A stretch of DNA of 64,000 bases from Mucilaginibacter sp. SG564 (GTDB lineage Bacteria; Bacteroidota; Bacteroidia; Sphingobacteriales; Sphingobacteriaceae), in NCBI RefSeq assembly GCF_013149275.1, contig NZ_JABGNA010000018.1:1-64000 (forward strand). Direction: 5' to 3'. The notes below the pieces were generated by a model that saw only the letters and a program-made list of their open reading frames with translations, made no database searches and had not been told where the DNA came from. Below, in pieces: positions 1-64,000 of the stretch (position 1 is its first letter; each line of letters starts with the position of its first letter). The translations under genes were made by a program, and so were the position numbers.

Positions 1-51
1 ATCGGCGGAAAGAAACCTATCGATATGGTCGCCCTAAACAACAAAAAATAA
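1..51 (+). CDS. possible C-terminal tail of an upstream gene (partial)
   Basis: The first frame is open from the left edge to a TAA at 49-51 and ends in the residues IDMVALNNKK. Its codons favour C in the third position, like the real genes here, and the sequence turns AT-rich after the stop. Frame 3 is also open, to a TAA at 120-122, so the frame choice is uncertain. Either gene would converge on hemA. Nothing can be said about function. Confidence 0.25.
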   Translation: MGGKKPIDMVALNNKK

Positions 52-118
52 TAGCTAATTCTGTTACCGAATTACCTAACCCTTACAGCAATGACATAAT
101 TATAAAAAATAAAGAAGA

Positions 119-1348
119 TTAATTTTCGTTGATCAATATATCTTTAGCCATGATCATGGGCACGCTGATATATTTTTTCTCCATATAATTGATCACCTTT
201 TCCAGTATCTCGCGCGATTGATCATCCAGGCCCTGTACCTCATCGGCAAAAACCGAGTTGATAGCCGTGTTGCGGATCTCTTTGATCTTTTCGGGCACCT
301 GGCGCATAGCCACTTCAATACGGCGTTGTTTTAACTGGGTTAAAAATTCGGCGATGTTTTGCTCAATAATAGCTTCGGCATGTACCAGTTCCTGGTAGCG
401 CTCCTGCAGGTTACGTTTGGCAACCTCGTTAAGCGAGTGTACTTCGATAAAGTTCACCGGGAACTGCTCCAATACCTCGGGAGCGGTGTCATTAGGAATA
501 GCCAGATCCACAATAGTTTTACGACCGGTTTCGCCGTTAAGCAGCGATTGGTATATTTCGGTAGTGATGATAGGCTCCACCGCCGATGTACAGGTGATGA
601 TCACGTCAAAACCCTTTTTGTATGTTTTTAAGGCTTCCAGGTCAAATGCCTCACCACCCAGGTCGGCGGCCAGCTCGGCAGCTTTTGACAGGGTACGGTT
701 AAATACCGCGAAATTGGTGAACTTATGTTTTTTAAGATACTTGGAAATATTACGGTTGGTTTCGCCTGCACCGATGATCAGTACACGGGCATCGCTGGCA
801 CACAGGTTAAGGTCGCGCAGTTTGCGGTAAGCCAATGATACTACCGAAATGGGATTTTTGGAAATGTTGGTATGCGTGTAAACCTCCTTGGCTGTTTTAA
901 CCACACAGTTCATCACCATGCGTAAACTATCGGCAGTAAGACCTGCCTCTTTGCAATGCTCATAAGCTTTGCGCAGCTGGGCTAAAATCTCCTTTTCGCC
1001 AACTATCAAACTTTCCAATGAGCATGATGTACGTAAAAGATGCACCATCGCCTCCTGATCTTCATAGATAGAAGCGCTTTCCATGAAGGTACTTAAAGAA
1101 TGATCACACAATTCGGTATTAAACGACTCGATAAATTTACGGGCAAAATCCTTATCAACCTTATGGGGGGTTGTCATCACAAACTCAACACGGTTGCACG
1201 TAGCCAGATAAAATATCTCCGGAATCCCAAATTGAGTTTTTACCTGTTGAAGTTTTTCTGTCAGATTTTCCTGGCAAACCACCAATCTACCTAATTCCTT
1301 CAGTTCAATCTGTTTGTGTGTAAAAGCAATAACCTTTAAGTACTTCAA
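119..1348 (-). CDS. hemA: Glutamyl-tRNA reductase
   Basis: Cytoplasmic NADPH-dependent enzyme that reduces glutamyl-tRNA(Glu) to glutamate-1-semialdehyde, the first committed step of C5 heme synthesis. The 409-aa product has the usual family length. The ATCNRVEF motif holds the expected nucleophilic cysteine (Cys51). The segment around SLIVGEKEILAQLRKA is the conserved substrate-domain signature, and GAGETNRNISKYL starts the NADPH-binding Rossmann domain. A helical dimerisation tail follows. It stands alone here, without hemC or hemD beside it. A -7-like box (TATTTTTG on the minus strand) lies at 1371-1378 upstream of the start. Identification is firm. Confidence 0.97.
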   Translation of the reverse strand: MKYLKVIAFTHKQIELKELGRLVVCQENLTEKLQQVKTQFGIPEIFYLATCNRVEFVMTTPHKVDKDFARKFIESFNTELCDHSLSTFMESASIYEDQEAMVHLLRTSCSLESLIVGEKEILAQLRKAYEHCKEAGLTADSLRMVMNCVVKTAKEVYTHTNISKNPISVVSLAYRKLRDLNLCASDARVLIIGAGETNRNISKYLKKHKFTNFAVFNRTLSKAAELAADLGGEAFDLEALKTYKKGFDVIITCTSAVEPIITTEIYQSLLNGETGRKTIVDLAIPNDTAPEVLEQFPVNFIEVHSLNEVAKRNLQERYQELVHAEAIIEQNIAEFLTQLKQRRIEVAMRQVPEKIKEIRNTAINSVFADEVQGLDDQSREILEKVINYMEKKYISVPMIMAKDILINEN

Positions 1349-1370
1349 AGCAGTTTTAAATTTGACCGAA

Positions 1371-1378
1371 CAAAAATA
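1371..1378 (-). promoter_or_regulatory. Candidate -7 box of hemA
   Basis: Read on the minus strand this is TATTTTTG, matching the Bacteroidota -7 pattern TAnnTTTG, 22 nt upstream of the hemA ATG. The nearest TTG is 23 nt further up, slightly beyond the usual 19-21, so support is partial. Confidence 0.35.
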
Positions 1379-1514
1379 TCACTATAAATGACATCCCGTG
1401 TCAATACTTTGTCATACAGGGCTATTTAGAATGTTTATAAATTACGTATTTTGACCGTAACACCACATTAAAACTGCTTAAAACAATATTTAGCAAAATA
1501 ATGTATATTACATA

Positions 1515-1889
1515 ATGCATCTCATCAAAAATATAAGCCTGGTTATACTGGTAATTGGCTATGTGCTTGCAGGTATCAATCATTTTATCAATCCAACATC
1601 TTATTACCGCATCATTCCGCATTATTTGCCCTACCCGGTAGCGATTAATATAGTAGCGGGCGCTGCCGAAATATTGCTTGGCCTGCTGCTTATCCCTACA
1701 CAAACCAGACCTATGGCGGCTTATACTATAATATTAATGCTGATTGCTTTTTTACCGGTACATATCAGCATGATCAGTGATGCACCTTTAAGATTGGGTA
1801 AATTGACCGTAACTCCACTATTGGCCTGGATACGCCTGGCATTGCAGTCGGTGCTGATAGCCTGGGCATGGTGGTATACTAAATCGTAG
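1515..1889 (+). CDS. DoxX-like integral membrane protein
   Basis: A 124-aa hydrophobic protein with four predicted membrane segments (about residues 5-22, 44-62, 67-86 and 98-118). The arrangement VIGYVLAGINHFINPTSYY followed by a glycine/alanine-rich second helix (AAEILLGLLL) is typical of DoxX/MauE-like proteins. Some members of that family are linked to oxidoreductase or redox functions, but the role of this one is unknown. It is monocistronic, and a CATTGCGAG fold-back repeat starts 37 nt after its stop. The overlapping minus-strand frame at 1422-1703 is a shadow. Confidence 0.75.
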   Translation: MHLIKNISLVILVIGYVLAGINHFINPTSYYRIIPHYLPYPVAINIVAGAAEILLGLLLIPTQTRPMAAYTIILMLIAFLPVHISMISDAPLRLGKLTVTPLLAWIRLALQSVLIAWAWWYTKS

Positions 1890-1925
1890 TTGTGAAACAA
1901 GAGGGTAGAAATATAAAAAAAAATA

Positions 1926-2063
1926 ACGTCATTGCGAGCGTAGCGTGGCAATCCCCTACTTACAGAGCGGACCTGCATATCGGGGATTATTAATATTGTT
2001 AATTGTCTTTTAAAGGAATTAATGAGCTCCCTCTGGTCGGTTGTCCACGCTACGCAATGACGT
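1926..2063. repeat. CATTGCGAG fold-back repeat, long type (copy 1)
   Basis: The ends are inverted: ACGTCATTGCGAG at the left and CGCAATGACGT at the right. The left arm continues CGTAGCGTGGCAATCCCC. The middle holds ATTAATGAGCTCC and GGTCGGTTGTCC, which recur in reverse orientation in copies at 32855 and 56042. The right arm has lost a CTCG step relative to the other copies. The element fills most of the gap between the DoxX-like gene and the GNAT-nitrilase gene. Confidence 0.85.
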
Positions 2064-2138
2064 GTGAAGAAGCGTCAGCGGGTGAGTTGTCACCGGCATT
2101 GATGGACTAACATTAAGAACACCACATATAAACAACCT

Positions 2139-3665
2139 ATGGATCTGCAAAGTGTCGAAATGCGTAACCTGGAAGTACAGGACTACCAGGAGCTTAAAAA
2201 GTCGATGAAATCGGCCTACATGGATATGGATGAGGACTATTGGGATGCCAATTCCATCAAAAGGCTCATTAAACTTTTCCCCGAAGGCCAGATCTGTATC
2301 ACCGTGAACGATGTGGTGGTAGGCTGCGCGCTATCCATCATTGTCGACTATCAAAAATTCGGCGATAACCACACCTACAAACAAATAACCGGCGACAGCA
2401 CTTTTAAAACCCATACCGACAAAGGCGATGTATTGTATGGAATCGACATTTTTATCCACCCCAATTATCGCGGCCTGCGCCTGGCCCGTCGGTTATATGA
2501 GGCCCGCAAGGCACTTTGCGAAAAGCTGAACCTCAAAAGCATCATCGCCGGTGGCCGTATTCCTAATTATCAGAAATACCAGAATGATCTGACGCCACGG
2601 CAATATATTGATAAGGTAAAGTATAAAGAGATCTATGACCCCACCCTGTCGTTTCAGTTGGCCAATGATTTTCACGTACGCAAGGTGCTGCGTAATTACC
2701 TGCCTGAGGATAGCCGTTCCAAAGGTTTCGCTACCCTTATTGAGTGGAACAATGTGTATTACGAGGAGATCAGCACGGCCATCAACCAAAAAACCGTGGT
2801 ACGCATAGGTTTGGTACAATGGCAAATGCGTAGTTATAATAACATCAGCGAACTGCTTAAACATGCTGAGTATTTTGTTGACGCGGTGAGCGATTACCAG
2901 GCCGATTTTATCCTGTTTCCCGAGTTGTTCAACACCCCGCTGATGGCCGATTATAACCACATGGATTCGGCCAAGGCCATGCGCGAACTGGCCAAGTACA
3001 CACAACCCATTATCGAAGAGTTTTCCAAACTGGCGGTATCCTACAACGTAAATATTATTGCCGGCAGCATGCCGGTTATTTTTGAGGATTCGCTGTACAA
3101 TGTATCCTACCTGTTCAGGCGCAACGGCAGCATGGAAGAGGTTTACAAGATACACCCTACCCCGGCCGAGATCAGCTCCTGGGGTATGCGCGGCGGCGAT
3201 GAAGTAAAAGTATTTGAAACCGATGCAGGTAAAGTAGGCATCCTGATTTGTTATGATGTGGAGTTCCCCGAACTATCACGCATCCTGGCCAGCCAGGACA
3301 TGCAGATATTGTTTGTACCTTTCCTCACCGATACACAGAATGGCTACAACCGGGTAAAATTTTGTGCCCAGGCCCGCGCTGTAGAGAACGAATGTTATGT
3401 AGCCATTGCCGGCTGTGTGGGCAATTTGCCCAATGTAAACAATATGGGCATCAGCTACGCGCAATCGGCAGTATTTACACCTTCGGACTTTGGTTTCCCT
3501 ACCAATGGTATCCAGTCAGAAGCTACACCCAATACCGAGATGATCGTGATTGCCGATGTAGATCTGTCGTTGCTAGATGAACTGCATGAATATGGCAGCG
3601 TTCAAAACATCAAGGATCGCCGGACAGATCTGTACAATATTACTTTTAACGGCAAAAAGGTGTAG
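2139..3665 (+). CDS. Bifunctional GNAT acetyltransferase / carbon-nitrogen hydrolase
   Basis: A 508-aa fusion. Residues about 1-200 form a GNAT N-acetyltransferase, with the acetyl-CoA loop region IHPNYRGLRLARRLYEA at about 107-123. Residues about 220-505 form a nitrilase-superfamily hydrolase. The Glu-Lys-Cys triad is visible as E262 (FILFPELF), K337 (YKIHP) and C371 (GILICYDVEFPE). The family normally cleaves amides or nitriles, while the GNAT half acetylates an amine. The substrate of this fusion is unknown. The architecture is recurrent in Bacteroidota. It is cytoplasmic, with no signal peptide, and appears monocistronic. Confidence 0.9.
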   Translation: MDLQSVEMRNLEVQDYQELKKSMKSAYMDMDEDYWDANSIKRLIKLFPEGQICITVNDVVVGCALSIIVDYQKFGDNHTYKQITGDSTFKTHTDKGDVLYGIDIFIHPNYRGLRLARRLYEARKALCEKLNLKSIIAGGRIPNYQKYQNDLTPRQYIDKVKYKEIYDPTLSFQLANDFHVRKVLRNYLPEDSRSKGFATLIEWNNVYYEEISTAINQKTVVRIGLVQWQMRSYNNISELLKHAEYFVDAVSDYQADFILFPELFNTPLMADYNHMDSAKAMRELAKYTQPIIEEFSKLAVSYNVNIIAGSMPVIFEDSLYNVSYLFRRNGSMEEVYKIHPTPAEISSWGMRGGDEVKVFETDAGKVGILICYDVEFPELSRILASQDMQILFVPFLTDTQNGYNRVKFCAQARAVENECYVAIAGCVGNLPNVNNMGISYAQSAVFTPSDFGFPTNGIQSEATPNTEMIVIADVDLSLLDELHEYGSVQNIKDRRTDLYNITFNGKKV

Positions 3666-3774
3666 TTCGTCGAAATATTTAACCCACAGAATGCTACTTA
3701 TATAAATAATATTTACATTCAACGCCAGTTAAATACTTGTTGAAATAATGAAACCTAAACCTGTTATCATACCT

Positions 3775-4572
3775 ATGAAAAATATTTGTGTGCTATTCCT
3801 GTTTATCATTGCCGGCTTTGTAGCCCGTGCACAGGACACGGTAAAAAAAGCGGCTACGCACCGGTTTAGCATAGATGCACATTCGGTGGTAAAAGACTCC
3901 ACTGGGAAAACGCTTACTTTTAATGAGTGGAGTACCTTAAGCCGCACGAGGGAGTATGTTTTGTGGCCGGATGATGTGAACAATGTCAATACCGCTTTTA
4001 CCATTTTAAAAAAAGGCTATACACCTCCTCAATATCGTTCAGCTGTAAATACAGGAAATACGATTCCTGCCGGTCAAAAAAACCTTTCGCCGGAGGAAGC
4101 CGAAGAACAACGCATGGCATCGTATCCAAAACCCATGGAGTCGGAGAATTTCACTATAGGCCAGGAGGTCGAATCGTTCAGCACCCATGACATGAATGGT
4201 AAAAAAGTAAAGCTCAAAGACCTGCGTGGCAAGGTAGTGATGCTGAACTTTTGGTTTATTGGCTGTCCGCCTTGCCGGGCAGAAATACCCGAGTTAAACA
4301 AACTGGTTGAACTGTATAAAGATAATCCCAATGTTGTTTTTCTGGCCGTAGCCTTAGATCAACGATGGGATATCCGGACTTTTATGAAAACAAACCCTTT
4401 CAATTTTGAAATTATCGACGACGGCCGTTCTATTGCCGATATTTATAAAATACACCTTTACCCCACCAGCGTGATACTGGATAAGGAAGGCAAAGTAGCC
4501 TTCCATACGGTAAGCTTCGCCGCAAACTCACCTTACTGGATGAAAAAGACTATTAATGAGGCTTTGAAATGA
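3775..4572 (+). CDS. Exported TlpA-like thioredoxin-fold protein
   Basis: I prefer the ATG at 3775 over the one at 3748 because it begins a clean signal peptide (MKNICVLFLFIIAGFVARA). This gives a 265-aa product. About 110 residues of unassigned N-terminal sequence precede a redoxin/TlpA domain of about 140 residues. That domain carries the active-site motif WFIGCPPCRAEIP and the cis-proline region HLYPTSVILD. It probably acts as a periplasmic thiol-disulfide reductase; the partner is unknown. It follows the GNAT-nitrilase gene by about 110 nt with no clear operon link. Confidence 0.88.
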   Translation: MKNICVLFLFIIAGFVARAQDTVKKAATHRFSIDAHSVVKDSTGKTLTFNEWSTLSRTREYVLWPDDVNNVNTAFTILKKGYTPPQYRSAVNTGNTIPAGQKNLSPEEAEEQRMASYPKPMESENFTIGQEVESFSTHDMNGKKVKLKDLRGKVVMLNFWFIGCPPCRAEIPELNKLVELYKDNPNVVFLAVALDQRWDIRTFMKTNPFNFEIIDDGRSIADIYKIHLYPTSVILDKEGKVAFHTVSFAANSPYWMKKTINEALK

Positions 4573-4604
4573 TAGGCACTGTAATAGTGGCGCGGTGATA
4601 TCAA

Positions 4605-4826
4605 ACGCTATTGCAAGCGTCCCGCTTGTAAGCATAAGCTATTTTAAGGATTGTCCTAATTTTTAACACAAGCTGGACGCTTGCGGTAGCGAGAGAGACG
4701 CTTTCGCTTTCGCTCCCGCGAGATTAGCACAGCGTATCTCGTGGGAAGCATGATTAAAGCTTTCAGCTTTATAGTTCAGCTGAAAGCTGAAGCCATGTTT
4801 ACCACGGGCTGAAAGCCCGCGGCAGC
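4605..4826. repeat. Mosaic repeat module with nested hairpins (copy 1)
   Basis: It contains an outer inverted pair (GCAAGCGTCCCGCTTGT near 4614-4630 and ACAAGCTGGACGCTTGC near 4668-4684). Next come the words CGCTCCCGCGAGATTAGC and GTATCTCGTGGG, a CAGCTGAAAGCTG palindrome, and a CCACGGGCTGAAAGCCCGCGG palindrome. Reverse-complemented, these words recur in the same order at 28477-28580 and 56200-56304. It abuts the CATTGCGAG fold-back at 4831. Together they occupy nearly all of the 450-bp gene-free gap 4573-5025. Confidence 0.8.
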
Positions 4827-4830
4827 AGAG

Positions 4831-4932
4831 CGCGTCATTGCGAGGTACGAAGCAATCTCTATGCTGTACAGAGCAGAGTATGCATGTTTGATCTGCCTAT
4901 GTAGGGATTGCTTCGTACCTCGCAATGACGCG
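4831..4932. repeat. CATTGCGAG fold-back repeat, short type (copy 2)
   Basis: The arms are nearly perfect inverted copies: CGCGTCATTGCGAGGTACGA at the left and TCGTACCTCGCAATGACGCG at the right, extending to about 28 bp. About 47 nt lie between the arms. The RNA would form a long hairpin. It is joined to the mosaic module on its left. Confidence 0.9.
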
Positions 4933-5025
4933 CGGATAAAAAAGTTGTATCATCTTCTCTAATCAGACACCCCCATACTGCGTGTGCATCAACCAATTCA
5001 CACTAAAAAAGTGTAATTTTCGCCC

Positions 5026-5859
5026 ATGATCCGTAAAGATAATTATACTCTGCCCGGCGCCAAGGGCCGCCCTATGCTGATTGATGTAACGTATGACGAC
5101 GCGCTGAAAAACGCGCCGGTAGTGATCTTTGCGCATGGCTTTAAAGGGTTTAAAGACTGGGGCACGCATAACCTGGTAGCCGATCATTTCGCCCGGAACG
5201 GTTTCCGGTACCTCAAGTTCAACTTTTCGCATAATGGCACCACGCCCGATCATCCTACCGATTTTGCCGATCTGATAGCCTTCAGCGATAACACCTTTTC
5301 CATTGAGCTGGAAGACCTGGATACGATTATTGATTTTGCCTGTAGTGGCTCGGGCATGGCGGCAGCTAACAGCGTATTTTTAATAGGCCACAGCATGGGG
5401 GGCGGCATTAGTATCATTAAATCGGCCGAAGACAGCCGCATCAAAAAACTGGTCACCCTGGCCTCTATATCAGGTTTCCGTAATCTGTGGCCAAAACAAA
5501 GCGAAGCCCAGTGGTACCTGCAAGGCGTTATTTATATGCACAATTCGCGCACCGGTCAGCAAATGCCCCTCAAATCAACCCTATTGGATGATCTGGACAA
5601 ACATCCGCTTCGCCTGGATATCCCCGCCAAAGCCGCCGAAGTACAACAACCCTGGCTGCTGGTACACGGCGACATCGACCCAACCGTACCGCTCGATCAT
5701 GCCAAAGAACTGCATACCGCCCAACCCAATGCCGAATTCGTGATCATCAAAGGCGGCGACCATGTTTTAGGCGCCACACACCCTTATACCGGCGATACGA
5801 TACCCGCTGCCTTACAGGAATTTTGCGATAGGGCGATAGCGTTTCTTAATAATTATTGA
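5026..5859 (+). CDS. Alpha/beta hydrolase (dienelactone hydrolase-like)
   Basis: A 277-aa cytoplasmic serine hydrolase. The nucleophile elbow GHSMGG places the catalytic serine at Ser123. The oxyanion-hole region is FAHGFKGFKDWG (about 35-46). A late VHGDIDPTVP supplies the likely Asp and GGDHVLGATH the His. The fold resembles prolyl-oligopeptidase or dienelactone hydrolases, and the substrate cannot be read from sequence. It lies between two repeat-filled gaps and is probably transcribed alone. Confidence 0.85.
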   Translation: MIRKDNYTLPGAKGRPMLIDVTYDDALKNAPVVIFAHGFKGFKDWGTHNLVADHFARNGFRYLKFNFSHNGTTPDHPTDFADLIAFSDNTFSIELEDLDTIIDFACSGSGMAAANSVFLIGHSMGGGISIIKSAEDSRIKKLVTLASISGFRNLWPKQSEAQWYLQGVIYMHNSRTGQQMPLKSTLLDDLDKHPLRLDIPAKAAEVQQPWLLVHGDIDPTVPLDHAKELHTAQPNAEFVIIKGGDHVLGATHPYTGDTIPAALQEFCDRAIAFLNNY

Positions 5860-5865
5860 ATTTTG

Positions 5866-5910
5866 TCTGAACCCTGATTTTTCAGATTAAGGGATTACCG
5901 TAATTTAGTG
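5866..5910. repeat. Short repeat of the TCTGAAnC-CTGATTT-CAGATT type
   Basis: The tract reads TGTCTGAACCCTGATTTTTC followed by AGATTAAGGGATTACC. It resembles the left arm of the fold-back at 36258-36371 between kdpC and kdpD (TCTGAATCAGAATTTACAGG). Only this half is clear here. Confidence 0.45.
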
Positions 5911-5931
5911 AATTATTCGATTAACCCGCTT

Positions 5932-6009
5932 TGTCATCCTGAGGAACGAAGGATCTATTCATAAACAGGCATATCGCTTAATAGATGCTTCACTTCGTTC
6001 AGCATGACA
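5932..6009. repeat. Fold-back repeat TGTCATCCTGAGG...CAGCATGACA
   Basis: Inverted ends TGTCATCCTGAGGAACGAAG and CTTCGTTCAGCATGACA enclose about 40 nt. A right half of the same family, AGATGCTTCGTTCCTCAGCA followed by TGACA, lies alone at 33078-33102. Translating this repeat gives the HAERSEAS string often seen in spurious predicted proteins. Confidence 0.8.
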
Positions 6010-6345
6010 AACATATTGTAAAAACCACCCTTCTTCTTCTCCGTCAACAGAACAGCTTCGGGCGAAAGCGGGCAGAACAATGGAGGCCTGTGCGTATGCG
6101 GGGCATAGCAAGTTTTTGCTGTAGCGCAGGAAAATGAGGGAACGAAGTGGGGCAAAATAATTGCCGCCCTGGTTCTGTCCGGTTTGCAGGGTAAAGGCCC
6201 TGTGCGGCAAAGAAGCATTTCTGGTGACAGCCTTTTTGGTTACTTTTGTGGCGACAAAAGTGACTGGCCCTCCCGCGGCCAAGAGCGGGTCTGCGCCATA
6301 CCCAAACGTCATTCCTTCGTCAATAAACACCCCATTACCGTAACT
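6010..6345. repeat. Gene-free stretch with a TTTTGTGGCGACAAAAGTGAC hairpin
   Basis: No convincing gene. The GC-rich stretch reads open in several frames, but the translations are repeat-like (TFVATKVTKK). A short hairpin, ACTTTTGTGGCGACAAAAGT, lies near 6242-6261. From memory, this kind of sequence recurs in Bacteroidota intergenic regions, so it is probably an interspersed element continuous with the fold-back at 5932. No second copy is in this window. Confidence 0.4.
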
Positions 6346-6390
6346 TTAAACACTTAGCCTTATCTTAAACCAAAATACTATTAGCTTACC

Positions 6391-7398
6391 ATGAGTTTAG
6401 AAGGATCACGAAAAGAAGGAAAAAAATATATTAACGTTATACCAACCGACGAAGGCGGCTTTGGTAAAATACTCCCGATACTGGGCGAATACATCAATAA
6501 CAAGGCCGAGCGGATCCCCCTCAAAACGCTTGGCCCGTTTAAAACCGATACTGCCATTTACCAAAACCCACCGGCCAGCGGTTTGCGCATTACCTGGATA
6601 GGCCATACCAGCATACTGATCGAGATTGACGGCAAACGTATCCTTACCGATCCGGTTTGGGGCCAGCGTGTTTCCTTTTCCAAATACATCGGCCCTAAAC
6701 GCTTTTTTCAACCACCACTTTCATTAAGTAAATTACCCTCGCTGGATGCCGTCATCATATCTCATGATCATTATGACCATCTGGATAAGGATACTATTCA
6801 ATTTTTCGCAGAAGCTACCGTTCCCTTTTATTGCTCCATAGGCGTAGGGCAACACCTGCGTAAATGGGGCATTAATGCAGATCGCATCACCGAAATGGAT
6901 TGGGGCAATAGCGTGGTCATCGGCAACGATCTGGTGGTTACAGCTACACCAGCACGCCATTTCTCTGGCCGGGGCATTACCGGGCGTAATGAAACCCTGT
7001 GGTCATCATTCGTGATCAAAGGCCCCAAACACAATATTTATTTTGGTGCCGATTCGGGCTGGTCGCCCAGTTTCGCGGAGATCGGTGAAGCCTTTGGCCC
7101 GTTTGACTTAACCATACTGGAAATTGGCGCTTATGGCAAATACTGGCCCGATATACACATGGGCCCCGATCATGCCTCCAACGCGCACCTGGCCCTCAAA
7201 GGCAAACTGATGATGCCCGTACATTATGGCACCTTTAGCCTGGCCCCGCATGCCTGGTACGAACCCATTGAACGGCTAACCGACCTGGCAAAAGATAAAA
7301 ACATCAACCTGTTTGTCCCCAAACCCGGCGAACCTACGGAGGTAAAAGCCGAGTATAACTCCAACTGGTGGAAACCGTATTTGTCGCAAAGTTCATAG
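6391..7398 (+). CDS. Metallo-beta-lactamase-fold hydrolase (UlaG / NAPE-PLD-like)
   Basis: A 335-aa metal-dependent hydrolase. The start WIGHTSILIEIDGKRILTDP and the metal motif SHDHYDHLD (HxHxDH) are typical of the UlaG/NAPE-PLD branch. Further ligands are likely in TPARHFSGRG, YFGADSGWS and MPVHYGTF. There is no obvious signal peptide. Family members act on lactones, phosphodiesters or N-acyl phospholipids, so the substrate here is open. A hairpin terminator follows at 7466-7507. Confidence 0.88.
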   Translation: MSLEGSRKEGKKYINVIPTDEGGFGKILPILGEYINNKAERIPLKTLGPFKTDTAIYQNPPASGLRITWIGHTSILIEIDGKRILTDPVWGQRVSFSKYIGPKRFFQPPLSLSKLPSLDAVIISHDHYDHLDKDTIQFFAEATVPFYCSIGVGQHLRKWGINADRITEMDWGNSVVIGNDLVVTATPARHFSGRGITGRNETLWSSFVIKGPKHNIYFGADSGWSPSFAEIGEAFGPFDLTILEIGAYGKYWPDIHMGPDHASNAHLALKGKLMMPVHYGTFSLAPHAWYEPIERLTDLAKDKNINLFVPKPGEPTEVKAEYNSNWWKPYLSQSS

Positions 7399-7465
7399 TG
7401 ATAGATCATGGGCATGGCAAAAAGATTGTCATCCTCTGCATAATTTTTCGTATATTTATACACGC

Positions 7466-7507
7466 AACAGCCCGGGCTTCTCTAAACCAGAAAACCGGGC
7501 TGTTTTG
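7466..7507 (+). terminator. Intrinsic terminator after the MBL-fold gene
   Basis: The stem AACAGCCCGG (7466-7475) pairs perfectly with CCGGGCTGTT (7495-7504) across a 19-nt loop, and TTG follows in a T-rich stretch. Confidence 0.8.
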
Positions 7508-7526
7508 TTAAAGAACCACAAGGCAC

Positions 7527-7720
7527 AAAAACCGACCGTTTGGTATGTCGCCACTTGAGCATCAATAAATTAATACTTTTTAAACCTTTCAAAACCCGTC
7601 AAAAATTTGTTAAAAAGTGTTAAAATGGCGTTAAAGTTTAGTTAAAATGAGCAAAAGCCACTCCATTTCACCCTGTTTTTGGCTAAAAAAGTGTTAAAAT
7701 TTGAGGTTTAAAAAGTTTTT
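7527..7720 (+). repeat. AT-rich leader element, copy 1 (upstream of the RDD gene)
   Basis: A roughly 190-bp element whose ends recur, reverse-complemented, at 32600-32790. The left end reads ACCGACCGTTTGGTATGTCG. Then comes ATCAATAAATTAATACTTTT. The right end is AAAAAGTGTTAAAATTTGAG followed by GTTTAAAAAGTTTT. An inner inverted pair (TACTTTTTAAACCT at 7574-7587 against AGGTTTAAAAAGTTT at about 7705-7719) could close a large stem. GTTAAA words begin at 7609, 7619, 7630 and 7641, close to one helical turn apart. It ends 72 nt before the RDD start. Confidence 0.75.
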
Positions 7721-7792
7721 CCATCAAACAAAGTAACTTCGGGCGTCTGCGACGATCAAACAAAAGTAAACGCTTCACAAAAATCCCGATCA

Positions 7793-8404
7793 ATGAATCA
7801 AAATTATATCTTGGTAATTGAAGGTAAACCACAAGGCCCTTTTAGCATTGAGGAGTTAAAAAACCGTAAACTAAAGCCCGGCGATTTTGTAAAAACCCCT
7901 GAAATGGATGATTATAAAGAGGCGCAGGAAATTGCCGAGCTGCGTGCACTTTTCGGTTTTGCCAAACCGCCGATGCTTATGCAATATTATGGCAGTTTTG
8001 ATCAGCGCCTGCTGGCCTCGGTGCTGGATTGGTTTATGCTTTTCGCGGTATTTGTGATTATTGCCTTTGTGGTGGTACTGCTGTTTATACAGGATAAAGA
8101 AACACGTATTATGGTGTCCTTCGGTATTTTGGGCGTTATCCCGCTGGCTAAAATTATCTATCACATTGTGATGGAAAGCTCGGTTAAACAAGCTACCTAC
8201 GGCAAACAGATGCTCAAAATCAAGGTAGTAGATATGAACGGCGATCGCATCAGTACAGGCAAAGCCATTAGCCGCAACTTGCTCAAGCTGCTTTCTGCCC
8301 TGCCCTTTTGTTTGGGTTATGTAATAGCCTTCTTTAACAAAAAACAACAATGCCTGCATGATATGCTAGCCAATACCCTGGTGATCAAAGAAAGGTTATT
8401 TTAA
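7793..8404 (+). CDS. GYF_2 + RDD domain membrane protein
   Basis: A 203-aa protein. Residues 1-60 match the GYF_2 pattern (GKPQGPFSIEELKNRKLKPG), thought to bind peptides. Residues about 65-200 form an RDD domain with three hydrophobic segments (about 78-102, 110-125 and 163-182). The domain opens with the characteristic QRLLASVLDW region and has a late NKKQQCLHDMLANTLVI. RDD proteins are inner-membrane proteins of mostly unknown role; some are linked to ion transport. The AT-rich leader element lies directly upstream. Confidence 0.85.
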   Translation: MNQNYILVIEGKPQGPFSIEELKNRKLKPGDFVKTPEMDDYKEAQEIAELRALFGFAKPPMLMQYYGSFDQRLLASVLDWFMLFAVFVIIAFVVVLLFIQDKETRIMVSFGILGVIPLAKIIYHIVMESSVKQATYGKQMLKIKVVDMNGDRISTGKAISRNLLKLLSALPFCLGYVIAFFNKKQQCLHDMLANTLVIKERLF

Positions 8405-8462
8405 GGCAATGATGTAAAAGAAACGCTTACAGAAATTTAAATAGCTATTCGACTATATTCAT

Positions 8463-8470
8463 TAAATTTG
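8463..8470 (+). promoter_or_regulatory. Candidate -7 box of ispG
   Basis: TAAATTTG matches TAnnTTTG and sits 23 nt before the ispG ATG. No TTG lies at the expected 19-21 nt distance, so only the -7 half is supported. Confidence 0.4.
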
Positions 8471-8493
8471 CATCTTATTAATTCATCCACTGC

Positions 8494-10539
8494 ATGAATA
8501 CTGATGCCGTTAAAGTGCTGCAAGGCCGTTATTGTAATTCGCTCACCGAATATTCTCGTTTTGTTACCCGCGAAGTAAATATTGGTGATGTGCCCCTGGG
8601 TGGCAATAACCCAATCCGTATACAAAGCATGACCACTACAGATACCATGGATACCCTTGGTACCGTTGAGCAATCCATCCGTATGGTTGATGCCGGCTGT
8701 GAGTATGTGCGCATCACCGCGCCCAGCATCAAAGAGGCACAAAACCTGGCCGAGATCAAGAAACAGCTTCGCCAGCGTGGTTATAACGTTCCGCTGGTGG
8801 CCGATATACATTTTACCCCCAACGCCGCCGAAGTGGCCGCACGCATTGTAGAAAAAGTAAGGGTAAACCCAGGCAATTACGCCGACAAAAAGAAATTTGA
8901 TCAGATAGATTATACCGATCAGGAATACCAGGGCGAACTGGAACGCATCTACAAAAAATTTACTCCCCTGGTTAATATCTGCAAGGAGTATGGTACCGCC
9001 ATGCGCATTGGCACCAATCACGGCTCGCTGAGCGACCGGATCATGAGCCGTTACGGTGATACCCCGCAGGGCATGGTGGAGTCGGCTATGGAGTTTATGC
9101 GGATGTGCGAAACGCTGAACTATTATAACCTGGTAATCTCCATGAAATCGAGCAACCCGCAGGTAATGGTACAGGCTTATCGCTTGCTGGTAGATACCAT
9201 GGTGGCCGAGGGCATGAACTATCCCCTGCATCTGGGCGTTACCGAAGCCGGCGATGGCGAAGATGGCCGTATCAAATCGGCAGTAGGTATTGGTACCCTG
9301 CTGGAAGATGGCTTGGGCGATACGGTACGTGTTTCTCTCACCGAGGAGCCCGAAGCAGAAGCACCTGTTGCGATTGAACTGGTACGCCGATATACGGAAA
9401 GAAGCCAAAAATCAAAAGTCAAAAGTCAAAACACAGAAGCAGAGAGCACTTCACTCACTACTCACCACTCACCACTCACCAGTCACTCCCCCTACGAGTA
9501 TAAAAAACGCCATACTTATGAGGCCAACGCGTTTATAGGCGGGCACATGGTACCCAGGGTAGTGGTTGATCTTTCAGCCAAAAACCTTAAAGATCCGGCT
9601 GTTTTGAAGGATGCTGGTTATCTGTATTCGCCCTTGTTGGATAAATATAACATGGCCGAGCAGTCGGTTGATTTTGTTTACCTGGCCGATGAGCTGCCTT
9701 CGTTTGTGTTCCCAAGCAACTTAAAACAGCTTTACAATTATAACACCTGGCAGAAACTGGTTGATAAAACCAATTGCCACCCGGTATTTTCCCTGGTAGA
9801 GTATATCGCACAGGATACTGATCGATCATCCAAATTAAACCTGGTAAGGATATTGCCTGCCGATATGGATTCGGATGAGTTTGGTTCATTACCTTTTGAT
9901 AATTCACTGGTATTTGTATTGGAAACCGATGCTCTGCACGGTATGGCCGATCAGCGCGGCTTCTTCTTTAAGTTGGAAGAACTTGGCCTGGAGATTCCGG
10001 TGATCGTTAAAAGAAGTTATGAGTTTGAAAAAGACCATGGACCATCGACCATGGACCATGGACAAACAGACTTAACCACTAAACTCCAACTATACGCTGC
10101 TACAGATCTGGGGGCCTTGCTGGTTGATGGGTTTGGTGATGGTATCTGGATAGACGCTCCTGAGTTATCGGCTAACGTTATTACTTCAACAGCCTTTGGT
10201 ATTTTACAGGCTACCCGTTCCAGGATCTCTAAAACAGAGTATATATCATGCCCAAGCTGCGGCCGTACCCTGTTTGATCTGATGGTAACCACCCAGATGA
10301 TCCGCAGCCGTACCAGCCATCTTAAAGGACTTAAAATTGGCATTATGGGTTGCATTGTGAACGGCCCGGGCGAAATGGCCGATGCCGATTATGGCTACGT
10401 AGGTTCCGGTACCGATAAGGTAACTTTATATCGCGGTAAGGAAGCGGTGAAGAAAAACATCAGCTCAGCTAATGCGCTCGATGAACTCATTGGCATTATC
10501 AAAGAAGATGGCAACTGGGTAGAGCAGGAGGTTAATTAG
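8494..10539 (+). CDS. ispG: 4-hydroxy-3-methylbut-2-en-1-yl diphosphate synthase, large form
   Basis: Fe-S enzyme of the MEP isoprenoid pathway converting MEcPP to HMBPP. The 681-aa product is the long form with an extra domain between the TIM barrel and the cluster domain. The TIM barrel holds GGNNPIRIQSMTTTDT and RVNPGNYAD. The cluster ligands are in SCPSCGRTLFDL and in MGCIVNGPGEMADADYGYVG. Two linker-like segments are made of 7-nt tandem repeats read in frame: residues about 304-332 (TCAAAAG then CTCACCA units) and about 514-523 (GACCATG units). No frame break results. Identification is firm; the tolerance of the insertions is inferred. Confidence 0.96.
   Translation: MNTDAVKVLQGRYCNSLTEYSRFVTREVNIGDVPLGGNNPIRIQSMTTTDTMDTLGTVEQSIRMVDAGCEYVRITAPSIKEAQNLAEIKKQLRQRGYNVPLVADIHFTPNAAEVAARIVEKVRVNPGNYADKKKFDQIDYTDQEYQGELERIYKKFTPLVNICKEYGTAMRIGTNHGSLSDRIMSRYGDTPQGMVESAMEFMRMCETLNYYNLVISMKSSNPQVMVQAYRLLVDTMVAEGMNYPLHLGVTEAGDGEDGRIKSAVGIGTLLEDGLGDTVRVSLTEEPEAEAPVAIELVRRYTERSQKSKVKSQNTEAESTSLTTHHSPLTSHSPYEYKKRHTYEANAFIGGHMVPRVVVDLSAKNLKDPAVLKDAGYLYSPLLDKYNMAEQSVDFVYLADELPSFVFPSNLKQLYNYNTWQKLVDKTNCHPVFSLVEYIAQDTDRSSKLNLVRILPADMDSDEFGSLPFDNSLVFVLETDALHGMADQRGFFFKLEELGLEIPVIVKRSYEFEKDHGPSTMDHGQTDLTTKLQLYAATDLGALLVDGFGDGIWIDAPELSANVITSTAFGILQATRSRISKTEYISCPSCGRTLFDLMVTTQMIRSRTSHLKGLKIGIMGCIVNGPGEMADADYGYVGSGTDKVTLYRGKEAVKKNISSANALDELIGIIKEDGNWVEQEVN
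9404..9488. repeat. Two heptanucleotide tandem arrays inside ispG
   Basis: Units TCAAAAG, TCAAAAG, TCAAAAC run from 9412 to 9432. After about 20 nt, units CTCACTA, CTCACCA (three times) and GTCACTC run from 9454 to 9488. The period is 7 nt throughout. The reading frame continues, giving Ser/Lys/Gln- then Thr/His/Ser/Pro-rich residues that look like a flexible linker. Confidence 0.9.
10033..10063. repeat. Heptanucleotide array GACCATG x4 inside ispG
   Basis: Units GACCATG, GACCATC, GACCATG, GACCATG then GAC, all in 7-nt register, creating CCATGG palindromes. It is in frame and is translated as KDHGPSTMDHGQ. The same word type occurs outside genes at 23703-23800. Confidence 0.9.
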
Positions 10540-10567
10540 CAATTAAAGTCAATAGCTGAAAAGGATC

Positions 10568-10602
10568 TTGATACTTGATACTAATGTCTTGATACTTTCT
10601 CG
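10568..10602. repeat. Heptanucleotide array TTGATAC downstream of ispG
   Basis: Units TTGATAC, TTGATAC, TAATGTC, TTGATAC, TTTCTCG in 7-nt register, starting 28 nt after the ispG stop. A weak hairpin, GAACAGGG...CCCTTGTTC, follows at about 10613-10641 and could serve as a terminator. Confidence 0.75.
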
Positions 10603-10665
10603 TTTAAACAGAACAGGGCTGACCTCGCGCCAACCCTTGTTCAAAGTATAATTAAAAAAGATCTT

Positions 10666-10971
10666 TTATCGGTTTAAATTGAAGGCAAGCGCGATCAGCT
10701 TTTTGTTTTCAGGATTGTCTTTACCCTCATTCAACTTGTTCGATAGCTGATTTAAAGCCAATCGTGTTTTTTCACGTTTTAAATTCAGTTTCGTGTTGAT
10801 GGTTTCTTCATAGATCAGCTTCGCGTCATCGGTATAAAACCGGATGGTTTGTGCCTTAGGCTGATTCGCGTTACTTTCTACCACCCAGAAACCACGTTCT
10901 GGTACTTTTGTTTGAGCCTGGCTGCATACAGCGCTTATCAGGATCAATGCTGTTAACATTATTTTTTTCAT
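10666..10971 (-). CDS. Small exported protein of unknown function
   Basis: A 101-aa protein with a clear signal peptide (MKKIMLTALILISAVCSQAQ) and a mature part of about 80 residues. It begins with a short strand-rich segment (GFWVVESNANQPKAQTIRFY) and continues as a charged, probably helical tail. I do not recognise a family. It is convergent with ispG and shares no operon. Confidence 0.7.
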   Translation of the reverse strand: MKKIMLTALILISAVCSQAQTKVPERGFWVVESNANQPKAQTIRFYTDDAKLIYEETINTKLNLKREKTRLALNQLSNKLNEGKDNPENKKLIALAFNLNR

Positions 10972-11206
10972 GGCCCGTTTCTATTTAATTATCAAAACTA
11001 AGCGGGCCGGATATCATTAAAAAGCAACGTTGTTATTCAGCTGTAGATTGCATACCAACTGCATTTATTGTAACGCCATCAACATTGGTCAAAAATAATT
11101 AGTCGTACCAAATCTTTTTCTGTCGTATGTCGATGAAAGTGTGCATTTTATCGCATTTGAATAAAAGATTTTCCATCTTTTGACCGATATCAGGTAAATT
11201 AGCTTT

Positions 11207-12325
11207 ATGAACAACAGGCTCGATATCCGGCTGCAAAACATCAAGATACCAAGTGTTTACCAACACCTGTTGTTTTGGAGTGTGGGTTACCTTCTGATAG
11301 CCAGTATGTACTCGGTTCAAACCAATTTTGAAGTATCATTAAGAAACAATATGGTTTTTATGCCAGTTCAGATTGCTTATTATTATGCAATAGCCTATTG
11401 GGTAATTCCCCGCTACTTGTTTGTTAACCGGTACTTGATGTTCACGTTTCTGCTGTTGCTATTGGTTGTTATTTCAACGTTAGCCACACGATCTGTAGGC
11501 TTATTGTTCGTGCATCCGTATTTAGTGCGGGTAATGCCGGTTACTTTTCAGGGCTATATACAGTATGATCGGCTGCCTTTTTTTACCAAACTATTTGATA
11601 TAGAAAATCTCGTAAATTCTTTTAAAGGTGTAAATCTTATTATTGGATTTGTACTGGCCATTAAATTATTTAAGATGTGGTATGAACGCAAACAAGCCTC
11701 TCTGGAGGCCGAACTAAGCGCCTTGAAAGCTCAAGTACATCCACACTTTTTGTTTAACACACTAAATAATTTGTATGCGTTGAGTCTGGATCAATCGCCC
11801 AAGTCACCCCAAATGATATTGGGCTTATCAGATATTTTGCGCTATATACTTTATGAATGTAACGCCGATGAAGTACCACTTGAGCGGGAGATATTGATGA
11901 TGCAGCAATACGTAAAGCTGGAAAAACTACGTTATGAAGACCGTATCGATATTAACTTTACCGTTACCGGCGACCTGAGAAATAAACTGATAGCACCATT
12001 ACTGATTCTTCCGTTTATCGAAAATGCCTTTAAACATGGCACCAGCGAAAAAACCGGGCAGGTTTGGATAAACATTAATGTACATGTGACAGGGAACCGC
12101 TTTAAGCTAAAAGTAGCCAATAACAAACCCGAGCATCAGCCTGAAGAAAACGAACAAGATATCCGCGGGCATATCGGCCTGAAAAATGTAATGAAACGCC
12201 TCGATCTGCTTTATCCTGCCACCTCAAAGCTAAAGATCATGAATGAGGATGATACCTTTCTGATTGTGCTCGATATGGAGCTACATGTAGTTAAACACAT
12301 TGAAAAACAATTGGTAAGCGCATGA
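11207..12325 (+). CDS. LytS/YehU-type sensor histidine kinase
   Basis: A 372-aa inner-membrane kinase. Four hydrophobic segments lie in residues about 18-170. The His_kinase domain follows, with phospho-acceptor motif HPHFLFNTLNNLYAL (histidine at about 183). The C-terminal ATPase domain has the N-box IENAFKHGT and a late glycine motif, GHIGLKNVMKRL. Its stop overlaps the start of the LytTR regulator by 4 nt (ATGA), so the two form a translationally coupled two-component pair. The signal is unknown. Confidence 0.93.
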   Translation: MNNRLDIRLQNIKIPSVYQHLLFWSVGYLLIASMYSVQTNFEVSLRNNMVFMPVQIAYYYAIAYWVIPRYLFVNRYLMFTFLLLLLVVISTLATRSVGLLFVHPYLVRVMPVTFQGYIQYDRLPFFTKLFDIENLVNSFKGVNLIIGFVLAIKLFKMWYERKQASLEAELSALKAQVHPHFLFNTLNNLYALSLDQSPKSPQMILGLSDILRYILYECNADEVPLEREILMMQQYVKLEKLRYEDRIDINFTVTGDLRNKLIAPLLILPFIENAFKHGTSEKTGQVWININVHVTGNRFKLKVANNKPEHQPEENEQDIRGHIGLKNVMKRLDLLYPATSKLKIMNEDDTFLIVLDMELHVVKHIEKQLVSA

Positions 12326-13053
12326 AGATCCGGACACTCATAGTTGATGATGAGCCTCATGCCATAGCTGTGTTGGAGAAATACCTGGCCCAGTTTAACC
12401 AAATGGAACTCATAGGCAAATGCTCGGATGCCATACAGGCTTTTCAGTTGCTGCAGCAAAAACAGGTAGACCTGATGTTTCTGGATATTAAAATGCCCGG
12501 TATTAAAGGAACCGATCTGCTCCGGAGCCTCAAAAACCCTCCCAGGGTAATTTTCACCACCGCTTATAGTGAATACGCCCTGGAAGGCTTTGAACTAAAC
12601 GCGGTTGATTACCTGTTGAAACCCATTTCATTCGAACGTTTTTTGCGTGCCGTTGATAAGATTTATCAGCTGGCAGAAAGCAGGCATAATCCGGTAATCA
12701 TCCACGAAGCTCCGGCAAGTGATCATGAAACATTCATCTATCTCAAAGTAGAGCGTAAAACGGTTAAGGTAAATGTAAATGATATTTTGTGGATAGAAAG
12801 CCTGCGTGATTATGTAAAAATGGTGATCAAAGATCAGATATATATCACCCGGCAAAAGATCAGCATACTGGAAGAAATGTTGCCCGAAAACAGGTTTGTA
12901 CGTATTCACAGGTCGTTCATTGTGGCCCTGGCTAAAATAGATTCTTTTTACTCCTATAGCATTGAGGTTGCCGGGCATGAGTTACCAATTGGTCGTAATT
13001 ACAAACAGGATGTTCAAAAAAAGCTGAAAGCCGAACGACTGCAGTTTGACTGA
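12322..13053 (+). CDS. LytTR-family response regulator
   Basis: A 243-aa regulator. The receiver domain (1-120) has the acidic pair in LIVDDEPHA, the phospho-acceptor Asp in MFLDIKMPG and the Lys in DYLLKPISF. A LytTR DNA-binding domain occupies residues about 145-240 (FIYLKVERKTVKVNVNDI, FVRIHRSFIVAL). It is the partner of the upstream kinase by gene overlap. Targets cannot be inferred; LytTR regulators commonly act on adjacent or autoregulated genes. Confidence 0.94.
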   Translation: MKIRTLIVDDEPHAIAVLEKYLAQFNQMELIGKCSDAIQAFQLLQQKQVDLMFLDIKMPGIKGTDLLRSLKNPPRVIFTTAYSEYALEGFELNAVDYLLKPISFERFLRAVDKIYQLAESRHNPVIIHEAPASDHETFIYLKVERKTVKVNVNDILWIESLRDYVKMVIKDQIYITRQKISILEEMLPENRFVRIHRSFIVALAKIDSFYSYSIEVAGHELPIGRNYKQDVQKKLKAERLQFD

Positions 13054-13074
13054 TAGGTGTCAATAATTTTGCAT

Positions 13075-13082
13075 TATCTTTG
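13075..13082 (+). promoter_or_regulatory. Candidate -7 box, near-leaderless AraC-type transcript
   Basis: TATCTTTG matches TAnnTTTG and ends 6 nt before the ATG at 13089. If used, transcription would begin at or next to the start codon. No well-spaced TTG is seen (nearest 26 nt), so it is tentative. Confidence 0.3.
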
Positions 13083-13088
13083 AGGTAC

Positions 13089-13994
13089 ATGAGTAATAAA
13101 ATAGCTGTTTTAGATATTCCTGCCACACTTCAACGATATACCAACGCCAACCCTGATTTTGGTATTATTCACGATAACTGGAACCAGGATAATTTCGCCA
13201 TATTGGGTAATGAACATGACTTAAAACATGGCTTACCCGTTAAAACAGATTATTACTCGGTTATTTTATGCCTGAGCGGCAGCTGTAAAAAAACAGTTGG
13301 TCATTTTGTTTTTGAGGTTTATCCAAACTCCATACACCTGGTATCACCTGCTTTTATTACTTCTTTTGAAGATGCTACCGACGATCTGCTCCTGTACCAG
13401 GTATTGTTTAAAAAGGATTTTCTGACCCACAATTTCCTGAAAGAAAATATTGTGGATAACCTGCTGGAGGTAAATCCAGACTATCCGCCAATTTATGGGC
13501 TGTCACAAAAAAGTGTGACATCATTAAAGGCGCTTTACGAAAAGATGAGTGATGAAAGCCGTGAAAAAGGAGCTTTCCACCTGCAGATCTTACGCCTGCT
13601 TGTGGTTGATCTATTGTATGAAATGAACCGGGCCTGCGAAAGTTGTCTGCTCCATTCAACCAGGCATCTGAGCAAACAATATCAACTGGTATACAAATTC
13701 AAAAAACTGGTTGAGGAGAAATTTCTGGCCCTAAAAACCGTACAGGAATATGCCGACGAGCTCTTCATATCGGCCAAGTATTTAACCGAAATAGTAAAAG
13801 GCGAAACCGGTCAAAATGCCCTGCATGTTATCCATAACCGCCTGTACCTGGAAGCACAATACTTGCTATCCTCATCAGGTCTTAGTATAAAAGAAATTTC
13901 TGAACGGCTTAACTTTGATAACAGCTCGCATTTCAGCCGCTTTTTTAAACGCTTTGCCGGATATAATCCCTCGGAACTTAAGCAGGTACAATAA
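13089..13994 (+). CDS. AraC-family transcriptional regulator
   Basis: The ATG at 13089 is preferred to the in-frame TTG at 13080. The product has about 301 residues. An N-terminal cupin-like sensing region (YSVILCLSGSCKKTVG) precedes a C-terminal double helix-turn-helix. The helices are in LKTVQEYADELFISAKYLTEIVKG and IKEISERLNFDNSSHFSRFFKRFAGYNPSEL. It follows the LytTR gene by 35 nt on the same strand but probably has its own promoter. The ligand is unknown. Confidence 0.9.
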   Translation: MSNKIAVLDIPATLQRYTNANPDFGIIHDNWNQDNFAILGNEHDLKHGLPVKTDYYSVILCLSGSCKKTVGHFVFEVYPNSIHLVSPAFITSFEDATDDLLLYQVLFKKDFLTHNFLKENIVDNLLEVNPDYPPIYGLSQKSVTSLKALYEKMSDESREKGAFHLQILRLLVVDLLYEMNRACESCLLHSTRHLSKQYQLVYKFKKLVEEKFLALKTVQEYADELFISAKYLTEIVKGETGQNALHVIHNRLYLEAQYLLSSSGLSIKEISERLNFDNSSHFSRFFKRFAGYNPSELKQVQ

Positions 13995-14097
13995 AGAAAT
14001 CCTCCCTTTGTCCCCTCCAAAATCCCCGTTATGACTATTGCCTGACGGTATTTTCTGTCTATCGGAAAAATTGGTTGTTAAATCCGATTTATTGGGA

Positions 14098-14128
14098 TTG
14101 ATGTGCCTTCGTACAGGCAGTACCTTTG
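14098..14128 (+). promoter_or_regulatory. Bacteroidota-type promoter upstream of the small barrel gene
   Basis: TTG at 14098-14100, 20-nt spacer, TACCTTTG at 14121-14128: a good match to TTG-N19/21-TAnnTTTG. It would start transcription near 14134. That gives either an 18-nt leader to a 29-aa ORF at 14153 or a 175-nt leader to the barrel gene at 14310. Confidence 0.6.
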
Positions 14129-14152
14129 ACATGTCAATCAACAACAACGGTC

Positions 14153-14242
14153 ATGAAAAAGGAAAACTTAAACTTACTAAAAGGCAGATTACTTCAAGTA
14201 TACTGGGGCACCTTTCAAATTTTAACTATCATTTACAGATAA
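14153..14242 (+). CDS. Possible 29-aa leader peptide
   Basis: An ATG-started ORF beginning MKKENLNLLKGRLLQVYWG sits 18 nt downstream of the expected start of a well-formed promoter and ends before the barrel gene. The MKKENLNLL beginning resembles leader sequences of small exported peptides, but there is no Gly-Gly processing site and no adjacent export gene. It could equally be untranslated leader. Kept as a weak candidate. Confidence 0.25.
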   Translation: MKKENLNLLKGRLLQVYWGTFQILTIIYR

Positions 14243-14309
14243 TCACCTTCGGGGCGATCACTAAAAATTTTACCATATATAACAAAACTATACTATAACC
14301 TACACGATC

Positions 14310-14894
14310 ATGAAAACTTCCATTAAACTCAGTGTTTTAATATTTTCATTGTTATCTGTTATCTCTTTAAATATTAAAGCACAGGATATCAATACTCCTG
14401 TAACACCAAAAACTACTTCCGTTGGTTCAGGCATCCGTTTAAGTGCCGGTATTGAATCAGGCCTGCCTTTGGGCAAACTCAACAATAACTATAACCTTAA
14501 CTTCGGAGGTTCGTTACAAGCCGATTTTCCGGTGATTGACAGACAATTATATGTTACTTTAAACACTGGTTTCAACAACATTTATGCCGATGATGTTACC
14601 AATGCTCCTGACATTCAATTAATCCCTGTTAAGGCAGGTTTGAAATATTTCCCTGTTAAAAACTTCTATATCCAGGGCGAAGCCGGCGCATCATTCATTG
14701 CCAATAAAACAGACCTTGGTGCAACCAAATCAGCAGCGTTTGTTTACGCACCGCAAGTAGGCGTATTATTTAATGTAGGTCGCAAAAATTATATCGACGC
14801 AGGTGTAAGATTTGAAAGTAACAGTAAATTTTATACTAATGGCAGCACCAGCAATTTTATTGGTCTGAGAGTTGCCTACGCATTCAACCTCTAA
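14310..14894 (+). CDS. Small outer-membrane beta-barrel protein
   Basis: A 194-aa protein with a signal peptide (cleavage near residue 24, after NIKA). Alternating hydrophobic strands of an eight-stranded barrel type follow: IRLSAGIESGLPLGKL, LNFGGSLQADFPV, and the terminal FIGLRVAYAFNL, which ends in a hydrophobic C-terminal residue pattern. The fold resembles OmpW/OprF-like small porins of Bacteroidota. Function is unknown. It has an upstream promoter at 14098 and a strong terminator at 14949. Confidence 0.8.
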   Translation: MKTSIKLSVLIFSLLSVISLNIKAQDINTPVTPKTTSVGSGIRLSAGIESGLPLGKLNNNYNLNFGGSLQADFPVIDRQLYVTLNTGFNNIYADDVTNAPDIQLIPVKAGLKYFPVKNFYIQGEAGASFIANKTDLGATKSAAFVYAPQVGVLFNVGRKNYIDAGVRFESNSKFYTNGSTSNFIGLRVAYAFNL

Positions 14895-14948
14895 TCAATA
14901 CCAAAAACAACAGCCGGTTTGCGGCTTCTCTATATACAATTAATCCGT

Positions 14949-14990
14949 AAAAACAGGCAGACTCATTTTGAAGTCTGCCTGTTTTGTTTT
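14949..14990 (+). terminator. Terminator after the small barrel gene
   Basis: AAAACAGGCAGACT pairs perfectly with AGTCTGCCTGTTTT across 8 nt, followed by GTTTT. The A-rich left side may also let it work on the minus strand for the convergent ABM gene. Confidence 0.85.
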
Positions 14991-15011
14991 ATGTTTTAGC
15001 TATTCTGGTGT

Positions 15012-15338
15012 TTAATTCACCGGAGTAAATTCAGCAAACACGTTTGCTGTCTCATTCAAACTATTCAGGCTTACATAATCACAAACGGCTGCAAACTCAC
15101 CCCACATTGCATGAACAGCTTTGCTGTGATGAGCCTGATCAATAGCCTCGGCGCTCAACCATTCAAAAACTTCAATAATGGTACCATCAGCGGTTTCCAT
15201 AATAATGGGCTGCCGATCCGTTACCAATCCCTCCTGTTTAAGTCGGGGTACATGGGTTTTGGTGAGCTGCTTTAAGGCATCTGCTTTTCCTGGTTTTGGT
15301 TTATAAGCCACAATAACTATTCGCCCCATAATTGTCAT
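15012..15338 (-). CDS. ABM-domain (dimeric alpha/beta barrel) protein
   Basis: A 108-aa protein of the antibiotic-biosynthesis-monooxygenase-like fold (IVIVAYKPKPGKADALKQL...VFEWLSAEAIDQAHHS). An in-frame ATG three codons in (15329) is an equally good start. Such proteins range from true monooxygenases to structural ferredoxin-like dimers, and the catalytic role here is unknown. It is divergent from the PoxB-like gene, with 85 nt between. Confidence 0.75.
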   Translation of the reverse strand: MTIMGRIVIVAYKPKPGKADALKQLTKTHVPRLKQEGLVTDRQPIIMETADGTIIEVFEWLSAEAIDQAHHSKAVHAMWGEFAAVCDYVSLNSLNETANVFAEFTPVN

Positions 15339-15423
15339 ATTTTACAGCAATTTACAATTTTTAAAACCCACATCATATTCGATGGTTAGCTTTATAAATA
15401 TCAAAACATAAATCAACCTAACC

Positions 15424-17160
15424 ATGGCAAAAAACGTTGCAGACCAACTGGTAGAAATGCTGGCAAGCGCGGGCATCAAAAGAATATATGCTGTTACCGG
15501 CGATAGCCTTAACGAAGTAAATGATGCCGTACGGCGGGCGGATAACATACAATGGATACATGTACGTCATGAGGAAGTTGGTGCCTACGCCGCAGGCGCC
15601 GAAGCACAGTTGAATGGTCTTGCATGTTGCGCGGGCAGCAGTGGCCCGGGGCACGTACACCTCATTAATGGTTTGTATGATGCGCACCGGTCTGGCGCAC
15701 CGGTTATCGCTATTGCATCAACCATAGCCAGTTTTGAATTCGGCACCGATTATTTCCAGGAAACCAATACCATCAAACTGTTTGATGATTGCAGCTATTA
15801 CAACCAGGTGGCTGCAACGCCCAGGCAGTTGCCGCGCATGTTACAGGCTGGCATACAAAGTGCCCTGCATCAAAAAGGAGTGGCCGTAATTGGTTTACCC
15901 GGCGATGTTACGAGCATGGATGCTGTGGAGATCAATACATCTACCCAAAACTTTAATCCAGCTCCGGTGATCAGACCATCAGATACTGATCTGCAAAAGC
16001 TATCTGCATTGATTAATCATCATCAAAAAATCACCATTTTTTGTGGTATAGGTGCCGCCGAAGCACATGACGAAGTGGTAGCCTTATCCCAGAAACTTCA
16101 TGCTACAGTAGCTTACTCTTTCCGGGCCAAAATGGATATTCAATATGATAATCCTAACGAAGTGGGTATGACCGGTCTTTTAGGTCTGCCATCGGCCTAT
16201 CATAGCATGCACGAAAGCAATTTGTTGATATTGTTGGGTACAGATTTTCCGTATACGCCATTTATGCCTACCGATTGCAAAATTGTACAGGTAGACATCA
16301 AACCGGAGCGTATTGGCCGCAGGGCTAAGGTTGATGTTGGTTTATGCGGAAATATCAAGGATACACTGACCGCATTGCTACCATTGATCAGTCAGAAACA
16401 AGACGACAGCTTTTTAAAAGCCCAGCTAAAAGTATATGCCGATGTAAAAAACAAAATGCAAACCTATGTTGAAGACAGCGGCGAACAGGATAAGATACAC
16501 CCTGAATTTGTAGCCAGCGTACTGGATAAAATAGCTGCTGACGATGCCATATTTACGGTGGATACGGGCATGTCCTGCGTATGGGGTTCCCGTTATATTA
16601 ATGCCACAGGCAAGCGAAAAATGATAGGTTCTTTTAACCATGGCTCTATGGCTAATGCCATGCCACAGGCCATTGGCGCAGCCCTTGCCCGTCCGGGCCA
16701 GCAGGTTATAGCGCTTTGCGGCGATGGCGGACTATCAATGCTGTTAGGCGACCTGGCTACCATCGTTCAATACAAACTGCCGGTTAAAATCATTGTTTTT
16801 AACAACCGCTCCCTGGGCATGGTGAAGTTAGAAATGGAGGTTGCCGGCCTGCCCGATTGGCAAACAGATATGTACAATCCCGATTTTGCTTTAGTGGCTC
16901 AAGCCATGGGTATTAAAGGTATTAATGTGAAACATCCCGAAGATGTTAAGGAAGCTATCACTGAGGCCTTGGCATTTGATGGCCCGGCCTTAGTTAATGT
17001 GTTTACCGACCCGAATGCACTGGCTATGCCGCCTAAAATTGAATTTGAACAGGTAAAAGGCATGGCCGTATCCATGACTAAGCTGATGCTCAACGGCCAT
17101 ATGGACGAAGTGTTGGATACGGTAAAATCAAATTATAAACATTTGAAAGATTTGTTGTAG
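15424..17160 (+). CDS. poxB: PoxB-like pyruvate dehydrogenase (quinone), ThDP-dependent
   Basis: A 578-aa ThDP enzyme close to the length of E. coli PoxB (572 aa). The N-terminal Glu region is HVRHEEVGAYAAGAEA. The middle domain binds FAD. The ThDP/Mg motif is CGDGGLSMLLGDL...FNN at about 433-460. The C-terminal tail KGMAVSMTKLMLNGHMDEVL resembles the PoxB membrane-associating tail. It would oxidise pyruvate to acetate and CO2, passing electrons to quinone at the membrane. Acetolactate-synthase-like alternatives are less likely given this tail. It is followed by two hairpins. Confidence 0.85.
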   Translation: MAKNVADQLVEMLASAGIKRIYAVTGDSLNEVNDAVRRADNIQWIHVRHEEVGAYAAGAEAQLNGLACCAGSSGPGHVHLINGLYDAHRSGAPVIAIASTIASFEFGTDYFQETNTIKLFDDCSYYNQVAATPRQLPRMLQAGIQSALHQKGVAVIGLPGDVTSMDAVEINTSTQNFNPAPVIRPSDTDLQKLSALINHHQKITIFCGIGAAEAHDEVVALSQKLHATVAYSFRAKMDIQYDNPNEVGMTGLLGLPSAYHSMHESNLLILLGTDFPYTPFMPTDCKIVQVDIKPERIGRRAKVDVGLCGNIKDTLTALLPLISQKQDDSFLKAQLKVYADVKNKMQTYVEDSGEQDKIHPEFVASVLDKIAADDAIFTVDTGMSCVWGSRYINATGKRKMIGSFNHGSMANAMPQAIGAALARPGQQVIALCGDGGLSMLLGDLATIVQYKLPVKIIVFNNRSLGMVKLEMEVAGLPDWQTDMYNPDFALVAQAMGIKGINVKHPEDVKEAITEALAFDGPALVNVFTDPNALAMPPKIEFEQVKGMAVSMTKLMLNGHMDEVLDTVKSNYKHLKDLL

Positions 17161-17171
17161 ATCCCCGACGA

Positions 17172-17204
17172 AGACTTACGAAGTTTTAAAAACTTCGTAA
17201 GTCT
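17172..17204. repeat. Perfect 33-bp palindrome
   Basis: AGACTTACGAAGTTTT (17172-17187), one A, then its exact reverse complement to 17204. It is a separate hairpin from the terminator that follows at 17223. Confidence 0.9.
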
Positions 17205-17222
17205 AAAATAGATATGCCAATA

Positions 17223-17261
17223 AAAGCAAAGGCCCGGTAAACCGGGCCTTTGCTTTTATTT
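17223..17261. terminator. Bidirectional terminator between poxB and the M1 peptidase
   Basis: AAAGCAAAGGCCCGG pairs with CCGGGCCTTTGCTTT across TAAA. T-rich sequence follows on the plus side, and A-rich sequence on the left serves the minus strand. The last codons of the M1 peptidase overlap its right edge. Confidence 0.88.
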
Positions 17262-19241
17262 TTTCCAAACGTTATTGTCAGGATTATAGTCTGGCATTAC
17301 TTTGTCAGGATCATAAGTAACCGATTCAATTTCTTCGGTTGATGGATACTTGAATGTCCATGAAGCAAAACGCTCCCAGATTTCAACAGGCAATTTAATA
17401 CGATCTGTTTTGCCGCTTTTGGTTTTCACCTCCAGGATAACAGGCATGGCCATTTTACCCAGGTTATCAATGGTGATCATTGCTCCTTTTGAGGCATCGC
17501 CATCCACGTATTTCACATCGCTAACCGCAACATCCAGACGCCAGTTGTTCAGGAACCAACCTCTCCAGAACCATTGCAAACTTTCACCCGATGCATTCTC
17601 GATGGTACGGAAAAAGTCATCAGGTGTTGGGTGTTTAAATGCCCATCTGTTGATGTATGTTTTAAAAGCAAAATCAAAGCGTTCGGGGCCTAATATCTGC
17701 TCACGTAATAAAACCAAACCTGCGCTTGGTTTAAAATATAGCAATGTACCGGTATTTTTCTCTTTCAAATTAGCTGGCTGGCTCATCACAGGCTCCAGTT
17801 CGGGCTTGGTTAAAAAGTCGCCGGTACGGTGCATATCTGTAGCGCGGGTGTTTTTATATTCGCCGTTGTTAAAATTAGCTGTCGAAAGTGTATTGATGAA
17901 AGTGTTAAAACCTTCGTCCATCCAGCCGTACATACGTTCGTTTGAACCTACGATCATAGGGAACCAGGTATGCCCAAACTCATGGTCATTTACGCCCCAA
18001 AGCGCATTTCTCTTTGCTTTGTATCCGCAGAAAACAATACCCGGATATTCCATACCGCCTACTATACCGGCAACTGCTGTTGCAGCAGGATAAGGAAATT
18101 CAAACCATTTGGCAGAGTTATATTCAATTGATTTCTTTACATATTCTGTTGACCGTCCCCAGGCATCATTGCCATCGCTTTCAACAGGGTAGGCCGAAAT
18201 AGCTATTGATTTTTTACCGCTTGGCAGATCCATTTTGGCGGCATCAATAATAAAAGCGGCCGATGAAGCCCATGAGGCATCACGTGCATTTTTTATTTTA
18301 AAATGCCAGGTTAATTCGGTTTTGCCAGCCGGGCGCGATTTGGGATCCTTAACCTCATCTGCCGTACGGATCATTACAGTTTTTTCGCTTTGAGCTGCCT
18401 CGGCCCAGCGCTTTTGCTGCTCTGCGGTATACACTTCCTGCGGGTTTTGCAGTTCACCGGAGGCAACTACAATATGATTTGCCGGAGCAGTGATACTCAG
18501 ATCGAAATCGCCATATTCCAGATAAAACTCACCCGGACCAGTATATGGCAGTGTGTTCCACCCCATTACATCGTCATATACGCACATGCGTGGATACCAC
18601 TGTGCTACAGTATAAATCCTACCATTTTTAGTATCCTGGTACCCCATACGGTCCGATCCATAATTTGGGGGATTAAATGAATACTCTATTTTAAGCTTAA
18701 CCTGCCCGCCATTAGCTGTTACCTCTTTTGGTAAAAAAACCTGCATACGGGTATCTGTGATCAAAAATTTAGCTTCAGCAAATTCACCTTTACCAATAGC
18801 ATATTTTACTGATTTTATTTTGTAACCGGCATCAAATGCTTCGCCACGGCCCCAGTTACGGCTGCCTGTTGGCGGTACAATAGCCGTTCCGCGTGAGTCT
18901 AATTTAAACAGGTTTTGATCGAGCTGCATCCATAAAAAGCCAAGGTTTTGCGGACTATTATTGGTATAGGTTAATACTTCAGATCCGGTGATCTCATTGG
19001 TTTGATCATTCAGTTTTGCAGCCAATTGATAATCGGCCCGGTTTTGCCAGTATTTAGGTCCTGGTTCGCCACTTGCGGCACGATATTCTGTACCATTTTT
19101 GGTATAAAAGCCAGGCCCGAAAGTTTCATGATAATTGTAATCAGAAGCAGGCGCATTCGTTGAAGCGGCCTGCTGGGCATCACTTACACTAACCGCCAAC
19201 ATAAAGGCCATGCTGAAACCGGCCATCAGTTTTAAATTCAT
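17256..19241 (-). CDS. Exported M1-family zinc metallopeptidase
   Basis: A 661-aa aminopeptidase-like protein with a signal peptide ([20 protein letters not shown]). The zinc site is complete: H420EFGH424, with the third ligand E443 in MDEGFNTF, 18 residues on. The GMEYPGIVF segment fits the GxMEN-like substrate loop of M1 enzymes. A beta-rich domain of about 170 residues precedes catalysis, and a short domain follows. It is probably periplasmic or outer-membrane associated and cuts peptides from the N-terminus. Two GTATAC words 11 bp apart lie just upstream at 19259 and 19270. Confidence 0.92.
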
Positions 19242-19348
19242 TTCAATATTTTTTGTATGTATACAGCAAGTATACTACAAAAAAACGTTTTTGAACGGCC
19301 TCGTAAAACGATTGTTACCAGAATATTAATTATTGGTTTGATAAACAT

Positions 19349-19390
19349 AAAGCCTATAAATCAGGTAGATATACGAGATTTATAGGCTTT
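19349..19390 (-). terminator. Hairpin terminator after the ArsC/YffB-like gene
   Basis: AAAGCCTATAAATC (19349-19362) and GATTTATAGGCTTT (19377-19390) form a perfect 14-bp stem with a 14-nt loop. It lies between the ArsC-like stop and the M1 gene start. The T-run on the minus strand is short. Confidence 0.7.
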
Positions 19391-19419
19391 AAATTGATAT
19401 ATAGAAAAATATAAGGGTC

Positions 19420-19770
19420 TTATTTATTTAGAAAATGAGATTGGTAAACTTTTTCATCAAAACCAAAAAACAAAAAGTCGCCATCCTCAATAACAGGTCT
19501 TTTGATCATACTTGTTTTTTGCTGTAACAAGGTAAGTGCATCGGCATTGGTTTTTACACTTTCCTTTACCTGCGGATCAAGTTGTTTCCAGGTAAGGCCC
19601 TGCTTGTTCAGGAATTTTTCGTAACCCGCTTTGCTGTCCCATTCCTGCAGTTTTTCGGTGCTTACACCTAATTTTTTAAAATCCTGGAAATCATAATCTA
19701 CTTTATTTTCTTTCAACCAGTCAAGCGCTTTCTTAACTGTGTTGCAATTGGTTATTCCGTAAACTTTCAT
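19420..19770 (-). CDS. ArsC/Spx-family protein, YffB-like
   Basis: A 116-aa thioredoxin-fold protein. It begins MKVYGITNCNTVKKALDWL, close in layout to E. coli YffB (one cysteine in an NC[ND]T motif, no CxxC). The downstream segment SMIKRPVIEDGDFLFFGFDE contains the conserved RP-(V/I) loop. The family includes arsenate reductases and the Spx regulator, but the YffB branch has no settled function. It lies 63 nt downstream of the TonB receptor stop on the same strand. Confidence 0.88.
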   Translation of the reverse strand: MKVYGITNCNTVKKALDWLKENKVDYDFQDFKKLGVSTEKLQEWDSKAGYEKFLNKQGLTWKQLDPQVKESVKTNADALTLLQQKTSMIKRPVIEDGDFLFFGFDEKVYQSHFLNK

Positions 19771-19833
19771 GAGGCTAATTTATCCTTTTTGTGCCGAAAG
19801 TATGTCAGGTGTTTTTAATCTAATGCATAGCTC

Positions 19834-22281
19834 TTATTGACTGGCGCCACTGCTTTTACCCCCGCCTTTGGTATCGTCATTATTGATGCTACGCTGGTTC
19901 TTTTTAATATCGCTATTGAGCTTGCCGAATTTATAATTAAGCCTGATAGCGAAATGGCGGTATGGGTTTTCTCTGCTGATGGTTTGAGAAAAATCTGGCG
20001 TGTTAGTAGTATTGTTAAATGCTCTGTATTTGCTATAAGGATTATTAGCCACAAGGGTAACTGTGAATTTTTTATTAAACAGATCTTTAGCAACACTGTA
20101 GGAGTTATAGATAAAGTTACTTGATTTACCTTGCAGTGTTACATCACCACTAAAGAAACCGGCGTTATAACCAAATCGGTATGTATCACCCAGTTTATAG
20201 GTAAAGCTGGCAAATGCGTTACCGATATAGCCATCGTTTTTAAAAAAATCGCTATTGTAAACGCCTTTTAACCAAACATGTGAAACTTGCCCATTTAGGC
20301 TGACAGTTAAGGGTTTGATGATAGAAAAATTGGTATTGATATTGAAACCAAGTGTACGGTTGCTACCTAAATTTTGATAGGTTGTGTATGTTACCGTATC
20401 ACGCAAAGTGCTTATAGTTTGAATGGAGTTATTGGAAAACGCGTAGCTTAAACCCACCGTAACTGATGCCTTTTTAAAGTTGCTGTAGGTAAGTTCAAAG
20501 GTGTTATTGAGTTCGGGGCGCAGATCAGGATTACCGGTGTTGATGAATTTAGGATTTGAGTTATCAACAAAAGGATTAAGCTGGTATATACCAGGGCGCT
20601 GTATCCGCTGCGTAAAACCGAAATTAATGCTGCTGCTATTCAGGGTGCGTTGTATGGATACTGAAGGGATCAAATTGTTATAGCCTTTATCAAGCGGCGT
20701 ACCTACAAAATCAGCCCTAACTTGAGTGTGTTCAATACGCAAACCACCTTTTACCGTCCATTTAGTTAGTTTTAACTGGTAAGAATTGTAAACACTGGTT
20801 ACATCCTGATGATAATCAAACGTACTGGTTTGCCCAGTGTTAACTACATATTGGTTTGTAGTAGGATCGAGGTCTTCACGTCCGAAATCACTGAAGTTAT
20901 TCCGTAGGATAGCTTTTGCTCCAGCTTCTATATTTAATTTTTTAAGCGGATATACATAATCAAGTTGGATGGTATGTTCCCGGTTACCAGCATTGTTACG
21001 CTGTCTGAAATCGGGATTGTTAACAGCATCATAATTAAATCTGTCAGTAAACGCGTTCGAGCTTGTTTGATCACTTGGCGAATAGCTGTATTTGTATGAT
21101 AAGGTTAACAGCTCGTCTTTGTGGTTTTTGAAATTCCGCTGATAATTGATGGCGATATCGGCTCCTTTATCCTTGCTATTACTGGTAGTAGCATTACGAT
21201 AAGCCTCATCAAGCGTTCCGACATTGTTAACCCGGTTGGATTGCAGCGAACCATTTTGATCAAAATGTCCCTGGAATATCTCAAATGAACCGGTGATCAG
21301 GTCAAGGCTATCTATTTCATAGCTCAACTCTGCATTAGCATATTTGTATTTACCGCTAAAGGTATTGGTACCGTCCTGATTTAAGATGCTTGATACCGAT
21401 TGATTTAAAAATTGTGTTTGCGTATTGTGCGTTGCGCCGGTTACTTCTTTCTGGGTACCAAAACCTGCATATCCCGAAAGACCAAATTTACCTTGTTTTA
21501 CCGTTGCATTCAAATTATATCCAGGTCCCCAAACCGTATTATAGCGCATATTGATACTACCGTTATAACCTTGATCGGCATTTTTCTTGGTGATAATGTT
21601 GATGATACCTGTTAAACCTTCCGCATCGTATTTAGCGGGCGGCGTGGTAATCACTTCGATTTTTTCGATATTGGTGGCCGGCATCGCTTTCAATACATCC
21701 GATGGGCTTTTGGCCATCAATGCCGATTCTTTTCCGTTGATCAGGATTTTATAATTACCACTTCCTTTGAGCCTGATCTTATCATCTCCATCAACCGATA
21801 AAAGCGGCACTTTACGCATCATATCCAGCGCAGATACTGCTTTACTCTCAGGATCGGCAGTTACATCATAAGTAAGACGATCCACCTCTTGTTTCAGGGT
21901 TGGCCGCACTGCTGTTACGGTAACTTCTTTTAATTCTTTACTGGAGGGGGCAAGCAAAATTTTACCTGCATTGAATTCGGTCCCGGTTGGTTTTACAGGC
22001 AAAATCTTGGTAGCATAGCCAATAAAAGCAACTACCAGCTGGTAAGTTTTACCATCCGGAGCTTTTAATTCAAAACTTCCATCGTCTTTAGCAAGAGTGC
22101 TTTTTACAGGGGCATGGGTGTTAGCATCCTGTAAAGCAACAGTAACATATCCCAAGGGCTTATTTAATGCAGAATCAATTACTGAGCCCTTAACAGTTAT
22201 GTTTGTTGGCGAATTTTGAGTCTGGGCAAAACAAATCGCCGAAATATAACAGGAAAGCAGGGTCAGTAAAAATTGTTTCAT
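19834..22281 (-). CDS. TonB-dependent outer-membrane receptor (OMP_b-brl_3 type)
   Basis: An 815-aa outer-membrane protein. A signal peptide ends near CFAQ. A carboxypeptidase-regulatory-like beta-sandwich covers about 27-115 (VKGSVIDSALNKPLGYVTVA). A plug domain follows, with IEKIEVITTPPAKYDAEG and GIINIITKK, then a long C-terminal barrel. The layout fits the outer-membrane beta-barrel family common in Bacteroidota, distinct from SusC. The tail is unusual, ending with a Lys/Asn/Gly/Ser-rich stretch after the last strand. No SusD partner lies beside it. The substrate is unknown. Confidence 0.9.
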   Translation of the reverse strand: MKQFLLTLLSCYISAICFAQTQNSPTNITVKGSVIDSALNKPLGYVTVALQDANTHAPVKSTLAKDDGSFELKAPDGKTYQLVVAFIGYATKILPVKPTGTEFNAGKILLAPSSKELKEVTVTAVRPTLKQEVDRLTYDVTADPESKAVSALDMMRKVPLLSVDGDDKIRLKGSGNYKILINGKESALMAKSPSDVLKAMPATNIEKIEVITTPPAKYDAEGLTGIINIITKKNADQGYNGSINMRYNTVWGPGYNLNATVKQGKFGLSGYAGFGTQKEVTGATHNTQTQFLNQSVSSILNQDGTNTFSGKYKYANAELSYEIDSLDLITGSFEIFQGHFDQNGSLQSNRVNNVGTLDEAYRNATTSNSKDKGADIAINYQRNFKNHKDELLTLSYKYSYSPSDQTSSNAFTDRFNYDAVNNPDFRQRNNAGNREHTIQLDYVYPLKKLNIEAGAKAILRNNFSDFGREDLDPTTNQYVVNTGQTSTFDYHQDVTSVYNSYQLKLTKWTVKGGLRIEHTQVRADFVGTPLDKGYNNLIPSVSIQRTLNSSSINFGFTQRIQRPGIYQLNPFVDNSNPKFINTGNPDLRPELNNTFELTYSNFKKASVTVGLSYAFSNNSIQTISTLRDTVTYTTYQNLGSNRTLGFNINTNFSIIKPLTVSLNGQVSHVWLKGVYNSDFFKNDGYIGNAFASFTYKLGDTYRFGYNAGFFSGDVTLQGKSSNFIYNSYSVAKDLFNKKFTVTLVANNPYSKYRAFNNTTNTPDFSQTISRENPYRHFAIRLNYKFGKLNSDIKKNQRSINNDDTKGGGKSSGASQ

Positions 22282-22388
22282 AATGATTTAGTGATAAGAC
22301 GCAGCAACCTATTTAACTGTTGCATAGGGAAAGTATTATTTAACACTTTTTAACTAACCAGTTAGTTTTTAGTGATTCCCACATATTT

Positions 22389-22949
22389 CTATTTATTGTA
22401 GCGGGTCATGGTGAGTTCGGTACCGATGGTAGCAAAGCTTTTTATCATTTCAATAGAGCGATCAATAAGTGCAGGGAGTTCGGGTTTTTCATCATCATCA
22501 AAACCACTTAATACATAATCAACCTGGCGGCCTTTGGGATAATTATCGCCTACACCAAACCGGAGGCGGGCATAATTATTATTGCCCAAAGTTGCTTCGA
22601 TATGTTTTAAACCATTATGCCCCGCAGCGCTGCCTTTGGGTTTTAACCTCAATGTACCTAAAGGAAGGGCTATGTCATCAACCAGCACCAATACATTTTC
22701 GACAGGTATTTTGAGCTCCTTCATCCAATGATTCATGGCTTTGCCGCTTAGGTTCATGTAAGTAGTTGGTTTAATAAGATGGAGTGTACGTCCTTTGAAT
22801 GATACCTCACTATAGTAAGCCAGGCGCATGTGATAAAACTTCGCATTCTCCTGTTTGGCTAATTCATCCAGTATCATAAACCCTATATTATGCCGGGTAT
22901 CAGCATATTCAGGTCCAATATTTCCTAAGCCAATTATAAGATATTTCAT
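22389..22949 (-). CDS. pth: Peptidyl-tRNA hydrolase
   Basis: A 186-aa cytoplasmic enzyme that releases tRNA from prematurely dropped peptidyl-tRNA. Family motifs are clear: GLGNIGPEYADTRHNIGF (with the catalytic His), TYMNLSGKAM, LVDDIALPLGTLR and GSAAGHNGLKHIE. The length is normal. It lies downstream of rplY on the same strand, an order often seen with prs, although a repeat and a hairpin separate them. Confidence 0.97.
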   Translation of the reverse strand: MKYLIIGLGNIGPEYADTRHNIGFMILDELAKQENAKFYHMRLAYYSEVSFKGRTLHLIKPTTYMNLSGKAMNHWMKELKIPVENVLVLVDDIALPLGTLRLKPKGSAAGHNGLKHIEATLGNNNYARLRFGVGDNYPKGRQVDYVLSGFDDDEKPELPALIDRSIEMIKSFATIGTELTMTRYNK

Positions 22950-23092
22950 GCCCCCTGGCCCCCTGAAGGGGGAATTTTTGATTTACTTAAATTAAAGTGC
23001 GAAGATATTATTTTTAAACAAAAACAGCGATAAGTTACCTTACCGCTGTTTTAATAGTACCCTTTCATTCCCCCTTCAGGGGGTTAGGGGGC
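22950..23092. repeat. Inverted CCCCCT-GAAGGGGGAAT repeats bracketing the rplY-pth spacer
   Basis: GCCCCCTGGCCCCCTGAAGG at 22950 onward and the reverse complement ending CAGGGGGTTAGGGGGC at 23092 enclose the whole spacer. They touch the pth start codon on one side and the rplY stop on the other. It belongs to the CCCTC...GAGGG fold-back class also seen at 28682, 30548, 35985 and 39101. Confidence 0.8.
23021..23052 (-). terminator. Hairpin after rplY
   Basis: AAAACAGCG...CGCTGTTTT with an inner TAAG/CTTA pair, followed on the minus strand by TTTTTGTTT. It probably terminates rplY; pth may depend on read-through or its own promoter. Confidence 0.7.
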
Positions 23093-23677
23093 TTACTTTT
23101 TACCTGAAGCAGCTTCCTGCTCTGCCTGACGTAATGCACGTGAAGTAGTTACCGATACGATAGTATCTTCCTGAGCATTAGTAATAGTAAGGTTTGGCAA
23201 TTTAATTTCGCCAACTTTTACTGATTTACCAACTTCCAGAGCTTCAATGCTTACTTCGATAGCATCTAAATGATCTTTAGGCAATGCTTTGATGCGCAGT
23301 TTCCTTAGTTTCTGAACTAATTTACCACCCACTTTAACACCTGGAGAAGTACCGGTTAATTTAACAGGGATCTCGATAGTGATTGGCTTTTTCTCGTCAA
23401 GCAACAAAAAGTCAACGTGGATAATTTGTTCAGTTAAAGGGTGAAACTGAATATCTTTAATAATAGCTTGTGATTTAACACCAGCAATTTCAAGATCGAT
23501 GAAATGAACAACCGGAGTATAAACAACGGCTCTCAAATCAGCTGCGGACACTGCAAAGTGGGATTGTGTTGGCCCACCGTAAAGTACTGCAGGCACTAAG
23601 CCTTGATAACGCAGTTCTTTAGCGTCTCTTTTCCCTACGTTCTCTCTTGGAGAACCGCTAATAGCAATTGATTTCAT
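23093..23677 (-). CDS. rplY: 50S ribosomal protein L25 (CTC/TL5 form)
   Basis: A 194-aa protein. An N-terminal L25 beta-barrel (SPRENVGKRDAKELRYQGLV, then VDFLLLDEKKPITIEIPVKL) binds 5S rRNA. A C-terminal CTC domain covers about 95-185 (KLRIKALPKDHLDAIEVSI). The long form is normal in Bacteroidota. It sits between prs upstream and pth downstream, the common bacterial order. Confidence 0.96.
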   Translation of the reverse strand: MKSIAISGSPRENVGKRDAKELRYQGLVPAVLYGGPTQSHFAVSAADLRAVVYTPVVHFIDLEIAGVKSQAIIKDIQFHPLTEQIIHVDFLLLDEKKPITIEIPVKLTGTSPGVKVGGKLVQKLRKLRIKALPKDHLDAIEVSIEALEVGKSVKVGEIKLPNLTITNAQEDTIVSVTTSRALRQAEQEAASGKK

Positions 23678-23702
23678 TATTTGTATTTATTTATTTGTTA
23701 AT

Positions 23703-23800
23703 TTCATGGTTCATAGATCATTGTTCATGTGTCTAATCCGCACAAATATTTTTATTCTATTCAAATCCACGTTTCCGGCTATGAACCATCGACCATGAAC
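23703..23800. repeat. Inverted pair of heptanucleotide arrays between prs and rplY
   Basis: Left units TTCATGG, TTCATAG, ATCATTG, TTCATGT (23703-23730). Right units TATGAAC, CATCGAC, CATGAAC (23780-23800). The two arrays are roughly complementary, so the spacer can fold back on itself. Confidence 0.8.
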
Positions 23801-23813
23801 TATAAGCTTCCTA

Positions 23814-24758
23814 TCAATCTACCCTAAACAACTGGCTGATAGAACCGTGTTCATTCACATTGCTAATGGCTTTTGCAAACAATTCGGCAGTTGACAGCAC
23901 CTTAATCTTAGGGCTCGTTTGTTTTAACGGTATAGTATCGGTAACTATTAACTCTGCCAAAGCCGAGTTTTCAATAGTTTCATAAGCCTTACCTGACAAT
24001 ACCGGGTGTGTACAAACCGCGCGTACGCTGCGTGCACCACGCTCCATAATCAGTCCGGCAGCTTTTGCCAGTGTACCAGCCGTATCGCAGATATCATCAA
24101 TCAGCACAATATCCTGATCGGTTACATCACCAATCAGCGTCATCGCCTCAATTTCATTGGCACGCTTACGACGTTTATCGCAAATAACCACCTCGGCATT
24201 AAAGAATTTCGCAAAACTGCGGGCCCTGTATGAGCCACCCATATCCGGCGATGCGATAGTTAAATTCTGCAAGCCGAGGCTTTTGATATAAGGCACAAAA
24301 ATGATAGAAGCATCCAGGTGATCAACCGGTATATCAAAAAAGCCCTGAATCTGCGCAGCGTGCAAATCCATGGTCATGATACGGTTAATGCCTGCTGCAA
24401 CCAGCAAATTAGCTACCAGTTTAGCACTGATGGCCACACGTGGCTTATCTTTCCTGTCCTGACGGGCCAATCCAAAATACGGAATAACAGCACTTACATA
24501 ATGTGATGAAGCACGACGAGCGGCATCAATCATCATCAGTAATTCCATTAGATTGTCGGTAGGCTGGTGAGTACTCTGTATCAGAAATACGTCGCATCCC
24601 CTTACAGATTCATTAAAATGCGGCTGAAATTCACCATCACTAAAGCGTGACAGTACCACGTCACCTAATTCCCGTCCATAAGCATCAGCAATCTTTTGCG
24701 CCAGTTCCTTAGAACCTGATCCTGCAAATAACTTAACCGGATTAAATTGTAATGGCAT
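23814..24758 (-). CDS. prs: Ribose-phosphate pyrophosphokinase (PRPP synthetase)
   Basis: A 314-aa cytoplasmic enzyme making PRPP from ribose-5-phosphate and ATP for nucleotide, His and Trp synthesis. Class I motifs are present: SRFSDGEFQPHFNESVRGCD, YFGLARQDRKDKPR, the Mg/ATP motif MDLHAAQIQGFFDIPVDH, and the PRPP loop IVLIDDICDTAGTL. It is the first gene of the prs-rplY-pth cluster, with a heptanucleotide fold-back separating it from the tRNA-Gln gene. Confidence 0.98.
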   Translation of the reverse strand: MPLQFNPVKLFAGSGSKELAQKIADAYGRELGDVVLSRFSDGEFQPHFNESVRGCDVFLIQSTHQPTDNLMELLMMIDAARRASSHYVSAVIPYFGLARQDRKDKPRVAISAKLVANLLVAAGINRIMTMDLHAAQIQGFFDIPVDHLDASIIFVPYIKSLGLQNLTIASPDMGGSYRARSFAKFFNAEVVICDKRRKRANEIEAMTLIGDVTDQDIVLIDDICDTAGTLAKAAGLIMERGARSVRAVCTHPVLSGKAYETIENSALAELIVTDTIPLKQTSPKIKVLSTAELFAKAISNVNEHGSISQLFRVD

Positions 24759-24767
24759 TTTCTTATG

Positions 24768-24906
24768 TTGGATTTAGGATGTTCAGTTCCGGATGTTTCA
24801 ATCCGATAGCTTAATCTTTATGTTGTAAACCCTTATAAAAACAATTCGGATTTCAATTTTCTATCAGACCTAAATCCGAAATTGAAAATCAGAAATCCGA
24901 AATTTT
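24768..24906. repeat. Inverted heptanucleotide arrays between tRNA-Gln and prs
   Basis: Left units in 7-nt register: TTGGATT, TAGGATG, TTCAGTT, CCGGATG, TTTCAAT, CCGATAG (24768-24809). Right units: ATTCGGA, TTTCAAT, TTTCTAT, CAGACCT, AAATCCG, AAATTGA, AAATCAG, AAATCCG, AAATTTT (24844-24906). The right array keeps register for nine units. The AAATCCG words are complementary to the CGGATN words on the left. It begins 10 nt upstream of the prs start. Confidence 0.85.
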
Positions 24907-24911
24907 CTATG

Positions 24912-24983
24912 TTGCCCGACCAGGATTCGAACCTAGACAAACGGTACCAAAAACCGTCGTACTACCATTATACTATCAGGCAA
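24912..24983 (-). tRNA. tRNA-Gln (anticodon UUG)
   Basis: The 72-nt minus-strand sequence folds as a tRNA. The acceptor stem pairs TTGCCTG with CGGGCAA. The anticodon stem is ACGGT/ACCGT with loop TTTTGGT, placing UUG at positions 34-36. The T arm contains GGTTCGAATCC. CCA is not encoded. No other tRNA is seen nearby. Confidence 0.95.
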
Positions 24984-25196
24984 TCTCCTTTGGTTTGTTT
25001 TACTCCCCGAAAAGGAATGCAAATATAAGACGATTTTTTAACTCTCAAAAAGAATTTTAAAAAAGTATTTTTCATTGCCTCTTAATGCCCAAAACAGGCC
25101 AAAAAAGTGTTAATCCCATGCTTTTGGTTTTAACATCATAATACTTTTACTAATTTCGGGCTGCATTCAACCTTTTTTCTATCGTAAAATTCAGAC

Positions 25197-28100
25197 ATGG
25201 ACTACAAAAAAATCAATAATATATTTGGCTGGGTAGCCTTTATCATTGCTTCGCTAACTTATATTTTAACTTTAGAGCCCTCCTCCAGTTTTTGGGATTG
25301 CGGCGAGTTTGTTGCCTGTATTTACCGTTTACAAGTGGCCCACCAACCCGGTGCGCCCCTGTTTACGATGATAGGAAAGGTTTTCACCTTACTTTCTATG
25401 GGTGATAGCACCAAAGTGGCTTACTGGGCCAATATGGCTTCGGCGCTGGCCAGTGGGGCAACTATCATGTTCCTGTTTTGGACGGTTACCGCCCTGGCCA
25501 AAAAGCTATTGGTTAAAAAGACCGAAGACATCACTATTGCAAACCTGATACTGATCATAGGAGCCGGCTTAGTTGGCGCCCTGGCATATGCCTGGTCTGA
25601 TACTTTCTGGTTCTCGGCTGTGGAGTCCGAGGTTTACGCGCAATCATCTTTATGTACAGCCATTGTATTCTGGGCCATATTAAAATGGGATGCCCATGCC
25701 GATGAGCAGCATGCCGATAAATGGATCGTATTTATTGCCTATGTCATGGGCTTATCTATAGGTATTCACCTATTAAACCTGCTGGTAATACCAGCTATAG
25801 CATTGGTTATCTACTTCCGCAGAGCAAAAAATATCACTTCCAAAGGTACTTTCTGGGCATTTTTTGCCGGTATAGTGGCTGTGGCCTTTGTACTTTGGGG
25901 GGTTATTCAATATACCGTAAAGGGCGCGGCTTTTTCCGACCTGCTTTTTGTGAATACTTTGGGTATGGGCTTTGGCAGCGGCGCTGTAGTGTTCTTTCTT
26001 TTGCTGATAGCCACTATTGTTGCTGGGATCTATTATACCATTAAACCACAAAAACCGGCTATCATTATGGCTGCGGTATGCTTTATATTGGTACTGGGCA
26101 TCAGCGCCGGGATTGTAGGCATCATAGTTGGCGCGGTAGTACTTGCCCTGTTGGAGTACGTAGTGAAGATCCGCGAAAAACGCTTTGCTCTGAATACTTT
26201 TTTAATTTGCCTCCTGTTTATCCTGTTTGGATACAGCTCATTTGTGATGATTGTAGTAAGGGCCAAGGCAAACCCTAACCTAAACAACAGCGACCCTGAA
26301 AACGCTTTCGCGCTTAACGGCTATCTGAACCGCGACCAATACGGCGATACGCCACTACTTTATGGCCAGTTTTTTGATTCAACCCCAACCGAGCAAACCG
26401 AAGGTGCTACTATTTACCGTCGCGGCGAAACCAAATATGAGGTAGCCGGTAAAAAACTGACCACTGTGTATGACCGCAATACGCCCTTCCCCCGTATGTT
26501 CAGCGATAAGGCCGGTCATCCGGATTTTTACCGGGCATGGAGTAAACTGGGTCAAAGCGAACATCCAACCTTTGCCACCAACCTGGGCTTTTTTGGCACC
26601 TGGCAGGTGAACCAGATGTACACCCGCTATTTTCTGTGGAATTTTGTTGGTCGTGCCAATGATCTTGACGGCCAAACCGGCGCCATTGATGGCAAGGGCG
26701 GTGTAGACGGTTCCTGGTTAAGCGGCTGGGATTTCAGCAAACCCCTGCCCTACGCTGTTACCGAAAGCAAAAGCTACAACCGCCTGTTCTTTTTACCGCT
26801 GATCATCGGTCTGATAGGCCTGTTCTTCCATTTTTGGCGCGATCAGCGAAATGCGGGCGTTGTGTTGGTGCTGTTCTTTTTTACAGGTTTGGCTATTGTA
26901 TTATACTTAAATCAGGACCCTTTACAGCCACGTGAGCGTGATTATGCTTATGCAGGTTCATTTTATGCCTTTGCCATTTGGATTGGCTTAGGTGTGCTGG
27001 CTATTGCCGATTTTCTGTCGAAAAAGATCAATGCCAAAACAAGCGCTATCATAGCAACACTAATTTGCCTATTGGCTGCACCGGTATTAATGGCCAACCA
27101 GGAATGGGACGATCATGACCGTTCCACCAAGCTTACGCCGCATGATATGGCGTACAATTACCTGAATTCCTGCGCGCCTAACGCTATTTTATTTACCTAT
27201 GGCGATAATGATACTTACCCGCTTTGGTATATACAGGAGGTGGAAAATGTGCGCCCGGATGTACGCATCGTGAACCTGAGCTTGCTGGGTACCGACTGGT
27301 ACATCCGCGGTATGAAAAATAAGATGAATGAGTCGGAACCGCTGCCTATCACTATGCCGAACGACAAGTTTAAACCAGGTGTACGTGATGTTATTTATTT
27401 TAACGATCAAAAACTAACCGGCGCTACTGAGCTCAAAGAGGTTTTTGATTTTATGACCTCTGATGATAAATCAACCATGGTAGAGTACAATAATGGCGAT
27501 GTATCCAATTATCTCCCTACTAAAAACTTTAAGCTGACTATCGACCCTAACCAGGTAGTGCAAACCGGTACTGTTCCGGCTGCAGAAAAAGATAAGATAG
27601 TACCCGAAATGGACTGGACCTTTAGTGGCCGCTATGTAACCAAAGATGTTTTGGCAATGATGGACATTCTATCGCATAATAACTGGAAACGGCCCATCTA
27701 TTTCTCGGTAACCGTGCCTAATGATAACATGATAGGCCTGGACAAGTACCTGTACAACGAGGGCTTCGCTTATCGCCTGATGCCTTTGAAACCTGATACA
27801 GCATCATCAAACTCGCTCGAAAATAGCAATACCCCGGTGATGTATCATAACATGATGACCAAGTTTAAATGGGGCAATATGAAAAACGCCCGTTACCTTG
27901 ATCATGAGTCCATGACCATGTTTTATCCGTTGATCACCAGGCTTTATTCCAATTTAGCAGACAACCTGATGAAAGAAGGCTATAACGACCTTGCCAAAAA
28001 CGCGCTGAAAAAATACGACGAAGTAATGCCGGGCATCATCAACTCCACCGAGGTTGCCGTACGTAAATTTTATATGATCGAAAGCTCCTACCGTATGGGT

Positions 28101-28349
28101 GATATTGCGCTGGCTAACAAACTGGCTAACCAGGTTGATGATTATGTAAACAACTCGCTTACCTATAATTACGCCTTGCTGCAACGTAATGAAACCAGCC
28201 TGGACAACCGCGACATACAATACTCCATACAGATTTTAAGCGGACTGGTAGGTTTCACCAAAGATTTTAAACAAACCGAACTAAACACCAAATTCAGCGC
28301 GCAGCTCAAAGGCTTTGAAGCCAAATTTGGCGTTACTCCTAAACAGTAA
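25197..28349 (+). CDS. DUF2723 polytopic membrane protein, probable glycosyltransferase
   Basis: A 1050-aa protein. The N-terminal DUF2723 region (about 1-370) has many membrane helices and the acidic motif SSSFWDCGEFVACIYRLQVA with HQPGAPLFTMIGKVF. This resembles the first extracytoplasmic loop of GT-C enzymes such as protein O-mannosyltransferases. More helices lie at about 520-640, and a soluble C-terminal half of about 400 residues follows, with the motif LFTYGDNDTYPLWYIQEVE. It probably transfers sugars from a lipid carrier; the acceptor is unknown. A 31-bp inverted repeat starts in its stop codon. Confidence 0.88.
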   Translation: MDYKKINNIFGWVAFIIASLTYILTLEPSSSFWDCGEFVACIYRLQVAHQPGAPLFTMIGKVFTLLSMGDSTKVAYWANMASALASGATIMFLFWTVTALAKKLLVKKTEDITIANLILIIGAGLVGALAYAWSDTFWFSAVESEVYAQSSLCTAIVFWAILKWDAHADEQHADKWIVFIAYVMGLSIGIHLLNLLVIPAIALVIYFRRAKNITSKGTFWAFFAGIVAVAFVLWGVIQYTVKGAAFSDLLFVNTLGMGFGSGAVVFFLLLIATIVAGIYYTIKPQKPAIIMAAVCFILVLGISAGIVGIIVGAVVLALLEYVVKIREKRFALNTFLICLLFILFGYSSFVMIVVRAKANPNLNNSDPENAFALNGYLNRDQYGDTPLLYGQFFDSTPTEQTEGATIYRRGETKYEVAGKKLTTVYDRNTPFPRMFSDKAGHPDFYRAWSKLGQSEHPTFATNLGFFGTWQVNQMYTRYFLWNFVGRANDLDGQTGAIDGKGGVDGSWLSGWDFSKPLPYAVTESKSYNRLFFLPLIIGLIGLFFHFWRDQRNAGVVLVLFFFTGLAIVLYLNQDPLQPRERDYAYAGSFYAFAIWIGLGVLAIADFLSKKINAKTSAIIATLICLLAAPVLMANQEWDDHDRSTKLTPHDMAYNYLNSCAPNAILFTYGDNDTYPLWYIQEVENVRPDVRIVNLSLLGTDWYIRGMKNKMNESEPLPITMPNDKFKPGVRDVIYFNDQKLTGATELKEVFDFMTSDDKSTMVEYNNGDVSNYLPTKNFKLTIDPNQVVQTGTVPAAEKDKIVPEMDWTFSGRYVTKDVLAMMDILSHNNWKRPIYFSVTVPNDNMIGLDKYLYNEGFAYRLMPLKPDTASSNSLENSNTPVMYHNMMTKFKWGNMKNARYLDHESMTMFYPLITRLYSNLADNLMKEGYNDLAKNALKKYDEVMPGIINSTEVAVRKFYMIESSYRMGDIALANKLANQVDDYVNNSLTYNYALLQRNETSLDNRDIQYSIQILSGLVGFTKDFKQTELNTKFSAQLKGFEAKFGVTPKQ

Positions 28350-28466
28350 AAGTGGGTTTACATGGGTTTACACTTTTTATGGTTAAAATCGAATTATATA
28401 GTTGAAAATCAATTTATTACATGTTTTTAATTGGCAAAAAGTGTAAACCCATGTAAACCCACTTTT
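28348..28466. repeat. Perfect 31-bp inverted repeat at the DUF2723 stop codon
   Basis: The left arm (28348-28378) reads AAAAGTGGGTTTACATGGGT then TTACACTTTTT. The right arm (28436-28466) is its exact reverse complement, and the loop is 57 nt. Each arm also contains a direct repeat of the TGGGTTTACA type. The left arm uses the last two bases of the stop codon. Confidence 0.95.
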
Positions 28467-28476
28467 TGTCCTTACG

Positions 28477-28580
28477 CTGCCGCGGGCTTCCAGCCCGTGG
28501 TACGCATGACTCAGCTTTCAGCTGGCGTATTACCGCATGCCACCCACGAGATACGCTACGCTAATCTCGCGGGAGCGAAG
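28477..28580. repeat. Mosaic repeat module (copy 2)
   Basis: Words in order: CGCGGGCTTCCAGCCCG, CAGCTTTCAGCTG, CCACGAGATACGCTACGC, TAATCTCGCGGGAGCG. The same series occurs at 56200-56304 and, reversed, at 4605-4826. Here it is joined to a TGTCACCCTGAG hairpin instead of a CATTGCGAG hairpin. Confidence 0.8.
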
Positions 28581-28583
28581 GCC

Positions 28584-28796
28584 TGTCACCCTGAGCTTGT
28601 CGAAGCGCGCGCGCAGAGGCCTGCCCACCATACTTCAACAGGCTCAGTATGACAGCCATCAAAAGAGCGAAGGCTTTGTGCGATTCCTTCCCTCGGGAAG
28701 GGGAGGAAGGGGTTTGTAGAACAAGATAATCATCGCGCGTAGAAACCCCTCCCTGTCATTACACCTGCCCAACGCGCCCCTCCCGAGGGAGGGAAT
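28584..28796. repeat. Composite repeat left of accA (TGTCACCCTGAG + CCCTCGGG fold-backs)
   Basis: Part one (28584-28654) is a hairpin with ends TGTCACCCTGAGCTTGTCGA and GGCTCAGTATGACA. Part two (28682-28796) has ends GATTCCTTCCCTCGGGAAGG and CCCCTCCCGAGGGAGGGAAT. A similar composite lies in reverse orientation at 30548-30763, on the other side of accA and the Spy-like gene. Confidence 0.85.
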
Positions 28797-28867
28797 TAAA
28801 AATAGATACTTAATTCAAAATCTTTTGCTTCTATCATAGAAATCAATGAGCCGGCCTTTATCGTTAA

Positions 28868-28895
28868 ACAAAAAAAGCGGCATAAGCCGCTTTTT
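28868..28895 (-). terminator. Terminator after accA
   Basis: AAAAAGCGGC and GCCGCTTTTT form a perfect stem with an ATAA loop. On the minus strand it ends in a run of seven T after accA. Confidence 0.85.
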
Positions 28896-28913
28896 AATAT
28901 AGATCAGAATTTT

Positions 28914-29870
28914 TTATCCTTCGTTTACAACGCCCATGTTGCAGAACTTGTCGATACGTTCGGTAACCAGCTCATCGATATTACGTTCGCCCAGTGTTTT
29001 CAGATCTTTTAGCAATTGCTTTTTCAGGATGGTGGCCATAGCCACGGGATCCTGATGCGCACCGCCAAGGGGTTCTTTGATCACACCGTCGATCAGTTTG
29101 TTCTTATACATTTCTGTCGAAGTCAATTTCAGTACTTCAGCAGCACGTTCTTTGTTTTCCCAGGTTTTCCAAAGGATGGTTGAGCAGTTTTCGGGAGATA
29201 TCACCGAGTACCAGGAATTATCCAGCATCAGTACCTTATCGCCAATACCTATGCCCAGGGCCCCGCCAGATGCTCCTTCGCCTATGATCACGCAGATCAC
29301 CGGCACTTTCAGCACGGCCATTTCCAGCAGGTTGCGGGCAATGGCTTCGCCTTGTCCGCGCTCTTCGGCTTCCAGACCAGGGAATGCGCCCGGTGTGTCA
29401 ATCAGGGTAACCACAGGTTTATTGAATTTTTCGGCCATTTTCATGAGCCTTAAAGCCTTACGATAACCTTCGGGATTAGCCATACCAAAGTTGCGGTATT
29501 GGCGCTCCTTGGTGTTACGACCTTTCTGGTGCCCAATGAACATCACGGTTTGACCGTTCAACGTTCCAAAACCACCAATGATGGCTTTATCATCGCCTAC
29601 CGTCCTGTCGCCGTGCAACTCAATAAAATCATCGCACATTAACTCAATATATTGAAGGGTATATGGTCTTTCGGGGTGACGTGATATCTGAACCTTTTGC
29701 CAGCCGGTCAAATTGCCGTAGATCTCTTTTTTGGCAGCCTCCAGCTTTGCGTCCAGTTCTGCAATGGTTGCCGACATGTCCAGTTTGTTCTTGTCCTCAA
29801 CCTGCTTTACCTTTTCAATCTGCTGTATCAGTTCAGCCAGTGGTTTTTCAAAATCAAAAGTAATCTTCAT
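28914..29870 (-). CDS. accA: Acetyl-CoA carboxylase carboxyltransferase, alpha subunit
   Basis: A 318-aa cytoplasmic subunit that, with AccD, transfers CO2 from carboxybiotin to acetyl-CoA to give malonyl-CoA. Conserved stretches include [39 protein letters not shown], and the oxyanion-forming [20 protein letters not shown]. The length is typical. accD is not nearby, which is normal. It has its own terminator and is bracketed by inverted composite repeats. Confidence 0.97.
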
Positions 29871-29916
29871 ACTATTTATTTGGGCCGCTAAATTAAGTAA
29901 ATCCTACGGTATATTA

Positions 29917-30423
29917 TCAATTAGGGTTTTGTAAAGTTTCCAGCTTCTTGATTTGCTGGGGAGCCATCAGGTCGCCGGTGCTTAAACAAGCCTGCAAAAT
30001 GGCGTTTCTGAGCTCTCCGTAATACAATCCGGAGCGCGTTGCATAAAATATCACATCGCCATTATTTAACCGCTGTTTACGAAAAAGCTCATCCAGGGTT
30101 TGTTCATTTTTAATAATGAATGCCCCCATTTCCAATCTTTTGCGGTGCAGCTCAGTAGCAATAGCCGTAATTTTGGTTACCTGCGCAGGACTCAGTCCCA
30201 ATTCTTTTTTAAACCTGATGGCCTGATCGGGCATGGGGAAATGATTGATCTGGGCGGGTAAGGCCATATTACCGTACGCATCATCACCGTTGAGCAATGC
30301 GGTATATTGTTTATCGGTAAGCGTTTTTACCGGCGATTTTTTCAGCGTACTATCCGCCTGCTGCGCCCGAATAGTGCCACAAAAGAACAAAATAGCAATA
30401 AAGGAAAATATTGATCTTAGCAT
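29917..30423 (-). CDS. Exported Spy/CpxP-like helical protein
   Basis: A 168-aa protein with a signal peptide (MLRSIFSFIAILFFCGTIRA). The mature part is mostly helical. The segment FKKELGLSPAQVTKITAIATE is similar to the LTxxQ repeat of Spy/CpxP-type periplasmic proteins. The later ELRNAILQACLSTGDLMAPQ echoes it. The role may be chaperone or envelope-stress sensing, but the family link is only by pattern. It lies upstream of accA on the same strand, 46 nt apart. Confidence 0.65.
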   Translation of the reverse strand: MLRSIFSFIAILFFCGTIRAQQADSTLKKSPVKTLTDKQYTALLNGDDAYGNMALPAQINHFPMPDQAIRFKKELGLSPAQVTKITAIATELHRKRLEMGAFIIKNEQTLDELFRKQRLNNGDVIFYATRSGLYYGELRNAILQACLSTGDLMAPQQIKKLETLQNPN

Positions 30424-30547
30424 GGGGCATTTTACGAAAAAACGGCAATTATTGGGCCATCCAACAAAAAAAATAACTAAAAGTTAATGTATCGCTCTAA
30501 ATACTTGCGCTCGTTTGCAACGAGTGCAAGGAGCAGTGCCATTTTCA

Positions 30548-30763
30548 ATTCCCTCCCCACGGGAGGGGTGCGGCTGGATGGTGTTGTGGCAGGGAGGAGT
30601 TTATGCATGATGCAAGTTTACAAGGCACAGAAACTCCTTCCTCCTCTTCCCGAGGGAAGGAATCGCACAAAGCTTTGGCTTTTCGATCGGCTGTCATGCT
30701 GAGCCCCGTCGAAGCATGGTGGGCAGGCCTCTGCGCGCGCCCTTCGACGGGCTCAGGGTGACA
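30548..30763. repeat. Composite repeat right of the Spy-like gene (inverted copy)
   Basis: Reverse-complemented, it reads as the composite at 28584-28796. The TGTCACCCTGAGCCCGTCGA hairpin (30692-30763) comes first. After about 30 nt with GCTTTGTGCGATTCCTTCCC follows the CCCTCGGG/CCCTCCC fold-back (30548-30664). The hairpin part is closely conserved between copies, and the inner spacers of the second part differ. It fills most of the 30424-30811 gap. Confidence 0.85.
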
Positions 30764-30811
30764 GCCCAACTTTTTGTTTCTCTCTTCGTTCGAAATGACA
30801 TACGGTTAATC

Positions 30812-32569
30812 TCACTCCACTTTCACCACTTTAGATCGCTTTGAAATACCATCTTCATTAAATGATTCGATCTGGAAATAATACGGCAGGTTTTTATCCA
30901 TCCCATTAAAGTAATACTCGTTTTTGCCGTATACCAGCATATTGTTGTACAGTTTATCGGGCGCTATGCCCATATAAATAGTATAGCCTGTGGCATTATC
31001 TACCGGTTTCCATTTTAGCCAGGCATTGCGGCGTTCGCTATCGCCACGCAATACAATGAAGTTTTGTACCGTATCTGCTTTTGCACCAGCACCTTTACCA
31101 AATACCCGGAAGCCGGATAGCGCGAATTTACCGGTTGGCATGTGCAGGTTCACCATTTTAAGGTAACGGGTTCTGGTTGGATTTTTTAGTTCGATATAAT
31201 CGTGCGGTACGTCGGTTTTATTTTTGCTTTTGTCGATCAGCGGTTTCCATGTTTTTCCGTCCAACGACGAATAAACGATGTACTGATGAAAAACACCCTG
31301 TGATTTACCCAGGAAAGTGGCATCCTGATCGGCGTAGTTGATCTGTACGGCATTTACCGTGCTTACTTCTCCCAGGTCGGTTTTAAACCATTCGCCTTTG
31401 TTGGCCGTTTTGGCGCTCCAATAGGTTCTGATATCCTCGTCGACAGCATTGTTGGATGCATAACCGCCCAGTGTTGAGGAAACTTCTACCGGTTTATTAT
31501 AGTTGAGGATCATCCAGCCGGTAAAATTGCTTTTGAGGTGATCTTCGGGACCTGCTGCTAAATAATGCGGGTAATCGCCATAGGCAGTATTGGTATACAG
31601 CACGCCATCGCTGTCAAAACCGGCAGGCCAGAAACCGATGCGGCGCTCAAAGTTGTTTTTTACCGAGATACCCATGGTGGAGATATGCCAGTAGTTGCCA
31701 AACTTATCCTGCCAGGTAGCACCATGCCCGGCACCTTTGGCAAAACCGCCCGGTTTGTACGAGAATGGGTTATGCTTTTGATAAGTAAACGGCCCCAGCG
31801 GCTTATCGCTGGTAAAAACACCGTCGGCATAGCCGCTTTGCTCGGTGCCGGGTGCTCCGAATTGCAGATAGTATTTGCCGTTATGCTTGTTCATCCAGGA
31901 GCCTTCGATAAAGGGCAGCAGGAAAACATTGTCGTTATGCTCGCCAAAGCGCTCCCAGCCATGTATTTCGGGGTTTAGCTTCACCAGTTCCTTTTTGGGA
32001 CCGATGGGCTCGAATGTTCTGCGGTCGATTTCCTGGCCATAAAGCGGCAGGGTATTACTGGAGCCATGGTAGATATAAACCCGGCCATCATCATCTGTAA
32101 ACATACCCGGATCCCAGGCGCCTACTTTAAAATAGTCTTTGGCGGCTTTCCAGGCATCATGGGTAGGGTCGGTGCTCATCCAAAGGGTAAAATCCTTATT
32201 ATAGGTAGAGCCGATCACCAGCAGGGTATCGCCCAACACCAGGGTTGCCGGCGCGCAAAGCTCGTCGCCCTGGTTCTCATTATAGGGCCTCAGGAACCTG
32301 CGCGACACAAATTTCCAGTTCAGCATGTTATCGCTCCACCAGTAGCCAAACTGATTGGTACTGAACAGGTAGTATTTCCCTTTGAACAGGGTAACGGTTG
32401 GATCGGCGGTGGCGCGGTGCTTACCCCAGGCGGCAAAATCGGCAAAGGGGGTATACCCATAATCGAGGTTGAGGGGGTTGCAGTAGGTGAGCCTTTTGTT
32501 TTGGGCATGCGCCGTTGATAAGGCAAAGCAGCACAGCAGCATCAGCAAAAAACGGAGAGATGTTTTCAT
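30812..32569 (-). CDS. Secreted GH43-family glycosidase with C-terminal binding modules
   Basis: A 585-aa protein with a signal peptide ending near THAQ. Residues about 28-355 are a five-bladed GH43 propeller. The expected base, pKa modulator and acid are in RATADPTVTLFKGKYYL, WDPGMFTDDDGRVYIYHG and IEGSWMNKHNGKYYLQFG. Residues about 365-490 look like an F5/8 type C (discoidin) module (STLGGYASNNAVDEDIRTYW). About 500-585 is a fibronectin-III-like domain. GH43 enzymes typically cut arabinose- or xylose-containing glycans. It has no SusCD genes beside it. Leader element copy 2 lies just upstream. Confidence 0.9.
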   Translation of the reverse strand: MKTSLRFLLMLLCCFALSTAHAQNKRLTYCNPLNLDYGYTPFADFAAWGKHRATADPTVTLFKGKYYLFSTNQFGYWWSDNMLNWKFVSRRFLRPYNENQGDELCAPATLVLGDTLLVIGSTYNKDFTLWMSTDPTHDAWKAAKDYFKVGAWDPGMFTDDDGRVYIYHGSSNTLPLYGQEIDRRTFEPIGPKKELVKLNPEIHGWERFGEHNDNVFLLPFIEGSWMNKHNGKYYLQFGAPGTEQSGYADGVFTSDKPLGPFTYQKHNPFSYKPGGFAKGAGHGATWQDKFGNYWHISTMGISVKNNFERRIGFWPAGFDSDGVLYTNTAYGDYPHYLAAGPEDHLKSNFTGWMILNYNKPVEVSSTLGGYASNNAVDEDIRTYWSAKTANKGEWFKTDLGEVSTVNAVQINYADQDATFLGKSQGVFHQYIVYSSLDGKTWKPLIDKSKNKTDVPHDYIELKNPTRTRYLKMVNLHMPTGKFALSGFRVFGKGAGAKADTVQNFIVLRGDSERRNAWLKWKPVDNATGYTIYMGIAPDKLYNNMLVYGKNEYYFNGMDKNLPYYFQIESFNEDGISKRSKVVKVE

Positions 32570-32599
32570 TTAGGCAAACTTATAAAATTCAGATAGCCT

Positions 32600-32790
32600 A
32601 AAACTTTTTAAACCTCAAATTTTAACACTTTTATGTTCAAAAACGGGCTAAAAACATTCAGAAATTCATCAAAAAACATCGGTTTTAACGATTTTAACAA
32701 ATTGCAACACCGTTTTGAGCAGTTTTGAAAATTTTAAAAAGTATTGATTTATTGATAGGTAAATAGCGACATACCAAACGCTCGGTTTTT
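32600..32790 (-). repeat. AT-rich leader element, copy 2 (upstream of GH43)
   Basis: Read on the minus strand it starts AACCGAGCGTTTGGTATGTC, continues ATCAATAAATCAATACTTTT, and ends AAAAGTGTTAAAATTTGAGG then TTTAAAAAGTTTT. It shares both ends with copy 1 at 7527-7720, while the middle has diverged. It ends 30 nt upstream of the GH43 start codon, in the same orientation to the gene as copy 1. Confidence 0.75.
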
Positions 32791-32854
32791 TTCAGACTGT
32801 TTTATTTCTGTGTGGATGCCTTAGAAAGGAGGATATAACGCGCTCTTCCCCTGC

Positions 32855-32997
32855 ACGTCATTGCGAGGAGGAACGACGTGGACAACCGACTGAAAGGAGC
32901 TCATTAATCCCGATAAAAACAATAACACATTAATAATCCCCGATATGTGGAGCGTCTTTGTAAGTCGGGGATTGCCACGCTACGCTCGCAATGACGT
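32855..32997. repeat. CATTGCGAG fold-back repeat, long type (copy 3)
   Basis: The left arm ACGTCATTGCGAGGAGGAAC carries the GGAGGAACGACGTGG variant. The right arm, GCCACGCTACGCTCGCAATG then ACGT, carries the AGCGTAGCGTGG variant. The middle contains ACAACCGAC, GGAGCTCATTAAT and ACATTAATAATCCCCGATA, shared with copies 1 and 5. A small imperfect hairpin (CCCGTTGCCTGAAGT and ACTTCGGACAGCGGG) and a half repeat at 33078-33102 complete this 554-bp gene-free gap. Confidence 0.85.
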
Positions 32998-33123
32998 TAT
33001 TTTTTATTTCCCCCGTTGCCTGAAGTCTCTGACTTCGGACAGCGGGGCTCTATTTCACAATCGCAAAGTTTAATAATAGATGCTTCGTTCCTCAGCATGA
33101 CAAAATTGAAGAAAAGTAGCTCA

Positions 33124-34836
33124 TCACGCTACTCTCTTCAAGGTAAAGGCAAACCGGCTACCGGCGCCCAGTTCGCTGTCTACCGCTATCTTGCCCGATT
33201 GCGCTTCGATAAAATCTTTGGCTATGGCCAAGCCCAGGCCGGTACCGGTTTGATCGGCGGTGGCATTGGGAACTTTAAAATAGCGCTCAAACAGGCGCGA
33301 CAGGTACTGCTCTTCGATACCCTTGCCATGATCCTGTACCGAAAATTCGATCTCGTCGGTATGGCGTTTTTTTACCACCAGTTCCACCGTCGATTTTTCG
33401 TGGCTGTATTTGATAGCGTTTGATAATAAATTAATGAGCACCCAGGTGGTTTTGTCCAGATCGGCGTGTACATCGGGCAGGTTCTCATCACAATCCACTT
33501 TGATATTTACCTGCTTCTGATCGGCTATAAATTTGATGGCTTTTACGGCGTAATCTACAATGTTTCTGGGGTGGGTTTTGCCAAAGTTGAGCTGCAGCTT
33601 ACCGGTTTCTACCTGGGCCATATCCAGTAGTTCGCCGGTTATTTGCAGCAGGCGGCGGGCGTCTTCTTCAATATTTTCCAGCAGTTGCTTTTGCTCGGTA
33701 TTTACATCGCCAATGCGCACATCCTCCAGCAATTTAAGACTCATTTTGATGGACGAGATCGGCGTTTTGAGCTCATGTGATATGGTGGCGATGAAGTTGG
33801 TTTTAGCCTCATCCAGCTGCTGGTATTCGGTAATATTTTTCAGGATGATCACCTTGCCTATCACCTTACCCTTGCTGGTAACGGATAGCGACTCGCGTGA
33901 ATAAAAGCTCTCGCGGTTATCGGCAAATATTTTCAGTTTGGTTTGGTCATTCACCAACAGGTTGCGCAGCAGGTCGTTTTCCAAAGCCACATCGGGCGCG
34001 TAACGGCCATTGAGCTGATCGGCAGTCATACCGATTAATGAACAAGCCACCTCATTGGCAAATATGATGATCATTTTTTCGTCGAGCCCCAAAATGGCAT
34101 CGTGCATGGAATTGATGATGGTTTCGATCCGTCTTTTTTCAAAAAGGATACTGGCCAGGTTACTGTTCTCAAATTCATCCAGCTTGCGGGTCATGGTATT
34201 AAAAGCCTGGCCCAGTTCGCCAAATTCATCGTTAGAGTGAAAATCGATCTGTTGATGATAGTTACGGTTGGATACTTCCTTGATACGGGCGGTAAGCTCC
34301 TTGAGCGGGTTGGCAATATATCCCGGGAAATTAACCACGAAACTAAACGCCACCAGGAACAAAAACGCACCGCAAAAAGCCACCAGTATGGTAGCACGGC
34401 TGGCTGTACCTTTGGCGATATCATTTTTATGTGCAATGGCCGTCATGTTAAGCTGCATAAACCCATAAACCAGTTGCCTTGCCTGTACACGTAGGGTAGA
34501 TAGCTGGCCGGCATCATTATTTGCCAGTTTAATTTTTTCAAAAACAGCACGCAATGAAGCCGCCTTCTGCCCCTCGCCCGGTTCGGTGATGTTATGCTCT
34601 TCCAGCACCAGGTTGGTTTCAATTGTTTTTAATTGCGCCGGACTAAGCGGGCCACCATTGGCATCCACTGCCGACAGGATCTGCTGGCCGTACTGCAATG
34701 ATTTATAGTTATCCTTGAGAATAGCCCCCGCATCGGCCGACAAACGGTTGAGGAAATACACCGACAACCCGCAGCAGATGAATGACAGTACAAACAAAAA
34801 CCCGATGCCTGTACGTAGTTTATTTTTAATGGTCAT
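33124..34836 (-). CDS. Kdp-linked sensor histidine kinase (separate kinase half of split KdpD)
   Basis: A 570-aa inner-membrane kinase with two membrane segments (about 10-30 and 148-170) flanking a periplasmic region of about 115 residues. HAMP is at about 170-222 and PAS at about 235-340. HisKA has the phospho-acceptor H354 (ATISHELKTPISS), and the HATPase has NLLSNAIKYS, DHGKGIEEQYL and GTGLGLAIA. It starts one base after the KdpD sensor stop, so the two are translationally coupled. I infer that it supplies the kinase activity missing from that protein. No kdpE follows. Confidence 0.92.
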   Translation of the reverse strand: MTIKNKLRTGIGFLFVLSFICCGLSVYFLNRLSADAGAILKDNYKSLQYGQQILSAVDANGGPLSPAQLKTIETNLVLEEHNITEPGEGQKAASLRAVFEKIKLANNDAGQLSTLRVQARQLVYGFMQLNMTAIAHKNDIAKGTASRATILVAFCGAFLFLVAFSFVVNFPGYIANPLKELTARIKEVSNRNYHQQIDFHSNDEFGELGQAFNTMTRKLDEFENSNLASILFEKRRIETIINSMHDAILGLDEKMIIIFANEVACSLIGMTADQLNGRYAPDVALENDLLRNLLVNDQTKLKIFADNRESFYSRESLSVTSKGKVIGKVIILKNITEYQQLDEAKTNFIATISHELKTPISSIKMSLKLLEDVRIGDVNTEQKQLLENIEEDARRLLQITGELLDMAQVETGKLQLNFGKTHPRNIVDYAVKAIKFIADQKQVNIKVDCDENLPDVHADLDKTTWVLINLLSNAIKYSHEKSTVELVVKKRHTDEIEFSVQDHGKGIEEQYLSRLFERYFKVPNATADQTGTGLGLAIAKDFIEAQSGKIAVDSELGAGSRFAFTLKRVA

Positions 34837-34837
34837 G

Positions 34838-35968
34838 TTATGATAGAATTACAAGGTCAATATCAGTTTTTGACATCTTATTTAACAATTGGGTAAATAC
34901 CGCCGTTTTCATGATCACCTGGTAAAATTTAAACCGGGGTTTGCCAATGCAAATGGTGGTAATATCATATTTTTCGGCCGTTTCCCAAATGGCCTTGGCT
35001 ATATGGTCGTTTTTTACTTTGAGCACCTCGCCCCCCAGCTGCGTAGCCAGTTTCATGTTGTTGATGAGATGCCGTTGTGATGCCAGGTTTATTTTATCGC
35101 TGCTTTCGCGCGAGGTTTGTACATAAAGCACGTACCATTTAGAACGATAGTATGATGATAACCTGGCCGTTTTACGTATAATGATCTTGGCCGAGGCATC
35201 ATTGGTACTGATGCAGGCCAAAAAAAGCTCGGGCCGCAGCTTGATATTTTTGGGAATCTCGATGTCGATTTTCCGTTCTACCTGGTGGGCCACCTCGCGC
35301 AGGGCCAGTTCCCGCAGCTGCAGTATGCGCTCGGACTGAAAAAAATTATTGAGCGCCAGCGGTACTTTCTTTTCATCATATATCTTGCCCTCCTTTAAAC
35401 GGTCTATCAGTTCATCGGCAGTAAGGTCGATATTCACTACTTCATCGGCCATTTGCAAAACCTTATCGGGGATGCGCTCGTTGATGGTTGCGCCGGTAAT
35501 GCGCTGCACCTCTTCGTTCAGGCTTTCCATATGCTGGATGTTCACCGCGCTGATCACGTTGATGCCCGCGTTCAGGATCTGCATTACATCCTGCCAGCGT
35601 TTTTCGTTACTGCTACCCTCAATATTGGTATGGGCCAGCTCATCCACTATCACTACCTCGGGGCGCAGGCTGATGATGGCTTTCAGATCCATCTCTTCCA
35701 GCTCCTTCCCTTTGTAAAACAACTTACGGCGGGGTATTACGGGCAGGCCTTCCAGTTGTGCCACGGTTTCTTTACGGCCATGGGTTTCAATATAACCTAT
35801 TTTAACATCGATGCCATTGCGCAGCAGGGCCTGGGCTTCCAGCAGCATGCGATAGGTTTTACCCACACCCGCACTCATGCCTATGTAAACCTTAAATTTA
35901 CCCCGCCTGGAACGTTTAATGAGCTCCAGGAAATGCTCAACCGACTGCTCTTTATTTTCTTCGCTCAT
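34838..35968 (-). CDS. kdpD: KdpD N-terminal sensor protein (KdpD + USP domains, no kinase)
   Basis: I choose the ATG at 35968 (MSEENKEQSVEHFLELIKRS), giving about 376 aa. The longer frame runs into a fold-back repeat. The KdpD domain has a P-loop, GMSAGVGKTYRML, and VVIVDELAHTN. The C-terminal part is a universal-stress-like domain (ITTICIGKPRFKFY). The four membrane helices and the kinase of enterobacterial KdpD are absent and are replaced by the adjoining gene. This split form is familiar in Bacteroidota. It is thought to sense K+ or turgor through cytoplasmic ligands. Confidence 0.92.
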   Translation of the reverse strand: MSEENKEQSVEHFLELIKRSRRGKFKVYIGMSAGVGKTYRMLLEAQALLRNGIDVKIGYIETHGRKETVAQLEGLPVIPRRKLFYKGKELEEMDLKAIISLRPEVVIVDELAHTNIEGSSNEKRWQDVMQILNAGINVISAVNIQHMESLNEEVQRITGATINERIPDKVLQMADEVVNIDLTADELIDRLKEGKIYDEKKVPLALNNFFQSERILQLRELALREVAHQVERKIDIEIPKNIKLRPELFLACISTNDASAKIIIRKTARLSSYYRSKWYVLYVQTSRESSDKINLASQRHLINNMKLATQLGGEVLKVKNDHIAKAIWETAEKYDITTICIGKPRFKFYQVIMKTAVFTQLLNKMSKTDIDLVILS

Positions 35969-35984
35969 AATGTGGCTTTGGTTA

Positions 35985-36090
35985 GACTCCCCTCTTGAGA
36001 GGGGGAGCGTGGCTTTGTGCAATGGCAGGGGTGTGTTCACAATCGTTTAAAAAACACACCCCTCCACCCCTCTCAAGAGGGGAATCGCAC
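35985..36090. repeat. CCCCTCTTGAGAGGGG fold-back upstream of kdpD
   Basis: The ends are ACTCCCCTCTTGAGAGGGGG and CACCCCTCTCAAGAGGGGAA, with an inner pair AGGGGTGTGTT / AACACACCCCT. Like the composite at 28682, its outer edge carries AATCGCAC. It sits 17 nt before the chosen kdpD start and would fold in the mRNA. Confidence 0.85.
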
Positions 36091-36257
36091 GGCCCTGCCT
36101 ATATCTAAACTTAACATTTTCATCACTAATATTTTTTTATAAAACTAATAAAAGGAGATTCCGAAAAATCCCCTTTTACGGTATGAATGTTCGTCAACCA
36201 AACTTATAATTAACAACCAAACATTAATTATAAAAAACAATCATACTTATCTTATCT

Positions 36258-36371
36258 GAATCAGAATTTACAGGATTTAAGAATTCACAAAATGACAATG
36301 CAATAAATTCTGAAAACGGCGTAGCCCTCAACGGAGTTAATCATTAAATTCTGTAAATTCTGATTCAGACC
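36258..36371. repeat. Fold-back repeat between kdpC and kdpD
   Basis: TCTGAATCAGAATTTACAGG at the left and AAATTCTGTAAATTCTGATT then CAGA at the right are inverted copies with about 65 nt between. Together with 35985-36090 it leaves only an AT-rich stretch of about 165 nt, in which I see no gene. Confidence 0.8.
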
Positions 36372-36380
36372 CTGTCCCGG

Positions 36381-36947
36381 TTATTTTTTCAGCTCTTCTA
36401 AAGCTATATTCAGTTTCAACACATTTACTTTGGATGGACCAAACAAACCCAACAGCGGTTTTTCGGTATGTTCATTAACCAGTTTGGTTAATTGATCGGC
36501 AGATAAACCACGGGCTTTGGCCACACGGGCTACCTGTACCTGCGCACCGGCTGCTGAAATATCAGGGTCCAGACCACTACCCGATGCGGTAACCAGTTCG
36601 GCAGGGATCTGCGCGCGGGTTACACCAGGGTTATGTTTAAGGAAATCCTCGATACGTTTTTCAACATCCTTCAAATAGTCCGGATTTGACGGACCTTTGT
36701 TTGAACCACCAGATCCGGCAGCATTGTAATCAACCGCAGATGGACGGCCCCAGAAGTATTCGTCCTTTGTAAATTTCTGGCCTTCTAAAGCGTAGCCTAC
36801 CACGCGACCTTTATAGCTTAATGTTTCGCCATCACCATGGCCTGGGGTTAATTTACCTACACCGGCAATAGCCAGTGGGTATATGCCTGCAAGTATTACG
36901 ATCAATATGAGCGTTAACTTTAATGAGGGCAACAAATATGTTTTCAT
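36381..36947 (-). CDS. kdpC: K+-transporting ATPase subunit C
   Basis: The ATG at 36947 (MKTYLLPSLKLTLILIVILA) gives 188 aa, matching the family. The longer frame runs back into a repeat. A single N-terminal membrane helix is followed by a periplasmic domain with YFWGRPSAVDYNAAGSGGSN, the C-subunit signature, and ASGSGLDPDISAAGAQVQVAR. It stabilises the KdpFABC pump. The family's ending, GPSKVNVLKLNIAL, is intact. Confidence 0.96.
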   Translation of the reverse strand: MKTYLLPSLKLTLILIVILAGIYPLAIAGVGKLTPGHGDGETLSYKGRVVGYALEGQKFTKDEYFWGRPSAVDYNAAGSGGSNKGPSNPDYLKDVEKRIEDFLKHNPGVTRAQIPAELVTASGSGLDPDISAAGAQVQVARVAKARGLSADQLTKLVNEHTEKPLLGLFGPSKVNVLKLNIALEELKK

Positions 36948-36961
36948 CTTTTTAATTATTA

Positions 36962-37036
36962 ATGTTTGAGATCGAGATTTGAGTGTGAGTGCCAGAGCGA
37001 GATGCATAAATGTCTCGCACCCACACCCGCACTCTA
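36962..37036. repeat. Fold-back in the kdpB-kdpC spacer
   Basis: GAGTGTGAGTGCCAGAGCGA pairs imperfectly with TCTCGCACCCACACCCGCAC across ATGCATAAATG. It occupies most of the 90-nt spacer. Confidence 0.7.
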
Positions 37037-37037
37037 T

Positions 37038-39068
37038 TTATAAGAACAAGCCTACCGCCAGGTCTATCAGTTTAATACCAATAAATGGAATGACTACACC
37101 ACCCAAGCCGTATATCAACAGGTTACGGCGCAACAGCGCGCTGGCGCCTATCGGTTTATATTCCACACCTCTCAGGGCCAGTGGTATCAGCAATGGTATA
37201 ATGATAGCGTTAAATATTACGGCCGATAATATGGCCGATTCCGGGCTATGCAGGTCCATGATGTTCAGCGCTTTTAATGATGGTATAGATACCATGAACA
37301 AGGCTGGTACAATAGCGAAATACTTGGCCACGTCATTGGCTATACTGAAAGTGGTTAGCGTACCACGGGTCATCAACAGCTGTTTACCTATCTCCACAAT
37401 TTCAATCAGTTTGGTGGGGTCGTTATCCAGATCCACCATGTTACCGGCTTCCTTGGCGGCCTGGGTACCACTGTTCATGGCCACGCCTACGTCGGCTTGT
37501 GCCAGGGCTGGTGCATCGTTGGTACCGTCGCCCATCATGGCTACCAGTTTACCGCCTTGCTGTTCTTTTTTAATGTAGTTCATTTTATCTTCAGGCTTAG
37601 CCTCGGCAATAAAATCGTCCACACCGGCCTTTTCGGCAATAAATTTGGCGGTAAGCGGGTTGTCGCCGGTTACCATTACGGTTTTAACACCCATTTTGCG
37701 CAGACGCTCAAAACGTTCGGCAATACCGGTTTTGATGATATCCTGCAGCTCGATAACACCCATGATTTTTTCGTTTTGCGATACCACCAGTGGGGTACCA
37801 CCGTTTGAGGAGATCTTTTTAACATGATCTTCCACTTCTGTTGGGAAAGGGTTACCGGCCTTCAGGGCTATGTTGCGGATAGAATCGAACGCGCCTTTAC
37901 GGATGCGTAAACCATCAGGCGTATCCAAGCCGCTTGAACGGGTTTCGGCAGTAAATTTAATAAACACCGCACCGTTAGGGGCAACCACTTTGGGCATGCT
38001 TTTATCCTCATGGGCCAGTTCCACTATCGATTTACCTTCGGGAGTTTCATCGGCCAGCGAGCTCAGCACGCAGGCGGCAATAAAGTTTTCGCGGGTTACT
38101 CCGGTAGCGGGATAAAAGTTGGTGGCTTTACGGTTACCTATAGTGATGGTACCCGTTTTATCCAGCAGCAAAGTGTCCAGGTCACCGGCAGTTTCAACCG
38201 CTTTACCCGATTTGGTGATCACATTGGCGCGTAAAGCCCTGTCCATCCCTGCAATACCGATGGCTGATAACAGACCGCCGATAGTTGTAGGGATCAAACA
38301 AACGAACAGGGAGATAAAGGCAGCTATAGTTATAGGGGTATTAGCATAGTCGCCAAAGGGTTTCAGGGTAACGCATACGATCACGAAGATCAAAGTAAAA
38401 CCTGACAGTAAAATAGTTAAAGCAATTTCATTAGGGGTTTTCTGGCGCGATGCACCTTCAACCAGGGCTATCATCTTATCCAGGAAGCTTTCGCCGGGCT
38501 GAGTGGTCACCATCACCTTGATCTTATCAGACAGTACTTTGGTACCACCGGTAACGGACGATTTATCACCACCTGCCTCGCGGATAACCGGGGCCGATTC
38601 GCCGGTAATAGCCGACTCATCAATGGTAGCGATACCTTCAACAATCTCGCCGTCGGTAGGGATGTTATCACCTGTTTCGCAGATAAACACATCGCCTTTT
38701 TTTAATTGGGATGACATTACCATCTGCTCCTTGCCGTTCACCAGCAAACGGGCAGGTGTTTCTTCACGGGTTTTGCGTAGACTTTCGGCTTGTGCTTTAC
38801 CGCGTGCTTCGGCAATGGCTTCGGCAAAGTTGGCAAACAGTACGGTTAACAATAAAACAACAAATACGGTAAAGTTGTAGGCAAAGCTACCCTGGCCCTT
38901 ATTGGCAAAAGAGTAGATGCTGACGATGAGCATCACAAACGTACCGATCTCTACAGTGAACATCACCGGGTTGCGGAACAGGATGCGTGGGTTTAGTTTG
39001 ATGAATGACTGCTTAAAAGCCTCTTTCATCTGGTCGCCCTGGAATAATGTATTTTGATTTGAGTTCAT
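37038..39068 (-). CDS. kdpB: K+-transporting P-type ATPase subunit B
   Basis: A 676-aa catalytic subunit that couples ATP hydrolysis to K+ entry through KdpA. P-type motifs are complete: TGES at 155-158, phosphorylation site D303KTGTIT, the nucleotide-binding [12 protein letters not shown], and the hinge [18 protein letters not shown] with [20 protein letters not shown]. Seven or so membrane helices are spaced as expected. The length is close to E. coli KdpB (682 aa). Confidence 0.98.
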
Positions 39069-39100
39069 GACGAATTCTATATGATTATTTCTCTTTGTTT

Positions 39101-39173
39101 AGCCTCACCTAAACCCTCTCCAAAGGAGAGGACTTTTAAGAACCCTCTCCTTTGGAGAGGGCAGGGTGAGGCT
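39101..39173. repeat. Fold-back in the kdpA-kdpB spacer
   Basis: AGCCTCACCTAAACCCTCTC with CAAAGGAGAGG at the left, and CCTCTCCTTTGGAGAGGG with CAGGGTGAGGCT at the right, give a long stem within a 110-nt operon spacer. Confidence 0.88.
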
Positions 39174-39178
39174 CGTGT

Positions 39179-40894
39179 TTATTTTAATGAAAAGTGTTCG
39201 GCAATTGGACCTAATGCTAATGCTGGGAAGAATGACAGGGCAGCAATGATGATGATCACCGCGAAGATCATTACCCCAAAGGTTGATGTATCACTTTTTA
39301 ATGTACCGGCCGATTCTGGTATGTATTTTTTATTGGCCAGTAAACCGGCAATAGCCAGCGGACCAATAATTGGCAGGAATCTGCCCAGGATCATCACAAT
39401 ACCGGTAGTAACGTTCCAGAAAATGTTACCATCGCCCAAACCTTCAAAGCCCGAACCGTTGTTGGCTGCCGATGAAGTATATTCATACAGCATTTCGGAG
39501 AACCCATGATTACCAGGGTTGTTTAACCAGCTCGATGGCTTAACGGCCCAATCGGCACCAGCCATGTTTACCACTACGTATGATGAAATGGCCAAACCCA
39601 CCAGGATGATAAAGGGGTGCAGCAAGGCAATCAGCGAAGCGATCTTCATTTCGCGGGCCTCTATCTTACGGCCAAAAAACTCCGGTGTTCGCCCAACCAT
39701 CAGCCCCGATATAAATACCGCGATGATGATAAAGATGTAAAAGTTGAGGATACCCACGCCGCAGCCGCCGTAAAAGCAGTTTACCATCATACCCAGCAAC
39801 ATCATGTTACCAGACATAGGCATAGCGCTATCATGCATGGAATTTACCGAACCTGTAGATATAATAGTAGTGATCACACTCCAGTAAGCCGAGTTGGCCG
39901 GACCAAAACGTACTTCCTTACCCTCCATAGCACCGGTTGTTTGGCTTACACCCATTTTAGCGATGGCGGGGTTGCCATTCAATTCGGCGTTCATGGTGGG
40001 TATCAGGAACAGGAGCATGCCTATCGTCATCACCCCAAATATCACGTAAGCGAATTTCTTTTTATTTAAATAAAAGCCTAAGGCAAATACCAGGGCTATA
40101 GGTATCAGTGTTTGTGCTACCAGTTCGGTAGTGTTGGTTACATAGTTAGGGTTTTCGATAGGGTGGGCAGAGTTGGCACCAAACCAGCCGCCACCGTTTG
40201 TACCCAGGTGTTTTATAGCTACCAGGGCCGCAACCGGTCCGCGTGATACGTGAACGGTATCGCCCTGCATGCTGATAAAAGTATCTTTACCGGCATAGCT
40301 GGTGGTCATGCCGTTGAAGGCTAAAATAACAGCTATTACAAATGATATAGGCAGTAATACACGGGTAACGGTTTTTACAAAATAATCCCAGAAGTTACCC
40401 AGTTTATCGGTCACTTTATCTTTCATGGCCCTGAATACTACAATGAGCGCGGCAATACCAGTAGCAGCCGATACAAAGTGCAGGAACATGAATACAAAAT
40501 GCTGTGTAAAATAGGTGGCGCCGCTTTCGCCCGAGTAGTGCTGTAAGTTACAATTCACCAAAAAGCTAATGGCGGTATTGAAAGCCGTATCAGCCGACTG
40601 GCCAGGGTTAGCATCCGGATTGAGCGGCAAGTGCCCTTGTGCCATTAAACAAACAAAAGCATATATGAGCCATACACTATTGATAGTAAGCAGGGCAAAT
40701 AAATGCTGTTTCCAGTTCATTTCTTTTTTGGCATCGATGCCGCTGAAACGGAAAATAAAGCGTTCAAGCGGGGCCAGAAAGTCGAGCCAGGTTTTCTCGC
40801 CTTTAAAAACGCGGGCTATATATCGGCCCAAAGGTATGGCCAGCGCGAGCGTGAGCAGGTAGGTAAATACTACACCTGAAATTTCAGTGTTCAT
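39179..40894 (-). CDS. kdpA: K+-transporting ATPase subunit A
   Basis: A 571-aa channel-like subunit with about ten membrane helices and the four selectivity-filter-type loops of the SKT superfamily. Examples are NCNLQHYSGESGATYF, LGTNGGGWFGANSAHPIENP, NCFYGGCGVGILNFYIFIII and SSAANNGSGFEGLG. It binds and conducts K+ in the KdpFABC complex. Together with kdpB, kdpC and kdpF the pump is complete. Confidence 0.97.
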   Translation of the reverse strand: MNTEISGVVFTYLLTLALAIPLGRYIARVFKGEKTWLDFLAPLERFIFRFSGIDAKKEMNWKQHLFALLTINSVWLIYAFVCLMAQGHLPLNPDANPGQSADTAFNTAISFLVNCNLQHYSGESGATYFTQHFVFMFLHFVSAATGIAALIVVFRAMKDKVTDKLGNFWDYFVKTVTRVLLPISFVIAVILAFNGMTTSYAGKDTFISMQGDTVHVSRGPVAALVAIKHLGTNGGGWFGANSAHPIENPNYVTNTTELVAQTLIPIALVFALGFYLNKKKFAYVIFGVMTIGMLLFLIPTMNAELNGNPAIAKMGVSQTTGAMEGKEVRFGPANSAYWSVITTIISTGSVNSMHDSAMPMSGNMMLLGMMVNCFYGGCGVGILNFYIFIIIAVFISGLMVGRTPEFFGRKIEAREMKIASLIALLHPFIILVGLAISSYVVVNMAGADWAVKPSSWLNNPGNHGFSEMLYEYTSSAANNGSGFEGLGDGNIFWNVTTGIVMILGRFLPIIGPLAIAGLLANKKYIPESAGTLKSDTSTFGVMIFAVIIIIAALSFFPALALGPIAEHFSLK

Positions 40895-40905
40895 GGTTTA
40901 AATAA

Positions 40906-40983
40906 TTAAAATTTTTCGGGTTTAAGCAGCACGTACACCATGTAAACAAACACGGCAATTGCCACAATGAATAATGCGATCAT
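40906..40983 (-). CDS. kdpF: KdpF-like small membrane peptide
   Basis: A 25-aa ORF, MIALFIVAIAVFVYMVYVLL then KPEKF, 11 nt upstream of kdpA. It is a single membrane helix with a short charged tail, the expected size and place of the KdpF stabilising subunit. Confidence 0.85.
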   Translation of the reverse strand: MIALFIVAIAVFVYMVYVLLKPEKF

Positions 40984-40988
40984 GGTGA

Positions 40989-41081
40989 TTAGATTTTTTC
41001 GAAGTAATTAACGGATTTGAAAAAGAGCCAGAAGATGGCCGCAAAGACCACTACATAAATAACAACTTGTAAAACATCCAT
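40989..41081 (-). CDS. Unnamed 30-aa membrane peptide heading the kdp operon
   Basis: The ORF starts MDVLQVVIYVVVFAAIFWLF and ends FKSVNYFEKI, five nt upstream of kdpF. It is one hydrophobic helix with a basic-aromatic end. The close spacing and membrane character suggest a real first gene of the operon, possibly a second small pump subunit or a leader peptide. I know of no named homolog. Confidence 0.5.
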   Translation of the reverse strand: MDVLQVVIYVVVFAAIFWLFFKSVNYFEKI

Positions 41082-41209
41082 AGTATTAAGTATTTTAAGT
41101 GTCCCTTTACCAAGTAAATGCCAATAAATAAAATATACGAGTAAACAACTGTAATACAGCTATTTATTTAGTTCATTTGGATTGCAAAAAACTTTTTGAG
41201 CAAAATCAA

Positions 41210-41226
41210 CCTATCAAAATGATAGG
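41210..41226. promoter_or_regulatory. Palindrome upstream of the kdp operon
   Basis: CCTATCA-AAA-TGATAGG, a perfect 7-bp inverted repeat about 130 nt upstream of the first kdp ORF and followed on the kdp side by a second small inverted repeat (TTGCAAAAAACTTTTTGAGC then AA, 41181-41202). It is a possible regulator site. I found no convincing -33/-7 pair or sigma-54 site here. Confidence 0.4.
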
Positions 41227-41278
41227 CTTAAGTATCAAAGTGGGAGTTGTTTTAGTTCGTTAACCATATTTTTATCAG

Positions 41279-41371
41279 CGCGTCATTGCGAGGAGGAACG
41301 ACGTGGCAATCCCCGATAGGCAGATCCGCTCTGTAAGTAGGGGATTGCCACGCTGCGCTCGCAATGACGCG
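41279..41371. repeat. CATTGCGAG fold-back repeat, short type (copy 4)
   Basis: Ends CGCGTCATTGCGAGGAGGAA and GCGCTCGCAATGACGCG. The arms differ inside (GGAGGAACGACGTGG against GCGCAGCGTGG when aligned) but agree again at GTGGCAATCCCC. Beyond it, to 41534, lies GC-rich sequence with CCGCCGTAGGGCGG and no gene. Confidence 0.85.
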
Positions 41372-41534
41372 TGGAGAGAAAGGCCATCCCTCTTTCCGCC
41401 GTAGGGCGGAGAGAGGGTCGTCCAGCGCAACGCAGGCGGGGTGAGTCGTCTCTACGCCAGCCCCTTTTTAATTTTGACATTCAAACAGCCTTTCTTTTAC
41501 CCAAATAGCCATATATTGGCCGGGATAACAAAAA

Positions 41535-42392
41535 ATGAAAGATATTCCGGTATATCAGCTAAAGGAACGGGCCTCAACGGGCCTTGAGATCAGGCGCTTT
41601 GTTGCCGGAGATCTGCCACCGGATGATGAAACCAATACCCTGGGCGCGCATCGTGATGATCATTATATATTTTTTGTTATTGAACAAGGCACGGCGTCGC
41701 TCATGATCGACTTCCAGGAGTTAAGGTTCGGCGCATCCTCCTTATATTATATATTACCGGGGCAGGTACATCACCGCATCCGCAATGAGATAGGTTATGG
41801 CTGGTTCATCGCCATCGATTCTTTGTTAATAGCTCCCGACTACAGGAATGTTTTTGAAAGCCAGCTGGTACTACAGCAACCTTTTACGCTTGATGAGGTG
41901 CAATTTAGACAATGTACTGATCTGTTATGCCTGATGCAGGAAAAATACCGGGAAGAAAACCTCGGTCCGTTTTATTTGCAGGTGGTACATTCGCTGGTAC
42001 AATCCTTTGTTGGTATAGCGGCCTGCTGCTTTAGCGGCTTTTGCAATTCACAGTTTGCCCTGTCCAGGCCGGTACAACTGGCGCAGGAATTTAAAAAGCT
42101 ACTGGCTGGTAATATCAGGCAGGTTAAAAGCCCATCGGCCTATGCCTCCATGCTTAATGTTTCAGAAACTTATTTAAATGAGGCACTCAAGAAAGTAACC
42201 GGCCTTTCGGTGAGTTACTGGATCCAGCAGGAGGTATTGCTCGAAGCCAAGCGTTTGCTGTATTACAGCGAGATGAACGTAAAAGAAATTGCCCACACAT
42301 TGGGTTATACCGACCATACCTACTTTTCACGATTGTTTAAAAAAGCCGAGGGTACCACACCACTTTTATTCCGCACACATTACCGTAAATAG
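41535..42392 (+). CDS. AraC-family transcriptional regulator
   Basis: A 285-aa regulator. The N-terminal cupin-like part has HRDDHYIFFVIEQGTASLMI and YYILPGQVHHRI. The C-terminal double helix-turn-helix has SPSAYASMLNVSETYLNEALK and VKEIAHTLGYTDHTYFSRLFKKAEGTTP. It lies 74 nt upstream of a siderophore-interacting-like gene on the same strand, a common pairing, so it probably controls that gene. The effector is unknown. Confidence 0.9.
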   Translation: MKDIPVYQLKERASTGLEIRRFVAGDLPPDDETNTLGAHRDDHYIFFVIEQGTASLMIDFQELRFGASSLYYILPGQVHHRIRNEIGYGWFIAIDSLLIAPDYRNVFESQLVLQQPFTLDEVQFRQCTDLLCLMQEKYREENLGPFYLQVVHSLVQSFVGIAACCFSGFCNSQFALSRPVQLAQEFKKLLAGNIRQVKSPSAYASMLNVSETYLNEALKKVTGLSVSYWIQQEVLLEAKRLLYYSEMNVKEIAHTLGYTDHTYFSRLFKKAEGTTPLLFRTHYRK

Positions 42393-42466
42393 TCCAATCA
42401 TTACCGTAAGCTATTCATTGATTTGGGGGTAAATAGGCAGTTTCTTTGTATAATTCAAAAACTACC

Positions 42467-43177
42467 ATGGAAACATCCACTTTTCAAAAAATCAGAAAAA
42501 AAGCCGGGAAACTGTTCGAAAACAGATTACAATCCGGTAGGGTGCTTGAGGTGCGGCACTGGGAACCATCTACCTTGATTGAGGTTGACCTGCACCTGCC
42601 ATCTGCCGATATAGCACAATGGAGCGAGATACCCTATATAAAATTCAGAGTTGACGACTTCACCTTCCGTGATTATACCCCATCGGGCTGGGATGCCGAA
42701 ACCAATACCTGCACTATTTATGTAGATGCGGCGCACAATGGGCCGGGCAGCAGATGGGCGCAGCAACTCAAACAAAATGATATGGTGAGTTATCTTAAAA
42801 TAGGCTCAACCTATCACACCCCTGTTGCCACTTCGGCAGTTGTTGCCCTGGGCGATGAAAGCAGCATGGGCCACTTGCTGGCCCTGCAAAAAATGGTACT
42901 GCCGCACACCCGCTTTTCGGGCGGACTGGTTATTGGGAACGAGCATCACCGCAAGTTATTCCATGAATATTTTTGGTCGCCCTTACAGCCGGTGGCACGC
43001 AAGGATATTTTTGGTCACCACAGTTTAATGGAATGGGTGCTTGAACAGCAATACAGCCTGGAAAACACGGTATTTTACCTTGTTGGCAATAATACTATGG
43101 TTGGCCAGCTGCGTAAACTGCTCAAAAACCAGGGTTATCCGTCGGGGCAAATTAAAGTACAGGGCTTTTGGTCGTAG
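42467..43177 (+). CDS. Siderophore-interacting-protein-like flavin reductase
   Basis: The ATG at 42467 (METSTFQKIRKKAGKLFENR) is preferred to the in-frame TTG at 42446. The product has 236 aa. It shows a ferredoxin-reductase-like FAD domain with the FAD motif FRDYTPS, and a C-terminal nucleotide-binding part (YLVGNNTMVGQLRKLL). This pattern fits SIP/ViuB-type ferric-siderophore reductases, which release iron in the cytoplasm, though it is shorter than many. Its 3' end overlaps the convergent DoxX gene by 26 nt. Confidence 0.75.
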   Translation: METSTFQKIRKKAGKLFENRLQSGRVLEVRHWEPSTLIEVDLHLPSADIAQWSEIPYIKFRVDDFTFRDYTPSGWDAETNTCTIYVDAAHNGPGSRWAQQLKQNDMVSYLKIGSTYHTPVATSAVVALGDESSMGHLLALQKMVLPHTRFSGGLVIGNEHHRKLFHEYFWSPLQPVARKDIFGHHSLMEWVLEQQYSLENTVFYLVGNNTMVGQLRKLLKNQGYPSGQIKVQGFWS

Positions 43178-43535
43178 CTTGTTTTACCTTATGCCAGGTA
43201 ATGTAGGATACAGCCAGGAACGCCAGGAAAATAATCGGCATTACGCGATAGTTTACCGGATCGCCGGATGCGCTGTGGGCTATAAAAGCCGATATAAAGG
43301 TGAAAGTAAAACCCGCGTAAACCCACTCTTTAATCAATGATTTTAGAGGAATCAATAGCAAAACAGCGCCGGCCAGTTTAGCCAGGGCCAGCTCTACCCT
43401 GAAATAGCCCGGATAGCCCAGGTGGCTAAAAGCCTGGTTCATGGTGGGTAGTGTTAAATAGGCATAGGCCGAGTAGGTCATCATTAAGGCTACTATAGCC
43501 GTGGTTATCCAGTAAGTGATCTTGAATGCTTTCAT
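43152..43535 (-). CDS. DoxX-family membrane protein
   Basis: A 127-aa protein with four membrane segments (about 8-26, 46-64, 72-89 and 97-113). Signature elements are FSHLGYPGYFRVELALAKLAGA and the following LLIPLKSLIKEWVYAGF. It is divergent from hxlR, and the perfect palindrome at 43575 lies between their starts, so the two are probably co-regulated. HxlR regulators often adjoin DoxX-like or reductase genes in quinone or aldehyde stress loci. Confidence 0.85.
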   Translation of the reverse strand: MKAFKITYWITTAIVALMMTYSAYAYLTLPTMNQAFSHLGYPGYFRVELALAKLAGAVLLLIPLKSLIKEWVYAGFTFTFISAFIAHSASGDPVNYRVMPIIFLAFLAVSYITWHKVKQATTKSPVL

Positions 43536-43574
43536 TTTCTTTTTTCAAGCAAACTTAGCTACCTTTACTATTAA

Positions 43575-43610
43575 AAAGATACTACTATACCAAAGGATAG
43601 TAGTATCTTT
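43575..43610. promoter_or_regulatory. Perfect 14-bp inverted repeat, likely HxlR operator
   Basis: AAAGATACTACTAT (43575-43588) and ATAGTAGTATCTTT (43597-43610) are exact reverse complements around ACCAAAGG. The right arm contains most of a -7 box for hxlR (TATCTTTG, 43604-43611). The left arm holds a similar TATCTTTT on the other strand. Binding would block both divergent promoters. Confidence 0.8.
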
Positions 43611-43629
43611 GAGTATAGCAGTATTATTT

Positions 43630-44040
43630 ATGGAAGGTCAGTTAAAAAAAAGAGATCACAGTTCAACGGAGTGCAAGGCCGCCGCAAGCTCAATCAGAGA
43701 TGCACTTTATGTACTCAACGGAAAATGGAAATTGCCGCTTATTGTGACGCTTGTTGATGGGCCGCTGCGTTTTAATGATATCCAAAGAGCTTTAAGCGGC
43801 ATCACCCCTAAAATATTATCAAAAGAGCTCAAAGAGCTGGAGTTGAACGAATTTGTAAAGCGTAACATTTTTTCAACCACCCCGGTTACCGTTACGTATG
43901 AAGCTACCCCTTATAGCCAAACATTAGGACCAGTGTTAGAAGAGTTACAAAAATGGGGAAAGCAGCACCGGGAGCGCATCATTGCAAGCCGGCGCGAAAC
44001 GCCCGTTTTAGAGGTGGATAACGTTAACACAAATGAGTAG
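43630..44040 (+). CDS. HxlR-family transcriptional regulator
   Basis: The ATG at 43630 (MEGQLKKRDHSSTECKAAAS) is chosen because the longer frame runs through the operator. The product has 136 aa. The winged helix has the HxlR signature IRDALYVLNGKWKLPLIVTLVDGPLRFNDIQRALSGITPKILSKELKELE. A cysteine lies just before it, as in redox- or electrophile-sensing members. It is followed 3 nt later by a PNPOx-like gene (operon), and the palindrome at 43575 is its likely autoregulatory site. Confidence 0.93.
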   Translation: MEGQLKKRDHSSTECKAAASSIRDALYVLNGKWKLPLIVTLVDGPLRFNDIQRALSGITPKILSKELKELELNEFVKRNIFSTTPVTVTYEATPYSQTLGPVLEELQKWGKQHRERIIASRRETPVLEVDNVNTNE

Positions 44041-44043
44041 ATT

Positions 44044-44601
44044 ATGGCCAGATTTTTTGACAGCATACAGGAACAGCACCAAGCTTTCATTGAAAAGCAG
44101 AAAATGTTTTTTGTGGCCTCGGCACCACTGGCAGCCAACGGGCATGTAAATCTTTCGCCCAAGGGGATAGATAGTTTCAAAGTATTATCGGCCAATAAAG
44201 TAGCCTATATGGATATTATAGGCAGCGGTAACGAAACATCGGCCCATATCCTGGAGAATGGGCGTATCACCATTATGTTTTGCGCCTTTGACGGCCCACC
44301 CAATATCCTGCGTTTATATGGCGAAGGATACGCCGTATTACCTGGTGATGAAGCGTGGAGCATATTAGCCACTAAATTCGATATTCTATTATCAACACGG
44401 CAAATCATCGTGGCCGATATCCACAAGGTACAAACCTCCTGCGGGTTTAGCGTACCCTACTATACCTACGAAGGCGAAAGGGACCAGGCTTATAAATGGG
44501 CAGCCAACAAAGGCGCCGATGGCCTGGAGGCATATAAAAAGGAAAAAAATATGATCAGTATGGATGGCCTGCCTACCGCTTTGGTTAACTCATCTAAATA
44601 G
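44044..44601 (+). CDS. Pyridoxamine 5'-phosphate oxidase-fold flavoprotein
   Basis: A 185-aa protein with a split-barrel flavin-binding fold. Its N-terminal QKMFFVASAPLAANGHVNLS and IGSGNETSAHILENGRITIM are typical of the PNPOx-like family that binds FMN or F420. It may reduce quinones or other electrophiles. It forms an operon with hxlR. No substrate can be assigned. Confidence 0.85.
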   Translation: MARFFDSIQEQHQAFIEKQKMFFVASAPLAANGHVNLSPKGIDSFKVLSANKVAYMDIIGSGNETSAHILENGRITIMFCAFDGPPNILRLYGEGYAVLPGDEAWSILATKFDILLSTRQIIVADIHKVQTSCGFSVPYYTYEGERDQAYKWAANKGADGLEAYKKEKNMISMDGLPTALVNSSK

Positions 44602-45030
44602 CATACTGACCTGTTTTCTAAAGAGATCTGTGCTATTTTCTCCTTTGGCAGGAGAGAGCCATGATTATACACCGAAAATCAATAAATAGCATAAAAGCGG
44701 GGAAGTCACCCATTTTAGTAGTTGCTTTCCATGGGCTACTCCCATTTTCAAACCATTTCCCCCTCCTGCCTTTTCATCATTATCAGCCCACAAACGCAAA
44801 CTCCGGCGCAAATTATTCTTCAGGCTAATTAAATATGTATTTTCATATAAAATTATGAGAGTACATATCAAAAGCATTCTGCTGCTATTCTCAGTTAAAT
44901 CAAACCCTCTTAATCGATTAAGTTTAAATCTTTATGACATTTTTTGTAACAAATACTTTACCTTTAACCGCCGATTAAGATTTATAATTATTCCACACCA
45001 AAAATTTAACCGTTTTATAACACAAAAAGT
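44602..45030. other. Gene-free stretch without clear features
   Basis: About 430 bp, increasingly AT-rich towards 45000. A 61-residue open frame at 44855-45040 lacks any family pattern. A CCCATTTT word occurs twice (near 44710 and 44742). No hairpin terminator is obvious. The promoter of the next operon begins at 45031. Confidence 0.6.
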
Positions 45031-45065
45031 TTGGAAATGAATTTAATGTACGTATGTTTGTACAT
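45031..45065 (+). promoter_or_regulatory. Promoter with overlapping palindrome, glycan-uptake operon
   Basis: TTG (45031-45033), 19-nt spacer, TATGTTTG (45053-45060): an excellent Bacteroidota promoter. ATGTAC (45046-45051) and GTACAT (45060-45065) form an inverted repeat bracketing the -7 box, suggesting an operator. The gene start is 82 nt beyond. Confidence 0.7.
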
Positions 45066-45146
45066 ATAATATAACCAATTTCACACAGTGTATTTTGCCT
45101 ATTAAAAATACACTTTTAACCATATTACATCCTTAACGATCCCTGC

Positions 45147-46445
45147 ATGAAGATACGTTTACTAGGTGTGTTTATATTCCTGTGCCCATTTTATCTGCAT
45201 GTAACCGCGCAGGTAAAAGACAACACTGCTTTGGCCGATTCTATACTGACAGACAGCCGTCTGGATACCATACAGGCAAGGGGTTTAAAACTGCTTTCTG
45301 GTTTTTCGGCCGGCACCTCCTATAACGAAGTATGGATCAGGGATTTTAACACCTTCATCAAAGGATCCTTAAAAGTACACCCCAAAGAAAAAGTAAAGGA
45401 AATGCTCCTGATGTTTTTTAAAATTCAGGGTGCCGATGGCAACATTGTTGATGGTGTGGTTGATAGTGCAAAGGCTGGTGTAGGTTATCAATACCGCTAC
45501 TCTAAATTACTGCCAGGCTGGGCAGCACATAAAAACACTGTCGAAACCGACCAGGAATCCTCCCTTATCCAGGCTGTAAAAAAATATATAGATGTGACCG
45601 GCGACCGTTCGATATTGGCCGAGGTTATAGGTGCTAAAACGGTTCTGCAACGCATGGAAGATGCTTTTGTCTATATTCAAAAAGACAGATGGTCTGCCAG
45701 ATATGGCCTGGTAACCGGGGCCACTACTATTGATTGGGGCGATGTACAACCCGAGACGGGCTGGGGCGTAGCCATCAACAATAAAACCAAATGGGCCATT
45801 GATATTTATGATAATGCCATGTATGTAATGGCTATTCATGATTTTATGGCTATAAAACCGCAGGGATATCAAACCAAACAAAACTGGACCCTGGTAGCCA
45901 ATACCATCAAAAAAAATGTACGTAAGTACCTGTGGATGCCGCAAGCCCAGAAATACCTTCCCCATCTTTATTTGAACGGAAGCCCATTCTCCAAAGATTT
46001 TAACGAAAACGAGATCCTGTATAGCGGCGGATCTATCTGCGCTATACTCGCCGGGTTTAACACTCCCGCCGAGATCAAAGAAATAAACAGGCAACTATTA
46101 GCCGCCGCGGCCGTTGATAAATACTCCACGATTGGTAAAACGGTTTATCCGGCTTACCCTGCCGCGCAATTTCCTAACATGCACCCTTACAATTATCAGA
46201 ATGCCGGCGACTGGACCTGGTTTGGCGGGCGAATGATAGCAGCCCTGGTGGCCAATAATCAGGCAAAGGATGCGTATAACGAATTAATACCGATGATTGA
46301 CCGTGCCATTACACACAAAGGCTTTTATGAATGGTACGATGTGCAAACCGGCGCCCCCAAAGGTTCGGGCGATTTCAGGGGCGAAGCCGGTGTTTTATTT
46401 GATGCAATTACAGTTTTAAAACAATGGGCTATTAAAAATAAATAA
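45147..46445 (+). CDS. Exported six-hairpin glycosidase-like protein
   Basis: A 432-aa protein with a signal peptide ending near HVTAQ. The body looks like an (alpha/alpha)6 glycosidase of the glycogen-debranching / GH15-like superfamily. Its helices contain aromatic and acidic loops such as YNEVWIRDFNTFIKGSL, KNTVETDQESSLIQAVKKYI, GATTIDWGDVQPETGWG and MHPYNYQNAGDWTWFGGRMI. The exact GH family and catalytic residues are not assigned. It is the first gene of a locus with susC and susD, 210 nt upstream, so it probably trims the imported glycan. Confidence 0.75.
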   Translation: MKIRLLGVFIFLCPFYLHVTAQVKDNTALADSILTDSRLDTIQARGLKLLSGFSAGTSYNEVWIRDFNTFIKGSLKVHPKEKVKEMLLMFFKIQGADGNIVDGVVDSAKAGVGYQYRYSKLLPGWAAHKNTVETDQESSLIQAVKKYIDVTGDRSILAEVIGAKTVLQRMEDAFVYIQKDRWSARYGLVTGATTIDWGDVQPETGWGVAINNKTKWAIDIYDNAMYVMAIHDFMAIKPQGYQTKQNWTLVANTIKKNVRKYLWMPQAQKYLPHLYLNGSPFSKDFNENEILYSGGSICAILAGFNTPAEIKEINRQLLAAAAVDKYSTIGKTVYPAYPAAQFPNMHPYNYQNAGDWTWFGGRMIAALVANNQAKDAYNELIPMIDRAITHKGFYEWYDVQTGAPKGSGDFRGEAGVLFDAITVLKQWAIKNK

Positions 46446-46655
46446 AACACTTATTAGCATACAATTTTAGAAAACCAGTACTAAATCAATTTTTCATGAA
46501 AAAAAATAATACCATAGAGGTAGCGGGGATGTCTTTGCTCTTTTTTAAGGGCAGGGCTACCGTTTATCACCAGCCTCCTTAGTCGTTAGCCGCCATTCTC
46601 ACACACGGCGCTACACTCCTCCGAAGAATCAATTGTTAAATTATTAATTAACGTT

Positions 46656-49600
46656 ATGAAGAAAATCCTTATTTACTCGATCCTGTTCACCCTGCTATCC
46701 CTGCAGGCGATGGCACAGCTTAAAATTAGCGGAAAGGTTACCAGCGCGCAAGACAACTCGCCTTTACCTGCTGTAAGCATCAAAATAAAAGGCACCCCAA
46801 GCGGTACCGTTTCTGATGCCAACGGAAACTATAGCATTACATTACCCAATGCCAATGCTGTTTTAATATTCACCTATACCGGCTTTGCGGCGCAAGAAGT
46901 AAGCGCAGCCGGCAGGAGTACCATAAATGTTCAATTAAAAGAAACCTCAAGCGCCTTGAATGAGGTAGTGGTAATTGGTTACGGTACGGCAAAAAAATCA
47001 GATTTAACGGGCTCTGTAGCTACTGTTAAAGCCGAGCAATTGCTTGATAAACCTGTGCCCAACTTATCTCAGGCCTTACAAGGCAAGGTTGCCGGTGTTG
47101 ACGTAAGCGTTAACAGTAATGCGCCGGGTGCTGCGGCAAAGGTGCGCATCAGGGGTATAGGTTCCATCAACTCCAACGTCGACCCTATTTACGTAGTTGA
47201 TGGTGTGGTAGGTGTTGACCCCAACTCTATCAACCCTAATGATATTTCATCAATTGAGGTTTTAAAAGATGCCTCATCAACTGCTATCTATGGTGTACGT
47301 GGTGCCAATGGTGTTATCATGGTAACCACCAAACGTGGCCGCAAAGGTCCTGCTACCATTAGTTACGAAGCCAATACCAACATCAGCCAACTTTACAGGC
47401 ATGTGCCAACACTTAACTCCAAAGAATTTGTAGAAATTTACAACCAATCATTTGCAAACGGGTCAAAATTTGATCCAACCGGTGCGACACAATCACCAGC
47501 CAAGGCATTAACGTATCAAAATTTCCCATTACTATTTAATTCGGACAACAGCCCGAAATATGATACCAATTGGGAGAAGGAAACGTATAAGCCCGCTTTT
47601 TCACAAAGCCATCAATTGAATATTCAGGGTGGCAGCGACAAATCTGTTTACAGCTTATCATTGGGTTATCTTAACCAAAATGGCTTAACCCCCACATCAA
47701 ACTTTAAACGTTACTCGGTTAAAATGACCATGGATAACGATGTAAAGGATTGGTTAAGAATAGGGGGCAGTATCAATGGCATTTTTAGTCGCCAGCGTTT
47801 GGTAACAGATAACAATGGTGGTTTGAACGTACCCCGGGCTGTAAGCGAGGAAGTGCCGATTGTACCTATCAAATATCCAAACGGAACCTGGGCCGGCAAC
47901 TATGATATTGCTGGTTTAGAAGGCGCTCCAAACCCAATACAAACTGCCAATGAGCGGTATACTATTAATAATACCTTACAGGTATTGGGTAATATCTATG
48001 CAACCGCTAAGATATCCTCAGAGCTTGAATTTAAAACAGATTTCGGGTATAACCTCATCGGGCAAAAAAATAACTTTTACTCATCATTAGATCTGCAGCA
48101 CTTATCAGCCGATCAGGGTGGTATTGCCAGCGTTAACTCCAACACCACTTATTTCTGGCAAACTGAAAATTATCTTACCTGGAACAAAAAGATCAATGAT
48201 CATCAAAGGTTTACCGCATTGGCTGGTATATCTTTTAGCAGATCAGTATATCAGCGATCAAACGTTGAAACCCAAAACTTTATTGACGACTTTTTCCAGT
48301 TTAATAACCTGGGCGCCGGTTCTGTTAAAAGTGCATCAGGATCTGATGAAAACCCAAGTTCACCTGGCGCGCTTTATCCCGGTTCGTTAAACTCATACTA
48401 TGGTCGTATCAGCTATAATATCGACGAAAAGTATTTGTTTACCGCAACCGGTCGTTATGATGGTTCATCAAGACCAGCCGCAGGGCATAAATTCGCTTTC
48501 TTCCCGTCATTGGGTGCCGCATGGCGCGTATCACAGGAGGATTTCCTGAAAAACAGTGAAACCATTTCTAACTTAAAACTAAGAGCAAGCTTTGGCTACA
48601 CCGGTAACCAGGAAATTGGTAACTACCGCTCACTGGCCCAGTATGGTACAGGCCAAACCGTGCAGAACGGACAAGCGGTAATTTCATTGCTGCCAAGTTA
48701 CCTGGGTAACCCGGATCTGAAATGGGAAAAAACACGCCAGATTGATGGTGGTATCGAATTAGGCTTGTTTCATGGCCGTGTTAACTTAGATTTGGATTAC
48801 TATCAACGTACTACTACCGACGTATTATTGCAGGCCCCTATTCCGTGGTCGGCAGGTTTCACCACTGCCAACGTTTACAAAAACGTAGGCTCCATGAAAA
48901 ACTCAGGTATTGAGCTAAGCCTGAATACGGTTAACGTTAAAACCAGCGATCTGGAGTGGAGTACCGGTATCATCTTTGCCGCCAACCAAAACAAGGTAAC
49001 CAAGTTGAACGATGGCAACGCCGATATTTTCCCTGGCCCTAACTTCCTTGGACAAAACTATGTGATACGTGTTGGTGCACCAATAGGCTCATTTTACGGC
49101 ATGACCCGTGTAGGTACCTATGGTGATAATGCAGCAGATATTGCAGAAGCAGCCAAACATGGTTTAAAAGCTGGCGACAGGAAATATATTTATAATGCTG
49201 ATGGTAGTAACTATTACAGTATTATAGGCCGGTCAAATCCAAAATGGACAGGTAACTTCAACAGTACCATCAAGTACAAAAACTGGGATTTCTCATTCGA
49301 TATCCGTTTTGTACAAGGTGTAAATACGGCTGCTAACTTTAAACACTCAGTTGAAGACAGGCAAACCATCTCCAACAGTTTAAAAACAGTTTTAAACGGA
49401 TGGACCCCAAACAACCAGAACACGATGATATCACAAGTGCGTAACTATAAATATGCACAAGACTCGCACTTTGATACCTGGTGGGTTGAAGATGGATCAT
49501 TTATACGTGGCCAAAACTTTGTACTGGGTTACAACTTACCGACCTCTGCATTGCAAAAATTGCATGTAACCCGTTTCCGTATTTATACCAGTGTGCAAAA

Positions 49601-49754
49601 CTTGTTTGTAATAACCAAGTATACTGGTTATGATCCGGAGGTTGACACCTTTAATAACTCTTATGGTTCAAACCCTGCGTTTACTCAAAATATCGACTTT
49701 TTTGCAAACCCTCGTCCACGTATCTGGAACCTTGGTTTACAGGTTGGATTTTAA
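46656..49754 (+). CDS. SusC/RagA-family TonB-linked outer-membrane protein
   Basis: A 1032-aa importer. After the signal peptide (ending MAQ) comes a carboxypeptidase-like domain (ISGKVTSAQDNSPLPAVSIK). The SusC transition is LNEVVVIGYGTAKKSDLTGS. The plug has GVDVSVNSNAPGAAAKVRIR and SSIEVLKDASSTAIYGVRGA. A 22-strand barrel ends in IWNLGLQVGF, with a C-terminal Phe. There is no N-terminal STN domain, so anti-sigma signalling is unlikely. It works with the adjacent SusD lipoprotein to move oligosaccharides across the outer membrane. Confidence 0.96.
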   Translation: MKKILIYSILFTLLSLQAMAQLKISGKVTSAQDNSPLPAVSIKIKGTPSGTVSDANGNYSITLPNANAVLIFTYTGFAAQEVSAAGRSTINVQLKETSSALNEVVVIGYGTAKKSDLTGSVATVKAEQLLDKPVPNLSQALQGKVAGVDVSVNSNAPGAAAKVRIRGIGSINSNVDPIYVVDGVVGVDPNSINPNDISSIEVLKDASSTAIYGVRGANGVIMVTTKRGRKGPATISYEANTNISQLYRHVPTLNSKEFVEIYNQSFANGSKFDPTGATQSPAKALTYQNFPLLFNSDNSPKYDTNWEKETYKPAFSQSHQLNIQGGSDKSVYSLSLGYLNQNGLTPTSNFKRYSVKMTMDNDVKDWLRIGGSINGIFSRQRLVTDNNGGLNVPRAVSEEVPIVPIKYPNGTWAGNYDIAGLEGAPNPIQTANERYTINNTLQVLGNIYATAKISSELEFKTDFGYNLIGQKNNFYSSLDLQHLSADQGGIASVNSNTTYFWQTENYLTWNKKINDHQRFTALAGISFSRSVYQRSNVETQNFIDDFFQFNNLGAGSVKSASGSDENPSSPGALYPGSLNSYYGRISYNIDEKYLFTATGRYDGSSRPAAGHKFAFFPSLGAAWRVSQEDFLKNSETISNLKLRASFGYTGNQEIGNYRSLAQYGTGQTVQNGQAVISLLPSYLGNPDLKWEKTRQIDGGIELGLFHGRVNLDLDYYQRTTTDVLLQAPIPWSAGFTTANVYKNVGSMKNSGIELSLNTVNVKTSDLEWSTGIIFAANQNKVTKLNDGNADIFPGPNFLGQNYVIRVGAPIGSFYGMTRVGTYGDNAADIAEAAKHGLKAGDRKYIYNADGSNYYSIIGRSNPKWTGNFNSTIKYKNWDFSFDIRFVQGVNTAANFKHSVEDRQTISNSLKTVLNGWTPNNQNTMISQVRNYKYAQDSHFDTWWVEDGSFIRGQNFVLGYNLPTSALQKLHVTRFRIYTSVQNLFVITKYTGYDPEVDTFNNSYGSNPAFTQNIDFFANPRPRIWNLGLQVGF

Positions 49755-49830
49755 AAACAGTATGGTATGATACAATCAGAAAGAAAAATAGGAATGAAGG
49801 ATAATAGTAACCATATAAAAACTTACTAAA

Positions 49831-51342
49831 ATGAGAATATTAAAAAACATATTAATCATATCGGGCTTAGTACTTGCGTGCTCATGCAAAAAGTTTTTGG
49901 AAGAGCATCCCAAATCAGTTCTAACGCCAGATGCCGACCTTTCAAGCGCAAAGGTGGCCCGGGCATTTGCTAACGGATCTTATCAAAATCTAACAGGCCT
50001 ATTGGCCGGCCAGTCTGGCTCATATGGTGGTAATACCTGGAACCTGATGGAGTTTATGACCGGTAAAGCCAACAGCGACCTGGGGCAAACAGGCTTTGTA
50101 AACTTCCAGACCCTTATTTACAGCAATACGTCGTTTTATTTTGATACCTGGTGGCAGCAAATGTACCTGGGTGTGGGTGCCTGTAACCTGGCTATCCAAA
50201 GAATCCCGCTTATTAATGCCGCGGGATTAACCGACGAAGCAAAAAACAACATGGTGGCCGAAGCCCGTACCATGCGTGCTCTTTACTACTTTTTCCTGGT
50301 GCGTATGTATGGTGCGGTTCCTAAAATAACCGAACCGCCAAAAGATCTTAACCTGCAAGTGCCGCGTGTACCTGCCAAACAGATCTATGACGAGATTATC
50401 ATCCCCGATCTGTTAGCCGCCGAGAAATCAACTTTACCGGTAGCAACATCAACCGGGGGAGTAACCATGGGCGTGGTGCAATCGCTGCTGGCCGATGTTT
50501 ATTTAACCTATGCAGGTGCAGCTATTAACGGTGGGGCGCAATATTATGCCGAATCGGCAAAACGCTCACTGGCTGTAATACAAAGCGGTAAATACTCTTT
50601 GTTCCCTAACTATACCGATATGATCAACCCATCCAACAAAAACCTTGGCGAGTTTATCTTTCAGGTACAGTACGCCGCTTCTGTTCCGCAAGCAAATCCG
50701 CTTACACCACTTACTATTCCTAACTTTTCGGGTATTTCTAAATACTCAGACGAGTACGGATCGGTTTGGCCAACAGATCAGTTCATTGCTTCATTCCCGG
50801 CAGGTGATAAACGTGTAGCAGAAAAACAATTCTTTTACACCAGCTATCCTTCTATTAAAGCACCGAACGCGCCGGTTGTGTTTAAAAATCACTACATCTA
50901 CAAATGGTTTGATGTAAACGCGGTTACCAATACTGCAAAATCAGATTTGAACTACACCATTTACCGTTTGGCCGATGTGATGTTGATGTATGCCGAAGCA
51001 TCAAACCGTGCCGAAGGGTCACCAAATGCCAATGCTATTCAGTATGTGAACCAGATCCGTTCAAGGGCTGGCCTGGCTGCAATAGGTGCATTGTCACAAG
51101 ATGCGTTTGAGAAAGAAGTATGGCTGCAACGTTATTTTGAGCTTTGTTTTGAAAATAAAATGTGGTTTGACATGATTCGCACACGCAAAATACATAACGA
51201 TGTTACCGGTAACTGGGATAATTTTGTGGGACACAAAACCGTGTTCAACGCAACTTATTCCGAAAAACAATTATTGTTCCCTTTACCAAAACAGGAAACA
51301 GATGTTAATCCAAAATTATTGCCTAATAACCCAGGCTTTTAA
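49831..51342 (+). CDS. SusD/RagB-family nutrient-binding lipoprotein
   Basis: A 503-aa lipoprotein (lipobox LVLACSCKK). The TPR-like helical core has ARTMRALYYFFLVRMYGAVP, and the C-terminal SusD signature region is YTIYRLADVMLMYAEASNRA then YVNQIRSRAGL and RYFELCFENKMWFDMIRTRK. It forms the lid over SusC that captures glycans. It is 76 nt downstream of susC, and a strong terminator closes the operon. Confidence 0.95.
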   Translation: MRILKNILIISGLVLACSCKKFLEEHPKSVLTPDADLSSAKVARAFANGSYQNLTGLLAGQSGSYGGNTWNLMEFMTGKANSDLGQTGFVNFQTLIYSNTSFYFDTWWQQMYLGVGACNLAIQRIPLINAAGLTDEAKNNMVAEARTMRALYYFFLVRMYGAVPKITEPPKDLNLQVPRVPAKQIYDEIIIPDLLAAEKSTLPVATSTGGVTMGVVQSLLADVYLTYAGAAINGGAQYYAESAKRSLAVIQSGKYSLFPNYTDMINPSNKNLGEFIFQVQYAASVPQANPLTPLTIPNFSGISKYSDEYGSVWPTDQFIASFPAGDKRVAEKQFFYTSYPSIKAPNAPVVFKNHYIYKWFDVNAVTNTAKSDLNYTIYRLADVMLMYAEASNRAEGSPNANAIQYVNQIRSRAGLAAIGALSQDAFEKEVWLQRYFELCFENKMWFDMIRTRKIHNDVTGNWDNFVGHKTVFNATYSEKQLLFPLPKQETDVNPKLLPNNPGF

Positions 51343-51366
51343 TTAATATAGGTTAATATAAAACAG

Positions 51367-51399
51367 AACAGCCCCGGACAAAACCGGGGCTGTTTTTTT
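51367..51399 (+). terminator. Terminator of the susCD operon
   Basis: AACAGCCCCGG pairs perfectly with CCGGGGCTGTT across ACAAAA, followed by a run of seven T in total. Confidence 0.93.
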
Positions 51400-51417
51400 A
51401 TGACAGGTTAAGATGGG

Positions 51418-54198
51418 TTACTCGCTTCTGAGGCTTTTAACAGGGTTGGCAATGGCCGCTTTGATAGATTGAAAACTTACCGTAAACAGGGCTATCCCGA
51501 TAGCAACTACGCCAGCAAATACAAACACTTCCCAGCCAATAGGAATACGGTAGGTAAAATCCTGCAGCCACTTGGTCATGGCCCACCAGGCTATGGGCGA
51601 TGCTATGATAATAGCTATAAATACCAGCTTGATAAAATTAAGCGATAGCAACGTAGTGATGTTGCCAATACTGGCACCCAGCACCTTGCGGATCCCGATC
51701 TCCTTGCTCCGCTGCTCGGCCATATAGGCCGCCAGGGCAAACAAGCCAAGGCAGGCTATAATAATGGCCAGTATGGCAAAACTGGTAAATATGCGCCCCA
51801 TGCGCTGCACATCGGCATACATGCCGGCAAAACGTTCATCCATAAAGGTGTAACGTATGGGTTGATTGGGCGAAAAGCTTTTCCAGGTGCGGGTGATCTC
51901 GGCCAGCGTATTTTTCATGTCGCCGGTTTTTACTTTTACCGATACGATGGAATTGCTGGTACTTAAATGCATTACTAACGGACTAATCCCATCGCGCAAT
52001 GACTCAAAATTAAAATCCTGCACCACACCGATGATCTCCTTCGGCGCGCCATAATTCACTATCCTTTTACCTATCGGATTTTTAAGGTTGAGTTTTTGCG
52101 CCAAATTTTGATTGATGATCACCGCCTGCGAATCGGTTTTCATGGCCGGGTTAAAATTACGACCGGCAACCAGCTTCATACCAAAGGTTTTGATATAATC
52201 TTCATCCACATCCCAAAACTGGCTGCCAACGCCAACATCCACTTTAACCCTTCCTTCATTAAAAAATTCGTTACCGTTGCGTTTAGTTCCGGCCACCGGT
52301 AAAAAATCGCTGATGGATACGCTTTTTACTGCTTGCAGTTTTAACAGTTCATTCTTAAAGCTCTTTACTTCATTATCCTGCAAGGTATTGGTTCCTTGAA
52401 TCATCACTACCTGGTCTTTTTCAAACCCAACCTTTTTATTGAGGATGAATTGCATCTGGTTGTAAATAATAAATGTGCTGATGATGAGAATGATGGATGT
52501 GGTGAACTGAAAAACAACAAGCCCGTTACGCAATCCAGAGCTTTTAGCGCCTGTACTCAGCTTGCCTTTCAACACTTCGGCAGGCTTAAAGCCCGACAGG
52601 TAGAATGCGGGATAGATTCCCGCAACTACACCAATCAGAACAGCCGATACCAATACTGTTGGTAACAGCCACCACTGCTGCCAGGGTATAGTTAATGATT
52701 TTGATGCCAGTACATTAAAATAAGGCAGCAGTACAACAGCCAGTATTAAACCCAAGATGAAGGAAAAGAAACTGTATAATAAAGATTCGGTTAAAAACTG
52801 ACTGATTAAACCGCTGCGTTGCGAACCTACCACCTTGCGTAAACCAACCTCCTTAGCCCGGTTGGCCGATTTAGCGGTAGAAAGATTGATAAAATTGATA
52901 CAGGCTATAACCAATATAAAACCCGCCACAGCGCCAAATAGCCAAATGAAACGGATATCACCATGCGATTCGCCATCATGAATGTCATATGACCGGAGGT
53001 TGATGTCCTGAACATTTTGCGCATACATACTTAATGCTGCCGCAATTTTTGACGCGTTCTTGTCCCCGCTCTTAATCATATCGGGGATATAATAATTGTT
53101 GATTACCGCATGGGTTATCTTTTTACTAAACCCGGCGGCATTAGTTCCCGGTTTTAGTTTAACATAAACGTGGTAATTGCTGGCCTGCCAGGTAGTTTGC
53201 TCGCCGTTCCAAAATTCCACACCGGCAAGGGTTAGCAAAAAGTTATATTGGTGCAGGTGAGATGTGGCCGGGATATCCTGCATCACACCGCCAATTTTAT
53301 AGGCCTTACTTTTATTATTGTTCAGGTACATCACCTTACCAACCGGGTTTTGACCGGGAAAATATTTATCGGCCTTGCTTTTTGATATCAGCATGGTATA
53401 AGGCTCGCTAAGCGCATGAGCGGCATCGCCATAAACCATAGGCAGTTTTAATATATCAAGCAAAGTTTGATCGGCATAAGCGAACCCTTCCTCATGTGTA
53501 TTTTCGGGGGCATCGCTCCGTTTTAGCTCATTGCTCCCGGCGCCCCAAAAAAGCGAGTTGGGCATTAAGCGGCCAAATTGCTCCACTTCCGGAAAATCAG
53601 ATTTTATTGTCCGCCCCATTACCGCTGGCCAGTCAACTCCTTTTTCATGAACCTGATCAAAATTGTATTGCCCTACTATCCGGTAAATACGGTTGGCATC
53701 CGGGTAACTTTTATCAAAGCTCAGCTCCTCCCTTATATACAGGGCGATAAGCAGGCAGGCGGCAATGCTCAACGCAAAACCACCAACTTTAATGGCCGCG
53801 TACATTTTCTGTTTGAGCAATTGTCTTAGCGCGATTTTCAAGTAATTTTTTATCATGGTAAAATGGCTTACAAAGTTATCAATTGGATTGCCTGGTACTT
53901 TTTTTTTAAAGCCCGGTTCAGAATAACCGGTACCTGTTTCTTTATAAGGGTTAGCTGGTTTGGCGTTTGCTTCCGCTTCCCGGATACGTTTGAGGATCTT
54001 TTTAAAAAGATAATAGCTATACTCTTCCGGACTCTCCTGCACTGCTCCGGGCTCCCACCACTCCAACATGAGTCTAACGCTGTTCTTAAAATCCGGATTT
54101 TCATTGAGCAATGTATCCAACTCCTGTAACTCCTTTGCAGAGGCTTCGTGGGTGAGCCTTTTTATCATCAGATGCCAGATACGGTCTTCTGTATTCAT
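51418..54198 (-). CDS. FtsX/MacB-type ABC transporter permease with prefix domain
   Basis: A 926-aa inner-membrane protein. Residues about 1-85 are a soluble helical domain (MNTEDRIWHLMIKRLTHEAS... ELQELDTLLNENPDFKNSVR). It resembles the start of FecR-like anti-sigma factors and matches what is called permease prefix domain 2. Two MacB_PCD-FtsX units follow. The FtsX ends contain SANRAKEVGLRKVVGSQRSG and RSKEIGIRKVLGASIGNITT. It has eight membrane helices in total. No ATPase gene lies next to it. It probably works in lipoprotein, peptide or antibiotic extrusion; the substrate is unknown. Confidence 0.9.
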   Translation of the reverse strand: MNTEDRIWHLMIKRLTHEASAKELQELDTLLNENPDFKNSVRLMLEWWEPGAVQESPEEYSYYLFKKILKRIREAEANAKPANPYKETGTGYSEPGFKKKVPGNPIDNFVSHFTMIKNYLKIALRQLLKQKMYAAIKVGGFALSIAACLLIALYIREELSFDKSYPDANRIYRIVGQYNFDQVHEKGVDWPAVMGRTIKSDFPEVEQFGRLMPNSLFWGAGSNELKRSDAPENTHEEGFAYADQTLLDILKLPMVYGDAAHALSEPYTMLISKSKADKYFPGQNPVGKVMYLNNNKSKAYKIGGVMQDIPATSHLHQYNFLLTLAGVEFWNGEQTTWQASNYHVYVKLKPGTNAAGFSKKITHAVINNYYIPDMIKSGDKNASKIAAALSMYAQNVQDINLRSYDIHDGESHGDIRFIWLFGAVAGFILVIACINFINLSTAKSANRAKEVGLRKVVGSQRSGLISQFLTESLLYSFFSFILGLILAVVLLPYFNVLASKSLTIPWQQWWLLPTVLVSAVLIGVVAGIYPAFYLSGFKPAEVLKGKLSTGAKSSGLRNGLVVFQFTTSIILIISTFIIYNQMQFILNKKVGFEKDQVVMIQGTNTLQDNEVKSFKNELLKLQAVKSVSISDFLPVAGTKRNGNEFFNEGRVKVDVGVGSQFWDVDEDYIKTFGMKLVAGRNFNPAMKTDSQAVIINQNLAQKLNLKNPIGKRIVNYGAPKEIIGVVQDFNFESLRDGISPLVMHLSTSNSIVSVKVKTGDMKNTLAEITRTWKSFSPNQPIRYTFMDERFAGMYADVQRMGRIFTSFAILAIIIACLGLFALAAYMAEQRSKEIGIRKVLGASIGNITTLLSLNFIKLVFIAIIIASPIAWWAMTKWLQDFTYRIPIGWEVFVFAGVVAIGIALFTVSFQSIKAAIANPVKSLRSE

Positions 54199-54445
54199 TT
54201 CGCAAACGGGTTTAAATAAGTTATAGGTATAGTAAACTTTATGATAAAATACGTGCCACTATTATAAATAATTCATTTACAATGAATTAAATACAAAAAA
54301 TATTAAATAAATCGTCCGTATCCGTACAGAATGTTCGCTTTTGAGCCATTTATTCTATCCATTTAGCATAGTATTAATAGCATATACGCTTTATATGACG
54401 CGCCCTCATATCAATAGGTTGCAGCAAATAATAAAAAAATATACA

Positions 54446-54485
54446 GTACTATGTATTGTATAGTACCATGTTTTATATATATTTG
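54446..54485 (+). promoter_or_regulatory. Promoter with palindrome upstream of DUF998
   Basis: TTG (54456-54458), 19-nt spacer, TATATTTG (54478-54485). GTACTAT (54446-54452) and ATAGTAC (54460-54466) form a perfect inverted repeat around the -33 TTG. The half-site TACTAT/ATAGTA is the same as in the hxlR palindrome at 43575. The rest of the 54199-54509 gap is AT-rich without features. Confidence 0.7.
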
Positions 54486-54509
54486 TTTTAATTTTTAACC
54501 TTAACTATC

Positions 54510-55115
54510 ATGAACATCAAAACATTACTATACACAGGCATTATTATCCCGATAATTTTTTGGGCCTCCACCATCATATGCGGTTTTATTCATGGTAACT
54601 ATAACCACCTGAGTAATACTGTTAGCGAGCTCGGCGCCATGGGTACCCGATCCGAACCTTTAATGGCAACCCTAACCATGTTTGGCGCCATTTTAAGTAT
54701 GTTTTTTATCATGGGTGTTTATGGGGCCTGTAAACAATTAGGCCTTAACCTTATCCCAGTATTTACACTGCCCGCGTTTACTTTGATGATGGGCTGGGTT
54801 GCCATGTTTCACGCAGGCAATCATCTTCATTCTGCTTCGGGGCCCATTTTTTTACTGTTATACCTGGGCGCTTTACTGGTTGTCATTTTATGGCGGGGCA
54901 GACAAGAGCTGGTATCGGTCAGAATAATTTCCTTAATCAGCCTGTCACTCATGCTGCTTATATTTTTACGCTTTGTACCTGCTATTGAAAATGTTTATCC
55001 GGGCCTTATTCAGCGGTTTGCGCATTTGGGCTGGTCGGTTTGGTTCATGGGTTTGAGTGTAGGGCTCATCAGACTGGTTTCATTACAGGAAAATCAACAA
55101 CTTTTAAATCACTAA
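54510..55115 (+). CDS. DUF998 membrane protein
   Basis: A 201-aa protein with six hydrophobic segments. The N-terminal pattern YNHLSNTVSELGAMGTRSEP after the first helix is the DUF998 hallmark. The function of the family is unknown. A small lipoprotein gene follows 11 nt later, so they are probably co-transcribed up to the terminator at 55506. Confidence 0.85.
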   Translation: MNIKTLLYTGIIIPIIFWASTIICGFIHGNYNHLSNTVSELGAMGTRSEPLMATLTMFGAILSMFFIMGVYGACKQLGLNLIPVFTLPAFTLMMGWVAMFHAGNHLHSASGPIFLLLYLGALLVVILWRGRQELVSVRIISLISLSLMLLIFLRFVPAIENVYPGLIQRFAHLGWSVWFMGLSVGLIRLVSLQENQQLLNH

Positions 55116-55126
55116 AAATTTATATC

Positions 55127-55489
55127 ATGAAAAAACTACAATTAATAGCGGTTATGGGTATCCTTTTATCGGTAACTGCCTGCAGATTTGGCAAAAGACA
55201 TACTACTATTGTGGAAAATGCAAATGGTTTAACGGTAAGAATAGAATATGTGGGCCAAACCTATTTTACGCCCGATGGCACCGGTATTCAAAGCATTTCA
55301 CCCAATGGCTATGTAAAATACTCGCGGGATGGCAAACAGCTGGTTGCCGAGAGCGACTATCATGGCAAGATCACTTATGAAATAAACGACGGCGGCAAAC
55401 AAACTATGCTTGGCGAAGCCGACAAGGGATTTTTGGCCCTGGCGGTTAAAGACATGATCAGACACGGCCACAACGCCGATGGGCGATAA
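55127..55489 (+). CDS. Small lipoprotein of unknown function
   Basis: The ATG at 55127 (MKKLQLIAVMGILLSVTACR) is chosen over an upstream frame that overlaps DUF998. The product has 120 aa. The lipobox SVTAC predicts lipid attachment at Cys19. The mature part looks beta-rich, with GLTVRIEYVGQTYFTPDGTG and GKITYEINDGGKQTMLGEAD. No family is recognised. It is the second gene of the DUF998 unit. Confidence 0.75.
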   Translation: MKKLQLIAVMGILLSVTACRFGKRHTTIVENANGLTVRIEYVGQTYFTPDGTGIQSISPNGYVKYSRDGKQLVAESDYHGKITYEINDGGKQTMLGEADKGFLALAVKDMIRHGHNADGR

Positions 55490-55505
55490 CTCATAGGAGT
55501 TATCT

Positions 55506-55537
55506 AAAAAGCAGGTATAGTTATACCTGCTTTTTTT
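55506..55537 (+). terminator. Terminator of the DUF998-lipoprotein unit
   Basis: AAAAAGCAGGTATA and TATACCTGCTTTTT form a perfect 14-bp stem with a two-base loop, followed by further T residues. Confidence 0.9.
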
Positions 55538-55590
55538 ATGCATAATTGAAAACATTGATAATAATTAGCCGGTTTATAGGTTAAAAAGAC

Positions 55591-55977
55591 ATGAAAATAA
55601 AATTATACAGCCGTGTGTTTGGCTTATTATTATTAGCCCTGTTTAGTTATAGTTTAGTTAGCGCACAAACAGCACCAATGAAAACTCCAAAAGGCAACGA
55701 CCAAACCCTGCAGATAAGCCGCAAAAAGATCGACTCTTTGGATAAAGCTTTGATAGCCCTGCTGGGCGAACGCGAAAGGGTGGTAAAAGAAATTGGTGTT
55801 TACAAAGCACAAAACAATATCCCCGCCCTGCAAGCCGATCGTTTTAAACAGGTGATCGAAAAAAGCATCGAAGCCGGTAAAAAGGAAGGGTTATCAGAAA
55901 CTTTTGTAACCGAACTGATGAACGCTATACACAAAGAAAGCTTGCGGATAGAGGAAGAGATCAAGGCGCAAAAGTAA
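55591..55977 (+). CDS. Exported AroQ-type chorismate mutase
   Basis: A 128-aa protein. The first 27 residues form a signal peptide (MKIKLYSRVFGLLLLALFSY, cleavage after LVSA). The remainder is a single AroQ helical domain: SRKKIDSLDKALIALLGERE, VVKEIGVYKAQNNIPALQAD and RFKQVIEKSIEAGKKEG. Arg and Lys residues lie where E. coli AroQ binds chorismate. It would convert chorismate to prephenate, but in the periplasm, where the substrate is not expected. No other aromatic-pathway gene is near. Confidence 0.85.
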   Translation: MKIKLYSRVFGLLLLALFSYSLVSAQTAPMKTPKGNDQTLQISRKKIDSLDKALIALLGERERVVKEIGVYKAQNNIPALQADRFKQVIEKSIEAGKKEGLSETFVTELMNAIHKESLRIEEEIKAQK

Positions 55978-56041
55978 TTGAAGCTTTGTTAAGCAATAGC
56001 ATGATGCAGAGCCTACTCACCAGTCTACACTTTTTAATACA

Positions 56042-56181
56042 CGCGTCATTGCGAGGTACGAAGACAACCGACCGGAGGGAGTTCATTAATACCAATAAAA
56101 ACAAACACAACATTGATAATCCCCGATAAGCAGAGTCACCCTGTAAAGCATAGAGATTGCTTCGTACCTCGCAATGACGCG
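56042..56181. repeat. CATTGCGAG fold-back repeat, long type (copy 5)
   Basis: Ends CGCGTCATTGCGAGGTACGA and TTCGTACCTCGCAATGACGC. The interior has ACAACCGAC, GGAGTTCATTAAT and AACATTGATAATCCCCGATA, in the same orientation as copy 3. It is followed directly by a mosaic module. Confidence 0.85.
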
Positions 56182-56199
56182 CGGAGAAAATTCACTCTA

Positions 56200-56304
56200 T
56201 CCGCGAAGCCCGGGGCATGCATGCCTCAGTTTTCAGCTGACGTAAGCTGGAAGCTTACCACATGCCCTCCACGAGATATGCTTACGCTAATCTCGCGGGA
56301 GCGG
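56200..56304. repeat. Mosaic repeat module (copy 3)
   Basis: The word series CCGCGAAGCCCGGGGCATGC, TCAGTTTTCAGCTGACG, CCACGAGATATGCTTACGC, TAATCTCGCGGGAGCGG parallels copies at 28477 and 4605. With the CATTGCGAG hairpin before it, it reproduces the 4605-4932 composite in reverse orientation. Confidence 0.75.
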
Positions 56305-56511
56305 ATACTGATAGGCAATTACATCATCAAAAGCTTCTTATTTAATCACCATTAAATTTTTGTATTTAAGCGCATCAAAATTTTATTCAGGCTCGGCTAC
56401 ACCAAACGGAACAGACTGATTATGAGATTTTTTGCCATTAAATAAGCATGGTATTAAACCGTATCAATTTCACACCAAGTTACTATAAATCAATTATTTA
56501 TATCATTCAGC

Positions 56512-56543
56512 TTGCTTTATTCTCATTAACTTTAATAAATTTG
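56512..56543 (+). promoter_or_regulatory. Promoter of the GH30 gene
   Basis: TTG (56512-56514), 21-nt spacer, TAAATTTG (56536-56543). Transcription would start near 56550, leaving a leader of about 50 nt to the chosen ATG at 56603. Confidence 0.55.
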
Positions 56544-56602
56544 GATTGCCGGAAACGTCCATTTTCAGCGTTATTCAAACCGGCATTCTATACTATAAAT
56601 CC

Positions 56603-58057
56603 ATGAAGAAAAAATTTTTAATTGCCTGTTTTATAGCGGGCGGCCTGGTAAAAACCGGAGTTGTACATGCGCAGGCTCCGTTTTCTGTCAGCAACAAATC
56701 GGTAAAGGTAATTGTATCTGAAAAAGAAGCAGGCTATAAGCTTACACCAACCGAAACACTTCAGTTTACAGACAAACCCCAACCCGCCGAAACAGAGGTT
56801 GCTGTTTTTGTTGATCCGGCTAAAACATTCCAAACCATGATGGGCGTAGGCGCTGCTTTAACCGATGCATCGGCCGAGGTATTCGCCAAGCTGCCAAAGG
56901 ATAAGCAAAAAGAGTTTTTAACTGCCTATTACGATAAAGACAAAGGCATTGGTTACACACTGGCCCGCACCAATATCCAAAGCTGCGATTTCTCAAGTGA
57001 TAGTTACAGCTACGTAAAAGAGGGGGATGCTGATCTGAAAACTTTCGATATCAGTCATGACAAAACCTACCGCATCCCTTTTATTAAAGCGGCTATAGCG
57101 GCGGCAGGCGGCAAGCTAAACCTGTTTGTTTCGCCATGGAGCCCACCGGCTTTTATGAAAGATAATAATGATGTACTGCACGGCGGTAAATTAAAACCTG
57201 AGTTTGACCAAAGCTGGGCCAATTTCTTTGTGAAATTTATCAAAGCCTATGAAAAAGAAGGTATCCCGGTATGGGGCCTTTCGGTACAAAACGAGCCTAT
57301 GGCCAAACAAAAATGGGAGTCGTGCATGTTCACCGCCGAAGAGGAGCGCGATTTTGTAAAGAACTTCCTGGGTCCAACTTTGCACAAACAAGGCCTGGCC
57401 GAAAAGAAACTGATTGTATGGGATCATAACCGCGATTTACTTTACCAACGCGCCAGCACCATACTGGAAGATCCTGAGGCTGCCAAATACATCTGGGGTG
57501 TAGGTTTCCACTGGTATGAAACCTGGACAGGAGCGGGTCAGCAATTTGAAAGTACCCGCCGCGTACATGAATCATTCCCCGATAAAAACCTGATCTTTAC
57601 AGAGGGCTGCATCGAAAAGTATGATTTTGCCAAAATTAATGACTGGGCAATGGGCGAAAGATACGGCCTGTCCATGATCAACGATTTTAATGCCGGCACT
57701 GTAGCCTGGACCGACTGGAACATCCTGCTTGATGAAAAAGGCGGACCAAACCACGTAGGTAACTTTTGCTTTGCACCGGTACATGCCGATACGCAAACCG
57801 GCAACCTCATCTATACCAGCTCATACTATTACCTGGGGCACTTCTCAAAATTTATCCGCCCGGGTGCCAAACGCGTAAGCGCGGTAGCCAGCAGGGATAA
57901 ACTGTTAACCACCGCTTACCTCAACACCGATGGAAAACTGGCCGTGGTGGTGATGAACAAAACCGACGAAAAAATTGAATACAACTTATGGATAAAAGGC
58001 AAGGCCGCTAAAACAACCAGCCTGCCTCACTCCATCGCTACGCTTATTGTAGAATAA
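56603..58057 (+). CDS. Secreted GH30-family glycosidase (glucosylceramidase-like)
   Basis: The ATG at 56603 (MKKKFLIACFIAGGLVKTGV) gives a signal peptide ending near VHAQ and a 484-aa product. The TIM barrel has MMGVGAALTDASAEVFAKLP, ARTNIQSCDFSSDSYSY, the acid/base Glu in LSVQNEPMAKQKWESC, and the nucleophile Glu in LIFTEGCIEKYDF. A beta-sandwich domain wraps both ends. GH30 members cleave beta-glucosides, beta-1,6-glucans or xylans; this one looks like the GH30 glucosylceramidase/beta-1,6-glucanase branch. It is monocistronic. Confidence 0.93.
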   Translation: MKKKFLIACFIAGGLVKTGVVHAQAPFSVSNKSVKVIVSEKEAGYKLTPTETLQFTDKPQPAETEVAVFVDPAKTFQTMMGVGAALTDASAEVFAKLPKDKQKEFLTAYYDKDKGIGYTLARTNIQSCDFSSDSYSYVKEGDADLKTFDISHDKTYRIPFIKAAIAAAGGKLNLFVSPWSPPAFMKDNNDVLHGGKLKPEFDQSWANFFVKFIKAYEKEGIPVWGLSVQNEPMAKQKWESCMFTAEEERDFVKNFLGPTLHKQGLAEKKLIVWDHNRDLLYQRASTILEDPEAAKYIWGVGFHWYETWTGAGQQFESTRRVHESFPDKNLIFTEGCIEKYDFAKINDWAMGERYGLSMINDFNAGTVAWTDWNILLDEKGGPNHVGNFCFAPVHADTQTGNLIYTSSYYYLGHFSKFIRPGAKRVSAVASRDKLLTTAYLNTDGKLAVVVMNKTDEKIEYNLWIKGKAAKTTSLPHSIATLIVE

Positions 58058-58099
58058 AGGAGTCTTATACTATATCAACTATATCTCTGGTGTGGTGGG

Positions 58100-58978
58100 T
58101 CATTTATGATCCACCACTATCATTACCGGGAAATGGTCAGAAGGCAGTTTGGCCTCGTATTTATCCCCCTCCTTTGCTTTTCCACGATAGCTGTCGGTCA
58201 GTATCCCGTACCTTTTTACCGTAAAATCTTTAGTTAAAAATATATGGTCGATGCGTGAGGTAGTTTTGGTATTGGCGTTAAAATTATTGAAAGTACCATT
58301 CTCGGCATATTTAATGGGTGATAACTCATAAGCATCTTTTAAAGTGCCCGATGTATTGATCACCGCATAGCTGTCAGAAGTTTGATCGACATTAAAATCG
58401 CCCGAAAATATAACCGGGGCTTTGCCTGCGATAGCTTTGATTTTGGTTAAAACCAGTTTAGCGCTTTCCCTGCGGGCCACCACACCAATATGATCCATAT
58501 GCAGGTTAAAGTAATAGAATTTATAGCCCGTTTTGATCTCCTGGAAAGATCCCCATGAGCAAATCCGCGGCAAGGCGGCGTCCCAGCCTTTGTTGGGCTT
58601 ATCGGTAATGGGAGCCAGCCAAAAATCGCCATGGGTTAGCAGCTTAAATTTGGTGGTTTTATAAAAAATGGCCGAGAACTCGCCTTCGGTTTTACCGTCA
58701 TCGCGGCCTATACCAGTGTAGGCATAATTAGGCATACTGGCCTTAAGGCCCTGTAGTTGATGGATAAGGCATTCCTGTGTACCAAATATATCAAAGTCAT
58801 GAAACTGGATAAGCTTTATAATCACGGGCAAGCGTTGTTTCCACCCGTTGCCGCGTACAGAATCGCCATTACTGGCATTATCATTACGCATATTGTAAGT
58901 AGCTACCGTAAATTGCTGGGCAAACCCGGCAGTACAAGTAGCGATAGCCAGGATTAAAAGAAAAAAGAGTTTTTTCAT
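58100..58978 (-). CDS. Exported endonuclease/exonuclease/phosphatase-family protein
   Basis: The ATG at 58978 (MKKLFFLLILAIATCTAGFA) gives a signal peptide and a 292-aa product. The DNase I-like metal fold is recognisable: VATYNMRNDN, DIFGTQECLIHQL, FNLHMDHIGVVARRESAKLV, IFSGDFNVDQTSDSY, RIDHIFLTKDF and the final LPSDHFPVMIVVD. Such proteins cut nucleic acids or phosphodiester/phosphate esters outside the cytoplasm. The stop codon lies in a small hairpin shared with the convergent GH30 gene end. Confidence 0.9.
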   Translation of the reverse strand: MKKLFFLLILAIATCTAGFAQQFTVATYNMRNDNASNGDSVRGNGWKQRLPVIIKLIQFHDFDIFGTQECLIHQLQGLKASMPNYAYTGIGRDDGKTEGEFSAIFYKTTKFKLLTHGDFWLAPITDKPNKGWDAALPRICSWGSFQEIKTGYKFYYFNLHMDHIGVVARRESAKLVLTKIKAIAGKAPVIFSGDFNVDQTSDSYAVINTSGTLKDAYELSPIKYAENGTFNNFNANTKTTSRIDHIFLTKDFTVKRYGILTDSYRGKAKEGDKYEAKLPSDHFPVMIVVDHK

Positions 58979-59073
58979 GATGATTTGATAAATATGAACA
59001 GGCGGCGAAAATAAGGCCTGTGTATTAAACAAGCGTTAATTAACGAAATAAATTACTAAACTGTAAAAAGGCC

Positions 59074-59135
59074 TGTCAGTCTGAGCTTGTCGAAGACGCC
59101 CTGCCCACCATGGTTCGACGGGGCCCATCATGACA
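59074..59135. repeat. TGTCACCCTGAG-type fold-back (third copy)
   Basis: Ends TGTCAGTCTGAGCTTGTCGA and TTCGACGGGGCCCATCATGA then CA. It is shorter and more diverged than the copies at 28584 and 30692, but it shares the CCTGCCCACCAT middle. Confidence 0.8.
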
Positions 59136-59157
59136 CCCTATTTTTTATTCGTTTTCC

Positions 59158-59982
59158 CTACCCAAAAACAACGGTTTTATTCCCGTAAACAAAAACACGG
59201 TCTTCAATAACCAGTTTAAGTGCATTGGCTAATACGGCAGTTTCAATTTCCTGGCCGGCTTTTACCATGGTAGCCGCCGTAAACGAGTGATTTACCGGGA
59301 TGATCTGCTGGGCGATGATAGGACCTTCGTCCAGCTCGTTGGATACGAAATGGGCTGTCGCACCAATCAGTTTCACCCCACGTTCAAAAGCCTGCTTATA
59401 AGGATTGGCCCCGATAAACGCCGGTAAAAATGAGTGATGGATATTAATGATCCGCATCGGGAACCGGGCTACAAATGCAGGCGACAGGATACGCATAAAC
59501 TTGGCCAGCACAATATAATCCGGATTGTATTGCTGTATCACATCGGCCATTTGCTGCTCCAGCTCTTCACGGCCGTACTGCTCATGCGACAGGTGGTAAA
59601 AAGGCATATCAAAGCGTTCGCAAATATTTTGCAGGGTAGCGTGATTACCTATTACGCATTGCACCGTTGCACCCAACGTGTTAAAATAATTGCGGATCAG
59701 GATATCGGCCAGGCAATGATACTCTTTGGTTACCATCACCACTATTTTTTTATGCGGCGTAGGATTTACCGATATAATAGCACCGGCAGGTAACACGTCT
59801 TTCAATGTATACTCCAATCCGTTGGTATCGCCATCCTCCACTTCCAGGCGCACAAAGAAAACATCTTCGGCTTTATCCACATGTTCGCGCATGGAAACTA
59901 TATTGAGCTGATGTTTGGCCAGTATAGTAGCTATGGAACCTACCAAACCAACCTGGTCTTTACATTGAATAACAATAATCAT
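59158..59982 (-). CDS. purU: Formyltetrahydrofolate deformylase
   Basis: Start ATG at 59982; an in-frame TTG lies 15 nt upstream. The product has 274 aa. An N-terminal ACT domain (IIVIQCKDQVGLVGSIATIL) is followed by the formyltransferase-like hydrolase. Its Asn/His pair is in INIHHSFLPAFIGANPYKQA, and the Asp in SNELDEGPIIAQ. It hydrolyses 10-formyl-THF to formate and THF, balancing one-carbon pools. Absence of a clear folate-transfer partner separates it from PurN. It is monocistronic. Confidence 0.95.
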   Translation of the reverse strand: MIIVIQCKDQVGLVGSIATILAKHQLNIVSMREHVDKAEDVFFVRLEVEDGDTNGLEYTLKDVLPAGAIISVNPTPHKKIVVMVTKEYHCLADILIRNYFNTLGATVQCVIGNHATLQNICERFDMPFYHLSHEQYGREELEQQMADVIQQYNPDYIVLAKFMRILSPAFVARFPMRIINIHHSFLPAFIGANPYKQAFERGVKLIGATAHFVSNELDEGPIIAQQIIPVNHSFTAATMVKAGQEIETAVLANALKLVIEDRVFVYGNKTVVFG

Positions 59983-60118
59983 GATATCAGGGTACAAAAA
60001 GAATTTGCCCGTAATTTACAAACAGGTATCATTTATACAAACAATTATGTAGTTTAAATCAGCGTCATGTATCGTTCGGGCGGCCATCTCCGTAATTACA
60101 TGATATAAACCTTACATT

Positions 60119-60523
60119 ATGAAACAATTTTTTTTAATGATCACAGCGCTGATCTTATGCAGCGCGAGCGCTTGTAATAAGGGCAAACTCCCGGCGTCAA
60201 CATCTGTTATGGGGCAATGGCGATGGGTTAAATCAGTAGGTGGTATCGGTGGCTTTACCATAACACCCCAAAGCTCCGGTTTTACCCAACGTTATCAGTT
60301 TAATGACGATAGTACCTTCCGTTTTTACAGAAAAGATACGGTAGCCGCGCAGGGTAAATTTTCTATCGTGAGGAACATCAAATCTAACCCGCAACCTATC
60401 GATGTACTGAAAACAGGAGGCAATGGGTTCGACCAATCCCTGCTGATCAGGAATGATACGCTGTACTTACACGATATAGACATAGCCGATGGTTACGGCA
60501 GTATTTATGTGCGGATAAAATAG
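60119..60523 (+). CDS. Lipocalin-like small lipoprotein
   Basis: A 134-aa protein with a lipobox (ILCSASAC, lipidated Cys at about 19). The mature part begins MGQWRWVKSVGGIGGFTITP and continues in strands ending GYGSIYVRIK. This resembles the lipocalin-like small lipoproteins of Bacteroidota. Function is unknown. A heptanucleotide array begins five bases after its stop. Confidence 0.75.
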   Translation: MKQFFLMITALILCSASACNKGKLPASTSVMGQWRWVKSVGGIGGFTITPQSSGFTQRYQFNDDSTFRFYRKDTVAAQGKFSIVRNIKSNPQPIDVLKTGGNGFDQSLLIRNDTLYLHDIDIADGYGSIYVRIK

Positions 60524-60527
60524 TTTT

Positions 60528-60620
60528 TAAGTCGTTAGTCCGAAGTTTTGAGTTCGAGGTCGTAAATCAAAAACCTTCGCTTTCCTGACTTTAGACTCAG
60601 GACTTCGGACTTACGACTCA
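60528..60620. repeat. Inverted heptanucleotide arrays, running into the cupin stop codon
   Basis: Left units TAAGTCG, TTAGTCC, GAAGTTT, TGAGTTC, GAGGTCG, TAAATCA (60528-60569). Right units TGACTTT, AGACTCA, GGACTTC, GGACTTA, CGACTCA (60586-60620), all in 7-nt register and complementary in type. The right array contains the stop codon (60611-60613) and the last codons of the minus-strand cupin gene. Confidence 0.88.
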
Positions 60621-60976
60621 ACATCGGGTATAAAATTCACTTGGTTTTCCTGTTCAAACGTTACATAAACGCGGCGCCAGGGCTCATCGTTGATCAGGCG
60701 CCATTTATGGGCTGTGCCGGTGGTATCGGTGGCTATCAGTATTTCGCCTGGTTTTAATATAAACGTTTCGCCGGTACGAGTCTCAAATTCCAATGTACCC
60801 AATAAGGTGATCACGTATTGATTGGTTGGGGCATTGTGCCAGTCGAAAAATGAATGCGGCGGCGACTCCTGGAAACGCACAGATAAAGCTTCGTTAAATT
60901 GAGCTTCGGCTACGCTGCCTGTTTGCACATGTGAGTTGCCATCGGCCCCGGTATATAATTTATATGCTTTGATCAT
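60611..60976 (-). CDS. Cupin-domain protein
   Basis: A 121-aa single-domain cupin. The second motif is clear (GETFILKPGEILIATDTTGT with AHKWRLI), and the first is DWHNAPTNQYVITLLGTLEF. The function is not specified by sequence; such proteins are often metal-binding enzymes or sensors. The last residues (VES and the stop) come from a heptanucleotide array, so the original C-terminus may have been altered. Confidence 0.8.
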   Translation of the reverse strand: MIKAYKLYTGADGNSHVQTGSVAEAQFNEALSVRFQESPPHSFFDWHNAPTNQYVITLLGTLEFETRTGETFILKPGEILIATDTTGTAHKWRLINDEPWRRVYVTFEQENQVNFIPDVES

Positions 60977-61278
60977 TTTTATGAAGTGCTATTTGCACTG
61001 GCGGCTAAACTAATACATTTTAATGTTTTAGTGATGAAGCCTGCATAACGGCATTGTAAATTATTAAATGACTACTGACCGCCGCCCGAAAAGTTTCACT
61101 TAGATATACTAGCCCTACAAATTCAACAAAATACCCTAAAGCCTGTTATAGTTTTACTGTCCGTGTAACTTTTACCCGACCATTAAATGCAGGCATATAT
61201 TTTCTTGAACCAACCGCTTTAAAACACTATTTTTATTGCGTACATTTTTATCCGGGAATAAACCGGCCAATTAAAAAA
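60977..61278. other. Gene-free stretch without clear features
   Basis: About 300 bp of AT-rich sequence between divergent genes. It holds no convincing hairpin, repeat or well-spaced promoter pair. A TACATTTT word near 61240 is only a weak -7 match. Confidence 0.6.
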
Positions 61279-61812
61279 ATGAAAAAACTATTCCTTTTAC
61301 TATGCCTTATTACGGCGGCTCATAGCTTTGGCTTTGCAAAATCCATCGCCATAAATCACTTTGTTGTAAAAGAAAACCCTTTTGCTGTTGACGAGGTTGC
61401 CGTAGTTGCCACCGATACCGCCGGTGTGATACAGGAAGATGTAAACGGGGTATTCACCTTTGTGATGAACGGTTTCCAGGAACAGCTCAAATTTGAAAAG
61501 GGAACCGCCTTTTATCGCCACAAGCTTGATCGCTCTGCCTTTTTATATGCCAAACACATGAACGACAGTGGTACACATGCCATCCTGTATTACATTTATA
61601 AACATGATAGTAAACTAAGCCCCTTCCATATCAGTTGGATATTACTGGTAGCCATTCCGCTGGCGCTGGTACTGCTGGCCTATATGTTTAAGCGGTTTAT
61701 TATTATAGCGGTGGTGATATTTTGCATATTTCTGTATTTCAACTATCACAACGGCCTGAGTATGCCCACCTTTTTTGAAAGTATTATTGATGGCCTGAAG
61801 GGAATTTTTTAG
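61279..61812 (+). CDS. Signal-peptide membrane protein of unknown function
   Basis: A 177-aa protein. A signal peptide (MKKLFLLLCLITAAHSFGFA) is followed by a predicted periplasmic part of about 95 residues (VNGVFTFVMNGFQEQLKFEK...). Two membrane helices follow (about 117-137 and 139-152, SWILLVAIPLALVLLAYMF then IIIAVVIFCIFLYF), with a short tail. No family is recognised. It is convergent with the BamA-like gene. Confidence 0.65.
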   Translation: MKKLFLLLCLITAAHSFGFAKSIAINHFVVKENPFAVDEVAVVATDTAGVIQEDVNGVFTFVMNGFQEQLKFEKGTAFYRHKLDRSAFLYAKHMNDSGTHAILYYIYKHDSKLSPFHISWILLVAIPLALVLLAYMFKRFIIIAVVIFCIFLYFNYHNGLSMPTFFESIIDGLKGIF

Positions 61813-61816
61813 ATAA

Positions 61817-61907
61817 GCTGAAAGCCGAAAGTTGAAAACCTGGAAAATCAATAAATCATTAATTCAGCAATTAGCCTAATTCAATAATTCAATAATTAAT
61901 TAATTAA
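61817..61907. repeat. Heptanucleotide-like array between the membrane protein and the BamA-like gene
   Basis: Units GCTGAAA, GCCGAAA, GTTGAAA, ACCTGGA, AAATCAA, TAAATCA run in 7-nt register from 61817. They then shift into AATTCAAT/AATTAATT words of period 8. The second part may simply be AT-rich slippage sequence. Confidence 0.6.
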
Positions 61908-64000
61908 AACGGTAGCCCGATACCAAAATTCAGCTGCATAAAGTTGTAGCTGTCGCCTGCCGTAACTTTTCCACTGGCATCTTTGCTGGTGGCATTGTTT
62001 TGGAGATAAGCCTTCTTAAACGGGCCATCACTAAATAATTCACCAAAGTGTTTGATGAGTACCCACTGATCGGAGCCGTTAAACTGTGGATCTTTAAATT
62101 TAAATGCCGCGTCGAGCCTGAAGATAAAGAAGCCGAGGTCGAACCGTAAACCTGTACCTACACCTACCGCGGTGGATTGCAGCAAATTATTAAACCGGAA
62201 CTCACCATCCGGATTTTCGGCCTTTTTGCCTAAACGCCATACGTTGCCGGCATCCATAAATACCGCTCCCTTTAATTTGGCTCCCCAAAAGTTATTGGCT
62301 ATGGTATACCGGTATTCGGCATTGCCAATTATTTTTATTTCTCCAAACTGATCAAGATATTTTAAACCTGCGCGGGTATTATAATTATCGCCATAAAAGG
62401 TACCACGGTTAAACTGTCCCGGACCTAAGGTACGTGGCAGCCACGCCCTTATATCATTAGCGCCACCGGTATAAAAGTTTTTTTCAAATATCAATTGATC
62501 ACTGTTACCGTAAGGGATACCAATACCCGGATTTATACGGAATATAAATTGCCGTTCCCCACCCAGCGTTTTATAAATACGCAAGTCCAGTTCGGTTTTG
62601 GCATATTGCGAAAAAGTATAGCCAAATACTTTACGCTCATTATCCGCATCTCTTGAGGTATTAAACACGCTGCTTGCCAGGCTCAGAAAATTACCCCCAA
62701 TATCTAAACTACCGCGGAAATAGGTAAAATTCTTATAAGAGTTTAGTTCAAGAGCGTTATACTGAAAAGTATACTGGCTACCCGTGGTAAATGTAGTACG
62801 ACCAATTAGCCGCACATACGAAAGCCTGTTTTGGCTGATCAAAGTATCTCTGGCTGCGGGATCAAGTATACCCCGTGAAAATTCGACACTGATAGGTGTA
62901 ATGGTATGTTGTTTACGCCCGGTTTCAAAAAAATCATAGGTAATTGAGTTGATAAAACTCTCGCGCCTTACCAGGCCTTTTTGATAAAACAATGAATAGT
63001 TACTGGAGAATGTTGTATGCGGTACACCAAATTTACCCAACAATGGAAAATCAAACGGTGTTAAGATACGGGGATAGATCAGGTTAACCCCTGCCCTCAG
63101 CTCCTGGTTTTGGATGCTATGCCCATTATCAAATAAAATACTCCAGTTTAATTTTACCTGTAATATAGCAGCCTGTTTAAACACATTACGGTTGGTGAAG
63201 GTGTTACCTATGTTATAACCAAAACGCCCGCCGCTAAACAGGATCTCGCCCTCCACATGGTCTGACATTTTTTTGAGCGGCACAATATCTATCTGCGTAT
63301 TGAGCCGGTTGGAGCTATCGGCCAATTTTGAATAAGTGGGATTGGGCACATTACGGAAAACATTTAATTCCGAAAGCCTGGTAGTGGTTAATGTTTGCTT
63401 ATCTATATTATAAAGCTCCCCCTTCCGAAGAAAATCATAATCCTTTACTACCCTCGGCTTAAAACGGCCCGAGAAGTCAACAAACCTGAATTGCGAATCA
63501 ACCTGCAAAGTGTCGGCCTTACCTGTTGTGCGGCCGCTACTGCGCGAAATGGTAACCAGCGTATTATTGAGGGTGTAAACTGGGTGCTCCTTTTTACCTG
63601 CCGGGTTATCAATGATCATTTTAACATCAACCACGCTATTATTAAAGGTGGAGTCGTAATCAAAACTCACATACTGCCTGTAAAAATCAAAGTAACCATT
63701 CCGCTTCATCAGCGAGTATATCTCATCCCGGTCATGGGCCAGGCTATCGGTATCAAAACGTGCCCCCGGCGAAATGTGGGATATCTTAACACGGTTGGCG
63801 TCGAATAAATTTTTAATGTTTCTATCGGCAATACTATCTGATACCTTCCGTATCCGGAACATAGGGCCCTCCTGCGCGGTAAAAACCAGCTCGGCCTTTT
63901 GTTTTTTAACAACAATGCTATCCGTTACCTTGGCTTTCAGATAGCCACGGTTCTGGATATATCTTTCTATCTGAAAACGCGAAAACTCCACCAGGTTACT
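61904..64000 (-). CDS. BamA/TamA-family outer-membrane protein (N-terminus cut by the window)
   Basis: The frame is open to the right edge: the GTG at 63989-63991 is internal, and about 698 residues are visible. Residues before the barrel are POTRA-like (FQIERYIQNRGYLKAKVTDS). The C-terminal Omp85 barrel has ILFSGGRFGYNIGNTFTNRN, the conserved loop FYTGGANDIRAWLPRTLGPG, and a final FMQLNFGIGLPF ending in Phe. It is probably the Bacteroidota TamA-like protein with a role in outer-membrane assembly. It is not the essential five-POTRA BamA, as far as can be seen. Confidence 0.88.
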   Translation of the reverse strand, partial: SNLVEFSRFQIERYIQNRGYLKAKVTDSIVVKKQKAELVFTAQEGPMFRIRKVSDSIADRNIKNLFDANRVKISHISPGARFDTDSLAHDRDEIYSLMKRNGYFDFYRQYVSFDYDSTFNNSVVDVKMIIDNPAGKKEHPVYTLNNTLVTISRSSGRTTGKADTLQVDSQFRFVDFSGRFKPRVVKDYDFLRKGELYNIDKQTLTTTRLSELNVFRNVPNPTYSKLADSSNRLNTQIDIVPLKKMSDHVEGEILFSGGRFGYNIGNTFTNRNVFKQAAILQVKLNWSILFDNGHSIQNQELRAGVNLIYPRILTPFDFPLLGKFGVPHTTFSSNYSLFYQKGLVRRESFINSITYDFFETGRKQHTITPISVEFSRGILDPAARDTLISQNRLSYVRLIGRTTFTTGSQYTFQYNALELNSYKNFTYFRGSLDIGGNFLSLASSVFNTSRDADNERKVFGYTFSQYAKTELDLRIYKTLGGERQFIFRINPGIGIPYGNSDQLIFEKNFYTGGANDIRAWLPRTLGPGQFNRGTFYGDNYNTRAGLKYLDQFGEIKIIGNAEYRYTIANNFWGAKLKGAVFMDAGNVWRLGKKAENPDGEFRFNNLLQSTAVGVGTGLRFDLGFFIFRLDAAFKFKDPQFNGSDQWVLIKHFGELFSDGPFKKAYLQNNATSKDASGKVTAGDSYNFMQLNFGIGLPF

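Follow-up and report, generated by a model that had tools for sequence, protein, structure and literature searches.

A dispersed intergenic element family of one Mucilaginibacter clade with a helically phased, predicted bent core

RESULTS

Two related intergenic elements in a 64-kb window

The window analysed here is a stretch of 64 kb (G000:C18:1-64000) from a Mucilaginibacter genome of 6.83 Mb, referred to as G000. It holds two similar elements, one on the plus strand between the genes for a metallo-beta-lactamase fold protein and a GYF_2 and RDD protein, the other on the minus strand upstream of a GH43 gene (Table 1). The likeness first noticed between positions 7527-7720 (+) and 32600-32790 (-) was borne out, the two sequences being 80% identical over 100 nt and 87% over 54 nt; AGTGTTAAAATTTGAGGTTT occurs twice exactly in the window, with no occurrence expected. 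The upstream boundary proposed at 7527 did not hold, since the plus-strand copy extends through a hairpin and a predicted -7 box, its -33 box lying about 28 nt behind the stop codon of the Lactamase_B_2 gene. Neither family hairpin nor promoter was found upstream of the copy at 32600. Likewise, GTTTGGTATGTCG, originally taken for a conserved end block, sits in the linker, where orthologues differ from one another in an alignment of four species at the RDD locus.

Other interspersed repeat families, GTCATTGCGAGG...CGAAGCAATCTC and AATCCCCGATA..., are scattered between the genes of the window, frequently in inverted pairs. In addition, a perfect 31-nt inverted repeat, AAAAGTGGGTTTACATGGGTTTACACTTTTT, with arms 57 nt apart (28348-28466), directly follows the gene at 25197-28349.

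Table 1. Positions of the two element copies and neighbouring features in the window
Feature	Position	Strand	Remarks
Lactamase_B_2 gene (metallo-beta-lactamase fold), upstream of copy 1	6391-7398	+	Pfam, ORF list; context
Predicted promoter, copy 1	7426-7458	+	-33 TTG at 7426-7428; -7 box TATATTTA at 7451-7458, preceded by TTTCG
Hairpin AACAGCCCGG...CCGGGCTGTT, copy 1	7466-7504	+	Terminator-like; tail TTTTGTT at 7503-7509; near predicted transcript 5' end
Linker, copy 1	7510-7574	+	Contains GTTTGGTATGTCG and a weak dyad ahead of the core; four-species alignment, family consensus
Core, copy 1	7575-7719	+	ACTTTTTAAA...TTTAAAAAGTTTT; quasi-palindromic, with A/T-runs in 10.75-bp phase; strong curvature predicted
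GYF_2 and RDD protein gene, downstream of copy 1	7793-8404	+	Pfam; context, outside the element
Core, copy 2	32600-32742	-	Upstream of GH43 gene 32569-30812 (-); pattern match
Linker remnant, copy 2	32743-32800	-	Upstream neighbour is another repeat family
Other repeat families	4830-4945, 1915-2049, 32877-33008, 41302-41369, 56029-56190

Family size and distribution

Used as a query against G000, the first copy found dozens of places. A pattern for the 3' end, allowing up to 3 mismatches, gave 92 matches in G000, 89 in G082, 100 in G086 and 106 in G156, as against 0-2 in the remaining 146 of the 150 genus genomes sampled; the reversed pattern, used as a control, gave 0-1 per genome. The pair originally described thus belongs to a set of about 90 copies in G000 by pattern search, and a two-copy element private to the window was rejected, copy number being about 90-100 per genome in these four sampled Mucilaginibacter genomes. 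In public genomes, the matches listed for the exact 3' end include M. lappiensis ATCC BAA-1855 and Mucilaginibacter sp. OK268. The following analyses rest on 77 copies collected from G000 and on 86 loci of M. lappiensis/OK268 taken from among the matches listed.

Diverged copies are few and come from four further species. The promoter-hairpin pattern found at least nine in G061, four in G116 and three in G098, and the inverted-end pattern at least nine in G061, four in G149, three in G116 and two in G098, these numbers being lower bounds because the copies were located by patterns. A promoter-hairpin match in G077 was discarded as chance, the family architecture being absent. Outside the genus, one strict pattern detected no member in about 290 sampled relatives from the other genera of the taxonomic family, and literature searches returned no description of such an element in Mucilaginibacter.

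Promoter, hairpin and linker

A full copy measures about 295 bp and comprises, in this order, a predicted promoter, a hairpin, a variable linker and a core of about 139 bp. The predicted promoter is of Bacteroidetes, sigma-A type, TTG-N20-TATATTTR: in a hairpin-anchored logo of 53 copies, T, A, T and T of the -7 box are invariant, while the -33 element, 20 nt ahead of it, shows TT at 68-72% and G at 49%. At the RDD locus, the -7 box is kept in the orthologues of G082, G086 and G156. It fits the consensus TAnnTTTG reported for sigma-A promoters of one flavobacterium (PMC9723704).

Transcription is predicted to start about 5 nt ahead of the hairpin, AACAGCCCGG-loop-CCGGGCTGTT. Among 112 copies the outer stem is nearly invariant, and stem positions 6-13 are 80-97% Watson-Crick with GC, TA, CG and AT pair types, which is clear covariation. 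The covariation proposed as a check of the original prediction is thus present, albeit in a hairpin lying outside the element as first delimited. The hairpin tail holds 5.3 T per 8 nt on the plus strand versus 4.1 on the minus strand; on the former it usually reads TTTnGTTA, and the hairpin therefore resembles a terminator in the plus direction. A known Rfam family was rejected: at the gathering score the window yields a tRNA only and L077 yields no match. A promoter-like TAnnTTTG between core and start codon was also set aside (10 of 41 versus 6.5% in shuffles); its distance is not fixed.

A core phased at 10.75 bp

The core measures 137-140 bp in 69 of the 76 measurable G000 copies and 128-130 bp in the other seven, and 138-140 bp in 80 of 81 copies sampled from M. 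lappiensis/OK268; the one value of 149 bp reflects an extra TTTAAAAAG, i.e. an extended end. These steps of one turn agree with helical selection. Alternatively, slippage between neighbouring GTTAAAA units could produce them, and their value as proof of helical selection is weakened by the occurrence of short copies where GTTAAAA or TTTTT units repeat.

Phasing was computed on runs of at least four A or T without a TA step. The core runs give a sharp spectral peak at 10.75 bp, with a power of 6.0 in G000, 7.4 in M. lappiensis/OK268 and 6.0 in 20 diverged copies from G061, G098, G116 and G149, which are still phased, compared with about 0.4 in shuffles (about 15-fold). An A-run periodicity of about 11 bp is a general bacterial feature; phasing as strong as in the two copies is seen nowhere else in the window. 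Indeed, the strongest phased 139-bp stretch of the 64 kb is 7563-7701 (power 7.47; window mean 0.27, sd 0.38) and the second is the core of copy 2 (5.53), followed by a value of 2.53. Amplitude and phase are continuous across the centre (core positions 46-93). Curvature predicted with a dinucleotide wedge model and provisional wedge parameters gives contour/end-to-end ratios of 1.9-2.05 for cores versus 1.06 for shuffles. The core ends are inverted (ACTTTTTAAA/TTTAAAAAGT), the inversion being confined to the core and not spanning the whole element. The inner inverted ends and the GTTAAA words one helical turn apart, both pointed out beforehand, are real and form part of a 139-bp array with a 10.75-bp period. 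A division of cores into A and B subtypes by simple motif rules was dropped as too leaky.

The third strongest 10.75-bp phasing in the window (power 2.5) is found at 25057-25195, just upstream of the ATG at 25197. This segment contains AAAAAAGTGTTAA, lacks the element ends and is possibly a degenerate core.

Placement relative to genes

All 77 G000 copies are intergenic according to a simple gene caller. Relative to the element, the strands of the upstream and downstream genes are ++ in 36 cases, +- in 16, -+ in 15 and -- in nine in G000, and ++ in 36, +- in 15, -- in 11 and -+ in 10 in the M. lappiensis/OK268 sample. The original prediction presupposed that further copies would not be randomly oriented relative to genes, and this is what we found: in tandem pairs, co-directional copies outnumber opposed ones by 36 to 9 in G000 (p = 6.6e-5) and by 36 to 11 in M. 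lappiensis/OK268 (p = 3.5e-4), two p-values that are not independent because the species share ancestry. The stop codon of a co-directional upstream gene often lies just ahead of the -33 box. The downstream gene is convergent in 26 of the 77 G000 copies. In 23 of these 26 its stop falls within -2 to 29 nt of the core end, and in 25 of 26 in M. lappiensis/OK268 within -20 to 25 nt of it. Genes downstream of the elements include those for RDD, GH43, ffh, a class II tRNA synthetase (ThrS-like), a T9SS plug protein and a CofH/MqnC-like protein, among others. The 47 same-strand downstream proteins of G000 have no Pfam family in common, and a regulon of downstream genes was rejected on this ground.

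Conservation across species

In the diverged species the architecture is intact and the core sequence largely different. Eleven of 17 distinct diverged copies, including four of four in G116, occupy loci orthologous to those of sampled G000 or M. lappiensis copies (L222 and L228 at the locus of L058; L237 and L248, L090; L252 and L235, L069; L233, L083; L255, L065; L265, L084; L262 and L242, L129). At the ffh locus, the element is present in seven of the eight genomes nearest by Ffh identity, its hairpin falling between -357 and -372 and its phased core around -245 to -125 in all seven species, and the cores of G098, G116 and G061 are nearly unrelated in sequence; the family hairpin is absent there from G149 and the other 22 genomes examined. 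The RDD locus carries the element in G000, G082, G086 and G156, and G149, which lacks it at both loci, and G061 have short intergenic gaps. Element-free relatives have short intergenic regions at the two loci, too diverged for placing insertion points.

Orthologous cores are scarcely more alike than paralogues (median 0.83 versus 0.78), core ends and internal words being alike within species and different between them. This pattern suggests that cores evolve in concert, as by gene conversion, or together with a protein that binds them. At some shared loci the core is built differently in G000 and in M. lappiensis/OK268 (L092 versus L172/L181, L041 versus L134, L081 versus L166), as if replaced by gene conversion or re-insertion.

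About 14 G000 copies are devoid of the promoter-hairpin half, in some cases through clean loss; L034 compared with L125 is a clean deletion of promoter and hairpin. Such core-only copies represent losses, because nearly all M. lappiensis/OK268 orthologues tested keep both parts. An independent smaller mobile form was rejected on account of these full-length orthologues, the exception being L071/L174.

Two further observations concern the surroundings of these loci. At the RDD locus, L205 (G156) and L204 (G086) have an insert of about 205 bp, partly repeat-like, between the upstream gene and the element. Upstream of ffh in three species outside the carrier clade, L301 (G020), L305 (G157) and L306 (G113) are phased AT arrays of power 5.5-6.9 without family hairpin or promoter; they may be unrelated or a diverged form of the element.

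DISCUSSION

We consider it somewhat probable (roughly 0.6) that these copies form an ancient family of composite elements, fixed in position between the genes of one Mucilaginibacter clade, with a core acting as bent or wrapped DNA. That the core works at the level of DNA is suggested by its phase being kept while its sequence is not. Of the interpretation first offered, the data support a dispersed repeat with inverted ends and a helically phased array of multiple sites, but not a leader that brings regulation with it as a general role. Positions are mostly shared between species, and the copies do not appear to have been mobile recently.

The family is of a known broad kind of interspersed repeat (ERIC/Correia/BIME-like), its unusual feature being a predicted bent-DNA core conserved as a pattern. 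With ERIC, Correia (CREE) and prokaryotic MITEs it shares a length of 100-300 bp, tens to hundreds of copies, intergenic location, an imperfect palindrome and inverted ends, and with Correia elements also an internal promoter; the protein-bending IHF site of the latter may be likened to the predicted bent core. As far as known, the sequences are unrelated, and the present family differs by its 139-bp core phased at 10.75 bp, by fixation of copies at orthologous loci between species and by a separate covarying hairpin behind its own predicted promoter. The BIME/REP elements of enterobacteria, which are bound by gyrase in E. coli (PMC6379681), are likewise intergenic with a hairpin-forming part. 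In contrast to their alternating REPs, the family has a single hairpin and a predicted bent-DNA core, and no RAYT-type transposase gene adjoins a G000 copy. Phased A-tract clusters, for which a role in nucleoid compaction has been proposed (PMC3940949), have A-runs phased at 10-11 bp, whereas the family is a discrete, bounded and repeated module with fixed ends and an associated promoter-hairpin.

The resemblance to strong gyrase sites, i.e. the Mu SGS and the E. coli motif, lies in a length of about 130-140 bp, a 10.75-bp periodicity and a rough two-fold symmetry (PMC6379681, PMC12393610). The E. coli motif spans about 130 bp with 10.75-bp periodic arms and an aperiodic centre of about 36 bp (PMC6379681). 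The core agrees with it in length and periodic arms but is periodic through the centre; it is moreover linked to a predicted promoter and hairpin. Since the centre of the gyrase motif is aperiodic and that of the core phased, a protein-wrapped or bent segment is proposed for which both gyrase and a nucleoid protein are candidate partners.

Alternatively, the family may be a MITE-like mobile repeat of ERIC/Correia type without cellular role, intergenic since other insertions are harmful and now decaying in place. Prokaryotic MITEs are typically intergenic and many contain promoters (PMC10969869). The inverted ends, the roughly 100 intergenic copies with an internal predicted promoter, the failure to detect the family in most of the genus and the G000 copies stripped of their promoter-hairpin half would all be consistent with this explanation, which we nevertheless regard as unlikely. 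Terminal inverted repeats, a criterion for MITEs, are present, at the ends of the core and not of the whole element. On the other hand, loci are shared across species where the remaining intergenic DNA hardly aligns, and phasing, promoter and hairpin pairing are retained while sequence is lost. Moreover, neither target duplication nor active copy nor autonomous partner was found, the partner search covering Y1 transposases of G000. Within 1.5 kb of the single IS200-like Y1_Tnp gene of this genome there is neither a family hairpin nor a core end, and mobilisation by RAYT is therefore unsupported.

It is less plausible still that the element is a cis-acting 5' leader or upstream activating region, whose promoter or curved DNA drives the downstream gene. 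The co-directional bias and start codons, which are frequently located 70-150 nt past the core, would favour such a role, and phased A-runs upstream of promoters stimulate transcription. However, about one third of the copies face a convergent downstream gene, at whose stop the core usually ends, and the genes downstream differ in function, so that a gene-specific leader fits poorly; the same two features distinguish the family from structured leaders and riboswitches, for which a position always upstream of, and co-directional with, genes of related functions would be expected. The hairpin with its T-rich tail, furthermore, separates promoter from gene. That the copies are some 100 small-RNA genes, producing a hairpin RNA of about 50 nt or an RNA of about 250 nt acting in trans, with the core as terminator or DNA context, is very improbable: the predicted start just ahead of the covarying hairpin and the folding of the whole copy, which is better than that of shuffles (z = -2.9), would suit this idea, but an Rfam match at the gathering threshold is absent, the linker differs between orthologues, core-only copies persist in G000 and the core conserves helical phase, which is a property of DNA.

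If the family is indeed an ancient composite element acting through its core, the latter would function as DNA rather than RNA and, with a predicted contour/end-to-end ratio of about 2, would be intrinsically bent. DNA gyrase or a nucleoid-associated protein may wrap it, and the wrapped core might determine supercoiling locally, or the folding of the chromosome, in the space between transcription units. The hairpin probably terminates both co-directional transcription and a short RNA from the element's own promoter, which would keep the wrapped segment free from read-through. The family probably goes back to a small mobile repeat that multiplied in an ancestor and was afterwards retained.

Transcription pushes supercoils into intergenic gaps. 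The elements lie in gaps receiving such supercoils, and a topological role would therefore make the simplest sense of their placement. It is tempting, if distinctly tentative, to regard the element as a topological or boundary module, in which a promoter-terminator pair is joined to a 13-turn wrapping site at about 100 fixed places near gene ends. Such a module would be selected on helical phase and not on sequence, and gyrase or a Bacteroidota nucleoid protein could use it to take up supercoils from transcription or to fold the chromosome. Each genome offers about 100 natural copies, which occupy matching positions in several species and are missing from some places, and the bend phase is apparently conserved across them without sequence. 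The family thereby makes an old question, the role of curved DNA in bacterial chromosomes, directly testable.
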